From Promethearchaeota archaeon (lineage in GTDB: Archaea; Asgardarchaeota; Lokiarchaeia; Sigyniarchaeales; SOKP01), in NCBI GenBank assembly GCA_030667705.1, contig DAOUVJ010000004.1, forward strand, positions 1 to 52,204: 52,204 bases of DNA, given 5' to 3'. The notes under the pieces are model-generated. The model made no database searches and had not been told where the DNA came from. It saw only the letters and a list, made by a program, of their open reading frames with translations. Made by a program: the position numbers and the translations under genes. Below, one piece after another: positions 1 through 52,204 of the stretch (within the stretch, counting starts at the first letter, position 1; every line of letters begins with the position of its first letter).

Positions 1-129
1 ATATGATGGATTTTTAGTAGTTCCTCCAGTATATCCAACGACAGTATCAATCACTACTTTTACATTTCCAAATCGCGTCTCCACGCCCCAAAAACATCCT
101 GCTCCAAAAGTTGCTTTTTTCATGTTCAT
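1..129 (-). CDS. msrA: Peptide methionine sulfoxide reductase MsrA, N-terminal part only
   Basis: The reverse strand reads [17 protein letters not shown], which carries the MsrA signature GCFWGVE with its catalytic cysteine. MsrA reduces S-methionine sulfoxide in oxidised proteins and free methionine. Only about 43 codons are visible; the gene continues past the left edge. An in-frame stop lies just upstream of position 129, so the start is the ATG at 129 or the second ATG at 123. The partner enzyme MsrB (R-epimer) is encoded near 46 kb in this window rather than next door. Identification by motif is strong despite the short fragment. Confidence 0.9.
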
Positions 130-204
130 TATTCAAGAATTGAACTAATTTAAAAAAAATAAGATAAATATATTATAAACTAAATGGATTAAGGAAATAT
201 TTTT

Positions 205-229
205 AAAAAAAAAGTATAACAAAAAAAAG
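205..229 (-). terminator. Oligo-T terminator-like tract after the acyl-CoA synthetase gene
   Basis: Downstream of the acyl-CoA synthetase stop, the transcribed (minus) strand has two runs of eight to nine T separated by a few bases. Such T-rich tracts are the usual intrinsic termination signal for archaeal RNA polymerase. No hairpin is needed or seen. Confidence 0.4.
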
Positions 230-270
230 AGTTTCTAAAAAGTAAAAGGAACTAATGAGAAAAAATGAAT

Positions 271-1920
271 TTAAGGATTTTTTTTTTTATTTTCTAATTC
301 TTTAAGTTCTCTGTGTAGTATTTTACCTACTATTGTTTTAGGAATCTCATCAATGAATTCTACAAATCGAGGGTATTTATCACCTGCCATGTTTTCCTTG
401 GACCAGTCAATGATATCTTGTTCTTTAATCCCTTTATCCTTGAAATCATCTTTCAATACGATATATGCTTTAATGTTTTCATTTCCCTTATCATCGATTA
501 TTCCAATAACACCACATTCCTCAATAGCTTCATTATAATAGAGTAAATCTTCCACCTCTGTGGGATAGACGCTGTGTCCTTTATATTTAATCAAGTTTTT
601 GATTCTATCTTTAATAACAAAGTAGCCATCTTCATCCATCGTTGCTAAGTCGCCCGTCCATAGCCAACCCTCCCCTCTTATAGTATCATTTGTTTCTTTT
701 TCTCGTTTATAATACCCTTTCATCATTTGAGGGCCTCTGACAACTAATTCTCCAACTTCTCCAATTTTTAAGGTATTGCCTTCAGCATCACAAATTTTTG
801 CGTCAGTATTGGGAAATGGCATTCCAATCGTTCCCGTTTTGAATTTCCCTTCAAATGGGTTTGCAGTAACAGCAGGAGACATCTCAGTTAGACCATATGC
901 TTCTCGAAGTTTTGCTCCCGTAAGTTCTTCGAATTTTTTCCTTATGTCATCTGGAAGCGGACCCGCTGAACTCAGACAATACTTAATGCTCGATAAGTCA
1001 TGATTTTGAATTCCTTCATAGATATTTAGATTATTATAGATTGCAGCTACGCCCGGAAAAACTGTCACTTTAGCTGCTTCAATGGTTTCAATGACTTCGT
1101 GAGCTTCTCGAGGATTAAAAACGCACGCGAGTTTCCAACCATTATGAATGCACATGTTCATCATGAATCCCATATATATATGATAAAACGGTAAAGCCGC
1201 AAGTAATACTTCTTTTCCCAATTCTTTTTCGACAAACCATGCTTCTGCTTGAAACACATTTGCTGCAATACTTCCATGTGTCAACATTGCTCCCTTTGGA
1301 AAACCTGTGGTTCCACCCGTGTATTGTAATTGAGCTAAATCCTCCCTAGTAATTTTGACTTTCGGAGGATTTGGTTCCGTATCTCTTATCAAATCTTCAA
1401 ACGTAGGTTCTCCTCCCATTTCAAATTCGGGGGGTGCCATTGGATCTGGAGTTAAATAAGGAGATAGATTACTATAGAACTTGTGCTTCACATTTGTTTC
1501 ATTTATAATAGGATCAACTAAACCAGAGAAGCCTTCCCATCCAATATACATCTTCGCATCACTATCATTTAATTGGCGTTTTATTTCCAATTTTTTGAAT
1601 AAGGGGGAGATTGGCGTGACTACAGCTCCTATTTTTAGAATACCATAATAATAAGCTATAAACGCGGGATTATTAGTAAACTGAATTGCAACCGTGTCAC
1701 CTTTTTTTATTCCAAGATCGTTGAGTTTAGTTGCTACACGATACACAATGTCTAGTAATTTTGAATATGTAAGTTCAAATCCCATGAAGTAAGTGATAAT
1801 ATTGTTAGGATAATTTTTTTCCGAGTCTTCAAGAAAATCCATCAAGGTCTTATCTGGAATATCAATTTCTTTAGGAACTCCTTCTGGCCAGTGTTTATAA
1901 AATATTTTTTGATCAGACAT
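271..1920 (-). CDS. AMP-forming acyl-CoA synthetase (long-chain fatty acid-CoA ligase family)
   Basis: 549 residues, the usual length for the ANL adenylating superfamily. It activates a carboxylic acid with ATP to an acyl-adenylate and then makes the CoA thioester. Visible motifs in order are the phosphate-binding loop YTGGTTGFPKGAMLTH, the adenine-binding EAYGLTEMSP, the hinge/adenylate region GDLATMDEDGYFVIKDR with YKGHSVYPTEVED, and the C-terminal PKTIVGKILHREL with the catalytic lysine. Sequence resembles long-chain fatty acid/4-coumarate type ligases; the exact substrate cannot be read. It is a single gene followed by a T-rich terminator. An enoyl-CoA hydratase-like gene 8 kb away may share acyl-CoA metabolism, but they are not in one operon. 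Confidence 0.9.
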   Translation of the reverse strand: MSDQKIFYKHWPEGVPKEIDIPDKTLMDFLEDSEKNYPNNIITYFMGFELTYSKLLDIVYRVATKLNDLGIKKGDTVAIQFTNNPAFIAYYYGILKIGAVVTPISPLFKKLEIKRQLNDSDAKMYIGWEGFSGLVDPIINETNVKHKFYSNLSPYLTPDPMAPPEFEMGGEPTFEDLIRDTEPNPPKVKITREDLAQLQYTGGTTGFPKGAMLTHGSIAANVFQAEAWFVEKELGKEVLLAALPFYHIYMGFMMNMCIHNGWKLACVFNPREAHEVIETIEAAKVTVFPGVAAIYNNLNIYEGIQNHDLSSIKYCLSSAGPLPDDIRKKFEELTGAKLREAYGLTEMSPAVTANPFEGKFKTGTIGMPFPNTDAKICDAEGNTLKIGEVGELVVRGPQMMKGYYKREKETNDTIRGEGWLWTGDLATMDEDGYFVIKDRIKNLIKYKGHSVYPTEVEDLLYYNEAIEECGVIGIIDDKGNENIKAYIVLKDDFKDKGIKEQDIIDWSKENMAGDKYPRFVEFIDEIPKTIVGKILHRELKELENKKKNP

Positions 1921-2007
1921 ATTACATGCAAATATGAAACATTTTAATTATTAATTTTCAAAACGGAATTCATAATCATAAGATTTTTTTGTTGTCAGCA
2001 GTTTTGA

Positions 2008-2190
2008 ATTAATAATTTTAGCAATGTTAACCTTTTCATACTTGGCTATGCCATTCCAACTAGAAAAATTCCTTTTATCGATGTGGGATATTATGAAGAA
2101 GTAATAAAAGATTGGTTTAAAGATCCAGATATGAATATTAAGGCATTACATCATGGTATAGATGAAGGAAAAAAAGTAAATTACAGCTAA
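2008..2190 (+). pseudogene. C-terminal remnant of an unidentified protein gene
   Basis: A 60-codon open frame runs from just after a TGA (2005-2007) to a TAA at 2188-2190. From about residue 13 it reads like real protein (AIPTRKIPFIDVGYYEEV, then KDWFKDPDMNIKALHHG), with balanced composition unlike the surrounding AT-rich spacer. No suitable start codon precedes the protein-like part; the only internal ATG would leave about 18 residues. This looks like the 3' end of a decayed gene. I do not recognise the family. Confidence 0.4.
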
Positions 2191-2215
2191 ATTTATTCTT
2201 GTATAGTTTTTCTTA

Positions 2216-2752
2216 TTACGCATTTGACCTACGTATTACCTTAACCAAACCTTTTTTTCTCATTTTATCAAGCATTTTATCAACTTCATCGATTGACTTC
2301 TGCACAATTGATGCAACCTCTTCCACGGCACACATTCCATCGCATACTTTTAATAACTTATATTCTTCCATGGTAAGCATGCCTAAATGCACGCTCATTT
2401 CAGGTACCTCCTTCACAACAACTGGGATTCTGATTTCTACACCTGCTTGAACTGCTGCGGCACCGATATCCGCCATGCTTGGAGAATCTCCAAAAAAAGA
2501 TTTTACACCTGTGATGTCATAATTATCATTGATATAGACATAAATTGCGTGTTCTTGGGCTGAAAGGTCTTCTGCATCCTCATGATCGGGATACTTATTC
2601 ACATGCTTGTACTCTTTAGTATACATCCCCATTTTTAAGCCATCAATAATTTCTTTCTTATTTAGTTTTAACGCAACCATATCATTACATATGTCACACC
2701 AAGCCCATGCCTCAATAAGAGAGAAATATTTCTTTACTTTATTTTCGGGCAT
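2216..2752 (-). CDS. Unrecognised protein with N-terminal CxxC and C-terminal winged-helix-like region
   Basis: 178 residues, family not recognised. The N terminus contains WCDICNDM (C19, C22), half of a possible zinc site. The middle (about 60-115) is mixed alpha/beta. Residues about 122-175 (from HLGMLTMEEYKLLKVCDG to KKGLVKVIRR) have the helix-helix-turn-helix-wing pattern of a small winged-helix domain, including a recognition-helix-like segment followed by GLVKV. A DNA- or RNA-binding regulator is possible, but this is inference from pattern only. It is monocistronic, with an AT-rich upstream region containing TTTATATA at 2808-2815 that could serve as its promoter on the minus strand. 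Confidence 0.7.
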   Translation of the reverse strand: MPENKVKKYFSLIEAWAWCDICNDMVALKLNKKEIIDGLKMGMYTKEYKHVNKYPDHEDAEDLSAQEHAIYVYINDNYDITGVKSFFGDSPSMADIGAAAVQAGVEIRIPVVVKEVPEMSVHLGMLTMEEYKLLKVCDGMCAVEEVASIVQKSIDEVDKMLDKMRKKGLVKVIRRSNA

Positions 2753-2990
2753 CCAGATTCATCTTTTTTTTGTTAAATTATCAATTTTGAAGATTATATA
2801 TCAAAAATTTATATACATTAATTATGTTGTTTATGAATTTAAAGTTTAATTAACTTTTACCAATGCAAAAAGAATGTTTGAGTTGGATAGTGGCACAGAA
2901 TAATATGGAATCTAAAACCGAAAATAATTAAAGTCAGATGTAATTTACTAAATCATCCTATAATATCAAAATTATCATAACCATAGAAAA

Positions 2991-3167
2991 ATGTCCACAT
3001 ATAAAAAAAATATTTGCTTCAGTTGTAACAAACCAATTACTCCTTACGAGAACGCTGTAAGATTTCCTTGTCCACAATGTGGAGATGTGACCATCTGGAG
3101 ATGTGAACGTTGTCGTACTACGGGGAATACGTATAAATGCTTGAAGTGTGAATTTGAGGGACCATAA
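2991..3167 (+). CDS. Archaeal small zinc-ribbon protein linked to translation (COG2888 type)
   Basis: A 58-residue protein starting MSTYKKNICFSCNKPI and ending KCLKCEFEGP. It has four CxxC knuckles (CFSC, CPQC, CERC, CLKC), so it probably binds two zinc ions, as in the archaeal zinc-ribbon RNA-binding protein family that lies next to elongation factor 1-beta in many archaea. That pairing is conserved here: the aEF-1beta gene begins 27 bases downstream. Length and cysteine spacing match the family. It is probably cotranscribed with aEF-1beta and involved in translation, but its molecular role is not established. Confidence 0.85.
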   Translation: MSTYKKNICFSCNKPITPYENAVRFPCPQCGDVTIWRCERCRTTGNTYKCLKCEFEGP

Positions 3168-3194
3168 AAAAAATACAGATTAATAGCGATTAAA

Positions 3195-3461
3195 ATGGGA
3201 GAATTCGTAGCTTTAATTGATGTAATTCCTGAAGATATGGATGTGGATTTTAAAAAACTCATTAGTAAATTAAAAGCCGTTATTCCAGATACTTGTAAAA
3301 TTGAAAATTTTGATATCCATCCTGTAGCATTTGGTCTTGAAAAAGCAAGAGTTAGAGTGCGTTATCCTGAGGAATGGGGTGGTACTGACAAAATCGAGGA
3401 ATTATTCGGACAAGTAGAAGGAATACAAGGTATTGAAGGAATAGCGTTCTCAAAAGCATAA
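3195..3461 (+). CDS. ef1b: Translation elongation factor aEF-1 beta
   Basis: 88 residues, exactly the compact archaeal size. It is the nucleotide exchange factor that reloads aEF-1alpha with GTP. It opens with MGEFVALIDVIPEDMDVDF and contains the family core HPVAFGLEKARVRVRYPEE, followed by the acidic VEGIQGIEGIAF end. The small zinc-ribbon gene immediately upstream is its normal archaeal neighbour, supporting the call. It faces a convergent unknown gene that ends 24 bases beyond its stop. Confidence 0.92.
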   Translation: MGEFVALIDVIPEDMDVDFKKLISKLKAVIPDTCKIENFDIHPVAFGLEKARVRVRYPEEWGGTDKIEELFGQVEGIQGIEGIAFSKA

Positions 3462-3485
3462 TTATATTCAAGATTTCAACCAAGT

Positions 3486-4049
3486 TTACATTCGGTTTAG
3501 AAAATTTTTAATTTCTTCAAGTTCAGCCTTAAAATCTTCTTTTTGACTATCTATATCGTGATAACTTTCATCGTCTTGTAAAGTTGATTGATAAGAAATC
3601 CATAATTGAGTATCTCGTGATAAAAGTTCTTGAATTAATGGTATAGAATTAAAATAAGAAACATCCTTATAATTATTCTTAAAATCATTTAAGAGGCTAT
3701 GTGCTTCTTGAATTTTTTCTCCTTCTATCAACATTTCATATATTTTTTTGATACCATTCCCAACTGAATGAATTTCTTCTATTGTAAAATCTTTATGTAC
3801 TTTTTCTGCGATCTCATTCAAGAAATTCTGTTGTTCTTTAATATGCTCTGGTAAATCTCCTCTAATTGAGAGTCTAATGATCTGCTCGGCATATTGAATG
3901 GAATCATCGTAGTTTCCAATCATTGATGCCTTTCTCTCTAATATCTCCAAATCAGAGATACGAGAAAGTATCTCATATTTATCAAGGTTTTGAGATGTTT
4001 TGGAGGTACTATCATTCACGGCTTCGTTGTTATTACTTTTCTCTGGCAT
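3486..4049 (-). CDS. Helical, possibly TPR-like protein of unknown function
   Basis: 187 residues, almost entirely predicted helix, with a polar low-complexity N terminus (about 1-20). The segment ILERKASMIGNYDDSIQYAE (about 35-55) has the spacing of small and aromatic residues typical of a tetratricopeptide-like helix pair. The tail (about 155-187) is acidic and probably coiled coil. No catalytic motif is visible. It lies between aEF-1beta (convergent) and mutL (same strand, 68 bases upstream), but the gap argues against tight coupling to mutL. A scaffold or adaptor role is only a guess. Confidence 0.65.
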   Translation of the reverse strand: MPEKSNNNEAVNDSTSKTSQNLDKYEILSRISDLEILERKASMIGNYDDSIQYAEQIIRLSIRGDLPEHIKEQQNFLNEIAEKVHKDFTIEEIHSVGNGIKKIYEMLIEGEKIQEAHSLLNDFKNNYKDVSYFNSIPLIQELLSRDTQLWISYQSTLQDDESYHDIDSQKEDFKAELEEIKNFLNRM

Positions 4050-4117
4050 TAACTATCAAGTTAATTTTAACATAAAAATAGAAATAATATTATTTAACTT
4101 GATGTAAAAAATGTCAT

Positions 4118-5932
4118 CTATCCTAAACGTTTAAATAACTTATCCATCTCTTTAAAGGAAATAAATTTCAATGTGGGTCTACCATGAGCACAATGATATG
4201 GATCCTTTTGTTTAGATAATTTGGTTATAAGTTTACGAATATTTATTAAACTCAAATCATCTCCTCCTCTCACACTTTTGTGACATGCTAGATAATTGAT
4301 AATTTGCTCCTTTACTTCTGAGAAACTGCCATCCTTACCAATTTCTGTAATATCGCTGATGATTTTTTTAATGATATTTGCCTTAACTGTTTTTTCTACA
4401 ATTACCGGAATCTCTCTCAATACAAATGTATTCCCCCCAAAATGTTCAAAGTCAAATCCAAGCTTCTTAATTTCATTGATATTTGATAGTAAAAAAAATT
4501 TTTCACTTGGAGAAACCTCAACTGTTAGGGGTATTATCAGTGCTTGCCTGCTTTTTTTTGATGATTCATATTGCTCAATAAAATATTCCTTTGTTATCCG
4601 TTCGGAAGCAGCATGCTGATCCAAGATGTACATTCCCGATTCGCCATCTTGATTTACCCCTTCTAGAACTACATATATTTTATTGCTTAATTGTCCCGTT
4701 TTAGATATCAACCTTAATTTAGGAAAATTCTTAGAAATAACGTATTTCTCTCTTATAACTGCTTCTGAGATTCCTTTTTTATTATCTTGTACGTGATCCG
4801 TAATTTGAATTTGAACGGATTTCTCCTTTATTGGTTCTATATCTATTTTTTGATCTGGATCATCTTGAACCTTTCTCTCAGTCATGGTAATATCGGTAGA
4901 TATATAAGACTTCAAATCTGTAGAAGAGAGTTCTTCAGTTTTCATGTATTTCTCTTCGATAAACCCACGCAAAATAGAATAAACTTTATTATGGATATAT
5001 TGTTCATCTTCAAATCTTACTTCTAATTTCTTAGGATGTACGTTAAAGTCCACTATGGAAGGATCTATTTCCAAATATAATATAAAAAAAGGAAAGGTAC
5101 TAATCATGAGGGTTCCTTTATAAGCTTCTTGTACAGCCCTATGTAATAAATCACTAATGATATATCTTTTATTTAGGAAAAAACTTGATTGACTCCTGCT
5201 TTTTTTAGCAATATCTCTTCCTCCAATTAATCCAAATAATTTAAAATTGGGTTCTTCGTGTTTAATCTCTTCTAATGCTTGGGCTATTTTTTTTCCATAG
5301 ATATGATATGCTGTGGTTTTCAGATCATTAGATGCGGGACAATTCAAAATAGTAAGATCATTGTTTAAATAAATAAAATGAATGTTTGGATATGCAAGCG
5401 AGTATCGTTGTATAATGTCTGTAATATGACCTAATTCCGTATTATCTTTTTTTAGAAATTTTTGTCTTGCTGGTGTGTTATAAAATAAATTATTGATCTT
5501 GATATTCACTCCGATTGGACATGACACTTCTTGTTTTTGTGTGATTATCCCTCCATTTATCGTCAATCTGACTCCATTTTTTAAATCTTTAATCCTAGAT
5601 GTAACTTCAACTTCACTAACTGCAGCGATACTTGCCAGAGCTTCACCTCTGAAACCTAAAGTTGTAAGGTTTTCAAGATCTTGAATGGTTCTGATCTTAC
5701 TACTTGTATATCTTTGAAATGCTAACTCGATCTCATCAGGATGAATTCCAATGCCATTATCAATAACTTGTATTAAAGATTTTCCTGCTTTCTTCACCAA
5801 GATACGGATTTCACTCGATCCCGAATCGATGCTGTTTTCTACCAATTCTTTCACAATATTAGCGGGACGTTCAACAACCTCACCAGCGGCTATTTTATCT
5901 GCATCTTGTAGCTTTTGTATTTTAGGTCTCAT
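4118..5932 (-). CDS. mutL: DNA mismatch repair protein MutL (nuclease-type)
   Basis: 604 residues with both MutL halves. The N-terminal GHKL ATPase has the general-base pair E29 and N33 in KELVENSIDSG, DNGIG (58-62) and GFRGEAL (93-99). After a polar linker (about 335-395), the C-terminal domain has the endonuclease metal motif DQHAASERITKE (438-449, pattern DQHAx2Ex4E) plus ACHKSVRGGD (549-558) and CAHGRP (581-586). This is therefore the nicking type of MutL, which cuts the newly made strand after MutS recruitment, unlike the nuclease-dead MutL of Dam-directed enterobacteria. mutS lies 1.1 kb upstream on the same strand. MutSL systems in archaea are generally considered of bacterial origin. 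Confidence 0.95.
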   Translation of the reverse strand: MRPKIQKLQDADKIAAGEVVERPANIVKELVENSIDSGSSEIRILVKKAGKSLIQVIDNGIGIHPDEIELAFQRYTSSKIRTIQDLENLTTLGFRGEALASIAAVSEVEVTSRIKDLKNGVRLTINGGIITQKQEVSCPIGVNIKINNLFYNTPARQKFLKKDNTELGHITDIIQRYSLAYPNIHFIYLNNDLTILNCPASNDLKTTAYHIYGKKIAQALEEIKHEEPNFKLFGLIGGRDIAKKSRSQSSFFLNKRYIISDLLHRAVQEAYKGTLMISTFPFFILYLEIDPSIVDFNVHPKKLEVRFEDEQYIHNKVYSILRGFIEEKYMKTEELSSTDLKSYISTDITMTERKVQDDPDQKIDIEPIKEKSVQIQITDHVQDNKKGISEAVIREKYVISKNFPKLRLISKTGQLSNKIYVVLEGVNQDGESGMYILDQHAASERITKEYFIEQYESSKKSRQALIIPLTVEVSPSEKFFLLSNINEIKKLGFDFEHFGGNTFVLREIPVIVEKTVKANIIKKIISDITEIGKDGSFSEVKEQIINYLACHKSVRGGDDLSLINIRKLITKLSKQKDPYHCAHGRPTLKFISFKEMDKLFKRLG

Positions 5933-6147
5933 TGTTCCTAATTAATTTTAATTAATAACATTGTTATTTACTAAGCATATCTTATTTTTTAAAAGAATGC
6001 ACTATTAAGGTTTAAATAATTTAATTAGAGAAAAAAGGTACAAGATGCAATAAAGAAGAATTTTGTTGAACAAAGTAATTCTTTTATACTTGTTTTAATA
6101 AACTATCTTAAGTATTTACATATTAGCTCCGAAAAGAACGAATAACC

Positions 6148-7086
6148 ATGGAAGGTCCTCGAACTCATTTAGCACATCTTCTTCTCATTGGGGGATGTCT
6201 CACAATTGTAATTTTATTTACAATCATCAGAATATTAAATTATTATATCGAATTTCCAGATTTAATTGCTCTAAGTAAAGATATTGATTTTAAATTACTC
6301 ATATTAGGGTATGAGCAAAATGGATTAATAGACTTTTATATACCACTAGAGGAACTTCCTTCTTGGATGCCTGAATGGCCACCATATTACTTATATTTCT
6401 GGTACTTCATTTTTCTTCCAATGGGATGGTTTACATCCGAATTTTTGCCAATAAGTCTTCTAATATGGAATGTTTTAAGTGTCGGGTTAGTGATTTTTGT
6501 AGGGATTAGGTGCTATGATCGTTTTGAGAATGAAAAAGATATGTTGATTTTCTTTACTTTCATGCTTGTTGGGTATATAATTGATTGTTGGTATGGTAAT
6601 TCGAATTTCCTCATTTTTTTATTCCTATATCTTTCTTATGACTTTTTAGAGAAAAATAAAAAGTGGATTTCAGGTATATTTTTCACGCTAGCTACTTTCA
6701 AAATTAATGGATTCTTATTTCTTCCTGTAATTTTATTAAGCAAGAAAATCAAATTTAAAGATTTAATATACTATCTCATACCTTTTACAATTGCATGTCT
6801 ACCTTATGTAATCTTCCCAGATTTCCTTGGTCAGATGTTATATAATTGGGCTCACAGTGATGTTGGAATTCAAGGCTTAACACCTTTAGACTCCATATTC
6901 TGGAAAGCTTTGCAACCTTCTCATCTAATGTATATGAGTCTCTTATATTTAATTTACTTTGAACACCTTGAAGAAGGAATAAGAAAAATGTGGATAAGAA
7001 GGTTTGTACTTACAACTATTTTTACTTATTACGCTTATACTGCAGTAATAGTATCAATAATACCAGCAATTCAGATGTGGTTATGA
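6148..7086 (+). CDS. Multipass membrane protein, probable GT-C type glycosyltransferase (GT87/DUF2029-like)
   Basis: 312 residues with about seven to eight hydrophobic segments, beginning at residues 8-32. A central stretch resembles polyprenyl-phosphate-mannose-dependent transferases of the GT87/DUF2029 group: YGNSNFLIFLFLYLSYDFLE, then WISGIFFTLATFKINGFLFL and a re-entrant hydrophobic run. The first extracytoplasmic loop is rich in aromatic and proline residues. It would add sugars from a lipid carrier outside the membrane, but substrate and acceptor are unknown. It sits alone on the plus strand between mutL and mutS, and its last 6 bases overlap the 3' end of mutS tail to tail. A different GT-C family is the main alternative. 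Confidence 0.6.
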   Translation: MEGPRTHLAHLLLIGGCLTIVILFTIIRILNYYIEFPDLIALSKDIDFKLLILGYEQNGLIDFYIPLEELPSWMPEWPPYYLYFWYFIFLPMGWFTSEFLPISLLIWNVLSVGLVIFVGIRCYDRFENEKDMLIFFTFMLVGYIIDCWYGNSNFLIFLFLYLSYDFLEKNKKWISGIFFTLATFKINGFLFLPVILLSKKIKFKDLIYYLIPFTIACLPYVIFPDFLGQMLYNWAHSDVGIQGLTPLDSIFWKALQPSHLMYMSLLYLIYFEHLEEGIRKMWIRRFVLTTIFTYYAYTAVIVSIIPAIQMWL

Positions 7087-10014
7087 TTTTGTTAGAAATT
7101 CTTTAAGTTCAATTAACTTTTTCATTGCATCGATAGGCGTCATTGAATTGAGATCGATTTTATTAAATTCCTCAATGACATTTTTAAGGGATTTATCTAT
7201 AGTACTGATTGGGTTGAATAAAGTTGTTTGAACATATTTTTTCTTTTTAGAAAGATTCTCTTCACCAATATTAGTATTTATGATTTGCTTTAAATTCATA
7301 TCGAGTTGTTTTTTTATTTCCTCTAATTCATAACTTTTTTTTCCCAAATCTCGCTCCTTTTCACTTAGATCTTCCTCACACTTATTTAATTCGCCTAATT
7401 TGTGTTGAACTTCAATGGTTAGTTTTTCTAATTCTATTTTCTTTTCTTCTACAAATTTCTCATGGTATTTTCCTTTTCCAATTCCATTCCCGTTTTCTTT
7501 TACAGTAGCTTTAAATGGATCCTTATCTTCAATTTGGTCAAGAATTTCAAAAGCGCGAATAATTACATCATCTGGGAGCCCCGCTAATTTTGCAACGTGA
7601 ATTCCATATGATTTATCTGTACTCCCAGTTCTTAGCTTTCTAATAAAGTTAATGCTTCCATCATCGTTTTCAATAATATCTAAATGATAATTCTTAATTC
7701 TAGGCATATCAATTTCAGTTAATTGATGATAGTGAGTGCTAAAAAGAGTTTTAGCTTTTATCTCATGTAATTTTTCTAGTGTAGCCATTGCAATACTTTG
7801 TCCATCACTCGTACTCGTCCCTCTTCCTAATTCATCTATGATGATTAAACTTTTATGCGTCGAATTATGAAGAATTTTTGCTGTTTCAGTCATTTCAATC
7901 ATGAAAGTACTTAATCTACGAGCTAAATCATCAGATGCACCAATTCTGGTGAATATTTTGTCAACTATACCAATTTTAGCCGATTGTGCAGGCACAAAAC
8001 ATCCCATTTGAGCAATGATGCATATTAATGCTACTTGTCGTAAGTACGTACTTTTTCCTGCCATATTCGGACCAGTGATTATTAATATCTGCTCTTTTTT
8101 TGTATCTAAATAACAATCATTTGGAATAAATTGATCTGTAAGATTAATCTGCTCAACTACAGGATGTCTTCCTTCTTTGATGATAATTTTATCATCATGA
8201 GAAATAATAGGACGTGAATAATTATATTTTTCAGCAATTTCAGCAAAACAAGATAAAACATCAATAAATGCTATGCTTTTAGCAGTTTCTAATATGTCAA
8301 TAGTTTTTCCTACCACTTTTTCTCGAATTTTGCTGTAAATTTCATGTTCTAGATCATTTATTTTTTCTTCAGCAACTACAATTTTTTCTTCCAACTTTTT
8401 CAATTCAGAACTGGTGTATCTCTTGGCGTTCTTTAATGTTTGTCGTTCGACATATTCATCTGGTATCTTAGATATATTTCTTAGAGTATTGAAGGTTATT
8501 TGAATATAATACCCCAATATGTTATTATGCCCAACTTTTATTCCTGTTGTCAATTTCAATCGTGATTTTTGCTCTTCCTCATAATCGAGAATGTATTTCT
8601 TTCCATTCTGCAAGAGATCTAGTAATTCATCAACTTTTTCATCAAAACCAAATTTGATCATGTTTCCTTCTTTTATGGTTGTTGGTGGATCATCTCTTAT
8701 TGAAGCTTCAATTAAACTTCTAATTTCTCGGAATTCATCTATCCTTTTTAAATAATCATCAATTTCTGGAATTTTTGACTTTTCTAACAAAATTTTAATT
8801 TTAGGAATTTTTTCTAAAGAATTCTTAATATAGATTAAATCTCTGGCATTAGAATTGCTTGAATAATTAATACGATTTATATGGCGTTCTAAATCTCCCA
8901 ATATTTTCAATTCTTCTCTTAAATCAGATCTTAAGAACACATCGTCCTTAAATTTCGCCACTATAGATAGTCTTCTATTAATTTCTTCAATATTAGTGAG
9001 TGGTTGTAACATGATTTTTTTTAATAATCTGGCTCCCATAGGAGTATGGGTAAGGTTAAAAATCGAAAATAAAGTTACATCCTTCCCTTTTTCCCACAAG
9101 GATGTAACTAATTCTAAATTTCTCTGAGTAACATAATCAAGATGTAATATACTTCCTTCTTGAATCAAGTTAATTTTAAAAATGTTGGGAAGTATATCTC
9201 TTTGAGTTTCCTTCAAGAACGCAAGTAATCCACCACTGGCTTGAATAGCGAGTTTATTATCTTCAATCCCAAAACCTTCAAGATTAGATATCTCGAAATG
9301 CCGTGTAGTTAAACTATATGCGTTATCAAAATTAAAGGCAAAATCGTCATACGGTTTGATTAAAGCATTACTTAAATCGTTTAATACTAAAAAGAGTTTT
9401 TCGTCCTTCTTTAGCTCAGAGGGAATAATAACTTCAACGGGATCATATTGTGAAAAGAGACTTAACATCCTTCCTTGAGGATCATCATGTTTTGATAGAT
9501 ATTCTGTAGTCACGAATTCTCCAGTCGATATATCAACAAACGCTATACCAAAACCGCGTTTTTCCTTTATTAAAGAACATAAATAATTATTTTCTTGTGA
9601 GTTAAGCATATCGGGTTCTATTATGGTTCCTGGAGACATTATCCTGACGACGCCTCGCTTTACTATTCTCCCTTTCACAGTTGTAGGATCTTCTAATTGA
9701 TCAACTACAACAACCGTTTGTCCTAAGTTAACTAGGTTTTTTATATAACGACCCGCATGATAAGGGATCCCTGCTAAGGGATACGTGTCAGAACCTATTT
9801 TTCTCTGAGTTAAAGTGATTCCTAATAGAGCTGAAACTCTAACAGCATCATCATAGAAAAATTCATAGAAATCTCCCATTCTATACGCAATCACGTGATT
9901 AGGATATTTTTCTTTATAGGTTTGTTTCACGCTAAACCAGTGCTTCATCATGGGGGTGAGGTTTTTTATTTGAAGATCCTCAGAAGTAGTTTTATTCGTC
10001 ATTATTATCATCAA
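7081..10014 (-). CDS. mutS: DNA mismatch repair protein MutS
   Basis: 977 residues, longer than typical bacterial MutS (about 850). The mismatch-contact motif GDFYEFF (47-53) supplies the Phe-x-Glu reader. The ATPase domain has GPNMAGKST (648-656), the segment ASDDLARRLSTFMIEM (about 693-708), IIIDELGRG (724-732) and STHYH (759-763). The intersubunit segment has RRL where bacterial MutS usually has a Gly-Arg before STFM. An extra C-terminal region (about 833-977) contains a long charged coiled coil and ends in a helical tail (MTPIDAMKKLIELKEFL) like MutS tetramerisation tails. The first five codons contain three ATGs; the start may be 10014 or 10002. It works with the nearby nuclease-type MutL. 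Confidence 0.95.
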   Translation of the reverse strand: MMIIMTNKTTSEDLQIKNLTPMMKHWFSVKQTYKEKYPNHVIAYRMGDFYEFFYDDAVRVSALLGITLTQRKIGSDTYPLAGIPYHAGRYIKNLVNLGQTVVVVDQLEDPTTVKGRIVKRGVVRIMSPGTIIEPDMLNSQENNYLCSLIKEKRGFGIAFVDISTGEFVTTEYLSKHDDPQGRMLSLFSQYDPVEVIIPSELKKDEKLFLVLNDLSNALIKPYDDFAFNFDNAYSLTTRHFEISNLEGFGIEDNKLAIQASGGLLAFLKETQRDILPNIFKINLIQEGSILHLDYVTQRNLELVTSLWEKGKDVTLFSIFNLTHTPMGARLLKKIMLQPLTNIEEINRRLSIVAKFKDDVFLRSDLREELKILGDLERHINRINYSSNSNARDLIYIKNSLEKIPKIKILLEKSKIPEIDDYLKRIDEFREIRSLIEASIRDDPPTTIKEGNMIKFGFDEKVDELLDLLQNGKKYILDYEEEQKSRLKLTTGIKVGHNNILGYYIQITFNTLRNISKIPDEYVERQTLKNAKRYTSSELKKLEEKIVVAEEKINDLEHEIYSKIREKVVGKTIDILETAKSIAFIDVLSCFAEIAEKYNYSRPIISHDDKIIIKEGRHPVVEQINLTDQFIPNDCYLDTKKEQILIITGPNMAGKSTYLRQVALICIIAQMGCFVPAQSAKIGIVDKIFTRIGASDDLARRLSTFMIEMTETAKILHNSTHKSLIIIDELGRGTSTSDGQSIAMATLEKLHEIKAKTLFSTHYHQLTEIDMPRIKNYHLDIIENDDGSINFIRKLRTGSTDKSYGIHVAKLAGLPDDVIIRAFEILDQIEDKDPFKATVKENGNGIGKGKYHEKFVEEKKIELEKLTIEVQHKLGELNKCEEDLSEKERDLGKKSYELEEIKKQLDMNLKQIINTNIGEENLSKKKKYVQTTLFNPISTIDKSLKNVIEEFNKIDLNSMTPIDAMKKLIELKEFLTKS

Positions 10015-10130
10015 TTATTTTTTAAATAAATATACGTGGAGTATAATTATTTATTAGAAATTTATTCTAATTATTACAGATTTAATAATTGACTCATGCA
10101 ACTACAGCTTTATTCACTTTCTATTAAAGT

Positions 10131-10138
10131 TTTTATAG
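10131..10138 (+). promoter_or_regulatory. Putative TATA box for the enoyl-CoA hydratase-like gene
   Basis: TTTTATAG, preceded by a purine-rich AAAG, lies 46 bases before the chosen ATG at 10184. Position and sequence fit an archaeal TATA/BRE promoter; there is no experimental support. Confidence 0.3.
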
Positions 10139-10183
10139 TTCCACGTGTTTTTAACAATATCATATAATAAAGTGATTAAAAGC

Positions 10184-10972
10184 ATGTCGGATGATAGGAT
10201 CTTATTTTACGAGGTTAAGGGAAGAGTTGCACATATTACTTTAAATAGACCAAAAGCAGCCCACTCATTTAATTTACCACTAATGAAGAAACTTAATGAA
10301 TCTCTCCTAACAGCGGATCAAGACGAGAGAGTGAAGTGTATTCTGTTGAAAAGCACCGGAAATAAAGTATTTAGTTCGGGAATAGATATAAAAAGTACAA
10401 CTCCCGGTGATTTGGAATATTTAGAGAGCATGAGAATATATGGAAGAAAAAATACGCAGTACATGCTTCTTATGAAAAAGCCTATTGTCGTGCAAGTTCA
10501 AGGTACAGCCATAGGATATGGAATGGAATTGATAATGGCTTCTGATTTAAGAATTTTTGCAGATAAACCTAAGGAAGAAATGTTCTTTAGGATGCCAGAA
10601 ATAGCAATTTCAATATATCCTCAAACAGGTGCTACCATTTTACCGCTACTATCATTTGGATTGTCATATGCAAAAAATATATTATTTACCGCTGATGAAT
10701 TTGGATTGGAAGAATTAAAGAATCTCAATTTTCCAACAAGGATATTTTCTCCAGATAAATTAGAGATAGAAACTAAAAAATTCATTAGAACCTTTAGTAA
10801 AAGAATGGAATCGTTCATGTTCTTGATCAAATCATCTCTTACCTTAATGAACAATAAGATGATTGAGCGATGGTATGATTTAGAAGATAAATGTGGAGAA
10901 ATTGCATACCAAAAGAAATCACAAAAAGAATTGGAAGAATTTATTAAAAATTTATATGAAAAATATCCTTGA
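10184..10972 (+). CDS. Enoyl-CoA hydratase/isomerase (crotonase) family protein
   Basis: 262 residues from the ATG at 10184 (MSDDRILFYEV); the open frame extends 13 codons further upstream, but crotonases normally begin close to this strand. Family landmarks are ITLNRPKAAHSFN, the oxyanion-hole segments FSSGIDIK and QGTAIGYGMELIMASDLRI, and MPEIAIS. Compared with rat enoyl-CoA hydratase, the glutamate equivalent to E144 is kept in PEI, but the position of E164 (AMEM) appears to be Asn in AKNIL. It may thus be an isomerase or another crotonase rather than a hydratase. It faces the following hydrolase tail to tail, 9 bases apart. Confidence 0.85.
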   Translation: MSDDRILFYEVKGRVAHITLNRPKAAHSFNLPLMKKLNESLLTADQDERVKCILLKSTGNKVFSSGIDIKSTTPGDLEYLESMRIYGRKNTQYMLLMKKPIVVQVQGTAIGYGMELIMASDLRIFADKPKEEMFFRMPEIAISIYPQTGATILPLLSFGLSYAKNILFTADEFGLEELKNLNFPTRIFSPDKLEIETKKFIRTFSKRMESFMFLIKSSLTLMNNKMIERWYDLEDKCGEIAYQKKSQKELEEFIKNLYEKYP

Positions 10973-10981
10973 TTTAAAATT

Positions 10982-11827
10982 TTACTTGTGTTTTTCTAGC
11001 CAGACCCACATATCTCTGTAAACTTGCATGCGACCCTTCTCATTCCACAATTCATTAAGAAAACCATCATACATTCGTAATTTCTTGTCTTGGCTCTTAA
11101 TCCCTTCATAGAAGCTCTTTGTAGCTTCATTATCATTTATTTTATCTTTTTCAGCCTGTAAAATTAGTATAGGACATAGAAATCTCGTAGCATTTTCCAT
11201 TACCAACTTCATAGATCTTTCCATTTCAGCAGCAGTTCTTAATGATATAAAATCTATTTTCTTCTTATCCGCAATATGTCTTCTTAAGATTTTAAGATCA
11301 CTGGTTAAGAGATTCTGATCAATCACCATTTTAATCGTTTTGCTAGGAGAAATTTTAGATAAGGGTGCCGCTATTTTATTACCAAGCTTCTTTGTAAATG
11401 AAAAATTTTTAGCCAAGCGAATCATTGGAGAAGAAACTATAACTCCCGGTAATCTTGGATGTTCGATTGCATATAACAAACAAATTAATCCACCAAATGA
11501 ATGCCCCATCAAAAAAATCTTTTTTTCATTAGCTTCCAATTTTACAATATCCATAAAAAGAACGACATCTTTTTGAAGATGATCCATGCTATCAATATGT
11601 CCAGGTGCTCCACCATCATTTCTCCAATGACCCCTTAAATCGAAGCTATAAATAGCATATCCTTCTTGAGTAAAATACTCAGCAGGCACTTTCATTCTAT
11701 CGGAATGAGTCCCCCATCCATGAAGTGCTATTATATATGCCTTGACATCCTTATCTTCGGGTAACCAGTATTGATAGAACAACTTCTTGTTTTCTCTTCC
11801 TTCAAAAAATCCTGTTCCAGTTTTCAT
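10982..11827 (-). CDS. Alpha/beta hydrolase, monoacylglycerol-lipase-like, catalytic His apparently replaced
   Basis: 281 residues with the MGLL/lysophospholipase layout: oxyanion region ALHGWGTHSDRM (34-45), DLRGHWRNDGG (63-73), nucleophile elbow GHSFGG with S110, and acid D228 in QAEKDK. In this family the histidine comes in a segment of the form GxYHEIxNE. Here the equivalent segment is YDGFLNELWNE (253-263), with N258 where His is expected; the codon is AAT, one base from CAT. No other His in the final 50 residues fits well (HK at the very end is too late). It is either inactive, uses another residue, or reflects a base error. Substrate unknown. Confidence 0.8.
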   Translation of the reverse strand: MKTGTGFFEGRENKKLFYQYWLPEDKDVKAYIIALHGWGTHSDRMKVPAEYFTQEGYAIYSFDLRGHWRNDGGAPGHIDSMDHLQKDVVLFMDIVKLEANEKKIFLMGHSFGGLICLLYAIEHPRLPGVIVSSPMIRLAKNFSFTKKLGNKIAAPLSKISPSKTIKMVIDQNLLTSDLKILRRHIADKKKIDFISLRTAAEMERSMKLVMENATRFLCPILILQAEKDKINDNEATKSFYEGIKSQDKKLRMYDGFLNELWNEKGRMQVYRDMWVWLEKHK

Positions 11828-11976
11828 GATAAAATATTCTTCGATTATTGTAATAAGAAATGGGAATAATGTATTATAAAATTTGATTCTATTTTAATTA
11901 CCGAAATTTTTTATTGAAAAGCCTCTTTCATATACAATAATATACTCTAATAGGAACTTACAAAGTTAGAATAATA

Positions 11977-12576
11977 ATGAATGAAATCAGTCCAGAAAAT
12001 GATTTAATAACTCTAATTATTTTAGGGAGAGGAGGTCAGGGTGCAGTTACTGCGTGCGAGATAATAGCGGAAGCTGCGTACATGAGTGGGAACTTTATTG
12101 ACGTACACGCATATCCTTCTTTTGGTGCTGAAAGAAGGGGTGCTCCTGTTCAAGCATATGCAAAATTATCGAGAAAACATAAAATTTGGGATAGAGCACA
12201 AATACAGCATCCTAATATTCTAATTGTTTTTGATGAAACTGTATTGGATTATGAAATCATCTCTTCTCTACACAAAAATGGAATTTTTATTATAAACTCG
12301 GATAAAGAACCGGAATTTTTTTCCAAAAAATTTAATTTCAGTAATGAGACTAAAATTGTTGTAGCGGATATAAGCAAATTAGCTCTCGAGAAAGACTTAA
12401 CGATTGATGGAAATCCTATAATAAACACTCCCATTCTAGGTCTTCTTTCCAAAGCACTTCCCGATTTAAATCTTACAAATTTAAAAAAAGTTGTTCTTAA
12501 TAGATTGGGTGATAAGTTAGGATTACTGAATTATGAGTTGATTGAAGAAGGATATCATTTGGCTAAAATTCTTTGA
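11977..12576 (+). CDS. porC: 2-oxoacid:ferredoxin oxidoreductase, gamma subunit
   Basis: 199 residues. The family signature is clear: ILGRGGQGAVTACEIIAEAA followed by HAYPSFGAERRGAPVQAYAK and a Rossmann-like core. In pyruvate- and related 2-oxoacid:ferredoxin oxidoreductases this subunit closes the CoA-binding part of the enzyme that converts a 2-oxoacid plus CoA to acyl-CoA, CO2 and reduced ferredoxin. The other three subunit genes lie 2.4 kb further on (15013-17525), split off by a histidine kinase on the opposite strand whose 3' end overlaps this gene by 14 bases. Whether the substrate is pyruvate, 2-oxoisovalerate or another acid cannot be decided from the sequence. Confidence 0.92.
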   Translation: MNEISPENDLITLIILGRGGQGAVTACEIIAEAAYMSGNFIDVHAYPSFGAERRGAPVQAYAKLSRKHKIWDRAQIQHPNILIVFDETVLDYEIISSLHKNGIFIINSDKEPEFFSKKFNFSNETKIVVADISKLALEKDLTIDGNPIINTPILGLLSKALPDLNLTNLKKVVLNRLGDKLGLLNYELIEEGYHLAKIL

Positions 12577-14821
12577 ATTTAAAAATTGGTAATCTCACAA
12601 TGAATTTAGCACCTTTATTCCTTCCATCTGACATGGCCTTTATCTCTCCTAAATGCAGGTCGATGATTTCTTTTACAATGAATAATCCTAAACCTGACCC
12701 TTGAATATCCAAGTACTCAAAACCCTCACCGAATCGTTCTATTTTACCAAAACGTGTGAATAATGAGTTCATTTCTTCTTTTGTTAATCCAATCCCCATA
12801 TCTGATACAATAAACTCGACCCAATTATCACTTTTTTTCAAGATAACATTTACTTCTCCATCGGGTGGCGAATTTTTTATTGCATTTGAGAGCAAGTTTA
12901 TAATTACCTGTTCCATCCGAATTCGATCTATTTTTATGTACAAACTATCTGGTATAGAAAGATTCAAGTTAATCTTGCGATTTCTTAATAAGTATGTTAT
13001 TTCACGGCTACATTCCCTAATAATTTCACTCAGGTCCTCTGAATTTATCTCTAGTTCAAATTTTCCATAATCAATTTTCGAGATATCTACTAAGCTATCT
13101 ACAAGATGCTTTAATCGTTTTCCTCCTTTTTCAATAAGTTCTAGAATATCTATTGCTTCAGAGGAAAACTCTTCGTAATATTCGGTCAATAATAATTCGG
13201 TACCTCCGCTTATGGAAACGAGAGGTGTTTTTAATTCATGAGAGACTCGAGAAATTAAATTCTTCCGAATCTTTTCTAATTCCTTTAATTTTCTAATTTC
13301 TTCATTAACTAGTAATTCAGCCTCTTTTTTAGTAGTAATATCTGTAAAAAGAGCTTCCACATAAATTTCCCCTCCAATTTTCATTGTGGAAGCCTGCAAA
13401 TTTACCCATATTAATGTACCATCTTTTTTACGAACTCGAATATCTAATCTATGTAATTTCTCTCCTTTTAAAAATCGCTTGAATAGATCCATAATTTTCA
13501 TGAGGTCAGGGGGAAAAAATAAATCCGTTTCATGAATTTTTTTACCTATCAATCCATCTCTATTATTGTCAAACATGGTTTCTGTTATTGGATTACAATC
13601 TTCTATTATACCTTGAGAATTAATCAATACAACTGAAAATGGAGTATTTTCATATAAATATCGATATTTTCGTTCAGATTCTCGCAATTTTTCACTTAAC
13701 ATGTATTTCTCAGTTATATCTATAAAAGTACCATCAATTCGGATAGGATTTCCCTCAACATCTAAAATTAAGTGAGAATTTAGTTCTACAATAATTTTTT
13801 TTCCAGTACGTGTTACTGCATGGCAAGCATAATTTCGAGAGAAACCGGCTTTAAGTAGATTTTCTTTATATATATTTCTTTGTTCAGGAAATTGCCAAAA
13901 CATGTGCACGTTTTTTCCAATCAAATTTTCCGAGGGATCATATTCCATGATTTTATTATGAGCAGGATTATGATTTAGCATGATTCCATCTAAAGTGACT
14001 TGATAAAACCCCACATCCAAATTATTAATCATCTCTCTATATTTTTCCTCAGATTCTTGAAGACTTAAAATCGCTTTTTTACGTTGGGTAATATCTTCAG
14101 CTTGTTCCACAATTAATTCAGGATTAACATATCCAAAATATGCTAACATGTATTTTTCTTCATCTGTGAGTTCAAATTTGTACATTATTTCTGTGCTAAT
14201 ACTTTCTTTTTTAGCCATGCACTGCCTTAAGTAATTCAAAATGTCAGGACGATCCTCATATATTACAGAAGCTTTAAAACCTATGAAATTTTTGACATAT
14301 TCCTTACTAATTTCTTCCGCTGCTTTATTGAAATCAATTAGAATGAAATCATTTCCTAATTTTTGCCATGTATAAGCGGGAATTGGACCTTCTTTATAAA
14401 TTGTCTTAAACATCTCCTCAGAATCTTTCAGTTTTAACTCTGCAACTTTGCGTTCTGTGACATTTTTACCAATCCCCAATACAGCGTAAATTTTACCATT
14501 TTTTTTAAGCGGAATTCCATAAGTCTCTATAAAAACATAATCTCCGTCTTTTGTTTTAATTTTATATTCGCTCCGTTGAGATTGTCTTCCCGTTTTACGA
14601 ATTTCTTTCGTAAATTTATAGGCTTTTATGAGGTTCTCTCGATCGAGCAAATTTATAAAGGATATATTTGGGATATCCTCACGGTTGAATCCAAGAGTTA
14701 TTAAAGTAATATCATTAGCATCAAGGAAGTTTCCATTAAGATCATTGACATATATTAAGTCTAATGAATATTCAAATAATTCTTTAAATCTCTCCCTAAC
14801 TTCTTCTTTATCATACACCAT
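12563..14821 (-). CDS. Multi-PAS sensor histidine kinase, soluble
   Basis: 752 residues without signal peptide or membrane segments, so a cytoplasmic sensor. Four PAS-type modules are visible, starting about residues 10, 138, 260 and 388; the third contains GFYQVTLDGI and the fourth FSVVLINSQGIIEDCN. A short coiled linker leads to the dimerisation helix with SHELKTP, in which H528 is the phosphoacceptor. The ATPase domain has NLLSNAIKNSPP, DMGIG (674-678) and GSGLGL (708-713). No response regulator gene is adjacent. It is inserted, in the opposite direction, between the gamma and delta genes of the oxidoreductase and overlaps the end of the gamma gene by 14 bases. Its ligand and output are unknown. 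Confidence 0.93.
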   Translation of the reverse strand: MVYDKEEVRERFKELFEYSLDLIYVNDLNGNFLDANDITLITLGFNREDIPNISFINLLDRENLIKAYKFTKEIRKTGRQSQRSEYKIKTKDGDYVFIETYGIPLKKNGKIYAVLGIGKNVTERKVAELKLKDSEEMFKTIYKEGPIPAYTWQKLGNDFILIDFNKAAEEISKEYVKNFIGFKASVIYEDRPDILNYLRQCMAKKESISTEIMYKFELTDEEKYMLAYFGYVNPELIVEQAEDITQRKKAILSLQESEEKYREMINNLDVGFYQVTLDGIMLNHNPAHNKIMEYDPSENLIGKNVHMFWQFPEQRNIYKENLLKAGFSRNYACHAVTRTGKKIIVELNSHLILDVEGNPIRIDGTFIDITEKYMLSEKLRESERKYRYLYENTPFSVVLINSQGIIEDCNPITETMFDNNRDGLIGKKIHETDLFFPPDLMKIMDLFKRFLKGEKLHRLDIRVRKKDGTLIWVNLQASTMKIGGEIYVEALFTDITTKKEAELLVNEEIRKLKELEKIRKNLISRVSHELKTPLVSISGGTELLLTEYYEEFSSEAIDILELIEKGGKRLKHLVDSLVDISKIDYGKFELEINSEDLSEIIRECSREITYLLRNRKINLNLSIPDSLYIKIDRIRMEQVIINLLSNAIKNSPPDGEVNVILKKSDNWVEFIVSDMGIGLTKEEMNSLFTRFGKIERFGEGFEYLDIQGSGLGLFIVKEIIDLHLGEIKAMSDGRNKGAKFIVRLPIFKFKEF

Positions 14822-15012
14822 TTTAACATCCTCAAGAAATTATTCGTAGGCGTTAATCCTAATAGAATATTCAAAAAGATTATGGAATCCTTAAATATTT
14901 ATATATTTCTAAAAACTAAAATGATTTATTTATAAAAACAAACTTTAATGATTATTTCCAAAGGAATTTTATTTCAATAGTTATTACATCTTATATTGGC
15001 TTTTATTCATTA

Positions 15013-15327
15013 ATGATTGTTGATATTATGACTAACGTTAAAAAAGATTATCAAAAAATTCTTGGATCGGTACAAAAACCAGTAAAAGGCGAAGCGGGAA
15101 GAACTGGTACTTGGAGTTCAAAAAAACCAGTTATAAATTTAGATAAATGCATACCCGTAAAGTCGGGTAAATTCTCTTGTTTTAATTGCTGGCTTTATTG
15201 CCCTGATGCTGTAGTTACACGTACAATTCCCCCCAAGATAGATTTAGAATATTGTAAGGGATGTGGTATTTGTATGGAAGAATGTCCCGTAGAAGCAATT
15301 AGCATGGAAGAGGTGAAAATCGATTGA
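15013..15327 (+). CDS. porD: 2-oxoacid:ferredoxin oxidoreductase, delta (ferredoxin) subunit
   Basis: 104 residues. Two [4Fe-4S] motifs carry electrons from the catalytic core to ferredoxin. The second is canonical: C81-x2-C84-x2-C87-x3-C91-P. The first is stretched, C46-x9-C56-x2-C59-x3-C63-P, with seven extra residues between the first two cysteines (CIPVKSGKFSCFNCWLYC). The N-terminal GRTGTWSSKKPVI is typical for delta subunits. The stop codon TGA overlaps the start of the alpha gene, so translation is probably coupled. A second ATG at 15028 is an alternative start. Confidence 0.9.
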   Translation: MIVDIMTNVKKDYQKILGSVQKPVKGEAGRTGTWSSKKPVINLDKCIPVKSGKFSCFNCWLYCPDAVVTRTIPPKIDLEYCKGCGICMEECPVEAISMEEVKID

Positions 15328-16622
15328 CTTTGATTAACAATGTAGTAGAAGAAACCAAGAAAAAATCAAAGATTTTAACAGGAAATTATGCAGCCGCTCA
15401 TGCATTAAGACAAGTTAAAGTAGGAGTTGTTGCCGCCTATCCAATTACTCCTCAAAGTCCAGTAGTGGAAAAAATCGCAGAATTTATAAATGATGGAAAA
15501 ATGAATGCACGATTCGTAAAAGTAGAATCAGAACACTCTGCTCTCGCAGTTTGTGTTGCCGCTTCTGCAACAGGATCTAGGGTTGGAACTGCTACATCTG
15601 CTCACGGATTAGAATTAATGTATGAAATGTTACCTTGGACTGCAGGAAATAGATTACCAATAATTATAAATTTGGCTACAAGAAGCCTAGGTGCTCCTTG
15701 GTCTGTTTGGACTGACCATTCAGATTTCATTACTATCAGGGATGTTGGTTGGATTCAATTTATGTGTGAAGATAATCAAGAAATTTATGATACTAATATA
15801 CAAGCATTTAAAATTGCCGAAGATCGAAGAGTATACTTACCTGCAATAGTGGCATATGATGGATACATTCTATCACATACAATGATGCCCGTGATTTTAG
15901 AGGATCAATCAGAAATTGATAAATTCTTACCTCCATTAAAACATCATATTAACTTATCTGATGTTTCTCAAGTTAAGGGTATAGATCCTGTCACAACACC
16001 ACATATTCGTGATAGAGGATCTGAAGGAATAGCCCCAGGATATTTTGAATACAGATATGCTCTACAAAAAGCATTAGAAAATTCAATTGAAATAATTCAA
16101 GAAGTCCATGATGATTTTGCAAATAAATTCGGGAGATCATATGGAAATGGATTATTCAAAACAGTTGAATTTGACGATGCAGATATTATTATCTTAGCAA
16201 TGGGTTCTGTTGCTTCACAATCTCGAGTAGTTCTAAAAAAATTAAGAGAAAAAGGTTTGAAAGTAGGACTGGTTAGTTTAAAACTATTTAGACCGTATCC
16301 TGCTAAGCAATTAAGAGAGCTTCTAAAGGACAAAAAAACAATAGTAGTTTTTGATAGAGATATTGGCTATGGATATGAGGGTGTTTTATGCTATGAATTA
16401 AAATCTGCTTTATATGGTTTGAAAGAAAATCCATTTATCAAAGGTTTCATAGTAGGATTAGGTGGGAGAGATATAACTAATGAACAACTTATTGAAGGTG
16501 TCAATAGAACTTTGGATCAAGAAAAAACAGGAGAAATATCTCAAACCACTGAATTTTTAGGGTTAAAGTTGAAAGAACTAAGTGATTATGATGACGCAAC
16601 TTTTTTTGAGGAGGCGAAATAA
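15324..16622 (+). CDS. porA: 2-oxoacid:ferredoxin oxidoreductase, alpha subunit
   Basis: 432 residues. Contains AAYPITPQSPVVEKIAEF, the conserved pyrimidine-domain start of the family, KVESEHSALAVCVAASATGS, and a C-terminal transketolase-C-like domain (AMGSVASQSRVVLKKLREKG). It binds the substrate side of the thiamine diphosphate site together with the beta subunit. No ATG is available; the start is TTG at 15324 (or TTG at 15330), overlapping the delta stop, with a Shine-Dalgarno-like GAGGTG about 8 bases ahead inside the delta gene. Gene order delta-alpha-beta is the usual archaeal one; only gamma is displaced. Confidence 0.93.
   Translation: MTLINNVVEETKKKSKILTGNYAAAHALRQVKVGVVAAYPITPQSPVVEKIAEFINDGKMNARFVKVESEHSALAVCVAASATGSRVGTATSAHGLELMYEMLPWTAGNRLPIIINLATRSLGAPWSVWTDHSDFITIRDVGWIQFMCEDNQEIYDTNIQAFKIAEDRRVYLPAIVAYDGYILSHTMMPVILEDQSEIDKFLPPLKHHINLSDVSQVKGIDPVTTPHIRDRGSEGIAPGYFEYRYALQKALENSIEIIQEVHDDFANKFGRSYGNGLFKTVEFDDADIIILAMGSVASQSRVVLKKLREKGLKVGLVSLKLFRPYPAKQLRELLKDKKTIVVFDRDIGYGYEGVLCYELKSALYGLKENPFIKGFIVGLGGRDITNEQLIEGVNRTLDQEKTGEISQTTEFLGLKLKELSDYDDATFFEEAK
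16608..16614 (+). promoter_or_regulatory. Strong Shine-Dalgarno before the TTG start of the beta subunit
   Basis: GAGGAGG at the end of the alpha gene stands 11 bases before TTG 16626 and 23 before the first ATG (16638). The spacing favours the TTG start. Confidence 0.6.
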
Positions 16623-16625
16623 AAA

Positions 16626-17525
16626 TTGGTAAATATAATGGAGATACCGGAAGAAGAATATATATATCCTGGTACCAGAGCATGTGCTGGATGTTCAATG
16701 GCATTGATTTATAGAATTGCGCTTAAAGCTTTAGGACCTAAAACAATTATTACCGTTCCTGCTAGTTGTTTGACAGTTCTTCACGGAATGCAAGGATTTT
16801 GTACAACTAAAGTTTCAGTGCTGCACACTCCTTTTGCAACTACTGGAGCATCTGCCTCAGGGATTGTTGCATCACTTGAAGATAAGGGGCTTGATCAAGA
16901 TATCAATGTAGTTGCATTTGCAGGTGATGGTGGGACTGTGGATATAGGAATTCAAAGTTTAAGTGGAGCTGTAGAAAGAGGTACAAATTTTATTTATGCG
17001 TGTTATGATAATGAAGCATATATGAACACTGGTGTCCAAAGAAGCGGAAGTACTCCTCCAGGTGCTTTCAGTTCCACCACTCCAGGAGGTAAAATTGGAT
17101 ATAAAAAAAATATGCCTAAAATCATGGAAGCCCATGGTATTCCATATGTAGCTACGGCGATAGCTTCTTATCCTTTAGATATATATGAGAAATTTTCCCG
17201 CGCAAAAAATATATATGGTCCAAAATATATTCATATTCTAACTCCTTGCCCTCCAGGATGGGGATATCTACCCAGTAGATCTATTGAAATAGGTAGATTA
17301 GCAGTTCAAACAGGATTTTGGCCCCTTTATGAAGTCTTTGAAGGTAAATTCACCCTTTCAAGAGATAGTAAGAAATTCCTCGATTCATCCAAACGAAAAC
17401 CAATTGAAGAATATATTACAGTACAAAAACGATTTAAATCTCTCTCTCAAGAACAAATCGAGAATTATAAAGCATATATTACAAATTTATGGACGGAAAT
17501 CGAATCAAGAATAAAAGAAGATTAA
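16626..17525 (+). CDS. porB: 2-oxoacid:ferredoxin oxidoreductase, beta subunit (ThDP-binding)
   Basis: 299 residues. The N-terminal TRACAGCSM (C20, C23) with further cysteines holds the proximal [4Fe-4S] cluster. The thiamine diphosphate motif runs from GDGGTVDIGIQS through CYDNEAYMNTG. Then come SGSTPPG and the family segment ILTPCPPGW. It is the catalytic core subunit with alpha. The TTG start is preferred because of the GAGGAGG ribosome site; MEIPEEEY at 16638 is the alternative. A U-rich tract follows the stop, so the delta-alpha-beta unit probably ends here. Confidence 0.94.
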   Translation: MVNIMEIPEEEYIYPGTRACAGCSMALIYRIALKALGPKTIITVPASCLTVLHGMQGFCTTKVSVLHTPFATTGASASGIVASLEDKGLDQDINVVAFAGDGGTVDIGIQSLSGAVERGTNFIYACYDNEAYMNTGVQRSGSTPPGAFSSTTPGGKIGYKKNMPKIMEAHGIPYVATAIASYPLDIYEKFSRAKNIYGPKYIHILTPCPPGWGYLPSRSIEIGRLAVQTGFWPLYEVFEGKFTLSRDSKKFLDSSKRKPIEEYITVQKRFKSLSQEQIENYKAYITNLWTEIESRIKED

Positions 17526-17556
17526 ATTTTTAAATTTTTTACTTATTTTTATTTGT
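17526..17556 (+). terminator. U-rich terminator-like tract after porB
   Basis: Directly after the stop codon come three T-runs of five to six bases within 31 bases, consistent with archaeal oligo-U termination. Confidence 0.4.
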
Positions 17557-17617
17557 AATTAAACAACTCTTAAAATATATAGTAAAAATTAATAATTAAT
17601 CAGAGTTAACTTACTTA

Positions 17618-18403
17618 ATGCTCAAGACATATATCTTCAATGAAGTTAAGAATAGTTGGATTGAAGAAGAACATGTTTTATTGTTCCACGATTTATGTGT
17701 TTTTCTAGATGTGACTCAAAAGAAAGCCTTTTTATGGAATGGTCCTAAAAGCACGATAGATAAATTAAAAAAAGGAAATGATTCATTGATAAATATATTT
17801 TCAAGTTTTCAAGATTCGGATTTTGAAGTGATTATTTTATCCAAAGATCATCCTTCACATATCAAAAGTAAATTGGATAACATGTTAGAAACAGCAAAAC
17901 ATGAAGAAAACGCAGAGAAATATGTCTTTACTAAATTTATAACAATAAGAATTTATTTAGTAATGAGTCTTATCTCACTTATCTTACCTACATTGATGAT
18001 GTTAAATTTATGGGGATCATTTTTCTGGGCACGAATTGGTTCAAATGTTTCGATATCTTCAATAAACTACATAAATTGGATAAACTTCGCAATAATTATG
18101 GTAAGTTTCACTTTAATCACCTTTATAATCAATATTGGAGTATCTATCTACGAATATGAGATTACGGCCTTAATTATTTCTCTTTCAGGAATAATAATTT
18201 CTATAGGAATGATTGTCTACTTGCAACAAGGGATTTTTCTTTTTTTATTTCAAGTAGGGTCAACAGAATCTCTTTATCTTATTAATTTCGCAGATCTAAT
18301 TAGATTCTTAATAATAGTGACAATTTGTTCATCTATATTTGAGATACCAAACTTAGTAAAACTCAATTCTTTTATCAAAACTTACAAAACTTTTGTTTTC
18401 TAA
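17618..18403 (+). CDS. Membrane protein with N-terminal gelsolin-like domain
   Basis: 261 residues in two parts. Residues about 12-92 follow the gelsolin/severin repeat pattern: a hydrophobic strand, then HDLCVFLD (acidic residue plus strand ending in Asp), KKAFLWNGPKST (strand with aromatic-x-Gly and following turn), an amphipathic helix (about 46-63), and FEVIILSKDHPSHIKSKL as last strand and helix. Residues about 107-137, 152-178, 181-212 and 219-243 are hydrophobic, giving four membrane helices with a short basic C terminus. Gelsolin-type actin regulators are known in Asgard archaea, so a membrane-anchored actin-binding protein is plausible. The gelsolin call is by pattern only; the domain may be another alpha/beta fold. 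Confidence 0.6.
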   Translation: MLKTYIFNEVKNSWIEEEHVLLFHDLCVFLDVTQKKAFLWNGPKSTIDKLKKGNDSLINIFSSFQDSDFEVIILSKDHPSHIKSKLDNMLETAKHEENAEKYVFTKFITIRIYLVMSLISLILPTLMMLNLWGSFFWARIGSNVSISSINYINWINFAIIMVSFTLITFIINIGVSIYEYEITALIISLSGIIISIGMIVYLQQGIFLFLFQVGSTESLYLINFADLIRFLIIVTICSSIFEIPNLVKLNSFIKTYKTFVF

Positions 18404-18417
18404 TATATAATAAGAAG

Positions 18418-18427
18418 TATTTTAAAT
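18418..18427 (+). promoter_or_regulatory. Putative TATA box for the RIO2-like gene
   Basis: TATTTTAAAT preceded by purine-rich AAGAAG lies about 30-38 bases before the ATG at 18456, a distance giving a short leader or none. Confidence 0.4.
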
Positions 18428-18455
18428 CTTTGAATATAAAAAAACGATTAATAAC

Positions 18456-19334
18456 ATGTCCGAAGCGGCCAAAGTGCTTACAGATCTTGAAAAGGAAGAT
18501 CTAAGAATCTTAATGGCAATTGAAATAGGAATGAAACGTTCTGAATATGTCACTGTTGACAACATTAGATTTTACTCCCGTTATAAACTGGAGGAAACCC
18601 TTTTTCGCTTAAAAAATGTACATAAGTATAATCTAATAATAAGAGATTCATCTTCATATAAAATTGGCTATACCCTTAACTCAATTGGTTATGATGTTTT
18701 AGCTCTTCACGCCTTAGTTAAGAAAAAAGTTATCAGTCAATTAGGACCTATTTTAGGTAAAGGAAAAGAATCAGATGTATATAGTTGCCTGGATGATGAT
18801 GAAAATATTCTTGCTTTAAAAATATATAGAATGGGACGTACTAGTTTTAAAAGGATAAAGCAATTAAGGGATTTAGTAGGGAAACGGGGTCATTCTTCCT
18901 GGTTATATATTAATAGATTAGCAGCAAGAAGAGAATTTGAAGCACTAACTGAAATTTTTAAATTAAAATTAGATACGCCGAAGCCAATTGCTTACAACCG
19001 ACACATGATCGTCATGTCTTACCTGAAGGGAAAAGAATTAGTATATCATAAAGATCTCAATAAACCCGAAAAGTTATTTAATAAAATAATAAAACAGATG
19101 AAAATAATATATCAAGAAGCTAAGATAGTTCATGGTGATTTAGGCGAGTTTAATATAGTAGTCGATGAAAAAGGACATATATTGATTATCGATTGGCTAC
19201 AATGGGTCTCTATTGACCACCCAAATGCACGATCCCTACTCGAACGAGACATACTAAACTTGTCGAAATATTTCAATAAGAAATTTAATATCCAGAGCAA
19301 TGTTCAAGATATAATGACTTCTTTCTTCAATTAA
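18456..19334 (+). CDS. rio2: RIO2-type atypical protein kinase/ATPase
   Basis: 292 residues. The N-terminal winged helix (about 1-90), which defines the RIO2 subgroup, precedes a RIO kinase domain with the nucleotide loop GKGKESDVY (101-109), the lysine strand LALKIY (K122), catalytic HGDLGEFNIVV (226-236) and the metal aspartate in IIDW (D246). The stretch SIDHPNA with the later RD pair is typical of RIO2. After the metal Asp the protein has WLQW where most RIO2 proteins have FPQ. RIO2 helps final maturation of the small ribosomal subunit. A TATA box lies close upstream; the next gene is convergent, 15 bases away. Confidence 0.9.
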   Translation: MSEAAKVLTDLEKEDLRILMAIEIGMKRSEYVTVDNIRFYSRYKLEETLFRLKNVHKYNLIIRDSSSYKIGYTLNSIGYDVLALHALVKKKVISQLGPILGKGKESDVYSCLDDDENILALKIYRMGRTSFKRIKQLRDLVGKRGHSSWLYINRLAARREFEALTEIFKLKLDTPKPIAYNRHMIVMSYLKGKELVYHKDLNKPEKLFNKIIKQMKIIYQEAKIVHGDLGEFNIVVDEKGHILIIDWLQWVSIDHPNARSLLERDILNLSKYFNKKFNIQSNVQDIMTSFFN

Positions 19335-19349
19335 AAAGGGCCTTTTATT

Positions 19350-19943
19350 TTACATTAATTTTCCTTGAATAATGGAGTCTTCTAACTCCTCATTATTAAT
19401 CATCATAAAATCATTGAAATAGGGTTTAAATTTAGATATCAACTTTTTCAATCGAGTATCTTTTTTTAGTATCGATAAATAAAATTCCGTTCCTCGTTTA
19501 CTTATCCTAATCAACTCTGAAACTCCTTGGAAAATATCTGGTAAATTCTGTAAAGAAGTTATTGAAACGATAAGATCAAAAAAATTTCCTCTAAATGGTA
19601 GGTTTTCCATATCTGATAAAATCAAACTTATGTGGGCTTTCTCTTCCTTAAATTCTTCTTTAATTTTTATTTTTTTTAACATGTTTAAAGATATATCAAG
19701 ACAGATAAAATTAGATCGAGCACATTTTGATTTAGAAACGTGTTTTGAAAGATGGGTATATAAAAGCCCAGTGCCACAACCTGCATCTAAAATTAATTTT
19801 GATTGAAAATTAGCACCTTTAAAGGCGAGCTCGTATTTTTGGAGCTGGATGGATCTATATCTATCATCATAATATTCAAACGAGGAGTTATACTTTTCAA
19901 TTATGTTTTTTTTTTTAATTAATTTTCTATGATGATCTCTCAA
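19350..19943 (-). CDS. SAM-dependent class I methyltransferase
   Basis: 197 residues. Motif I is LILDAGCGTGLLYTHLSKH, followed by the acidic strand FICLDISLNML, then SDMENLPFRGNFFDLIVSI (motif IV region) and a post-motif helix, so a UbiE/type-11-like fold. The substrate is not readable. The end of the protein lacks an obvious target-recognition extension. It sits alone on the minus strand between the RIO2 gene and the Sm-like gene, which is divergent. Confidence 0.85.
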   Translation of the reverse strand: MRDHHRKLIKKKNIIEKYNSSFEYYDDRYRSIQLQKYELAFKGANFQSKLILDAGCGTGLLYTHLSKHVSKSKCARSNFICLDISLNMLKKIKIKEEFKEEKAHISLILSDMENLPFRGNFFDLIVSITSLQNLPDIFQGVSELIRISKRGTEFYLSILKKDTRLKKLISKFKPYFNDFMMINNEELEDSIIQGKLM

Positions 19944-20066
19944 GCAAAAATCCCATTTAGTGTTAAATTTAAGCGATGATAAGGTTTTAATTCAAAAAAG
20001 TTTTTCTTTAAAATATTCTTTTAATATATTATAATAGATTTGTTTTTGAAAAGAGATTGAAAAAAA

Positions 20067-20327
20067 ATGGAGAGAAATAACACTGGGCAACGGTCGAAAA
20101 ATCCGTTACATATTCTTCAAGCTGCTCAAAATTCTGAAATAATACTCAGATTGAAAGATGGAACTGAATACAAGGGAATGTTAAAAGAAATCGACGCTTA
20201 TATGAATATGATTATCGAAAATTGCACCGAGGTCATGGATGGCAGCCCTGTAGCAAAATACAACGAGATTTTCATCAGAGGTAATAATCTCTTGTTTATA
20301 AAGCCAGATGCTTCACAATTAATGTAA
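20067..20327 (+). CDS. Sm-like (LSm) RNA-binding protein
   Basis: 86 residues. The Sm1 motif ILRLKDGTEYKGMLKEIDAYMNMI and Sm2 motif IFIRGNNLLFIKP are complete, with an N-terminal helix (NPLHILQAAQ). Archaeal Sm proteins assemble as heptameric rings that bind U-rich RNA and act in RNA processing and turnover. The motif order and length are standard. It is followed after 11 bases by an AIG2-like gene on the same strand, so the two are probably cotranscribed. Confidence 0.93.
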   Translation: MERNNTGQRSKNPLHILQAAQNSEIILRLKDGTEYKGMLKEIDAYMNMIIENCTEVMDGSPVAKYNEIFIRGNNLLFIKPDASQLM

Positions 20328-20338
20328 AAGTATCTATC

Positions 20339-20779
20339 TTGAGTTCTGATAATAAAAATCATAATTTTGCTTCTGTAATTGGTTATGGAACATTTATCAC
20401 TCGGGGATATTGGAAAAACAAGCAAAATGTAGAGCCTTGTTTAGTAAGCAATTATTCTAGAGTTTTTCCTCCAAAATATTGGTTCCCTGTTGTATTTCCT
20501 TCAAATCATTCTTTTTGGGCGTTAAAATTTGATGTATCTCAAGAAGAATTAAATCAGCTTGATAATTATGAGGGAGTTCATTTAGGTTTATTTGAACGTA
20601 TTCAGACAAAAGTTGAGTTAAAGACGGGAAGTAAAATTAACGCTTTTTTGTATGTTCCCACGGAAAATTTAATTATTTCTCAAGTGCTAACCAAAGAATT
20701 AGATACGAGTGATAGATGGAAAGAGCATATTAAATCATTTCCAGAAATCGTGCAATTATTCCCGGAATTAATTCTTTAG
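20339..20779 (+). CDS. AIG2/gamma-glutamylcyclotransferase-like protein
   Basis: 146 residues. The family's substrate-loop motif is YGTFITRGYW (usual form YGsL), and LDNYEGVHLGLFERIQTKV matches the conserved 'LDxxEGxxxxxYxR' region with its acidic residue. Members cleave gamma-glutamyl bonds or gamma-glutamylamines with release of 5-oxoproline; the actual substrate here is unknown. No ATG precedes the motif; TTG at 20339 is the likely start, 11 bases after the Sm gene. The 3' end overlaps the opposing phosphatase gene by 12 bases. Confidence 0.8.
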   Translation: MSSDNKNHNFASVIGYGTFITRGYWKNKQNVEPCLVSNYSRVFPPKYWFPVVFPSNHSFWALKFDVSQEELNQLDNYEGVHLGLFERIQTKVELKTGSKINAFLYVPTENLIISQVLTKELDTSDRWKEHIKSFPEIVQLFPELIL

Positions 20780-21676
20780 TATTTTGATGTTCTTAGGGAT
20801 GATCTCTTTTCCTCTAATAACCGCATAAGATGCGGGATTCGGATTAAGAGCACCACGATAATTATATGAAGAAAAGATTGAAAGCAATCTTTTATTAAAA
20901 AACCATCGATATCCCTCACTAAAACATTCATGAGATCGTATGAGGTAACTTAAGTTATTTTTCTCCATGAAATCAATAAAAACATCTTCACCAAAGAAAC
21001 TAATTCCTTCACCCCTAAAACTTTTTGAAAATCTTTGTATTTCTTCTTTTGGGTCATTCCACATCATTTGAAACATTGAATCTCTCAAATTCTGTGTTAA
21101 ATTTGTGTGATTAGCAGTTATACGATTTTTTAGTCCAGCAATAGCATTAAGGTCATTTGGAATTCCTCCATGAACGCATAGAATTTTATTATTAATAAAA
21201 CAACATAGCGGTAAAACTTCATAAACCATTAAAATCGAATCAAATTTACTAGGTTGATGATATTTAGTTAGAATTAGATCATAAAACCCATAACTTTGGT
21301 TTATTTCCAAAGTTTCATGATTTCCCCTTAGTAAATAAACTTTATGAGGGAATAAGATTTTTAATGCGAAGACTACTATTAAGCACTCCAATTGATACGG
21401 TCCTCTATCAACAATATCTCCTAAAAAAACAACAAATTTTGGATTATTTTCTTGAATTAATTTGGTAAAGTAATTTATTGAGTTTAGATTTCCATGGATA
21501 TCCCCAATGACATATCCAAAATCTTCACTACTATTCAGATTTAATTCAATAATGAAATTTTCTTCCTTGAAGATTTCATATACTTTGAATAAAATCGGGT
21601 AAATTTCTTCAAATTTTAAAGAGGATATGAGAAATGGGTTTTGAACTAGCTTGATTAACCAAGATTTATCAACCAT
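20768..21676 (-). CDS. PPP-family serine/threonine protein phosphatase, PP1/PP2A-like
   Basis: 302 residues, the size of eukaryotic catalytic subunits. All metal-site motifs are present: GDIHG (58-62), GDIVDRG (86-92), RGNHE (117-121), CVHGG (167-171) and RSHE (247-250). Features beyond the generic metallophosphatase fold also match PP1/PP2A: MMWNDP (usual LxWSDP), FRGEGISFFGED (usual RGxxxxFG) and IFSSYNYRG in place of the SAPNYCG loop. It should remove phosphate from Ser/Thr of proteins, with two metals. It lies tail to tail with the AIG2-like gene. Horizontal transfer or a shared Asgard-eukaryote origin cannot be told apart here. Confidence 0.92.
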   Translation of the reverse strand: MVDKSWLIKLVQNPFLISSLKFEEIYPILFKVYEIFKEENFIIELNLNSSEDFGYVIGDIHGNLNSINYFTKLIQENNPKFVVFLGDIVDRGPYQLECLIVVFALKILFPHKVYLLRGNHETLEINQSYGFYDLILTKYHQPSKFDSILMVYEVLPLCCFINNKILCVHGGIPNDLNAIAGLKNRITANHTNLTQNLRDSMFQMMWNDPKEEIQRFSKSFRGEGISFFGEDVFIDFMEKNNLSYLIRSHECFSEGYRWFFNKRLLSIFSSYNYRGALNPNPASYAVIRGKEIIPKNIKILKN

Positions 21677-21769
21677 TAAAAAACACCTAAATATATGGAA
21701 GGAAATTATATAATATAATTTGATTATAATAAATTAGATGTCCATTCCTAATAAAGTTGCGATTACACT

Positions 21770-23794
21770 ATGAAAAAGAAATCTACGGAGAATCATTTCA
21801 TATACCTCAGAGACTTCATAAAAAAACATGAGGAAGATAAGCTTCAAAATCAAAGTAGGAACAAAGCAAATGGAATTGTTTATACTCCTCAACATATCGC
21901 AGATTCCATAACTAATAATGTATTTAAAATTTATTTTGGTGATAAGATTAAGGAGCTGGAGTGGTTACCAAGCAGTATTACGGTTCAATTCGATAATTTA
22001 TCGTTAATGACGTTTTTCAGTAAGCAAGAAGAGAAGACTAAAAATTTAGTATGGAAACACGTTTCTCAAATGAAAATTTTAGATCCAAGCTGTGGTTCTG
22101 GAAGGTTTTTACTAAGTGTGGCTAACTTCTTGCTTGAATTATATAAAATCTTATCGATTAATCTTTCATTAGATGAAATAAAACGGCATATAATTGAACA
22201 TAATATTTATGGTGTAGAAATTGAGAAAGGTGCTCTATTAGCTACGAAAGCAAGATTATTGATTTGGTATTATCATTCAGGTTTAGAACTACAAGAACTG
22301 AATATAAAAGATAATATAAATTCAATAATTGAGAATTCCCATCTTAATTTTCAGATATTTCATTCTGATTATCTATTAGAATTTAACATTAAACCATTTG
22401 ATATTATTTTAGGAAATCCTCCGTATATAGAGAATAAAAAAATCGAAGATATGGAATATAAAAATAAATTAAAGATATTTGACAGCGCTTATAGGTTATA
22501 TGACTTGTCTATATTGTTTATCGAAAAATCTATGGAATTACTCACTCAAAATAAAGGATATTTATCCTTCCTTATAACTAATAAGTTTTTGGCAGCAGAT
22601 TATGGAATTAAAATTCGGAAAAAAATTGTCCATGACACACTCATAAAACAAATCATTGATATTTCTTCCCTTTCTATATTTAAAGCAGTAGCAGCTTACC
22701 CTATAATCATAACTCTCAAAATTAAAAACCTTGCAAAAGAAAATGTATTTGATTTTATTAAATTAGATGAGGAACTTATCAATTTAAATAAGAAAAAAGA
22801 TGGATGGAAAAAAATATCTCAAAATTCTCTCAAGAAATTACCGGCTTATGTGATTCCCTTATCTGGAGATATCGACTTAATAAATTTTGTATTTGATAAT
22901 TATAATTCATTACTTGAGAAATTCCAAGATTTAACAATAGTCTACAGACCCTTTGGATTTATAAAATGGGCTAAACATTTTAAAAATGTACGAGAGAAAA
23001 AGAAAAATAATCAAGATTTGCTTCTCATCGGAACGGGAAATCTTGGAAAATATCATGTAAAATTTAATAAGCTCATAAGGATCGCAAAGAATAAATTAAA
23101 AATATCTTATTTTACTTATCACGATGATTATAAAGATAAGTGGAAATTACTCAAATCAGAAAAATTAATATTTAGAGAGATTGCAAAAGAATTAACGTGG
23201 GTATATGACCCTGGAATATATGTCAACATAACAGGATTATACCAAGTTATTATATCATCATTTTCAACTAACGATTACTTTTGTTTGTTAACTATCATGA
23301 ACTCTGAATTTATGAATAATCTTTTTAACACCCTTTATCAAAGTCTCCATATGGCCGGGGGTTATCTCAGATACAATGGTAGTTTTATAAAAAGATTACC
23401 AATTCCAAATGATTTTCCATCTTCCCTTTCTAACATTGGTAAAATAAATCATTTTTTGCACCAATTGAGATATGACTTGCCTGAATTAATGATGATTGAC
23501 AAAATAAAAGTAGAAGATATTGAAAAACTTATAAATCTTTTCGAAGCGTTAACTAATGCTTTAGTAGAAGAACTATACTTACAAAAACAAGAATGTCAGG
23601 AATTAAATCTAATACTAAATTCAAAAGAATTCTTTCCTGAGGTTGAATTCAAATACATTTATCCCCACTTTGATATAGTGAATTATGAATTTTATGATTT
23701 AAATGAAATAAAAGAGATTTTGAGAGATATTTTTAAAATTTACACTAAAGTAATTGAAAATGAACATATCATGAAAGTACTATCTAATGATTAG
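21770..23794 (+). CDS. Solitary adenine-specific DNA methyltransferase, Eco57I/TaqI-like
   Basis: 674 residues. The N-terminal YTPQHIADSI (38-47) precedes motif I ILDPSCGSGRFLL (103-115), then ILGNPPY (213-219), the catalytic N-x-x-Y motif of N6-adenine (gamma-type) methylases. Residues about 385-560 look like the TaqI-like target recognition domain, ending with GGYLRYNGSFIKRLPIP, and the last 100 residues are helical. Type IIG enzymes carry an N-terminal nuclease before this module; here only about 35 residues precede it, and no nuclease gene is adjacent. It is therefore a modification-only enzyme or the remains of a restriction system. The target sequence is unknown. Confidence 0.88.
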   Translation: MKKKSTENHFIYLRDFIKKHEEDKLQNQSRNKANGIVYTPQHIADSITNNVFKIYFGDKIKELEWLPSSITVQFDNLSLMTFFSKQEEKTKNLVWKHVSQMKILDPSCGSGRFLLSVANFLLELYKILSINLSLDEIKRHIIEHNIYGVEIEKGALLATKARLLIWYYHSGLELQELNIKDNINSIIENSHLNFQIFHSDYLLEFNIKPFDIILGNPPYIENKKIEDMEYKNKLKIFDSAYRLYDLSILFIEKSMELLTQNKGYLSFLITNKFLAADYGIKIRKKIVHDTLIKQIIDISSLSIFKAVAAYPIIITLKIKNLAKENVFDFIKLDEELINLNKKKDGWKKISQNSLKKLPAYVIPLSGDIDLINFVFDNYNSLLEKFQDLTIVYRPFGFIKWAKHFKNVREKKKNNQDLLLIGTGNLGKYHVKFNKLIRIAKNKLKISYFTYHDDYKDKWKLLKSEKLIFREIAKELTWVYDPGIYVNITGLYQVIISSFSTNDYFCLLTIMNSEFMNNLFNTLYQSLHMAGGYLRYNGSFIKRLPIPNDFPSSLSNIGKINHFLHQLRYDLPELMMIDKIKVEDIEKLINLFEALTNALVEELYLQKQECQELNLILNSKEFFPEVEFKYIYPHFDIVNYEFYDLNEIKEILRDIFKIYTKVIENEHIMKVLSND

Positions 23795-23913
23795 ATTACT
23801 TACAACTCTCTTTTTCTATTTTTCAAAGAATTTTTAATAATAATAAAATCTAAATTTTATAATATCATTTTATCTTATATCAACAATTTCAAATTTAGAG
23901 AATAGTGAGTTTA

Positions 23914-24234
23914 ATGGCTAAAAAGAAGATAACACCAACCGAACCAGAAGAAGATGAAGTTCCCACGGGGACAAGTGATGAAGACGGAGACGAAGTCCTC
24001 GATTTGTATGACGAGAAAGATAATTTGGAAGAAGATGTGATTTATGATCTCAGTGAAATCGAAGATGATATGCTAGCAGATGAAACTGAGGAAGAAGAGT
24101 TTGGTTATGAAATCAGTGAAGTAGAAGCATTACTACGGAAAGCTAAATGCGATCCTTGTGCGGGTAGTTCAAGTAAACGGGAATGTAAAATTCGGAATGA
24201 TTTCGGATGTCCCCCTGATAAAGCAAAAAAATAG
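23914..24234 (+). CDS. Small very acidic protein with a cysteine-rich C-terminal tail
   Basis: 106 residues from the ATG at 23914 (MAKKKITPTEPEEDE); a GTG three codons earlier is possible. Residues about 6-75 are dominated by Asp and Glu with few hydrophobics and are probably disordered, although DVIYDLSEIEDDML and FGYEISEVEALLRKAK could form short helices. The tail contains CDPCAGSSSKRECKIRNDFG and a further Cys-Pro, so four cysteines that could bind a metal. I do not recognise it. The mix of acidic linker and cysteine knot suggests a protein-protein or nucleic-acid adaptor, which is only a guess. A T-rich terminator follows. Confidence 0.65.
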   Translation: MAKKKITPTEPEEDEVPTGTSDEDGDEVLDLYDEKDNLEEDVIYDLSEIEDDMLADETEEEEFGYEISEVEALLRKAKCDPCAGSSSKRECKIRNDFGCPPDKAKK

Positions 24235-24248
24235 AACTCTTGATATAA

Positions 24249-24280
24249 TCAACCCTTTTTTATTCTTTATTTTTTAAATA
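24249..24280 (+). terminator. T-rich terminator-like tract after the acidic protein gene
   Basis: Two six-base T runs with further Ts within 32 bases follow the stop codon, consistent with archaeal termination. Confidence 0.35.
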
Positions 24281-24293
24281 TAATAAAAACCTA

Positions 24294-25286
24294 TTGGTGG
24301 TTATTGTAATCACAAAAAATCTAAAGCGGAGCATCTTAATCTATTTTGATGTCATTTTTAGTATGTTGATTTGGAACATTAATCAGAATATTTTTGGAAA
24401 TCCATTTATACCTTGCTTTATCTTATCTACGACAACGTTCTTGATTATCTATACTCCCTTCGAAATATATTGGAGTTTTGCAGATTTGTGGTATGATAGG
24501 TGGATTTCCCTAACATTAAAAGATTGTGTAACAAAACACGAAAGAATAGAGGTAGACCTTGTAAAAAATAAGAAAAAAGAAATAGCAACTATACTTGTTT
24601 CATCAAAAGATAAGGAACTAGTAGAGAATAAAAATTCGATAATAATAATAGCTCATGGATTTTCTGATACGAAAGAATCACTTCAGAACTATTTTCTTCC
24701 TTTTTCACAACTTGGATATGTAATTCTATCTTATGATGCTAGAGGAACCGGAAAATCAAAGAAAGTTGGAAGAAGAAGTCATTTCTTGAAAAGGATTGAA
24801 GATTTTGAAAAAATCTTAAAATGGGTATCAATGAATGAAGATTTAAATAAAAAAAGGATTTGTTGCATTGGGTTTAGTATTGGAGCATTATCCGTATTGT
24901 GTGGTGGATTCAATAATGAGGTGATTGACAAAATAATTGCCATATCTGCTATTTCAAACTACAGAAAAAATCTACCAAGATTTAATGTTATTGTCATGTT
25001 AAGTTATTTTTTAAAGGGTGTGAAACTATTTCCGAAACGAGAGGAAAATCTAAAATTATCTCCTTCAATTATGATAAATCAAATCAAAAAGAATCTTCCT
25101 GAAGAAAATTGGAGAAATTTATGCAACAGGGTATTGTTAATTCATAGTAGAAATGATAAAATTATTAAAATGATAAATTTTGAGGAAAACGCTGAAGTTT
25201 TAGATCTCCCAGAGGAAAACAGGTTAGTCATAAACAAAGGAGGACACACCCATAAAAAAAATGAACTGATTTTGGTTGGACGTTAA
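24294..25286 (+). CDS. Membrane-anchored alpha/beta hydrolase
   Basis: 330 residues from TTG 24294 (a GTG follows directly; the first ATG, at residue 24, would cut into the first membrane helix). Residues about 11-29 and 38-60 are hydrophobic, so the enzyme is tethered by two helices with the hydrolase domain on the cytoplasmic side or outside. The hydrolase part has IIIAHGFSDTKES (oxyanion), SYDARGTGKS, nucleophile GFSIGA (S195), acid D288 in HSRNDK and H318 in GGHTH. Unlike the hydrolase at 10982-11827 the triad is complete. Substrate is unknown; resemblance is to BAAT/dienelactone-type hydrolases. Confidence 0.8.
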   Translation: MVVIVITKNLKRSILIYFDVIFSMLIWNINQNIFGNPFIPCFILSTTTFLIIYTPFEIYWSFADLWYDRWISLTLKDCVTKHERIEVDLVKNKKKEIATILVSSKDKELVENKNSIIIIAHGFSDTKESLQNYFLPFSQLGYVILSYDARGTGKSKKVGRRSHFLKRIEDFEKILKWVSMNEDLNKKRICCIGFSIGALSVLCGGFNNEVIDKIIAISAISNYRKNLPRFNVIVMLSYFLKGVKLFPKREENLKLSPSIMINQIKKNLPEENWRNLCNRVLLIHSRNDKIIKMINFEENAEVLDLPEENRLVINKGGHTHKKNELILVGR

Positions 25287-25339
25287 TTAAAATTTCTTGA
25301 ATCTAATTCTAATTAAAGCTTAGACTTCTTTTTGTTTGG

Positions 25340-25347
25340 TTTATATA
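25340..25347 (+). promoter_or_regulatory. Putative TATA box for the small zinc protein
   Basis: TTTATATA, 40 bases before the ATG at 25387, in a good position for an archaeal promoter with a short leader. Confidence 0.4.
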
Positions 25348-25386
25348 CTTTAATTTAGACAATAATCAAATTTATGGTGATTTAAA

Positions 25387-25572
25387 ATGAATTATTGCCA
25401 AATTTGTAAGCAAACAATCTTAGATAAAGATCTAAATAAAAACTATCAATTCACATTGGGAAATATGATTAACGGGAAGTTCTTAGGTTTAAAAAAACAA
25501 TATTTCCACGTTAGGTGTATGGAACTTGAAAAGAATAAAAATCCTAAAATAATTAGTATTTACAATCAATGA
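25387..25572 (+). CDS. 61-residue putative zinc-knuckle protein
   Basis: Starts MNYCQICKQTI with C4 and C7, and later has YFHVRCMEL with a His-x3-Cys-like pair. CxxC followed about 37 residues later by HxxC is the ligand pattern of a single treble-clef/LIM- or PARP-finger-like zinc site. The protein is basic and otherwise featureless. A well placed TATA box and a clean ATG support it being a real gene. Its last 7 bases overlap the convergent ATP-grasp gene. Function unknown. Confidence 0.6.
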   Translation: MNYCQICKQTILDKDLNKNYQFTLGNMINGKFLGLKKQYFHVRCMELEKNKNPKIISIYNQ

Positions 25573-26978
25573 TATTTAATTATTTTTTCCCAATTTGAAA
25601 AACTGATAATTTTTTCATAATTATTGACAATATTTCTAAATATAATGCAACTTAAGCAAAATAGGTCAACAAAATTTTCCCGTTGTAAATTAAGAATGCT
25701 TGCATTAGTTTTTGAAAAACCAAGTCCTCTGGTAACCTCAATCTGGCCATTAAAGCCGCTTAGATTTACAACAAATTCTTGTTTATTTTCCCCTTTTATA
25801 TAGGAACCACGAGAAATTCTTGCTAAACCTCCTATTGGTTTGATTATTCCACCTATTTGAGCAACATAAATTCTTAAATCATAAGTGTGTTTTCCACCTC
25901 TCCAGTTAATTAAGCAAAAATCTGCTAGTTCTTGTATTGTATAAGGAAAAGGATTTCGTTGATCTCCAAATTTATCATAGAATTCTTTTTGACTTGTTTT
26001 TATAATTCTCCTGATACCTTTTTTATTTTGACTTTGAGAGACAACTAAAACTCCTGCTCCTCCAGAACCTCCACTTGGTTTTATGATAAACGATTTCTGT
26101 TCCTTATTAATCAGAATTAATAATGTCTGAAGCAATTCCTTTTCTGAAAAACATTTTGTGAACATCAAGTGCTTTAAGTTAAATTCGCTAAGAACTTCTT
26201 GAGAAAAAGAGCTAGCTAAATATGTCAAAGATTTGTCATCCGTTATTTTAAAAATTGGATTTACTATCACTGTGTTAATTTCTCTATAATTATTAATTAT
26301 GTGGTTATTAAACGTAATATCATTAAATCGCCTTGCAATACCATCTCCAATTAAAACATGTACATTTTCTTCCTTAAATTTTACCCATTTATTGCTATAA
26401 GAGATATGATCAGAAATTTGATTATAATCCGCCACGAGAAAGATGAGTTCTGCTTTGTGTTTAGAATCGTAGTTATCTATATTAAAAATTTTTAAAGTAA
26501 ATCCTTCCTTTTTCAATCTTTTTCTTAAATACTCGATCATAATAACTTTTTCATGAATCAACCGGTCATCAATCGGTAGTCCAATGAGTATAAGAACTTT
26601 TTCTGTTTCTTGCTTTTTTTCTTGAATCGCATAGTTTATTGCTTGGTAATAACCCTGATAAAGCATTTCTTGTTGTTCCGTTGTTAGAATTGAAAGTCCT
26701 CGATGTGAGCCCCCATTAGTTTCTAAAAGAAAAAATTTCTTGCCATTGTGAGTATCACTAACCATAAAGTCAATACTACCAACATAAAAGGTGTCCTGTT
26801 GAGTTAAAATATTACCTTTTTTATTTTCTAACTTCTTTAATGCTTCAGATCGTATACCATCCACAAATGAGTCATCTTGTGACTGCCTTAAATCTGCAAA
26901 TGATATTAAATTAAGACCCAAGGATTCTCCTAATTTAATCAATTCTAAATCTGACTCAGTAATATTCTTAGACATCAA
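25566..26978 (-). CDS. Unusual ATP-grasp family protein, motif order apparently permuted
   Basis: 470 residues, no close family recognised. ATP-grasp hallmarks are present but not in the usual order. The C-terminal half has the nucleotide loop FIIKPSGGSGGAGVLVV (297-313), TYDLRIYV (365-372), an Arg-bearing strand GGLARIS (383-389) and EFVVNLSGFNG (401-411). The metal-binding strand pair that normally follows, with Asp and Glu-x-Asn, is not obvious there; a fitting GSIDFMVSD...FFLLETNGGSHRG lies near the N terminus (68-94). The middle (about 127-205) resembles a Rossmann-like pre-grasp domain. Such enzymes join a carboxylate to an amine or thiol through an acyl phosphate; the substrate is unknown. 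The gene lies 195 bases downstream of the Clp1 gene on the same strand. Confidence 0.65.
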   Translation of the reverse strand: MMSKNITESDLELIKLGESLGLNLISFADLRQSQDDSFVDGIRSEALKKLENKKGNILTQQDTFYVGSIDFMVSDTHNGKKFFLLETNGGSHRGLSILTTEQQEMLYQGYYQAINYAIQEKKQETEKVLILIGLPIDDRLIHEKVIMIEYLRKRLKKEGFTLKIFNIDNYDSKHKAELIFLVADYNQISDHISYSNKWVKFKEENVHVLIGDGIARRFNDITFNNHIINNYREINTVIVNPIFKITDDKSLTYLASSFSQEVLSEFNLKHLMFTKCFSEKELLQTLLILINKEQKSFIIKPSGGSGGAGVLVVSQSQNKKGIRRIIKTSQKEFYDKFGDQRNPFPYTIQELADFCLINWRGGKHTYDLRIYVAQIGGIIKPIGGLARISRGSYIKGENKQEFVVNLSGFNGQIEVTRGLGFSKTNASILNLQRENFVDLFCLSCIIFRNIVNNYEKIISFSNWEKIIKYH

Positions 26979-27173
26979 ATTTAGAAATTTAGTAAATAAA
27001 TTATCTTCTAAAAAAAATCACCCATTATTATCAGATATTGTGAATTTAAGAAACGTATAGTTATAATTTTTTGCATAATAACTACTCGAGATTACTACTA
27101 GAGCTACTACTACAAAATAAAAAAAAGAATGAGATAAGCAATTTATCAAACCAAAAACAAGATAGGAGGAAGG

Positions 27174-28379
27174 TTAGAGGTATAAATAACCTTGATGATT
27201 GCCCTTCGTGCTTAATCTCAAACTTCCAAGAACAATTTTCTTTACTTGTGATATCTCCTTATAATTCAAATCTGAAAAGAATAAAATATACTTTTTCTCG
27301 AGATTGATTACAAAAAGCAAACCAATTTTGATTAATTTGGAATCTTCTGTCATTAATGAAATTATTACATAATGGTAAGGTAAGTTAACTAAACCCCCAA
27401 CATTAATTTCTTGTTCAATTAACGTGTTGTTTTCCAAATCAAAATCCATTTTAATGAATTTAATATCTTTTAAGGGCATGGAAATTTTTCTATAATTTTC
27501 TAAAATTTTCGCAAATTGGCTTTGTCTTAAAAATCTTCTTTCTTCCTTATCCTTTTCATAAAAATACTTGTTTTCTTGTTTAATTAGAAATATTTTTCTC
27601 TTTTTTGATTTAGAGGCGCTTTTCTCAATCTCTTTTAATTCTTCAATATCATCGTCATGTAATACAATGATAATATCTGGATCAACAGTTTCTATGAAAT
27701 AATTCTTATAAACGATTCCGGCCTCAGTTTTTATCCAACCATCACTGTCAATCAATATAACATTTGTATCTTTATGATTTTCTAAATAATTTTCAATTAA
27801 ACTATTACAAGAATGTGCGACAATGAATTTAAAATTTGATTTGGGAAATGTACTCCCGATAAATATCGTTTCTTCAGTCTGGATATTTACACTTGAAATT
27901 ATGTAATCCTTAATTTCCCCAATATTTAGAGTTGTAGGAAGATATATCATTTGTTGACCTAAATCTGAATCAAGATATCCTCCTTTGTATCCTGCTCTTA
28001 ATATATTATTTGCTAAATATTTAATTAAGGTAGTTTTCCCACCACTTATCCCTAACACCATTACTTTTAATGGATTCAGCTCACCCTTCTTTTTTATTTC
28101 CTCTAGAACTTTATCCTTAATATCTTCCCATTCCTTAATGATGCTATTTTCTTCTATTTCTATCAAATTATCCTTATTATTAGTATAAACATCTAATTTA
28201 GAGGATTCTACTGAAAAGAGGGGATAAACATTTGCACCTGGAACGATTAATACATTATTTTCTTCAATTTTGTCGGGAACAAAAATCTTACCAAAAACTT
28301 CGATCTTTCCCTCCACTAAAACAACTCGTGTAGGACCTTGAACCAATAATGTGTGACCTTTTGAAATATTCTTTATCAT
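27174..28379 (-). CDS. Clp1/Grc3-type polynucleotide 5'-kinase with a shortened P-loop
   Basis: 401 residues with the Clp1 plan: N-terminal beta domain (about 1-90, GPTRVVLVEGKIEVFG, VPGANVYPLF), central P-loop kinase, C-terminal beta domain (about 315-401, ending KIVLGSLRLSTKGNHQGYLYL). The family phosphorylates 5'-OH ends of RNA/DNA and in eukaryotes works in tRNA splicing, mRNA 3' processing (Clp1) and rRNA processing (Grc3). The acidic motif YLDSDLGQQ (136-144) matches the family's DxDxGQ. The P-loop reads VMVLGISGGKTTL: G110-x3-GK instead of G-x4-GK, one residue short of the family form (as in GPVDSGKST). Kinase activity is therefore uncertain. Confidence 0.85.
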   Translation of the reverse strand: MIKNISKGHTLLVQGPTRVVLVEGKIEVFGKIFVPDKIEENNVLIVPGANVYPLFSVESSKLDVYTNNKDNLIEIEENSIIKEWEDIKDKVLEEIKKKGELNPLKVMVLGISGGKTTLIKYLANNILRAGYKGGYLDSDLGQQMIYLPTTLNIGEIKDYIISSVNIQTEETIFIGSTFPKSNFKFIVAHSCNSLIENYLENHKDTNVILIDSDGWIKTEAGIVYKNYFIETVDPDIIIVLHDDDIEELKEIEKSASKSKKRKIFLIKQENKYFYEKDKEERRFLRQSQFAKILENYRKISMPLKDIKFIKMDFDLENNTLIEQEINVGGLVNLPYHYVIISLMTEDSKLIKIGLLFVINLEKKYILFFSDLNYKEISQVKKIVLGSLRLSTKGNHQGYLYL

Positions 28380-28469
28380 AAATTACTCATTTCTATAATA
28401 GTTTTGTTAAAACCATAACATACTCAATTAATATAATTAATTAAAAGAAATATACTTTATTTTTCTCTT

Positions 28470-28916
28470 TCAAATTTTAAGTTCATAAATATGAAGGATA
28501 TCTTGAAATCCTAATTTTGTAAATAAAATTGTTGCTGTTTTATCTAAATTAGGAATAAGAGCTAACCTTATTGATTGAATGTGATTACTCTTAAAATAAT
28601 CAATTATATTTCTCATTATCAGTTCTCCTATTCCAGTTCTTCTTTTATCTTCTAATACTATTATATTCGAAACATATCCAAATTTAAAACCATTGCCTGA
28701 GCTCTTTACGGAGCATTGCGCTATGCCTAAAACACTCGGATTACTTTTTTCATCGAAAGCAACGATAACTTTAGATTGTGAATCAGAAAACATTCTTTCC
28801 GTTAAACTTTTTCTCCATCTTTCTTCATTGAAATCTTTACCTTTTACTAAGCAAAGTTGTTTCATTAATGAAGTGATCTCATCTACGTCACCTTCAGAAA
28901 ATTCTCGAATAATCAT
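28470..28916 (-). CDS. GNAT-family N-acetyltransferase
   Basis: 148 residues. It starts MIIREFSEGDVDEITSLM, has the central strand FGYVSNIIVLEDKRRTGIGE with the acetyl-CoA pyrophosphate loop RRTGIG, and ends with TATILFTKLGFQDILHIYEL, the usual C-terminal GF motif. It transfers an acetyl group from acetyl-CoA to an amine of unknown identity. It stands 90 bases upstream of the Clp1 gene on the same strand; cotranscription is possible. Confidence 0.88.
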   Translation of the reverse strand: MIIREFSEGDVDEITSLMKQLCLVKGKDFNEERWRKSLTERMFSDSQSKVIVAFDEKSNPSVLGIAQCSVKSSGNGFKFGYVSNIIVLEDKRRTGIGELIMRNIIDYFKSNHIQSIRLALIPNLDKTATILFTKLGFQDILHIYELKI

Positions 28917-29027
28917 TATTTATTAGCTTAAATCAAAAAACTTGTAAATATAATATCTAAAATAAATTCTCTAATAAATGATTTTTTTTTTTAAATCATC
29001 CTTAAGATAAAAATTATCACAATTTTG

Positions 29028-29555
29028 TTATTTTTTAAATTTTTGATAACAAGGAATGCACATTTTGTTCTCTTGATAGTCGATCATTCTCGAACTCATC
29101 GTTAATTCTTTACAGATTTCACATGATATAGATTCTTCTATTTGAGCTTTTGGCGGAGGGTTATAGTCCACTACTTCTATATCGAATACATCTTCAAGGT
29201 TAGATTCTAATAATAATTTAACTCTTTCATCTCTATTAGCTTTCTGTTTATCAAAAAAGGTATTCTTTAAGGATAATCTCACACCTTTTTTTGCTTTTCT
29301 ACTAAAAATAGTAAAGTTATTTTTCCCATAATCTCGATGGATTAAATTACCTTTTCCAAAAGTTGTGCCTAATATGGCTTGTAGTGCATCTACGCTACAA
29401 TTATCCGTTTCTACCACTGCTACTAGTTCTTCATCTGGAGAATGCTCAAATCCATTTTCAATGGCATATTTTGCAACTAATACACCTATAGCAACTCCTG
29501 GACAAATATGTCCGTGAAATATCGTTGCTTTTTTCATTAATTCACTTATATCCAT
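29028..29555 (-). CDS. FmdE-family protein (formylmethanofuran dehydrogenase subunit E-like)
   Basis: 175 residues from ATG 29555; an AAAGGA ribosome site lies 9 bases ahead, which makes this start better than the TTG at 29564. FHGHICPGVAIGVLVAKYA is the diagnostic FmdE N terminus with its conserved His and Cys, followed by ETDNCSVDALQAILGTTFGKGN. A C-terminal zinc ribbon has CEIC and CIPC (about 143-170). FmdE proteins accompany tungsten/molybdenum formylmethanofuran dehydrogenases in methanogens, but many archaea without methanogenesis carry stand-alone copies with no proven role. No other fmd/fwd gene is in the window. Confidence 0.88.
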   Translation of the reverse strand: MDISELMKKATIFHGHICPGVAIGVLVAKYAIENGFEHSPDEELVAVVETDNCSVDALQAILGTTFGKGNLIHRDYGKNNFTIFSRKAKKGVRLSLKNTFFDKQKANRDERVKLLLESNLEDVFDIEVVDYNPPPKAQIEESISCEICKELTMSSRMIDYQENKMCIPCYQKFKK

Positions 29556-29621
29556 TTTGATCAATCCTTTAGGGGAAGTTAAATTCTTGTTTTTATTTAT
29601 TAATCGAAATTCTTAACCCTA

Positions 29622-29843
29622 TCATTTCAAAAAATTACTTTTAATTTCTAGAAATCTCTTTTTAGTTCTCTCTGCATCATCCGTATTATTACATTTCCTG
29701 TACATTGAATAGGCTTGATTCAGAAGCTCCAATGCTTTCTTAAATTCTTTAGTCTTAAAATGATTTTCAGATAATTCAACAAGATAATCTCCTTTGTTTT
29801 GAAAAAATTTCATGAAATCCTTTTCAGTATTTATATTTGCCAT
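29622..29843 (-). CDS. Small TPR-like helical protein
   Basis: 73 residues, two to three amphipathic helices. FKTKEFKKALELLNQAYSMY has the residue spacing of a tetratricopeptide repeat, followed by DDAERTKKRFLEI as a partial second helix pair. No other domain is visible. It lies between the FmdE and Gfo/Idh genes on the same strand, with 66 and 82 bases to its neighbours, so operon membership is uncertain. Probably a protein-interaction module. Confidence 0.55.
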   Translation of the reverse strand: MANINTEKDFMKFFQNKGDYLVELSENHFKTKEFKKALELLNQAYSMYRKCNNTDDAERTKKRFLEIKSNFLK

Positions 29844-29925
29844 AATTTCACTTATGTTAAATTGGTAGATCGTGATATATTATACTTATAAACTTCATAG
29901 TAATAAAATTACCTAAATAATCTTT

Positions 29926-31362
29926 TTAATTATTTCCAGCTTGGGTACGAAAATTTTTCATATTTATAATAGTTCCCTTCAAACGGGATTCATTGGCAGC
30001 AAACGCCATCAAATGGCTTTCCATGCTCTCACGAGCGTTGGTTAAAGGTTGGTGTTTATTCGGATCGAGTATTGCATTAATAAATTCCTCAATAAGATTA
30101 TAATCACCTCCTCCATGACCAGATGAGTCTGAAGATAAATAATTTTTGAAAATTGTTTCCTCAGAACCTGAATGATGATCTCTCAGTAAAATTTGCTGAT
30201 ATGAATCACCGAATTCTCCTATCAAAGTAGCTTTTGTTCCATCAATTCTTAATGTACGACCTTCCCGATCACTGAATCCATGCATCGTTAAAGTAGCCGT
30301 CACGTCATTCTCAAATTCAATATTCACTATTTGATGATCTACTACATCATTATCGCATTTATAAACACATCTTCCATAAGAACTTCGTTTTAATATCGAC
30401 ATTTTCGCTTCGTTAGAATAATCTCCTAAACTTTCCTCGGGTTGTCCAAAGTACATTGGCTCCACTGGCCAATCTTTCCAATTTACTAACGGTTTTAGTG
30501 ATTTAATTATTGTTGATAAAATTTTTAAAGATTTAGGATGGTTTTTCCTTAAGTTTGAAACAAATTTGTAAAATAATTTTTGGCTATGTTTCAAAATTTG
30601 AAGAATAGGCTCTATATCAATATATATTCTTGGGGCATAATACAAACAAGAATCTTCAATCGGACATCCTTCAACACAAAAATCAGGAGCACTTTCTGGA
30701 GCATTTTCTCGTTTAAAGTGTTTTAAATTTCCAAAGGAACTAATATTTTTTGGAAGAGAACCAACCAACCAAAATAGTAAATCTAGATCATGGCAACATT
30801 TTGCTAAGATCATTGGAGACGATTGTTCAACATTTCTCCAATTACCACGAACAAAACTGTGCGCAATATGATACCAACTTACATTTTCCCTATGAGAAAT
30901 ATTAATTATTTCACCTAAAGAACCTTGTTTGATGGTATTATTAATTGTCGAGAAAAAATTTGTATATCTTAAAACGTGTCCAATCACTAAAATATTACCA
31001 GATTCTTCAACTTTTTTGATTATGCTAATACATCCGTCAAGAGTATGAGCCATTGGTTTTTCCAGCAGAACGTGGTAATCTCTTCCTAAAGCCATAATCG
31101 TGGGTTCAATGTGAAGTTGATCTTGAGTACAAATGAAAGCAACGTCTGCTAACTTTTCTTCAGCAAGCAGTCCTTCCCAAGTATCAAAACATAATTCTGG
31201 AGGGATCTCATGTAACAATGCAAATTTATCTAATCTTGAAGAAATAGGTTCAGCTACAGCAACAAATTTCAATTTGTCTTTATTTTCAAGAGCATATTGA
31301 CCATAAACAGTCATCCCACGATTTCCTGTTCCAATTAATATAGCTTTTATTGGTAATTCCAT
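29926..31362 (-). CDS. Gfo/Idh/MocA-family NAD(P)-dependent oxidoreductase
   Basis: 478 residues. The N-terminal Rossmann motif is ILIGTGNRGMTVYG-like, followed by the family's ADVAFICTQDQLHIEP and LLEKPMAHTLDG (lysine-proline at the active site). The C-terminal half has a cysteine-bearing insertion (FCVEGCPIEDSCLYYAPR, about 238-255) known from a larger subgroup of the family. Such enzymes oxidise or reduce sugars, inositol or related alcohols. It begins 10 bases after the chorismate synthase stop, with AAGGAGAG as ribosome site overlapping that stop, so the two genes are most likely one transcript. Confidence 0.9.
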   Translation of the reverse strand: MELPIKAILIGTGNRGMTVYGQYALENKDKLKFVAVAEPISSRLDKFALLHEIPPELCFDTWEGLLAEEKLADVAFICTQDQLHIEPTIMALGRDYHVLLEKPMAHTLDGCISIIKKVEESGNILVIGHVLRYTNFFSTINNTIKQGSLGEIINISHRENVSWYHIAHSFVRGNWRNVEQSSPMILAKCCHDLDLLFWLVGSLPKNISSFGNLKHFKRENAPESAPDFCVEGCPIEDSCLYYAPRIYIDIEPILQILKHSQKLFYKFVSNLRKNHPKSLKILSTIIKSLKPLVNWKDWPVEPMYFGQPEESLGDYSNEAKMSILKRSSYGRCVYKCDNDVVDHQIVNIEFENDVTATLTMHGFSDREGRTLRIDGTKATLIGEFGDSYQQILLRDHHSGSEETIFKNYLSSDSSGHGGGDYNLIEEFINAILDPNKHQPLTNARESMESHLMAFAANESRLKGTIINMKNFRTQAGNN

Positions 31363-31372
31363 AAATCTCTCC

Positions 31373-32473
31373 TTAGTTCAAAATAGAAGGAATTATTCCC
31401 TCTACCAATAAAAAGTCTACTAATGTTATAGCCGTCATTGCTTCAACCACGACAACAGCTCTTGGTACAATGCAGGGATCATGTTTTCCTTCAATTCTAA
31501 TGTTGATATTTTCTTTAGTTTTAATATTTACAGATTGTTGAGAAATCCCTATACTAGGAGTTGGTTTGATCGCTACATTGAATTCTATTGGCATACCAGT
31601 TGAAATTCCACCAATAATACCTCCAGAATCATTTTTTGTGGTTTTAATATCATCATTATCAAAAATCCAAGGATCATTATGTTCTGAACCTTTCATTAAT
31701 GAAGCATTAAAACCTGCACCAAATTCAATACCCCTTACAGCAGGAATTGAGAACATCGCTTTACTTAAGTTTGATTCAAGACTATTAAAAATCGGACCAC
31801 CAATGCCTGACGGGAAATTATGAACTATGCATTTTATGGTTCCACCTATTGAATCTTTATCGTGCATAACTGTTTTAACTTTATCTTCCATATTTTTTGA
31901 TAATTCAGGATTAAGGGCTCTTACTGGCGAATTTTCCCGAATCTGTAGCAATTTTTCCTCACTTTCTATACTGTAATCCTTAATATCAAAAATATTTCCA
32001 ATACTTTTTGTGTAGGAAAAAATTGAAATGTTTTTTATCTTAAGAAGTTGCTTTGCTATTGCACCAGCTATAACAAAACCTGCAGTTATCCTTCCCGAAA
32101 ATCTTCCAGAGCCCCTATAATCCGCAAATCCGCCATATTTTCTCAATGCAACATAATCCACATGAGAAGGTCTAATTTTAACTTGATCATATTTTGAGGA
32201 GTTAAAATCTTCATTCTCAATTATAAAGCATAAAGGTGCTCCCGTTGTTTTCCCATTAAATATTCCTGATAGAGGTTTGGCAATGTCTCTCTCACTTCGA
32301 GGAGACGTTATTTCTGATTGAGCAGGTCTTCTTAGTTCGAGTTCTTTTTGTATTAAATTTAAATCGAAATCCAAACCAGCTGGAACACCATCAATAATTA
32401 TACCAATCACTTCCCCATGACTTTCTCCAAAGGATGTGATTCTGAAAATTTGACCTAAAGAATTATCAGCCAA
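31373..32473 (-). CDS. aroC: Chorismate synthase
   Basis: 366 residues. It catalyses the last shikimate step, EPSP to chorismate, with reduced FMN. Signatures: FRITSFGESHGEVIG, DLNLIQKELELRRPAQSE with the following SPRSERD, RPSHVDYVALRKYGGFADYR and GSGRFSGRITAG. Length is normal. The EPSP synthase gene is divergent, only 72 bases away, so the shared spacer probably holds both promoters. Gfo/Idh follows directly downstream. Confidence 0.96.
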   Translation of the reverse strand: MADNSLGQIFRITSFGESHGEVIGIIIDGVPAGLDFDLNLIQKELELRRPAQSEITSPRSERDIAKPLSGIFNGKTTGAPLCFIIENEDFNSSKYDQVKIRPSHVDYVALRKYGGFADYRGSGRFSGRITAGFVIAGAIAKQLLKIKNISIFSYTKSIGNIFDIKDYSIESEEKLLQIRENSPVRALNPELSKNMEDKVKTVMHDKDSIGGTIKCIVHNFPSGIGGPIFNSLESNLSKAMFSIPAVRGIEFGAGFNASLMKGSEHNDPWIFDNDDIKTTKNDSGGIIGGISTGMPIEFNVAIKPTPSIGISQQSVNIKTKENINIRIEGKHDPCIVPRAVVVVEAMTAITLVDFLLVEGIIPSILN

Positions 32474-32545
32474 TGAATATCACAATAGAACTATTTGATG
32501 ATTAATTAATTACTTTGATATTTTATTAATTCTTTTTTATGAATT

Positions 32546-33868
32546 ATGGACTTAAACATAACTCCAACTAATCGATTTCAAGGTGAAATTAAAGCCCCTG
32601 CCTCAAAAAGTTATTCTCATCGTGCTTTTTTAGTAGCTAGTATAGCAAGTGGACCAAGTATAATTAAAAATGCTTTAACTTCTGGAGATGTTAAAATTAC
32701 GCTAGATGGATTGAGAACATTTGGTGTAAAAATAGATAAATTAAAAGAAAACTATTATAAAGTTGAAAACCGAGCTAAAATATTAAAACAAAAAGAAATG
32801 CTTTTAGATTGTAAGAATTCAGGTACAAGTATAAGATTTTTTAGCGCTATGTCTTTGTTAATAGATGGTGGTATTAATATTACTGGAAAATTTTTTACGA
32901 GAAATCGACCTATTCTTCCATTATTAAATTCCTTGGAAAATTTTGGAGCTATCCATGATATTTCTAATAAAATATTACATATTGAAAGAAAAGAGGAAAA
33001 ATGTAATATTATTCATATCCCTGGTCATATAAGTTCACAGTTTATTTCTGCTCTCTTAATGATAAGCCCCATTATTCCATGTGGAAAATGTAACTCTGTT
33101 GAGATTAATGTAGTGACTCCCTTTTCATCTTATCCTTATATAGAAATTACAATTGACGTTTTAAAATCTTTTGGAGTTCATGTAGATGAAATAATAAATG
33201 AAGATAATACCGCTAAATATTATGTTTCTAATCCTCAACGATTTATAGCAACTGAATTTACTGTTCCTGGAGATTTCTCATCAATCGCTTTTATTATTGC
33301 TACTGTTGTCATTTCCACCGTTGACTCTCAAGTTATCATAAAAAATTTAGATTTTGATAAACCTCAAGGAGATAAAAGATTTATCACTATTCTCCAAGAA
33401 ATGGGTGCGGATATTGAGGTAAATAGAACTCAAGGTCAGCTTATTGTAAGAGGAAATATAAATAAAAATGTTTTAAAGGGTATTGAAATAGACTGTAATG
33501 GGATTCCTGATCTTTTTCCAATTTTATGTATAATAGGCGCATTTGCTACGTCTAAAACAATTCTTTATAATATATCATCTTTAAAATATAAAGAAAGCGA
33601 TAGAATTAGTGTAATGTTGCGAGAATTGAAAAAAATGGGAGTCGAAGTAGAATATAATGAAGAAATCCTTATAATACATCATTGTGATAAGCTTGTGGGT
33701 ACTTTTATAAACCACGAAGATGATCATAGAATAGCAATGGCGTTTACCATAGCGGCATTACATGCGAGCTCAAAATCTAGAATTAAAAATGCTGAAATTT
33801 TTCAAGATTCTTATCCTGATTTTATTCAAGATATGAATAAATTAGGTGCAAAATTAGAATTAGTATAA
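32546..33868 (+). CDS. aroA: 3-phosphoshikimate 1-carboxyvinyltransferase (EPSP synthase)
   Basis: 440 residues. It joins shikimate 3-phosphate and phosphoenolpyruvate. Characteristic parts: APASKSYSHRAFLVASIASG near the N terminus, KNSGTSIRFFSAM, RNRPILPLLNSLENFGA, and the C-terminal KYKESDRISVMLRELKKMG with DDHRIAMA. Both pseudo-symmetric domains are complete. It is divergent from chorismate synthase, the next enzyme of the pathway, and converges on the uS9 gene 14 bases beyond its stop. Confidence 0.96.
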   Translation: MDLNITPTNRFQGEIKAPASKSYSHRAFLVASIASGPSIIKNALTSGDVKITLDGLRTFGVKIDKLKENYYKVENRAKILKQKEMLLDCKNSGTSIRFFSAMSLLIDGGINITGKFFTRNRPILPLLNSLENFGAIHDISNKILHIERKEEKCNIIHIPGHISSQFISALLMISPIIPCGKCNSVEINVVTPFSSYPYIEITIDVLKSFGVHVDEIINEDNTAKYYVSNPQRFIATEFTVPGDFSSIAFIIATVVISTVDSQVIIKNLDFDKPQGDKRFITILQEMGADIEVNRTQGQLIVRGNINKNVLKGIEIDCNGIPDLFPILCIIGAFATSKTILYNISSLKYKESDRISVMLRELKKMGVEVEYNEEILIIHHCDKLVGTFINHEDDHRIAMAFTIAALHASSKSRIKNAEIFQDSYPDFIQDMNKLGAKLELV

Positions 33869-33882
33869 TTTTTACCAAGAAA

Positions 33883-34299
33883 TTATCTAAATGATTTCTG
33901 GCGTCTTGCTCGAGCTTTCCTACCACCAAAGTGTTTTGGTTCAACTCTTCTTGAATCACCAGAAAGAAGAGATTCATCATATTCGCGAAAGGTCCTTTCA
34001 ATTGTCTTTGTGCCAATAAATTTATGTATTGCTTTCGCAATAGCAATTCGGACAGCATCAGTTTGGCTCATTATTCCCCCGCCTTTCACTTTGATTGAAA
34101 TATCGCACTTCTCAAGTTTAGGATGGGTTACAACTTCCAGAACTTCTTTAATCCTTAATTTACCAATTTCGGGCTCGTATATATCTAATGGGACATTATT
34201 TATTTTAATTAACCCTTTCGCAGGAAATTCTAATGTAGCTCTAGCAATAGCTGATTTTCTCTTTCCTGCAGATTGTACATATTTAACTTTTTCTGACAT
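33883..34299 (-). CDS. rps9: Small subunit ribosomal protein uS9
   Basis: 138 residues. It starts YVQSAGKRKSAIARATLEFP after a short N terminus and ends with the very basic GGRKARARRQKSFR that reaches the P-site tRNA. The last gene of the standard archaeal block rpoD - eL18 - uL13 - uS9; it starts only 5 bases after the uL13 stop. Confidence 0.97.
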   Translation of the reverse strand: MSEKVKYVQSAGKRKSAIARATLEFPAKGLIKINNVPLDIYEPEIGKLRIKEVLEVVTHPKLEKCDISIKVKGGGIMSQTDAVRIAIAKAIHKFIGTKTIERTFREYDESLLSGDSRRVEPKHFGGRKARARRQKSFR

Positions 34300-34304
34300 C
34301 TTTT

Positions 34305-34775
34305 TTACGCCTCAATTTCCCTATGATTCCACCCAATTCGAGTACAAAGATTTTCTAATGTAATATATTTATTATAATATGAAAGTCTATTCTTATCAGA
34401 ATTAGGAATTTCATCCGGTATTAATTTCTGATACCTAGGTTGAAAACGTTCTGGAATGTCTCCGATATAGACATGAACTCTCCTCAATGCGTCTTTACCC
34501 CTTAATTTCTTTGTGGGAAGCATTTTTTTGATAACATTTCTCATAAAAGTATCAGGCCTTCTTGGCCAAAAAGGTCCGCGACGGGGGTTTGTAGCAGTGC
34601 TTATATTAAGTTTTTCTAAATATTTATTATGGATATTTAACTTAGTTCCACTTATTATTGCATATTTTGCATTTATAACTACAATTTTTTCTCCCAATAA
34701 TGCTTTTTTAGCAATTTGACTGCAAAAACGTCCCATTATCTTATCAGTAGCATCTATTAATTGATATTCCTGCAT
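34305..34775 (-). CDS. rpl13: Large subunit ribosomal protein uL13
   Basis: 156 residues. QLIDATDKIMGRFCSQIAKK and RRGPFWPRRPDTFMRNVIKK followed by MLPTKKLRGKDALRRVHVY are the uL13 signatures. Located between eL18 (17 bases upstream) and uS9 (5 bases downstream), in the usual archaeal order. Confidence 0.97.
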   Translation of the reverse strand: MQEYQLIDATDKIMGRFCSQIAKKALLGEKIVVINAKYAIISGTKLNIHNKYLEKLNISTATNPRRGPFWPRRPDTFMRNVIKKMLPTKKLRGKDALRRVHVYIGDIPERFQPRYQKLIPDEIPNSDKNRLSYYNKYITLENLCTRIGWNHREIEA

Positions 34776-34792
34776 TCCTTCTCACTTACCTT

Positions 34793-35149
34793 TTAGTAAA
34801 AGATTTTAATGTTTTTTCCTTCTGGGTTTTGTTCTAATAATTCGTTAATCGATAATAACTTGCTTCCTGATTGCTCAATTTTCTTTTTTGCATGGTTTGA
34901 ACACTCCAAACAAGCTATCGTTAATTTATGATTTAATTCACCATTACCTAATACTTTACCTGGAATGACAATGACATCATCGACTTTAGTCTTCTGATTT
35001 ATCCTGTATAAATTAGCTTCTATTTTATTACTTCTTGGACTAGCTAATTTTTTTGATACTTTTTTCCATATTCTTCTCTTAGTCTTCCAAAGTTCTCTTA
35101 TTAGTTTCCTATGATAATAGTTACTGGGACCTTTGCTCTGGTGGCTCAT
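34793..35149 (-). CDS. rpl18e: Large subunit ribosomal protein eL18
   Basis: 118 residues, the archaeal length. It contains WKKVSKKLASPRSNKIEANLY and DDVIVIPGKVLGNGELNHKL, diagnostic for eL18. Second gene of the rpoD-led operon; 74 bases separate it from rpoD. Confidence 0.96.
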   Translation of the reverse strand: MSHQSKGPSNYYHRKLIRELWKTKRRIWKKVSKKLASPRSNKIEANLYRINQKTKVDDVIVIPGKVLGNGELNHKLTIACLECSNHAKKKIEQSGSKLLSINELLEQNPEGKNIKIFY

Positions 35150-35223
35150 TTTTCTCTCTCGTATTATTATGGTGTAATTAATATAAAATAAAATTTATAA
35201 TATTTTAATAAATTTTTGATTAT

Positions 35224-36060
35224 TCAAGTCTCTATCTCGAGGTCCTCTAATTTTGTAATAAATTCATCAATTTTTTCATTAAATATCTCAAATGACTTCT
35301 TGAAGATAACATCGAAAGGTAATACACCATCACTTTCTACTGTAATAATATACATATTCTCTTTATAGGATACTTTAATTTTATCAGAATTGCTCTCGCA
35401 AGATTTACATAACGTACATGTTTTCCAATAGTCATTCTTCAACTTTAATCCTTTATTACTCGTTAATTCGTATAGCTTCTCAGGACACATCCTAACTATT
35501 AGCCTATTGACATCGGGGTCATTCATATCTTTTTCATTAAATTCTATAACGGGATAATTTCGATAAGCAATATTCGAGACGGCTTGCCATTTCGCATGAT
35601 CCTTAGCTTTTCCTAATACAGCATACGCTTCAATGATAACTTGATTATTTTTATCAATTTTTACAATAGGAATTTTTGAATCGACTGGTACAATCTCAGG
35701 ATCGTTTGAGATAAGATCTCCAGAATATATATCTAGATAAGAGTTTGTTGAATTACTTATTTCACAAGTTAATGATACTTGACAAAGTGAACAGCCATAC
35801 CCTTCACATTCACAATCTTCAGGAAGTTTATATGTATCTAAATCAGTCTTTAATGGAATTAATCCTAAACGATGAGCAATTATCTCATCATAAAGAGGGC
35901 TGTCGTTTTTTAAGATAATAACTTCATCAATTGCCATTACGGGGATTTCTGTAAGCATAATTCTTCTGATAGCATTTATCATTTCGATAGAAACCCCTTC
36001 CACAATGAACTTGAGATTAAGTTCGTCCTTATCGATTATATCAAGCTTTAGAGAACTCAT
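35224..36060 (-). CDS. rpo3: RNA polymerase subunit Rpo3 (D) with Fe-S cluster motif
   Basis: 278 residues. It forms the platform for polymerase assembly with Rpo11. The N-terminal dimerisation part has INAIRRIMLTEIPVMAIDEV and the conserved IAHRLGLIPL. A ferredoxin-like insert keeps four cysteines, C192 (MCPEKLYEL) and C215, C218, C221 (TCTLCKSCE), as in archaeal Rpo3 proteins that bind an iron-sulfur cluster. A second group, CECEGYGCSLC (83-93), may bind another metal. It heads the ribosomal protein operon as in most archaea. Confidence 0.95.
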   Translation of the reverse strand: MSSLKLDIIDKDELNLKFIVEGVSIEMINAIRRIMLTEIPVMAIDEVIILKNDSPLYDEIIAHRLGLIPLKTDLDTYKLPEDCECEGYGCSLCQVSLTCEISNSTNSYLDIYSGDLISNDPEIVPVDSKIPIVKIDKNNQVIIEAYAVLGKAKDHAKWQAVSNIAYRNYPVIEFNEKDMNDPDVNRLIVRMCPEKLYELTSNKGLKLKNDYWKTCTLCKSCESNSDKIKVSYKENMYIITVESDGVLPFDVIFKKSFEIFNEKIDEFITKLEDLEIET

Positions 36061-36166
36061 ATTAGTTAGAAACCTAAAATATTATACATAATAAATGAAT
36101 AATATATGGAACATGCTATTTTAGATAAATTTTTCTGTTCTCTATAAAAAAAATGGAGAAAAAATA

Positions 36167-37495
36167 TTAATAAAATTTCAAGTATTCGTATGCTTTATTA
36201 GATGTATCAAAACAATAGTGTATTTCTTGGAAACCTTTTCGAAATTCAATAACTTCTTCCTTTACCTTTTTGGGATCCTTCTTATCAATTACGACTTTTT
36301 TTATCATTTCTGCAATATCTACCATTTCACTTTTTCCCATCCCTAACCTAGTAACTTCAGAAGTTCCAATTCTCAAACCACCTGGGTTTTGATAATGTCT
36401 TCCTTCAATGAGATCGCGAGGAAGTAAGTTTCTATTCAATATTATATTGCTGGATTCCAATAATTTCTCAATGTCTCCACCTAATCCTATAGATTTTTCA
36501 TATTCCGCGACATCAACCAATATTTGATGAGATTTTGTGAAACCTTTATGCTCCATTAGAATTTTCAAACCTCTCTCGTTTAACGCTTGCCCAAGAGCTT
36601 TTGCATTATCAATTACTTTTTTATGATATTCCTTTCCAAATTCAAGCATTTCAGCATAAGCAATAGCTAAACCAGCTACATTATGTAAATGGTGATTTGA
36701 TAAAAGCGCTGGAAATGCACATGACCTCAACCTATCAATTAAATCTTCTCTATTCGAAACTAATGTACCATGTTGAGGGCCAGGGAGGGTTTTATGAGTA
36801 CTCAATGTCATTACATCAGCACCTTCTCTTAGAGGATCTTGAAAATATCCAGATCCGATTAATCCCGCAACGTGAGCGGCATCATATCCCACATATGCTC
36901 CCACTTCCTTAGCAACGTCACCGAGTTCTTTTACTGGATGAGGAAACAAAAATACAGATCCTCCAAACAACACTAATTCAGGTTCAAATTCCCTAATTAT
37001 TTTAGCCGATGCATCTATATCTAGGTTCATTTCATCATTATCAAAAGCAAGATATTCTATATTCAAACCTCTTGTAGTACCTGCAGTTCCAAAAATTTCT
37101 CTTCCACTTTTCGCAAATCGTGGACCATGTGAAATGTGCCCTCCTCGTATAATCGACATGCAACACATCTTTCCATTGTTGTCTGAAGTTAATGCATTAT
37201 ACATTGTTAAGTTAGCTACTACTCCTGAGATTGGTCGAACATCGGCATGAATAGATTTAAAGTATTTATTCGCTAGGTTCATGCAAATGTCTTCAACCTT
37301 ATCGATGTATTTACACCCCGCATATACTCTCTCTCCTGACCATCCCTCTGCATATCGGTGGCTGAAGTCAGTGTTACAAGCCTCATCTACAGCATGACTC
37401 GTGATATTTTCTGAAGCGATTAATGGTATTGATTTGCTAAACCAGTCGTGGTGTTCCATTAAGTATTCCCGAATTTCAGCAACTAAATTCTTCAA
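36167..37495 (-). CDS. glyA: Serine hydroxymethyltransferase
   Basis: 442 residues. This PLP enzyme interconverts serine and glycine with a tetrahydropterin one-carbon carrier. Visible are LIASENITSHAV, YAEGWSGERVYAGCKYID, YDAAHVAGLI and MTLSTHKTLPGPQHG with the PLP lysine in THKT. It resembles archaeal SHMTs, in which the carrier may be a modified folate or methanopterin; that cannot be told here. The gene is monocistronic, 106 bases from rpo3 on the same strand. Confidence 0.95.
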   Translation of the reverse strand: MKNLVAEIREYLMEHHDWFSKSIPLIASENITSHAVDEACNTDFSHRYAEGWSGERVYAGCKYIDKVEDICMNLANKYFKSIHADVRPISGVVANLTMYNALTSDNNGKMCCMSIIRGGHISHGPRFAKSGREIFGTAGTTRGLNIEYLAFDNDEMNLDIDASAKIIREFEPELVLFGGSVFLFPHPVKELGDVAKEVGAYVGYDAAHVAGLIGSGYFQDPLREGADVMTLSTHKTLPGPQHGTLVSNREDLIDRLRSCAFPALLSNHHLHNVAGLAIAYAEMLEFGKEYHKKVIDNAKALGQALNERGLKILMEHKGFTKSHQILVDVAEYEKSIGLGGDIEKLLESSNIILNRNLLPRDLIEGRHYQNPGGLRIGTSEVTRLGMGKSEMVDIAEMIKKVVIDKKDPKKVKEEVIEFRKGFQEIHYCFDTSNKAYEYLKFY

Positions 37496-37671
37496 TTTAA
37501 CTTCACCTTTTCTAATTTTAGTAATTTAATAAGATAATTCATTAAACAATTTTTATTAATTATTATCTAAAAATAAATTTAATCAAATTTTAATATTTAA
37601 GATATTATGTATATAAAAATAAGAATTCTACAAAAAAAGACTCTAAAATATCAGTAAATCAATCGTTAAAA

Positions 37672-38601
37672 TTAATATCTTGATTCCAAGATCAATCGGG
37701 CTTCATATAAATTTAATCGTTTTCCTGCTTTTTGCTTCTCCAAGGCAGTAGCTAATTTGGTTTCTTTGAGTTTTTGGAGTGCGTCATTCTTCACTTTATC
37801 ATATCTATATGATTTCTGAAATTTTTCAGGTTTCTTATTGCGATTATATGGTCCTTTCCTCTTGGAAGCTGTTTTCCTCTGATTCATGACCTTTAAGAAT
37901 TGCTCATGATAAGCATCGGCAGCTTTCTTGTTATCAATTAACTCTTCCTCTGTTTTCTTCTTCTGTTCTTTTAATTCATTTATCCGATCATAGACTTCTT
38001 GGAGTTTTGAATGATAATTTTGAGATTTATTTGACCACTTGGTTAATTGTTCATAGATTTTGTTAAGATTGATTTTAACTATCTGGATTTTACGTTCGAT
38101 TTTAAATGTTTCAGAATTTTTCTGTTCTGACATGTATTCTTGTTTTGCTTCTGTCAATTCCCCAATTGTATCGATGATTGAGTTTTCTTCAGCCATATCC
38201 AATTTTTCAGTCTCAATAACTCTTTCTAAGTTCTCAATTTTACGTTCAATTTGTTTGATGGATGAGAAATTATTTTTGGGTTTTTTACCTTTTCTGAAAT
38301 CTTTCTGAAGTGTTTTTCGCTCCTCCATACAAGAATCAAGCATTATTTTATACTCATTTTTCTTTTCTTTGAGGATTTTTACTTTACTATTCCAATAATC
38401 TCTTTTCTTTTTGTAATTTTCTTTTGATACCTTAAGTAAATTATCGATTTCTGTATCGATCTCTTGTAATCTCGTAATGAATTCTTTTGTTTTTTTGTTC
38501 AACTCGTCCCTTTTTTCTCGAAAATCCTCAATCTGGAGTTGTAATCCTTTAAATGAGTTCCTAGAAGGTTGGGATGCACTATTATTATTTTCTTTACTCA
38601 T
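37672..38601 (-). CDS. Archaeal coiled-coil protein (COG1340-like)
   Basis: 309 residues, nearly all charged heptad-like helix, for example QIEDFREKRDELNKKTKEFI, KILKEKKNEYKIML and ERKIENLERVIETEKLDMAE, ending with a basic stretch (about 240-300, RKGPYNRNKKPEKFQKSYR) and KAGKRLNLYEARLILE. The C-terminal KLNLYEARLILE-like ending is typical of the archaeal COG1340 group. Function unknown; the basic tail suggests RNA, ribosome or DNA binding. Confidence 0.8.
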   Translation of the reverse strand: MSKENNNSASQPSRNSFKGLQLQIEDFREKRDELNKKTKEFITRLQEIDTEIDNLLKVSKENYKKKRDYWNSKVKILKEKKNEYKIMLDSCMEERKTLQKDFRKGKKPKNNFSSIKQIERKIENLERVIETEKLDMAEENSIIDTIGELTEAKQEYMSEQKNSETFKIERKIQIVKINLNKIYEQLTKWSNKSQNYHSKLQEVYDRINELKEQKKKTEEELIDNKKAADAYHEQFLKVMNQRKTASKRKGPYNRNKKPEKFQKSYRYDKVKNDALQKLKETKLATALEKQKAGKRLNLYEARLILESRY

Positions 38602-38796
38602 GAACAGATTCTTAATCGAGTAATTATGAAGAAGATTATAAATATTTCAATAATCCATTTATTTTATATTTTTTGTTATAAATTTAAAAATGAGATTTAA
38701 TCACCATCTAATTACATATTTGTCAATAAAAGATCACTTATTGGAATGGACTATAACACTAAAATCAATCCTTTTTAAAAACTTAAAGCATTATTC

Positions 38797-38804
38797 TATA
38801 AATA
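38797..38804 (+). promoter_or_regulatory. Putative TATA box for trmI
   Basis: TATAAATA, 34 bases before the ATG at 38838, fits an archaeal promoter with a very short leader. Confidence 0.45.
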
Positions 38805-38837
38805 GTAGCATTAAATTTAGTTGAAAATAAATAAATA

Positions 38838-39704
38838 ATGAGCGATAGACTAATACAAGATAATGATCTTGTTTTTCTAATCTTAGACGAACGAAGAAGA
38901 TGGCTTGTACAAGTAGAAAAAGGAAAAGAATTTCACTCCCATCTAGGTATCATCAAATTCGATGATATAATAGGGAATACATTTGGTACAGTTGTATTTT
39001 CACATCCACATGATACTCAAGGCTACAAATTCTATGTTTTGAAACCTTTACCTTCTGATTATGTGATATATATGGGTAGAAAAACACAAATCATCTATCC
39101 TGAAGATGCGGGACTCATCCTCATGTATTCTGGAATTAGACCCGGTAGCAAAGTAATTGAAGCAGGATGCGGTTCTGGAGCTTTAACGTGCATATTAGGG
39201 ACCTACGTGCAGCCAAATGGTCATGTATATTCATATGACATTAGAGAAAAGAGTTTGCGAACTGCAAAGAGAAATATCACGCGTGCAAATTTACACGAAT
39301 TTGTTTCAATTAATAATGGAGATATTCTAATAGACGACTTGGATCATGAAAATGTCGATTCTGTTATATTAGATATGCCTCAACCATGGATGGCAATTTC
39401 CAAAGTAAAAAAATACTTGAAATTTTCTGGAGTTCTAGTTTCTTTTTCTCCCACTATTGAACAAGTTAAGAAAACAACTTTTGCTTTACAAGAGAATGAT
39501 TTCACAGAGATCTACACTTATGAGTTGATTAAAAGAACCATGCAAGTAAAAGAGAACGCAACGAGACCTCAAGTACGAATGATTGGTCATACGGGATACA
39601 TAACCGTAGGAAGGAAGATTTTAGAAATAAAAAATCCCTATAGAGAGAGAAAACCAAAGAAATTTGAAAAAGTATCCTTAGATGGGATGCCCTTAAAAGA
39701 ATGA
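38838..39704 (+). CDS. trmI: tRNA (adenine-N1)-methyltransferase TrmI
   Basis: 288 residues. The N-terminal beta domain (about 1-80) precedes a Rossmann methyltransferase with VIEAGCGSGALTCILGTYV (motif I), VYSYDIREKSLRTAKRNI, VILDMPQPWMA (the family DxPxPW) and PQVRMIGHTGYITVGRK near the C terminus. The family makes m1A at positions 57 and 58 of archaeal tRNA and is tetrameric. Length and motifs are standard. Confidence 0.94.
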   Translation: MSDRLIQDNDLVFLILDERRRWLVQVEKGKEFHSHLGIIKFDDIIGNTFGTVVFSHPHDTQGYKFYVLKPLPSDYVIYMGRKTQIIYPEDAGLILMYSGIRPGSKVIEAGCGSGALTCILGTYVQPNGHVYSYDIREKSLRTAKRNITRANLHEFVSINNGDILIDDLDHENVDSVILDMPQPWMAISKVKKYLKFSGVLVSFSPTIEQVKKTTFALQENDFTEIYTYELIKRTMQVKENATRPQVRMIGHTGYITVGRKILEIKNPYRERKPKKFEKVSLDGMPLKE

Positions 39705-39712
39705 TAAATAAG

Positions 39713-40132
39713 CTAAAATCCTTTTAATTTAACACCTGTTTGCATTTCTTTTTTCTTCTTAAATCTCTGAGTTTTAAAATAATTACGTCCTTTTTCTGGT
39801 AAAATATCTATGTACTTTCTAAGAATATCTTCAACGAAGGTCTTAGTTGGTTTGTTGGGTATTTTATTTGGATTTACTAGATTGTGTAGGATTTCTTGAT
39901 CTTTGGAATCTGGAGACAATCCCAAATTTTTGATGGGTATGTGAAATGAATGAACAAACCACCCGGTTATTTTTTCATCATGAGCAATAACACGCAAGAT
40001 ATTTGCAGCTTCTTTTTTTATCTTAAAATCAAGTATTTTCTTACCTGGTCTTACAATAATAGTGGCATAGAGCGGAATATCATTTTTAGAGCTATGTATT
40101 TTCTTAAAGAATTCTTTAAGTTTATCACTCAA
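39713..40132 (-). CDS. Unrecognised 139-residue protein
   Basis: Not recognised. The N terminus is helical and lysine-rich (MSDKLKEFFKKIHSSKNDI), followed by two strand-like segments (PLYATIIVRPGKKILDFKI and ILRVIAHDEKITGWFVHSF), a helical part, and a strongly basic tail with FKKKKEMQTGVKLKG. The composition would suit a nucleic-acid- or ribosome-associated protein. It ends 8 bases from the convergent trmI gene. No signal peptide or membrane segment. Confidence 0.65.
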   Translation of the reverse strand: MSDKLKEFFKKIHSSKNDIPLYATIIVRPGKKILDFKIKKEAANILRVIAHDEKITGWFVHSFHIPIKNLGLSPDSKDQEILHNLVNPNKIPNKPTKTFVEDILRKYIDILPEKGRNYFKTQRFKKKKEMQTGVKLKGF

Positions 40133-40246
40133 TTTTTATCACTCCGAAATTAAGTATCAATTGTATTAATATACCTTTTCTGAAAAAACTTTTCAAAGTT
40201 CAAAGCATTCTTTAATAAAAAAGAATGTCAAAATTAGATATTTAAT

Positions 40247-40669
40247 ATGACAGTTAAATTAAAAACTTTTGAAATAAAATCAAACCCATTTTGTGATTTA
40301 ATTGATATTACGACTCAAGTGCAAAATGCAGTTAATAATAGTGATATAACCAATGGAATCGTTAACGTTCATGTTGCTGGATCTACAGGTGCAATTTCAA
40401 CAATTGAATATGAGCCCGGATTGGTTCAAAACGATATAAAAGAATTTTTAGAAAAAATCATGCCATATAAATATGATTATAAGCATCATAGAACTTGGGG
40501 TGACCATAATGGTTCAGGTCATGTAAGAAGTTTTCTTATTAAGACCTCTGAAACTTTTCCTTTTCACAACGGAAAGTTAATCCTAGGCACTTGGCAACAG
40601 ATTATCTTCTGCGAATTTGATGAAAAACCTCGTCATCGAACAATTTATTGCCAAATTATTGGGGAATGA
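40247..40669 (+). CDS. yjbQ: YjbQ/UPF0047 family protein
   Basis: 140 residues. Characteristic stretches are VHVAGSTGAISTIEYEPGLV, HHRTWGDHNGSGHVRSFLI and GKLILGTWQQIIFCEFDEKP, with the conserved His and Asp/Asn that bind metal in UPF0047 structures. Members have weak thiamine-phosphate synthase activity, but their physiological role is unclear. The gene is preceded by an AT-rich spacer and ends 3 bases from the convergent small gene. Confidence 0.93.
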   Translation: MTVKLKTFEIKSNPFCDLIDITTQVQNAVNNSDITNGIVNVHVAGSTGAISTIEYEPGLVQNDIKEFLEKIMPYKYDYKHHRTWGDHNGSGHVRSFLIKTSETFPFHNGKLILGTWQQIIFCEFDEKPRHRTIYCQIIGE

Positions 40670-40672
40670 AAT

Positions 40673-40900
40673 TTATTTATTCTTTTGAATAACATTTGTG
40701 AATTCTTCAACCAATAAAGTGTAAACATCTCTACGGCGCATATCATCAAATTCATCAATCATTTTTATAACCTTGGTGGTTTTTTCATTTATCTGTGCCT
40801 CAAATGAAGGGATTTTTCTGATAAATTGCTCACTCCTATTCTTAGCGTTAATTTGGTATTCTAAATATCGTAAAAAATTGCTATTTTTTTTTTCCATCAT
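40673..40900 (-). CDS. Small helical protein, unrecognised
   Basis: 75 residues, all helix: FLRYLEYQINAKNRSEQFIR, a second helix around NEKTTKVIKMIDEFDDMRRR, and a short third. An AGGAAGG ribosome site lies 5 to 8 bases before the paired ATGs, which supports real translation. No motif is visible. Its 3' end is 3 bases from yjbQ on the other strand. Confidence 0.5.
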   Translation of the reverse strand: MMEKKNSNFLRYLEYQINAKNRSEQFIRKIPSFEAQINEKTTKVIKMIDEFDDMRRRDVYTLLVEEFTNVIQKNK

Positions 40901-40955
40901 TTTAACCTTCCTAAATTAATTCACTTGACGATATAAAAAAAGGAGATTAATTAAA

Positions 40956-40976
40956 ATGAGAGTGTTATTTATATGA
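40956..40976 (+). other. Six-codon mini-ORF with Shine-Dalgarno upstream of the Rag-like GTPase
   Basis: AAAGGAGA at 40938-40945 stands 10 bases before ATG, which encodes MRVLFI and stops at TGA 40974-40976. It could be a leader peptide for the GTPase gene 143 bases downstream or a chance match. Confidence 0.2.
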
Positions 40977-40978
40977 CT

Positions 40979-41036
40979 CGTGATTAACACGTGAATATTA
41001 TCAAAAGAATACGCGTGATCTTGCTTCTTAACGTGA
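40979..41036 (+). repeat. Four CGTGA boxes upstream of the Rag-like GTPase
   Basis: CGTGA occurs at 40979, 40990, 41014 and 41032, all in the same orientation, within 58 bases of otherwise AT-rich spacer. The second and fourth are within the related contexts TTAACACGTGAA and TTAACGTGAA. A regulator site is possible. Confidence 0.4.
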
Positions 41037-41119
41037 AGAACAAAAGATTAAAAATAATGAATTTTACTTGATAATAAAATATTCGAAAATAACCAAGAAT
41101 CTTAAAATGTGATGGATGA

Positions 41120-42067
41120 ATGGAAGAATTTTACAAAGTAATTATCGCTGGGCTAGACAACGCAGGAAAAACGTCAATTTTAACAGCGTTAGATAAAAAG
41201 TATGATTTTGATAAGGAAATCGTCTCACTCAGACCCACCATTAGAGTTGAATACCATGCAACCGAATTTCTAAGAAATAAAATTGTTTTTTGGGATCTAG
41301 GTGGTCAAGAAAAATACAGAAAATTATATCAAGAGAAACAAGAAATTTATTTTGCTAATACTGATTTAATGGTCTACATCATTGATATCCAAGATACTAA
41401 AAGACTTGAAATGGCTCTCGCTTATTTAGATATGATTTTACAAAACTTTAGGAAGAATAAAATGGATGTACCACTCATAATTAGCTTTCATAAATATGAT
41501 CCAGAATTCCGTGAGAATGAAGGTATGATTAAACAAGTTGAAGATTTAAAAGAAATTATTCTAAAAAAATATCCCTCTTTTAAGATATTATTTCAGCAAA
41601 CATCAATTTTTGATATTATATCCATCGTCCAATTAATTTCATATGGGTTGTCTATCTTCGACGATAAATTTTTTGCTCTCTCAGAACTATTGGAAACATA
41701 TTTAAAAGAGTTTAATTGCACCTCTTTGATTGTTTTTGATAAGAACGCGATTATTATTAGTGAATATTATAATGAATTTATTGAACCCGATATTTACATT
41801 GAACTTATTGAGTCAATTAAAAATCATCTCTTCTTACTTAAAAGAATGTTGGAGGAATCGTACGAGGCAGATTATAACTTTTCCAATGTTGGAAAAAACT
41901 TGCTTTCATATCTTCACAGAGTAAAAATTGCTTCTATATCTTCACAGAGTGAAACTTCACTATTTATTTCAGTAATTATTAAAGAAACGCTAAAAGATGA
42001 ATTTCTGGAAAAGTTTACTGATTTTCTAAATGAAATTAAAACGTTATTAAGACCGCTTTTAAGTTAG
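41120..42067 (+). CDS. Rag/Gtr- and Arf-like small GTPase with C-terminal roadblock/longin-like domain
   Basis: 315 residues. G1 is GLDNAGKTS (11-19), G2 Thr in RPT (T40), G3 WDLGGQEKYR (58-67), G4 FHKYDPE (123-129). The WDxGGQ G3 motif is shared by Arf and Rag families; HKxD instead of NKxD is the Rag/Gtr hallmark. The remaining 130 residues (about 185-315) form a second domain, alternating strands and helices (LLETYLKEFNCTSLIVFDKN), like the roadblock/longin module that Rag GTPases use to dimerise. Asgard archaea have many such GTPases. A role in membrane or nutrient signalling is inferred from eukaryotic relatives only. No N-terminal myristoylation glycine (starts MEEF). Confidence 0.9.
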   Translation: MEEFYKVIIAGLDNAGKTSILTALDKKYDFDKEIVSLRPTIRVEYHATEFLRNKIVFWDLGGQEKYRKLYQEKQEIYFANTDLMVYIIDIQDTKRLEMALAYLDMILQNFRKNKMDVPLIISFHKYDPEFRENEGMIKQVEDLKEIILKKYPSFKILFQQTSIFDIISIVQLISYGLSIFDDKFFALSELLETYLKEFNCTSLIVFDKNAIIISEYYNEFIEPDIYIELIESIKNHLFLLKRMLEESYEADYNFSNVGKNLLSYLHRVKIASISSQSETSLFISVIIKETLKDEFLEKFTDFLNEIKTLLRPLLS

Positions 42068-42206
42068 AATTAACTTAATCTTCAGTATTTATGGGTCTAT
42101 TTTTTTTATCTCTTAAATTTATGATATTGAATTAAAAAACCTAAAACCTAAAAAAAAGGAAATACTATCAAATAAAAATAACTTGAATTTTATTGCTGAT
42201 AAACTA

Positions 42207-43376
42207 ATGTCTGATAATTCATTTATAGTCACACCATGGGAAGTAAGTGGAGAAGTAGATTATGATCAATTAATTAAAGAGTTTGGAATAGAACCTATTG
42301 ATGATAAATTGTTGGCTCAACTGAAGGAAATTACAAATGAGATTCACCCCTTTCTAACTAGAAAGATATTTTTTGCTCACAGAGATTTAAAATGGATATT
42401 AGACGAATACCAAAAAGGAAATCCCTTTTATCTATACACGGGAAGAGGTCCCTCTGGAAATATCCATTTAGGTCATGTAATGCCCTGGATTTTTACAAAG
42501 TGGCTTCAAGATAAATTTAATGTGGAATTATGGTTTCAGTTAACAGACGATGAGAAATTCTTATTTAATCAATCGCTTTCAATGGAAGATGCTTATAAAT
42601 ACTCATACGATAATGCTTTAGATATTATTGCTTTAGGTTTTGATCCAAAAAAGACTTTTATCTTTTCAGATATAGATCTCGCTGGCACTCTCTATAAAAA
42701 TGCGTTAAAAATAGCTAAAAAAATAACTTACTCTACCATTAAAGCTACTTTTGGATTAACTAATAGCGCAAATATTGGACAAATTTTTTATACAAGTATT
42801 CAAACTGTTCCAGCCATAATTAAGAGTATAATTGAAAAAAAGAATGTTCCATGCATAATTCCTCATGCTGTAGACCAAGATCCACATTTTAGATTATCAA
42901 GAGACGTTTTACCAAAACTGGGTTATTACAAACCTGCTTCTATACAATGCATATTTCTACCAAGTCTTCAACAAGGAGGAAAAATGTCTGCTTCAGTAGA
43001 ACATACTGCGATCTTCACAAAGGATACACCAGATATAGTCAAGAAAAAAGTAAATAATGCTTTTACAGGTGGACAAGCAAGTGCAAAAATACAAAGAGAA
43101 TTAGGAGGAAATCCCTCAATATGTTCGGTTTATAAATATCATTTCATGCTTTTCACTTTAGATGATGACGAAATTAAAAAGATTCAATCAAGATGCAAAG
43201 GAGGAGATTTACTTTGTGGAGAATGCAAGAATAATTTAACGCAAAAGATCAACAAATTCCTTTCAAAGCATCAAGAAAAAAGAGAAAAGGCAAAAGACGT
43301 GATAGATGATTATCTACTCAAAGAAAAAATTAATCTAAGATCATTGGTAAATGAAAAAAATAAAAAATTTGTATAA
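42207..43376 (+). CDS. trpS: Tryptophanyl-tRNA synthetase
   Basis: 389 residues from the ATG at 42207 (MSDNSFIVTPWEVSGEVDYD); this matches the usual archaeal N terminus, whereas the TTG at 42183 would add eight unmatched residues. HIGH-type motif GPSGNIHLGHVMPW, KMSKS-type motif GGKMSASVEH, and WFQLTDDEKF with VDQDPHFRLSRD for substrate binding identify the archaeal/eukaryotic TrpRS class. C-terminal cysteine cluster CKGGDLLCGECK could bind zinc. Charges tRNA-Trp with tryptophan. Confidence 0.95.
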   Translation: MSDNSFIVTPWEVSGEVDYDQLIKEFGIEPIDDKLLAQLKEITNEIHPFLTRKIFFAHRDLKWILDEYQKGNPFYLYTGRGPSGNIHLGHVMPWIFTKWLQDKFNVELWFQLTDDEKFLFNQSLSMEDAYKYSYDNALDIIALGFDPKKTFIFSDIDLAGTLYKNALKIAKKITYSTIKATFGLTNSANIGQIFYTSIQTVPAIIKSIIEKKNVPCIIPHAVDQDPHFRLSRDVLPKLGYYKPASIQCIFLPSLQQGGKMSASVEHTAIFTKDTPDIVKKKVNNAFTGGQASAKIQRELGGNPSICSVYKYHFMLFTLDDDEIKKIQSRCKGGDLLCGECKNNLTQKINKFLSKHQEKREKAKDVIDDYLLKEKINLRSLVNEKNKKFV

Positions 43377-43510
43377 AAATAAAGAAATCTGGAAATATTA
43401 CTATTCATTTTTCGTTTTATCTAAATATATGTCAAAATTTTTCAAGAAAAGTGAACTTTTTTAATACTTGGGCGATACTTTATTAATTTTTTTTCACCTT
43501 CAAGGTAGGC

Positions 43511-43518
43511 TTTAAATA
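43511..43518 (+). promoter_or_regulatory. Putative TATA box for the Lrp-type regulator
   Basis: TTTAAATA preceded by GTAGGC, 55 bases before ATG 43573, in a spacer that also contains several T-runs likely to end trpS transcription. Confidence 0.4.
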
Positions 43519-43572
43519 TTTTTCAAAATATAATATATTGTTATTTTGTCAATAGTACTTAAGGGTTAAATA

Positions 43573-44067
43573 ATGGTACCTACAAATCCAAATCAAAAAA
43601 AAACCGTGAAGAAGGAAAAATCACTTGACTCTATTGATAGAAACATAATAAGAATTCTGCAGAAAAATGCAAAAACGTCTTATAGAGAAATTCAAGAAAA
43701 ATTAGGCATATCCATAGGTACAATCCATAATAGAATCTCTAAGCTGGAGGATAATCAGATTATAGAAGGATATACCCTTAATCTCAACAATATTAAACTT
43801 GGATATAAATTCACTTTTCTCATACGGGTTCAAATTGATGGTAAGCATACCGCAGAAATTTTAGAAGGATTTAAGGAGAAACCAGAAGTATGCTCGATTT
43901 TTCACACAACTGGTGAGCAATCTGCTGCGTTAATATGTAGATTTAAAGAACCTGAAGATGTCCACGATTTTATTAAAGAAATCAATGAAGAAGAATGGGT
44001 TACAAAGACTATCTCTAACATGGTGCTTAAAGAATACAAAAATACATCCTCGATTATTGGCATTTGA
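43573..44067 (+). CDS. Lrp/AsnC-family transcriptional regulator
   Basis: 164 residues. A lysine-rich N terminus is followed by the helix-turn-helix LDSIDRNIIRILQKNAKTSY...LGISIGTIHNRISKLEDN (about 20-62) and the RAM effector domain (about 75-150), with FTFLIRVQIDGKHTAEI. Such regulators respond to amino acids or other small molecules. It converges on the tusA-dsrE pair, 14 bases away, and is not obviously coupled to it. Its targets cannot be inferred. Confidence 0.92.
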   Translation: MVPTNPNQKKTVKKEKSLDSIDRNIIRILQKNAKTSYREIQEKLGISIGTIHNRISKLEDNQIIEGYTLNLNNIKLGYKFTFLIRVQIDGKHTAEILEGFKEKPEVCSIFHTTGEQSAALICRFKEPEDVHDFIKEINEEEWVTKTISNMVLKEYKNTSSIIGI

Positions 44068-44081
44068 TAAAGGAGGTTATA

Positions 44082-44318
44082 TTATTTCTTTTTGATTTTG
44101 ATTGAGTAATATTCTCCCTCTATTTTAAAATCGACCACTTCATGACCATGGGATTCTGCAAATCTTTTAATATTTTCACCCGCTTCGCTGAAATCCCCTT
44201 TCACTTCAAGTATTTCATCATTTGCCATTGAATTAAGCATTTTTTTTGTCTTAGCTACAGGCAAGGGACAAACAAGATCCGAACAATCCAAAACTTTTAA
44301 TTCTACTATTTTTACCAC
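44082..44318 (-). CDS. tusA: TusA/SirA-family sulfur carrier protein
   Basis: 78 residues with the family core LDCSDLVCPLPVAKTKKML; C17 in the CPxP motif would carry the persulfide. TusA-like proteins pass sulfur to tRNA thiolation, molybdenum cofactor or sulfur-oxidation systems. The gene lies 9 bases after the DsrE-like gene on the same strand, so one transcript is likely; sulfur relay between TusA and DsrE-like proteins is known from other organisms. The target pathway here is unknown. Confidence 0.92.
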   Translation of the reverse strand: MVKIVELKVLDCSDLVCPLPVAKTKKMLNSMANDEILEVKGDFSEAGENIKRFAESHGHEVVDFKIEGEYYSIKIKKK

Positions 44319-44327
44319 CTTTAGTAT

Positions 44328-44687
44328 TCAACAAAAGATTATACTATCTGCCTCTACACACATGTCTAAAAAACCATTCATGGTAGTTTTGCTGCATCCA
44401 GGTAATAATTCTTCTTCTGACATGCCTCTTGCTTTCATGCAAACTCCACAAACAAGTACTTTTGCACCTTCTTCAATTACATCCGCTAGCCATTTACCTA
44501 CATTATCATAGGTCTTAGGGTCTTGGCCTTTCTTTCCAACCCAAATGCCATCTTCTACTAAAAATATATTTACTTTATGATCCTCTAATAAAGCTGTGTA
44601 GGCAAATCTAAGTAAAGTATAAGGTCTTTCATGTGTGTATTGACCCGAGCCAATAGCAATTGTAAAAACTTTTTGTTTTCCAGACAT
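44328..44687 (-). CDS. DsrE-like sulfur-relay protein
   Basis: 119 residues with the DsrE/F fold pattern: FTIAIGSGQYTHERPYTLLR, LEDHKVNIFLVEDGIWV and VLVCGVCMKARGMSEEELL. Cysteines C80 and C83 lie where DsrE-type persulfide carriers have their active cysteine; C98 follows. It is upstream of tusA in a two-gene unit and divergent from a LysR regulator. TTTAAATAA at 44721-44730 is a suitable promoter. A sulfur-carrier role is inferred. Confidence 0.88.
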   Translation of the reverse strand: MSGKQKVFTIAIGSGQYTHERPYTLLRFAYTALLEDHKVNIFLVEDGIWVGKKGQDPKTYDNVGKWLADVIEEGAKVLVCGVCMKARGMSEEELLPGCSKTTMNGFLDMCVEADSIIFC

Positions 44688-44720
44688 TTTAATTCTAATC
44701 CTTTTGAAAGATTCTAATAA

Positions 44721-44730
44721 TTATTTAAAT
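44721..44730 (-). promoter_or_regulatory. Putative TATA box for dsrE-tusA
   Basis: On the minus strand the sequence is ATTTAAATAA, 34-43 bases before the DsrE ATG at 44687. The LysR operator lies about 30 bases further upstream, a place from which it could activate this promoter. Confidence 0.45.
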
Positions 44731-44758
44731 CTTAATATATATTAAAAATTTCGTACTG

Positions 44759-44781
44759 ATTTATCAAGAATATCGATAAAT
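44759..44781. promoter_or_regulatory. LysR-type operator, ATC-N9-GAT inside a 7-bp inverted repeat
   Basis: The sequence ATTTATC-N9-GATAAAT is a perfect inverted repeat with 7-bp arms and 9-bp spacer. It contains the classic LysR-regulator box T-N11-A in its ATC-N9-GAT form (44763-44777). It sits in the 128-bp spacer between the divergent lysR-type and dsrE genes, 35 bases before the regulator's ATG, where it would overlap that gene's promoter. Confidence 0.7.
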
Positions 44782-44815
44782 TAAATAATAGTCTATACTA
44801 TAAATTAAATAAGCA

Positions 44816-45712
44816 ATGAAGATTGAATTTTTAAGGACTTTTGTACTTCTTGCAGACGAAAAAAGCTTTTCTAAACTTGCTACTACATTAAAAATCTCTC
44901 AAAGTACATTATCTCATCGTATTTCCAAGATAGAGAGTGAATATGGAGATATTAAATTAATCAATAGAACAACTCGAAAATTTGAATTAACTGAGGAGGG
45001 ATCTATTTTCCTTGAGTATGCTAAAGGAATCGTAGAATTGTACGATAAAAGCAAGAAAAAGTTAGCAAAATATAGTGATAAAATCACTGAAGATATAATC
45101 ATTTCAGCTTCAACACTTCCGGGGTCACATATTTTACCAAAATATATTGCCCAATTCAGAGAACGATATCCCAACGCTAATTTTAAAATTGTAATTAATA
45201 ATTCTGCACAATCCTTGGAGTTAATCACAAAAAACCAAGTGGATTTTGCAGGTGTCGGAAGTTTTATGGGACATACAGGAGAGAATTTTGATGTTATAAA
45301 AATTGGAGAAGAAAACTTAAAGTTTGTTTGCTCTCCTAACCATGAACTCGTAAAAAAGAATAATACTATCCTATTTAAAGAATTAATAAAATTCCCATTT
45401 ATTAGTAGAGAGAATGGATCAGGAACACGCGATATTTTCGAACATAATTTTCTCGAGCATGATAAGTTAGATATTAAATTAGCCATGGACAATAATGATT
45501 CAATTATCTCCGCAATTTACGAATCCGATTATATCTCTGTTCTTAGCGAGACAATTGGACAAAAAGCTGTGAATGCCGGGCTCATTACATTTTTAGAAAT
45601 TAAAGAATATCCTGTCATAACATCTCGGGACATTTATTTCATAAAGCCTAAAGATAAAGAACTTGTTATTCTAAAGAAAAAATTCTGGGAAACTTTAATC
45701 AAAGAGCTTTAG
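44816..45712 (+). CDS. LysR-family transcriptional regulator
   Basis: 298 residues, normal length. The N-terminal winged helix MKIEFLRTFVLLADEKSFSKLA...ISQSTLSHRISKIE (about 1-60) and NRTTRKFELTEEG are standard; the two-lobed effector-binding domain spans about 90-298 (FAGVGSFMGHTGENF, FISRENGSGTRDIFE). LysR regulators are mainly bacterial, so transfer into this archaeal lineage is likely at some time. Divergent orientation from dsrE-tusA and a LysR box in between point to control of that unit and autoregulation. The effector may be a sulfur compound, by context only. Confidence 0.95.
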   Translation: MKIEFLRTFVLLADEKSFSKLATTLKISQSTLSHRISKIESEYGDIKLINRTTRKFELTEEGSIFLEYAKGIVELYDKSKKKLAKYSDKITEDIIISASTLPGSHILPKYIAQFRERYPNANFKIVINNSAQSLELITKNQVDFAGVGSFMGHTGENFDVIKIGEENLKFVCSPNHELVKKNNTILFKELIKFPFISRENGSGTRDIFEHNFLEHDKLDIKLAMDNNDSIISAIYESDYISVLSETIGQKAVNAGLITFLEIKEYPVITSRDIYFIKPKDKELVILKKKFWETLIKEL

Positions 45713-45789
45713 CTTTACTTAACAAGTATTTAATTAAGAAATTTGCTCTAATAATAGAGAAGAGCGGTTTTTCCATTTATTTTGGAAAA

Positions 45790-46188
45790 TCACAACTTCT
45801 TAAAATCTAGAGAAATTGAATTTATACAATATCTTAACCCTGTTGGTTTCGGTCCATCCTTAAATACATGACCAAGATGACCACCACATTTTTTGCATAA
45901 AACTTCCGTACGAAGCATCCCAAAACTTCGATCTGTTTTAGTTTCAATATTTTTTTCATATTTAGGTACATAGAAACTTGGCCAACCACATCCAGACTCA
46001 AATTTAGTCTCTGAATCAAATAGGGGTGCTCCACATCCAGCACAAATATATTTTCCTTTCTCATGATTATCCCAATACTTACCCGTGAAAGGACGTTCAG
46101 TGTCTTTATTACGCATTACTTGATATTGTTCTTTTGTCAGTTTCTTGCGCCATACAGTATCCTTAGTCTTATCTTCTGTTTCTTCCAT
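45790..46188 (-). CDS. msrB: Peptide methionine-R-sulfoxide reductase MsrB
   Basis: 132 residues from ATG 46188; a TTG six codons further upstream is less likely. It reduces the R-epimer of methionine sulfoxide. Zinc-binding pairs CAGC and CKKC, the substrate motif SGCGWPSFY and the catalytic cysteine in RYCINSISL are all present. Converges on the LysR gene. The matching MsrA is at the other end of the window, so the two reductases are not an operon. Confidence 0.95.
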
Positions 46189-46323
46189 GGTAACTAATAA
46201 TGCCAATTAGGTTAATTATTCATTATCATTATAAAAAATGCATAATCTGTTAATTTCTTCTTATTCTTATAATTAGAACACTTTTACTGCTAATGAAAAA
46301 GAGGATTTTTAAAGATCCCCAAA

Positions 46324-46341
46324 TCATAAAATTCATAAAAT
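46324..46341 (+). repeat. Two tandem 9-bp copies of TCATAAAAT
   Basis: A perfect nine-base tandem duplication in the chaperonin promoter region, 66-83 bases before the ATG. Given the AT-rich spacer it may be without function. Confidence 0.35.
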
Positions 46342-46406
46342 CCAGAAAATTAATGAATCTATAATATTAATAAAAAATTAATTATGAGAAATATAGGTGA
46401 AAATTA

Positions 46407-47972
46407 ATGTCTGTTCCAATATTAATATTAAAGGAAGGAACTGAGCAAACTAAGGAAAAAGAAGCAAGAATGCAAAATATTAATGCAATGATGGCGATAA
46501 CAGAGACCGTTAGATCAACACTCGGACCAAAAGGAATGAATAAAATGCTTGTTGATGGAACTGGTGATGTAACAATTACAAACGATGGCGCTGAAATCTT
46601 GAAAAGCTTGAATATTGAAAATGTGGCCGCTAATATGATGGTAAACGTTGCTAAATCAATAGATGATGATATAGGTGATGGGACCACATCTGCAGTTATT
46701 TTTTCAGCACAATTATTAGCAAATGCACTGGAGTTAATCGAACAAGATGTTCATCCTAAACCCATTACGCATGGATTTCATTTAGCAGCTAAAAAAGCTC
46801 TTTCAATTGTAGATAAAATCGCTGAAAACATCTCCGCTGAGGATGAAGAAATCTTGAAAAAAGTTGCAGTCACAGCAATGAATTCCAAAGATGTTATGGG
46901 TTTAAAAGACTTTTTCGCAGAAATCGCAGTTAAAGCAATAAATCTCATAAAGGAAGAAGGTAATACTTTTTCTAAAGTTGGAAACGTAAAAATAGTCAAA
47001 GCTCCTGGAAAATCACTCAAAAATACAGAACTGATCAATGGAGTTTATATTGAAAAGGAAAGAGTAAACGCCATGATGCCTGACATCGTTAAGAATGCTA
47101 AAATCGCTGTTATTAGAAAGAAATTGGATGTGACCAAAACAGAAATTTCTGGAGAAATTCGCATTACTAATCCTGCTGATATACAGAAATTCCTTGATCA
47201 AGAAGAAAAAATATTGTTTGATTACCTTAAAATCTTCAAAGATTTAGGAGTAACCATGGTTGTCAATAACAAGGACATTTCAGATAAATTTGGTGCATTC
47301 TTGGCAAGAGAAGGGATCGCTGCGATTAAGAATTTGGGAGACAGTGATATTAAAGCCGTTACTAAAGCTACAGGAGCTAAAAGAATCGATGATCTCATGT
47401 CTTTAAGTGAAAATGAGCTGGGTTATGCTGAAAGTATAAAGTTCGAAAAAATCGCAAATAATGATTACACGCTATTCACAGGGTGTAAGAATCCCAAGTC
47501 TGTTTCAATCTTGCTGAAAGGAGGCTTGGATAAAATTTTAGGCACAACAGAAGTAACATTGCATGATGTTTTATCTGTTGTTGCAAAAGTCACTGATACT
47601 AAGAAGGTTGTTGCTGGTGGGGGTGCTATATATATCGAATTAGCTAAACATTTAAGAGAATATGCTAATGAAATTAGTGGCAAAGAACAATTAGCAATTA
47701 CTGCATTTGCTCTTGCTCTTGAAGAAATCCCTAAGACGTTGATCAAAAACGCTGGACTAGATGAGATTGAAAATATGACTGAACTACGAGCAGCTCATAA
47801 ATCTGACGCTGATAAATGGGTTGGCATTGATACAATAACCAATTCAATAGGCAACAATTTTGATAAAGGCATAATAGAGCCTGCTGCTTTAATCAACCAT
47901 ATTATTAAATCTGGTAGTGGATTGGCAAATCTAATTTTACGCGTTGATAGAATTATTAATGCTAAAGGCTAA
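46407..47972 (+). CDS. ths: Group II chaperonin (thermosome/CCT) subunit
   Basis: 521 residues. ATP-dependent double-ring folding chaperone. VRSTLGPKGMNKMLVDGTGD, ITNDGAEILKSLNIENVAAN and DDIGDGTTSAVIF are the equatorial-domain ATP motifs; VVAGGGAIYIELAKHLREYA and the C-terminal IDTITNSIGNNFDKGI are also typical. It is a little shorter than most thermosome subunits (about 545) and lacks the glycine/methionine-rich C-terminal tail. GGTGAAAATTA gives a ribosome site. No second subunit is in the window. Confidence 0.96.
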   Translation: MSVPILILKEGTEQTKEKEARMQNINAMMAITETVRSTLGPKGMNKMLVDGTGDVTITNDGAEILKSLNIENVAANMMVNVAKSIDDDIGDGTTSAVIFSAQLLANALELIEQDVHPKPITHGFHLAAKKALSIVDKIAENISAEDEEILKKVAVTAMNSKDVMGLKDFFAEIAVKAINLIKEEGNTFSKVGNVKIVKAPGKSLKNTELINGVYIEKERVNAMMPDIVKNAKIAVIRKKLDVTKTEISGEIRITNPADIQKFLDQEEKILFDYLKIFKDLGVTMVVNNKDISDKFGAFLAREGIAAIKNLGDSDIKAVTKATGAKRIDDLMSLSENELGYAESIKFEKIANNDYTLFTGCKNPKSVSILLKGGLDKILGTTEVTLHDVLSVVAKVTDTKKVVAGGGAIYIELAKHLREYANEISGKEQLAITAFALALEEIPKTLIKNAGLDEIENMTELRAAHKSDADKWVGIDTITNSIGNNFDKGIIEPAALINHIIKSGSGLANLILRVDRIINAKG

Positions 47973-47983
47973 ATTATTGCATT

Positions 47984-48020
47984 TTTCATAAGTGCTCTTT
48001 TTTATTATTTATTTTTTTTT
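47984..48020 (+). terminator. T-rich terminator after the chaperonin gene
   Basis: Soon after the stop come runs of five, six and ten T, the strongest oligo-T signal in the window, matching archaeal intrinsic termination. Confidence 0.5.
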
Positions 48021-48085
48021 CCCTTGATACTTTTAATATAATTTCACTTTTTCCCAATTTTTTCCCTCCTCAAGGATAGAAAAGC

Positions 48086-48094
48086 ATTTAAATT
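48086..48094 (+). promoter_or_regulatory. Putative TATA box for PEPCK
   Basis: ATTTAAATT preceded by GAAAAGC, 58-66 bases before ATG 48152. The expected transcription start falls in the 11-bp repeats that follow. Confidence 0.4.
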
Positions 48095-48105
48095 ATCCCC
48101 TTATC

Positions 48106-48136
48106 TCAATAAATACTCAATAAATACTCAATAATA
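48106..48136 (+). repeat. 11-bp tandem repeat TCAATAAATAC, about 2.8 copies
   Basis: Two perfect copies and a third that diverges after TCAATAA lie between the PEPCK TATA box and its ATG. One period equals about one helical turn. Confidence 0.7.
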
Positions 48137-48151
48137 TAACAGCTGATTTTA

Positions 48152-50065
48152 ATGGATTATTTAAAGGAAATAGAGGGTTTTGTAATCAAAGGAATACTAA
48201 CAGAACCAGATTTTGAGAAATTAAATGCTCTAAATAATCAACATATCTTGCACATAATTCATCAATTTGTAGATTTGTGCAAACCTAGCAAACTTACTGT
48301 TATCTCTGATTCTGAAAAGGACATTATGTATGTAAGGCAAAAAGCAATTGAAAAGCACGAAGAATCCAAATTAAATATAAATGGTCACACGGTTCATTTT
48401 GATGGATTCATTACAATGTCTAATCACGATCAAGCAAGAGATAAAGGAAATACAAAGATTTTAATTCCTAAAGGAGGATATAAACCACCAGCTTTGAACA
48501 CAGTTGATAGGGAGGAAGGTTTACGGGAAATCTTGAAAATCATGGAGGGTTGTATGAAAGGGAACGAGTGCATTATTCGGTTTTTCTGTCTTGGTCCTAA
48601 AAACTCGAAATTCTCTATTCTCTCTCTTCAACTCACAGATTCACTTTATGTAGCCCATTCAGAGGATTTATTATATCGAGCAGGATATGAAGAATTCAAA
48701 AAATTAAATAACTCCGATAATTTCTTTTATTTCATCCACTCAGCTGGAGAATTAATAGGAGATCCACCTGTTACTAAAAATTTAAAAGATCGAAGAATAT
48801 ACGTGGATTTAAAAGAATCCAGAGTCCTCTCTGTTAATAATCAATATGCTGGTAATAGTTTAGGCTTAAAAAAATTAGCCCTTAGATTAGCTATTCATAA
48901 GGCAAATAATGAAGATTGGCTTACAGAACATTACTTCATAATGGGAGTTTGTCCAAAAGGAAAAAATCGAGTGACATATTTTGCAGGTGCTTACCCCAGT
49001 GCTTGTGGAAAAACATCTACAGCAATGTTACCCGGTCAACAAGTAGTTGGTGATGATATTGCTTATTTACGTTCTTGGGACGATGGATTTGCTCATGCAG
49101 TAAATATAGAAAGAGGTATATTTGGAATTATAAAGGATGTAAATCCAATCGACGATCCCGTTATATATGAAGCTCTTACAACCCCACGAGAGACCATTTT
49201 TTCTAATATTCTAATTAAAGATGGAGAATCATACTGGTTAGGCATGGGTAAAGATGCCCCAAACGAAGGATTCAATTTTTCTGGTAATTGGAATGACAAA
49301 AAAACAGATGAAAATGGAAACTCGATACCACTCGCTCATCCTAATGCGAGATATACAATAAGACTTAGCGAATTATCTAATACCGACAATAGATTTGAGG
49401 ATCCAGAAGGAGTCCCCCTACATGGTATATTTTATGGGGGACGAGATTCAAATACCATGCCCCCAGTAATAGAAAGTTTAAATTGGGAACATGGAATATT
49501 TCTCGGAGCCACAATTGAATCTGAAACTACATCCGCAACAATAGGAACTGAAGGAGTGAGAAAATCAAGCCCAATGGCTAATCTTGATTTCTTAGTTGTC
49601 CCTTTAGGTAAATATCTAAATAATCACGAAAAATTTGGAAATCAATTAAAGCATTGTCCAAAAGTGTTTTCCACTAATTATTTTCTTAAAGGTGAAAATG
49701 GAAAATATTTGAACGGAATACTCGATAAGAAAGTATGGATCATATGGGCAGAAGGGAGAACTCAAGGTGATTTCGAAGCGATTAAAACACCAATTGGATA
49801 CCTTCCATTATATAAAGATTTGAAAAATTTATTTGAACTGGAATTAGGAAAATCCTATTCGGAGACAGATTATATCGAGCAATTTTCAATAAGAATAAAA
49901 AATATTTTAGCAAAATTTGATCGGATGGAAACAATGTTCAAAGCTGAAAAAGACATACCAGAATTTATATGGACTATTTTTAATAAACAGAAAATCGATT
50001 TAATCCAACTAATGAAAGATAAGGGAAAGGATGTTATCTTTCCAAATGATTTTATTAAAAAATGA
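48152..50065 (+). CDS. pckG: Phosphoenolpyruvate carboxykinase, GTP-type
   Basis: 637 residues. It interconverts oxaloacetate and phosphoenolpyruvate with GTP/GDP (or IDP). The P-loop-like kinase motif is FAGAYPSACGKTSTAML with VVGDDIAYLRSWDDGFAHAV following, and NIERGIFGIIKDVNP and FYGGRDSNTMPPVIES are family signatures; this is the GTP class rather than the ATP class. It links the TCA-side pool to gluconeogenesis and to the PEP used by AroA. Slightly longer than many homologues (about 600-620). Monocistronic; converges on the GTPase gene. Confidence 0.95.
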   Translation: MDYLKEIEGFVIKGILTEPDFEKLNALNNQHILHIIHQFVDLCKPSKLTVISDSEKDIMYVRQKAIEKHEESKLNINGHTVHFDGFITMSNHDQARDKGNTKILIPKGGYKPPALNTVDREEGLREILKIMEGCMKGNECIIRFFCLGPKNSKFSILSLQLTDSLYVAHSEDLLYRAGYEEFKKLNNSDNFFYFIHSAGELIGDPPVTKNLKDRRIYVDLKESRVLSVNNQYAGNSLGLKKLALRLAIHKANNEDWLTEHYFIMGVCPKGKNRVTYFAGAYPSACGKTSTAMLPGQQVVGDDIAYLRSWDDGFAHAVNIERGIFGIIKDVNPIDDPVIYEALTTPRETIFSNILIKDGESYWLGMGKDAPNEGFNFSGNWNDKKTDENGNSIPLAHPNARYTIRLSELSNTDNRFEDPEGVPLHGIFYGGRDSNTMPPVIESLNWEHGIFLGATIESETTSATIGTEGVRKSSPMANLDFLVVPLGKYLNNHEKFGNQLKHCPKVFSTNYFLKGENGKYLNGILDKKVWIIWAEGRTQGDFEAIKTPIGYLPLYKDLKNLFELELGKSYSETDYIEQFSIRIKNILAKFDRMETMFKAEKDIPEFIWTIFNKQKIDLIQLMKDKGKDVIFPNDFIKK

Positions 50066-50090
50066 GTATTTTTGTTTTACTTTAAAATTT

Positions 50091-50771
50091 TCACATTAAA
50101 AGCTTCATTCCTTCACGAACTTTATACGTTCGCTCTTGACGATTGACGGCGATAAACCTCTTTATTTCTAGGTTATTTAACAAATCCCGCATCTCGATCT
50201 TATCCTTGTCCAATTTCTTAGCAAGACCTTCAATATCTAATTCGTAAGTTCGTAGCACCTTGAGCAGCGAAGAATAATTCTCATAAATTTGGTTAACAAT
50301 ATACTTTAATGCTTTGTCTAAATTTTCACCCGTCCTAGTAGTCGTGGGGAATATAACGGCATCTGGTGGTAAATAATTTTGAGAACGGACAATTTCTGGA
50401 TGTCTAGCTCCAACGATATCCTGCTTATTTGCTAAATATACTATCGGGGTTCCAGGTAGTAAAGCTTTCCTCACGGCATTAAGTATTATGAGTCCATCTT
50501 CGTCCTTATCAGGGTGGGCAGCATCAAACATGAAAATGAGCCCATCAGTGCCTTGTACTATAACATCTCTCATTACTTTAAATCTTAACAAACCTGGTGT
50601 TCCAAATAGAAACACATCAAATCCATTCAACTTAACTATTCCAAGATCCATGCCGACCGTGTAATAGTTATTATCTCTCGCTTTTGCTTCCACATTGAGA
50701 GCTTTTTCATCAAAATGACTTATTAATGTTGATTTACCACATCTTAGTGGTCCGCAAACGCAAATCTTTAT
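50091..50771 (-). CDS. COG2229-like GTPase with C-terminal winged-helix-like domain, non-ATG start
   Basis: 226 residues if begun at the ATA codon 50771-50769. The P-loop GPLRCGKST (7-15) lies upstream of the only standard start (GTG at 50693), which would remove it. An in-frame TGA at 50780-50778 leaves only ATT (50777) or ATA as starts; AAGGTGA gives 6 bases of spacing to ATA. G3 reads FGTPG (56-60) in place of DxxG, a trait of the COG2229 group, and G4 is NKQD (115-118). Residues about 170-226 (LDIEGLAKKLDKDKIEMRDL onward) resemble a winged helix. Probably a regulatory switch; partners unknown. Confidence 0.82.
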   Translation of the reverse strand: MKICVCGPLRCGKSTLISHFDEKALNVEAKARDNNYYTVGMDLGIVKLNGFDVFLFGTPGLLRFKVMRDVIVQGTDGLIFMFDAAHPDKDEDGLIILNAVRKALLPGTPIVYLANKQDIVGARHPEIVRSQNYLPPDAVIFPTTTRTGENLDKALKYIVNQIYENYSSLLKVLRTYELDIEGLAKKLDKDKIEMRDLLNNLEIKRFIAVNRQERTYKVREGMKLLM

Positions 50772-50777
50772 CGTAAT

Positions 50778-50784
50778 TCACCTT
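50778..50784 (-). promoter_or_regulatory. Shine-Dalgarno that decides the GTPase start
   Basis: AAGGTGA on the minus strand, ending in the frame's own TGA stop, stands directly before ATT and 6 bases before ATA. It supports initiation at a non-standard codon just there. Confidence 0.5.
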
Positions 50785-50906
50785 AAATTTTAATAAAATT
50801 TTGTCGGATTCTATTAGTGTTTCATATATTATTATTTTCTAATTAGTCTGCTTTATTTTATAATTAGATTAATACCCAGATAATATAAAATTTCCAACGC
50901 GAGATG

Positions 50907-50941
50907 AATGAAAAATATATGAACGAAAAATATTCTTCATT
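50907..50941 (+). repeat. Inverted repeat, possible hairpin
   Basis: AATGAAAAATAT and ATATTCTTCATT form 12-bp arms with one mismatch and an 11-base loop. Confidence 0.4.
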
Positions 50942-51130
50942 TTTGTATATATAAAATAAATTTATCCACATTTATAAATTTGCTCCTAACTTCAATATGT
51001 CGGATTTTTCACGGTAAAAAGTCGAATATTTTGGTAAGATTTCCCCAAGAAAAAAAGGAATTTCAAGATCCAATTTCCGTAGTAAATTTGAGATTATAAT
51101 TACTTGCAAAATACATATTTATATTTCATT

Positions 51131-51165
51131 AATGATGATTATGGATATACTTTTTTGTCATCATT
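51131..51165 (+). repeat. Perfect 8-bp inverted repeat, possible hairpin
   Basis: AATGATGA and TCATCATT are separated by 19 bases; a further U-G pair could extend the stem in RNA. Confidence 0.45.
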
Positions 51166-51229
51166 GTTTTAAGAGGAAAAGCTCTCAAAATCGATCATTA
51201 CTAAATTACGCTTTTTTTCCGAAATAAAC

Positions 51230-51269
51230 TGATCAAATATCGCGAAAAGTTGATCAAATTCAACGAAAA
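51230..51269 (+). repeat. Direct repeat TGATCAAAT-N4-CGAAAA, two copies at 21-bp period
   Basis: Copy one at 51230-51248 and copy two at 51251-51269 differ only in the four central bases. Each starts with the palindrome TGATCA, so the two palindromes lie two helical turns apart on the same DNA face, as in cooperative operator sites. Confidence 0.6.
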
Positions 51270-51298
51270 AATGTAAAAATCGCACATTATATGCAATC

Positions 51299-51306
51299 TT
51301 TAAATA
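51299..51306 (+). promoter_or_regulatory. Putative TATA box of the hdrA transcript
   Basis: TTTAAATA about 140 bases before the hdrA ATG; if used, it would give a leader of roughly 115 bases. It lies 30 bases after the 21-bp-spaced repeats. Confidence 0.35.
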
Positions 51307-51447
51307 TGAAATAGTCATTAATAATCATTATAAAGTTATATCTTAGTTGAATTAACTATATCTTTTTTTATTGATCGTTAATTCATTATTAATGTAATAA
51401 TTTAGTAAGAAGATAAAAAAAAAAAAAAAAATACCAAATGAAGAAAA

Positions 51448-52204
51448 ATGCCAAATAGTAATATTATGGTAATAGGAGCAGGAATATCGGGTATAGAAAC
51501 ATCTCTTACTTTAGCCGATCAAGGATATAAGGTGATTTTAGTGGAGAAAACCTCTTCTGTAGGGGGTAGAATGGCTCAACTTGATAAAACATTTCCAACC
51601 TTAGATTGTTCGATTTGTATTCTAGCACCAAAGATGGTGGAAGTAGCTAGACACCCTAATGTTGAACTTCTCATGTATTCGGAAGTTCAAGAAGTATCTG
51701 GTGAAACTGGTAATTTTAAAGTAAAGGTTGCTAAAAAAGCACGATATGTTGATTGGGATAAATGTACAGGTTGTGGCGCATGTATGGAAAAGTGCCCTAT
51801 GAAAAAGATTCCGAGCGAGTTTGAAGAAGAAATAGGTAATCGCACTGCTATATACATTCCTTTTCCACAAGCCGTACCAAGAAAGGCAGTCATTGATGCT
51901 GAAAAGTGTCTATATCTAACAAAAAACGCATGCCAGTTATGCGAAAAAGAATGTGAAGCTGGAGCTATTACTTGGGATATGAAAGACGAAGTAGTTGAGT
52001 ATGATGTGGCATCAATAATTGTTGCTACAGGAATAGACCTATTAGATCCAACACCGATAGTTAGATATCATTACGGAGAATATCCTAATGTTATTACAGC
52101 AATGCAATATGAACGTTTATTGAGTGCATCTGGTCCTACTGAAGGACAATTGCTTAGACCTTCAGATAAAAAGCATGCCCTTGAAATTGGTTTTATTGGA
52201 TGTG
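51448..52204 (+). CDS. hdrA: Heterodisulfide reductase subunit A-like iron-sulfur flavoprotein, N-terminal part
   Basis: 252 codons are visible; the gene runs off the right edge. It starts at ATG 51448 (an ATG 10 bases earlier hits a stop after six codons). The FAD motif GAGISGIETSLTLADQG is followed by GGRMAQLDKTFPTLDCSICI and LAPKMVEVARHPNVELL, diagnostic for HdrA. Then come ferredoxin motifs CTGCGACMEKCP and C-x7-C-x2-C-x3-C (in CLYLTKNACQLCEKEC, Glu replacing the usual last Pro). HdrA bifurcates electrons from H2, formate or NAD(P)H-linked partners between ferredoxin and a disulfide or other acceptor. Partner subunits would be expected beyond the window. Confidence 0.94.
   Translation, partial: MPNSNIMVIGAGISGIETSLTLADQGYKVILVEKTSSVGGRMAQLDKTFPTLDCSICILAPKMVEVARHPNVELLMYSEVQEVSGETGNFKVKVAKKARYVDWDKCTGCGACMEKCPMKKIPSEFEEEIGNRTAIYIPFPQAVPRKAVIDAEKCLYLTKNACQLCEKECEAGAITWDMKDEVVEYDVASIIVATGIDLLDPTPIVRYHYGEYPNVITAMQYERLLSASGPTEGQLLRPSDKKHALEIGFIGC

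Follow-up and report, generated by a model that had tools for sequence, protein, structure and literature searches.

Gelsolins and actin in Lokiarchaea

In Lokiarchaeal cells, actin filaments follow the periphery and extend through thin protrusions, according to the available sections of PMC9834061, which also give eight gelsolin-like proteins for 'Ca. L. ossiferum'. The Loki 2DGel (PDB 7whg) has two gelsolin domains, a linker, and a Zn ribbon, and is soluble and strictly calcium-controlled; the sections of PMC9433394 that describe it count one or two 2DGels, two to four ProGels, and two or three '1DGelXs' for Loki. In the excerpts of the literature examined, no protein is named that ties Lokiarchaeal actin to the membrane. 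Here, we analyze a Lokiarchaeal gene whose product, by sequence profiles and hydropathy, joins one gelsolin domain to four predicted membrane helices, and to which we refer as TM-gelsolin.

The TM-gelsolin gene and its locus

The gene lies in a stretch of 52,204 nucleotides, called the window below. It is an open reading frame on the forward strand that begins with ATG, and it is a real gene:

17618..18403, + strand: TM-gelsolin gene, 261 aa, stop included; relatives in 52/65 genomes of the family; under purifying selection

Between close relatives, dN/dS was mostly 0.1-0.25 in the N-terminal domain and mostly 0.2-0.5 in the membrane part, and the N-terminal domain was the more constrained of the two in most pairs. 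The motifs that the first-pass annotation had quoted from this reading frame are all present: HDLCVFLD (residues 24-31), KKAFLWNGPKST (35-46), and FEVIILSKDHPSHI (69-82).

Gene order around TM-gelsolin is strongly kept in the family. In the window (15013-20327), it runs ferredoxin, porA, porB, TM-gelsolin, RIO kinase, methyltransferase (opposite strand), and Lsm; in all but a few family relatives, TM-gelsolin likewise sits between porB and a RIO-kinase-like gene, with the methyltransferase and Lsm genes following. In a neighbouring family (f3), two members also carry TM-gelsolin near the por/RIO kinase/methyltransferase/Lsm set. These neighbours are metabolic or housekeeping genes, none of them cytoskeletal, and the TM-gelsolin sequence is far less conserved than those of its immediate neighbours porB and RIO kinase. 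Adjoining the por genes is a gene for a 752-aa multi-PAS histidine kinase (12563-14821, - strand), which has relatives at the same place in many related genomes.

Homology of the N-terminal domain

17618..17893, + strand: single gelsolin domain, residues 1-92, ProGel-like, by PDB profile search, PF00626 matches in 30/50 members, and hhalign

When searched alone, the window protein had no Pfam match at E<10 and a single, weak PDB match (E 0.61), to an Asgard gelsolin chain. It departs from its family at the core positions V32, K36, A37, I47, and N54, a divergence that probably explains the failure of single-sequence searches. We therefore rely on a family profile of residues 1-95 built from 50 members, which was searched against 177,635 distinct PDB sequences. 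The profile matched villin (2.9e-11), plasma gelsolins (1e-9 to 3e-8), CapG (1.5e-5), and adseverin (9.9e-5), all multi-repeat chains whose E-values are inflated by repeat summation, so that the fairer figure is the 1.7e-5 obtained for the best single-domain chain, the Asgard protein 7c2f. The Loki 2DGel followed at 0.001. The PDB matches of the profile were almost exclusively gelsolins, the first non-gelsolin being RbcX at 0.039. Searches with single members gave matches to RbcX, Prominin, PspC, and others, which we discarded as isolated chance matches.

Two further comparisons agree with the PDB search. The Pfam gelsolin family PF00626 was matched individually by 30 of the 50 members (best E 0.00068). 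Aligned by hhalign to 26 diverse soluble Asgard gelsolin domains, the family reached a probability of 97% and a score of 60.6; in 200 column-permuted controls the mean score was 11.0 and the maximum 23, so that none attained even 40% of the observed score, and the reversed alignment scored 13.7. An earlier hhalign run against a shallow 2DGel set had given a probability of 26%. Part of the diverse soluble set was found with the TM-gelsolin family's own profile, which gives the PDB and Pfam searches greater independence as evidence. Soluble single-domain gelsolins were likewise retrieved by the profile from genomes across the phylum; those of about 100 aa group with 7c2f (5.7e-32, tested on one member).

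Altogether, sequence profiles support the view that residues 1-92 of the window protein form one gelsolin domain. The first-pass annotation had proposed a gelsolin domain from pattern, naming the lack of a gelsolin profile match even with a family alignment as the result that would speak against it; with the family alignment, such matches were found. It had placed the domain at about residues 12-92. The C-terminal limit near 92 stands, and the start has to be moved from 12 to about residue 1-2, because conservation extends over the strand LKTYIF and the invariant W14-x-E-E. AlphaFold models of the full protein and of residues 1-100, made from a two-sequence alignment of the window protein and a relative about 90% identical to it (L035), had pLDDT values of 43 and 48.

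Conserved residues and calcium sites

Across the 50-member alignment, W14, D25, W40, G42, and P79 are invariant, and the WxG signature of strand C (W40 and G42) is therefore present throughout. Three sites bear on how the domain may work:

17657..17668, + strand: W14-x-E16-E17 motif, typical of the family (W 50/50, E 49/50, E 49/50)
17735..17749, + strand: WxGPK, residues 40-44, with the gelsolin signature WxG (W40 and G42 50/50; K44 45/50)
17762..17764, + strand: residue 49 (W+9), the Type II calcium Glu position of calcium-binding gelsolins (Lys/Arg 48/50)

Calcium-binding gelsolins build their Type II site from an Asp that precedes strand B and a Glu at W+9, counted from the WxG Trp; we take the human gelsolin counterparts to be D66 and E97. 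The 2DGel encoded in the same genome as TM-gelsolin has GD and SVDEK at these positions. In the TM-gelsolin family the site is incomplete, with D25 in all 50 members and Lys (26) or Arg (22) at W+9. In 47 of the 50 sequences, the Type I Asp position, placed at residue 61 (W+21) by sequence alignment to the own-genome 2DGel, holds one of I, M, L, V, Q, or T. The long helix, which was aligned from sequence only, varies at several positions (e.g., 55, 58, 59, and 61). The consistent replacement of Glu by Lys or Arg argues against calcium switching, and calcium control of the 2DGel kind appears unlikely for TM-gelsolin.

Predicted membrane part and topology

By hydropathy, hydrophobic segments of about 19 residues follow past residue ~105 in every member, four in 46 of 50 and five in the other four, with none in residues 1-94. 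At least four segments in 50/50 members bear out the four-helix membrane part proposed in the first-pass annotation. In the window protein, this part comprises:

17951..18013, + strand: predicted membrane helix 1, residues 112-132 (hydropathy, charge; basic residues on its N side)
18080..18145, + strand: predicted membrane helix 2, residues 155-176 (hydropathy, charge)
18161..18223, + strand: predicted membrane helix 3, residues 182-202 (hydropathy, charge)
18218..18265, + strand: YLQQGIFLFLFQVGST, residues 201-216, end of helix 3 and next outer loop, among the most conserved stretches
18284..18346, + strand: predicted membrane helix 4, residues 223-243 (hydropathy, charge)
18347..18400, + strand: short basic C-terminal tail, residues 244-261, predicted cytoplasmic (K+R 3.46 vs D+E 0.24, means)

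Ahead of helix 1, K+R outnumber D+E (4.1 vs 2.1), while they are scarce in outer loop 1 (0.8 vs 1.3) and outer loop 3 (0.1 vs 0.9). From this distribution of basic residues, frequent ahead of helix 1 and in the tail but scarce in the outer loops, we infer a cytoplasmic N- and C-terminus and two loops on the outside, which would put the gelsolin domain where actin could be met. Residues 201-220 form the lowest-entropy 20-residue block of the whole protein (mean 0.94 bits; consensus YLxQGIFLFLFQxGST), within which F209 is invariant. Nothing in Pfam, NCBIfam, or PDB convincingly resembles the membrane part in searches with the 50 members or the family profile; a full-length profile searched against PDB gave a rhodopsin at 1.8, which is chance level.

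Distribution and descent of the fusion

The relatives in the 52 family genomes are nearly all full length, one per genome, and share 34-89% identity; the closest named relative of the window protein is from Candidatus Lokiarchaeota archaeon bin22, which makes it very probable that the window comes from a Lokiarchaeon. The same architecture, at full or near full length, occurs in 11 of the 14 other genomes of the order, across three further families. The membrane part is homologous in families f2 and f3 (8.7e-6 to 4e-19) and weakly so in f4 (0.002-0.2), which makes common descent of the fusion clear in three of the four families and likely in the fourth. The first-pass annotation had suggested looking for the same fusion in other Asgard genomes, and these Lokiarchaeal genomes contain it. 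A search with the family profile found no convincing TM-gelsolin among 149 genomes outside the order, and a scan of viral contigs found no relatives. The main gene is absent from some near-complete family genomes (G009, G010, G014, G024, and G028), several of which (e.g., G009, G010, and G014) have estimated completeness of 94-99%; TM-gelsolin is thus not essential throughout the family and can be lost.

The genome that carries the window also encodes a second, divergent four-helix gelsolin-like protein (G000:C86:8065-8850; L093:4066-4851, + strand). Such a copy was found in 19 of 65 family genomes, in three of these as fragments only, and in most members it has lost the W of WxG and kept the membrane part.

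Other gelsolin-containing proteins were noted within the order. Family f4 includes long proteins of up to 802 aa (L103:246-2651, - strand; L109:2207-3703, + strand; L110:3-1400, - strand; L111:2878-3612, + strand), with one N-terminal gelsolin domain followed by coiled coil or low-complexity sequence and, in one case, a proline-rich tail. In L103, such a gene and TM-gelsolin share a strand and are about 1.5 kb apart. In a class other than that of the window, a reading frame joining a gelsolin-TM1 piece to an EamA-like transporter (L099:1829-3118, - strand; genome G107) was rejected as a probable chimeric contig, on the grounds that it has no normal N-terminus and lies beside SEC-C-type and other unrelated ORFs.

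Actin and soluble gelsolins in the same genome

TM-gelsolin occurs together with four genes of the actin family, of which two encode strong actins, and with three soluble gelsolin genes, which comprise one 2DGel and two one-domain proteins. The latter, of 199 aa (L003:1144-1743, - strand) and 260 aa (L004:1435-2217, + strand), have a common C-terminal region (SS.TYDELCW and SS.TYEELCW) and a helical, non-membrane C-terminus, and are good candidates for the '1DGelX' class.

Proposed function and alternative explanations

We propose, with a probability of roughly 0.6, that TM-gelsolin is a calcium-independent, ProGel-like, actin-binding gelsolin domain tethered to the membrane by four helices. 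The domain and the hydrophobic segments have been retained together, as a single unit, in most of the order. With the calcium sites of 2DGels not intact, the domain would be constitutive rather than calcium-switched. By analogy with the soluble single-domain Asgard ProGel, it may bind Lokiactin. Being fixed in the membrane, it would not act as a diffusing severing factor, and it could hold actin at the cell envelope, either as a filament anchor or as a local modulator of filament ends. The conserved motif that closes helix 3 probably serves in oligomerisation or in contacts with a lipid or a partner protein.

Gelsolin folds have roles unrelated to actin as well, in Sec23/24. The main rival to our proposal is a gelsolin fold that has lost actin binding and provides a membrane protein with a scaffold or protein-interaction module, as in COPII Sec23/24. 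We consider this rather unlikely. Such a module would fit the altered calcium-site residues, the variable long-helix positions, the non-cytoskeletal neighbours, and the divergent second copy, which in most members has shed the WxG signature and retains its membrane part. It fits less well with the conservation of W40, G42, and K44 in 45-50 of 50 members, or with an N-terminal domain that is in most pairs under stronger constraint than the helices; moreover, among solved single-domain structures the nearest relative is 7c2f, an Asgard gelsolin, and the organism has actins and other gelsolins.

Because the most conserved block of the protein lies in the membrane part, and this block has few charges but conserved Q, G, S, and T, the protein might instead be a membrane transporter, channel, or sensor in which the helix 3 motif is the working part and the gelsolin domain senses cytoskeletal state or calcium. 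We regard this as improbable, since none of the 50 members convincingly matched a membrane-transport family, the full profile yielded only the chance-level rhodopsin in PDB, and four short helices almost without conserved intramembrane charges would be unusual for a transporter. Finally, a short beta-hairpin carrying WxG could look like gelsolin by chance, as might be argued from the failed single-sequence Pfam search, the weak PDB match (yet to an Asgard gelsolin), and the very low confidence of the AlphaFold models. The PDB profile search, PF00626, the phylum-wide retrieval, and hhalign all indicate gelsolin, and the profile evidence strongly disfavours chance, which leaves this explanation a very slim prospect.

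Returning to a membrane-tethered, actin-binding gelsolin, we would give somewhat less than even odds to a fuller version, in which TM-gelsolin is a dedicated prokaryotic actin-membrane linker, constitutive and calcium-independent, that arose by a single fusion of ProGel-type and four-helix parts in the order's ancestor, was later duplicated, and is unrelated to eukaryotic linkers. A conserved membrane-fixed gelsolin domain is a concrete candidate for the tie between Lokiarchaeal actin and the membrane, and TM-gelsolin a plausible physical link from the actin skeleton to the cell membrane in the archaea most closely related to eukaryotes. If our reading is true, TM-gelsolin would in addition be a gelsolin that has escaped calcium control.

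Comparison with known gelsolins

TM-gelsolin belongs to a known domain family, and its membrane-anchored form is apparently undescribed in the portions of the literature searched. We found no mention of a transmembrane gelsolin in the available parts of the Asgard gelsolin and cytoskeleton literature, including PMC9433394 and PMC9834061, a set that stops short of the defining 2020 PNAS paper. The nearest label is the Asgard '1DGelX', which we read as one gelsolin domain plus an extension and which is represented by its label and counts in the sections of PMC9433394 available; a prior description of TM-gelsolin under this label is possible.

Both the Loki 2DGel and TM-gelsolin have WxG and the Type II Asp position in their gelsolin domains, and the genome that carries the window also encodes a 2DGel of this type. 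The window protein differs from the Loki 2DGel in being one-domain and, by prediction, membrane-bound, and in having Lys or Arg at the Type II Glu position. Eukaryotic gelsolin, villin, CapG, and adseverin share the domain family by profile, but they have three to six repeats, are soluble or peripheral, and are calcium-regulated; to our knowledge, no eukaryotic gelsolin-family protein has four membrane helices.

The closest comparison is with 7c2f, deposited as 'Gelsolin-like domain-containing protein', which we take to be the Thorarchaeal ProGel, a single-domain gelsolin/cofilin-like protein. Both have a single gelsolin domain of about 95 aa, and they align without gaps from strand B, across WxG, as far as the glycine at W+13. 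The soluble ProGel has nothing beyond the domain, whereas the window protein adds the conserved W-x-E-E ahead of strand B, a C-terminal helix led by P79, and the four predicted membrane helices. Thus, the window protein is ProGel-like in its domain but is not a ProGel, as it continues into four hydrophobic segments.
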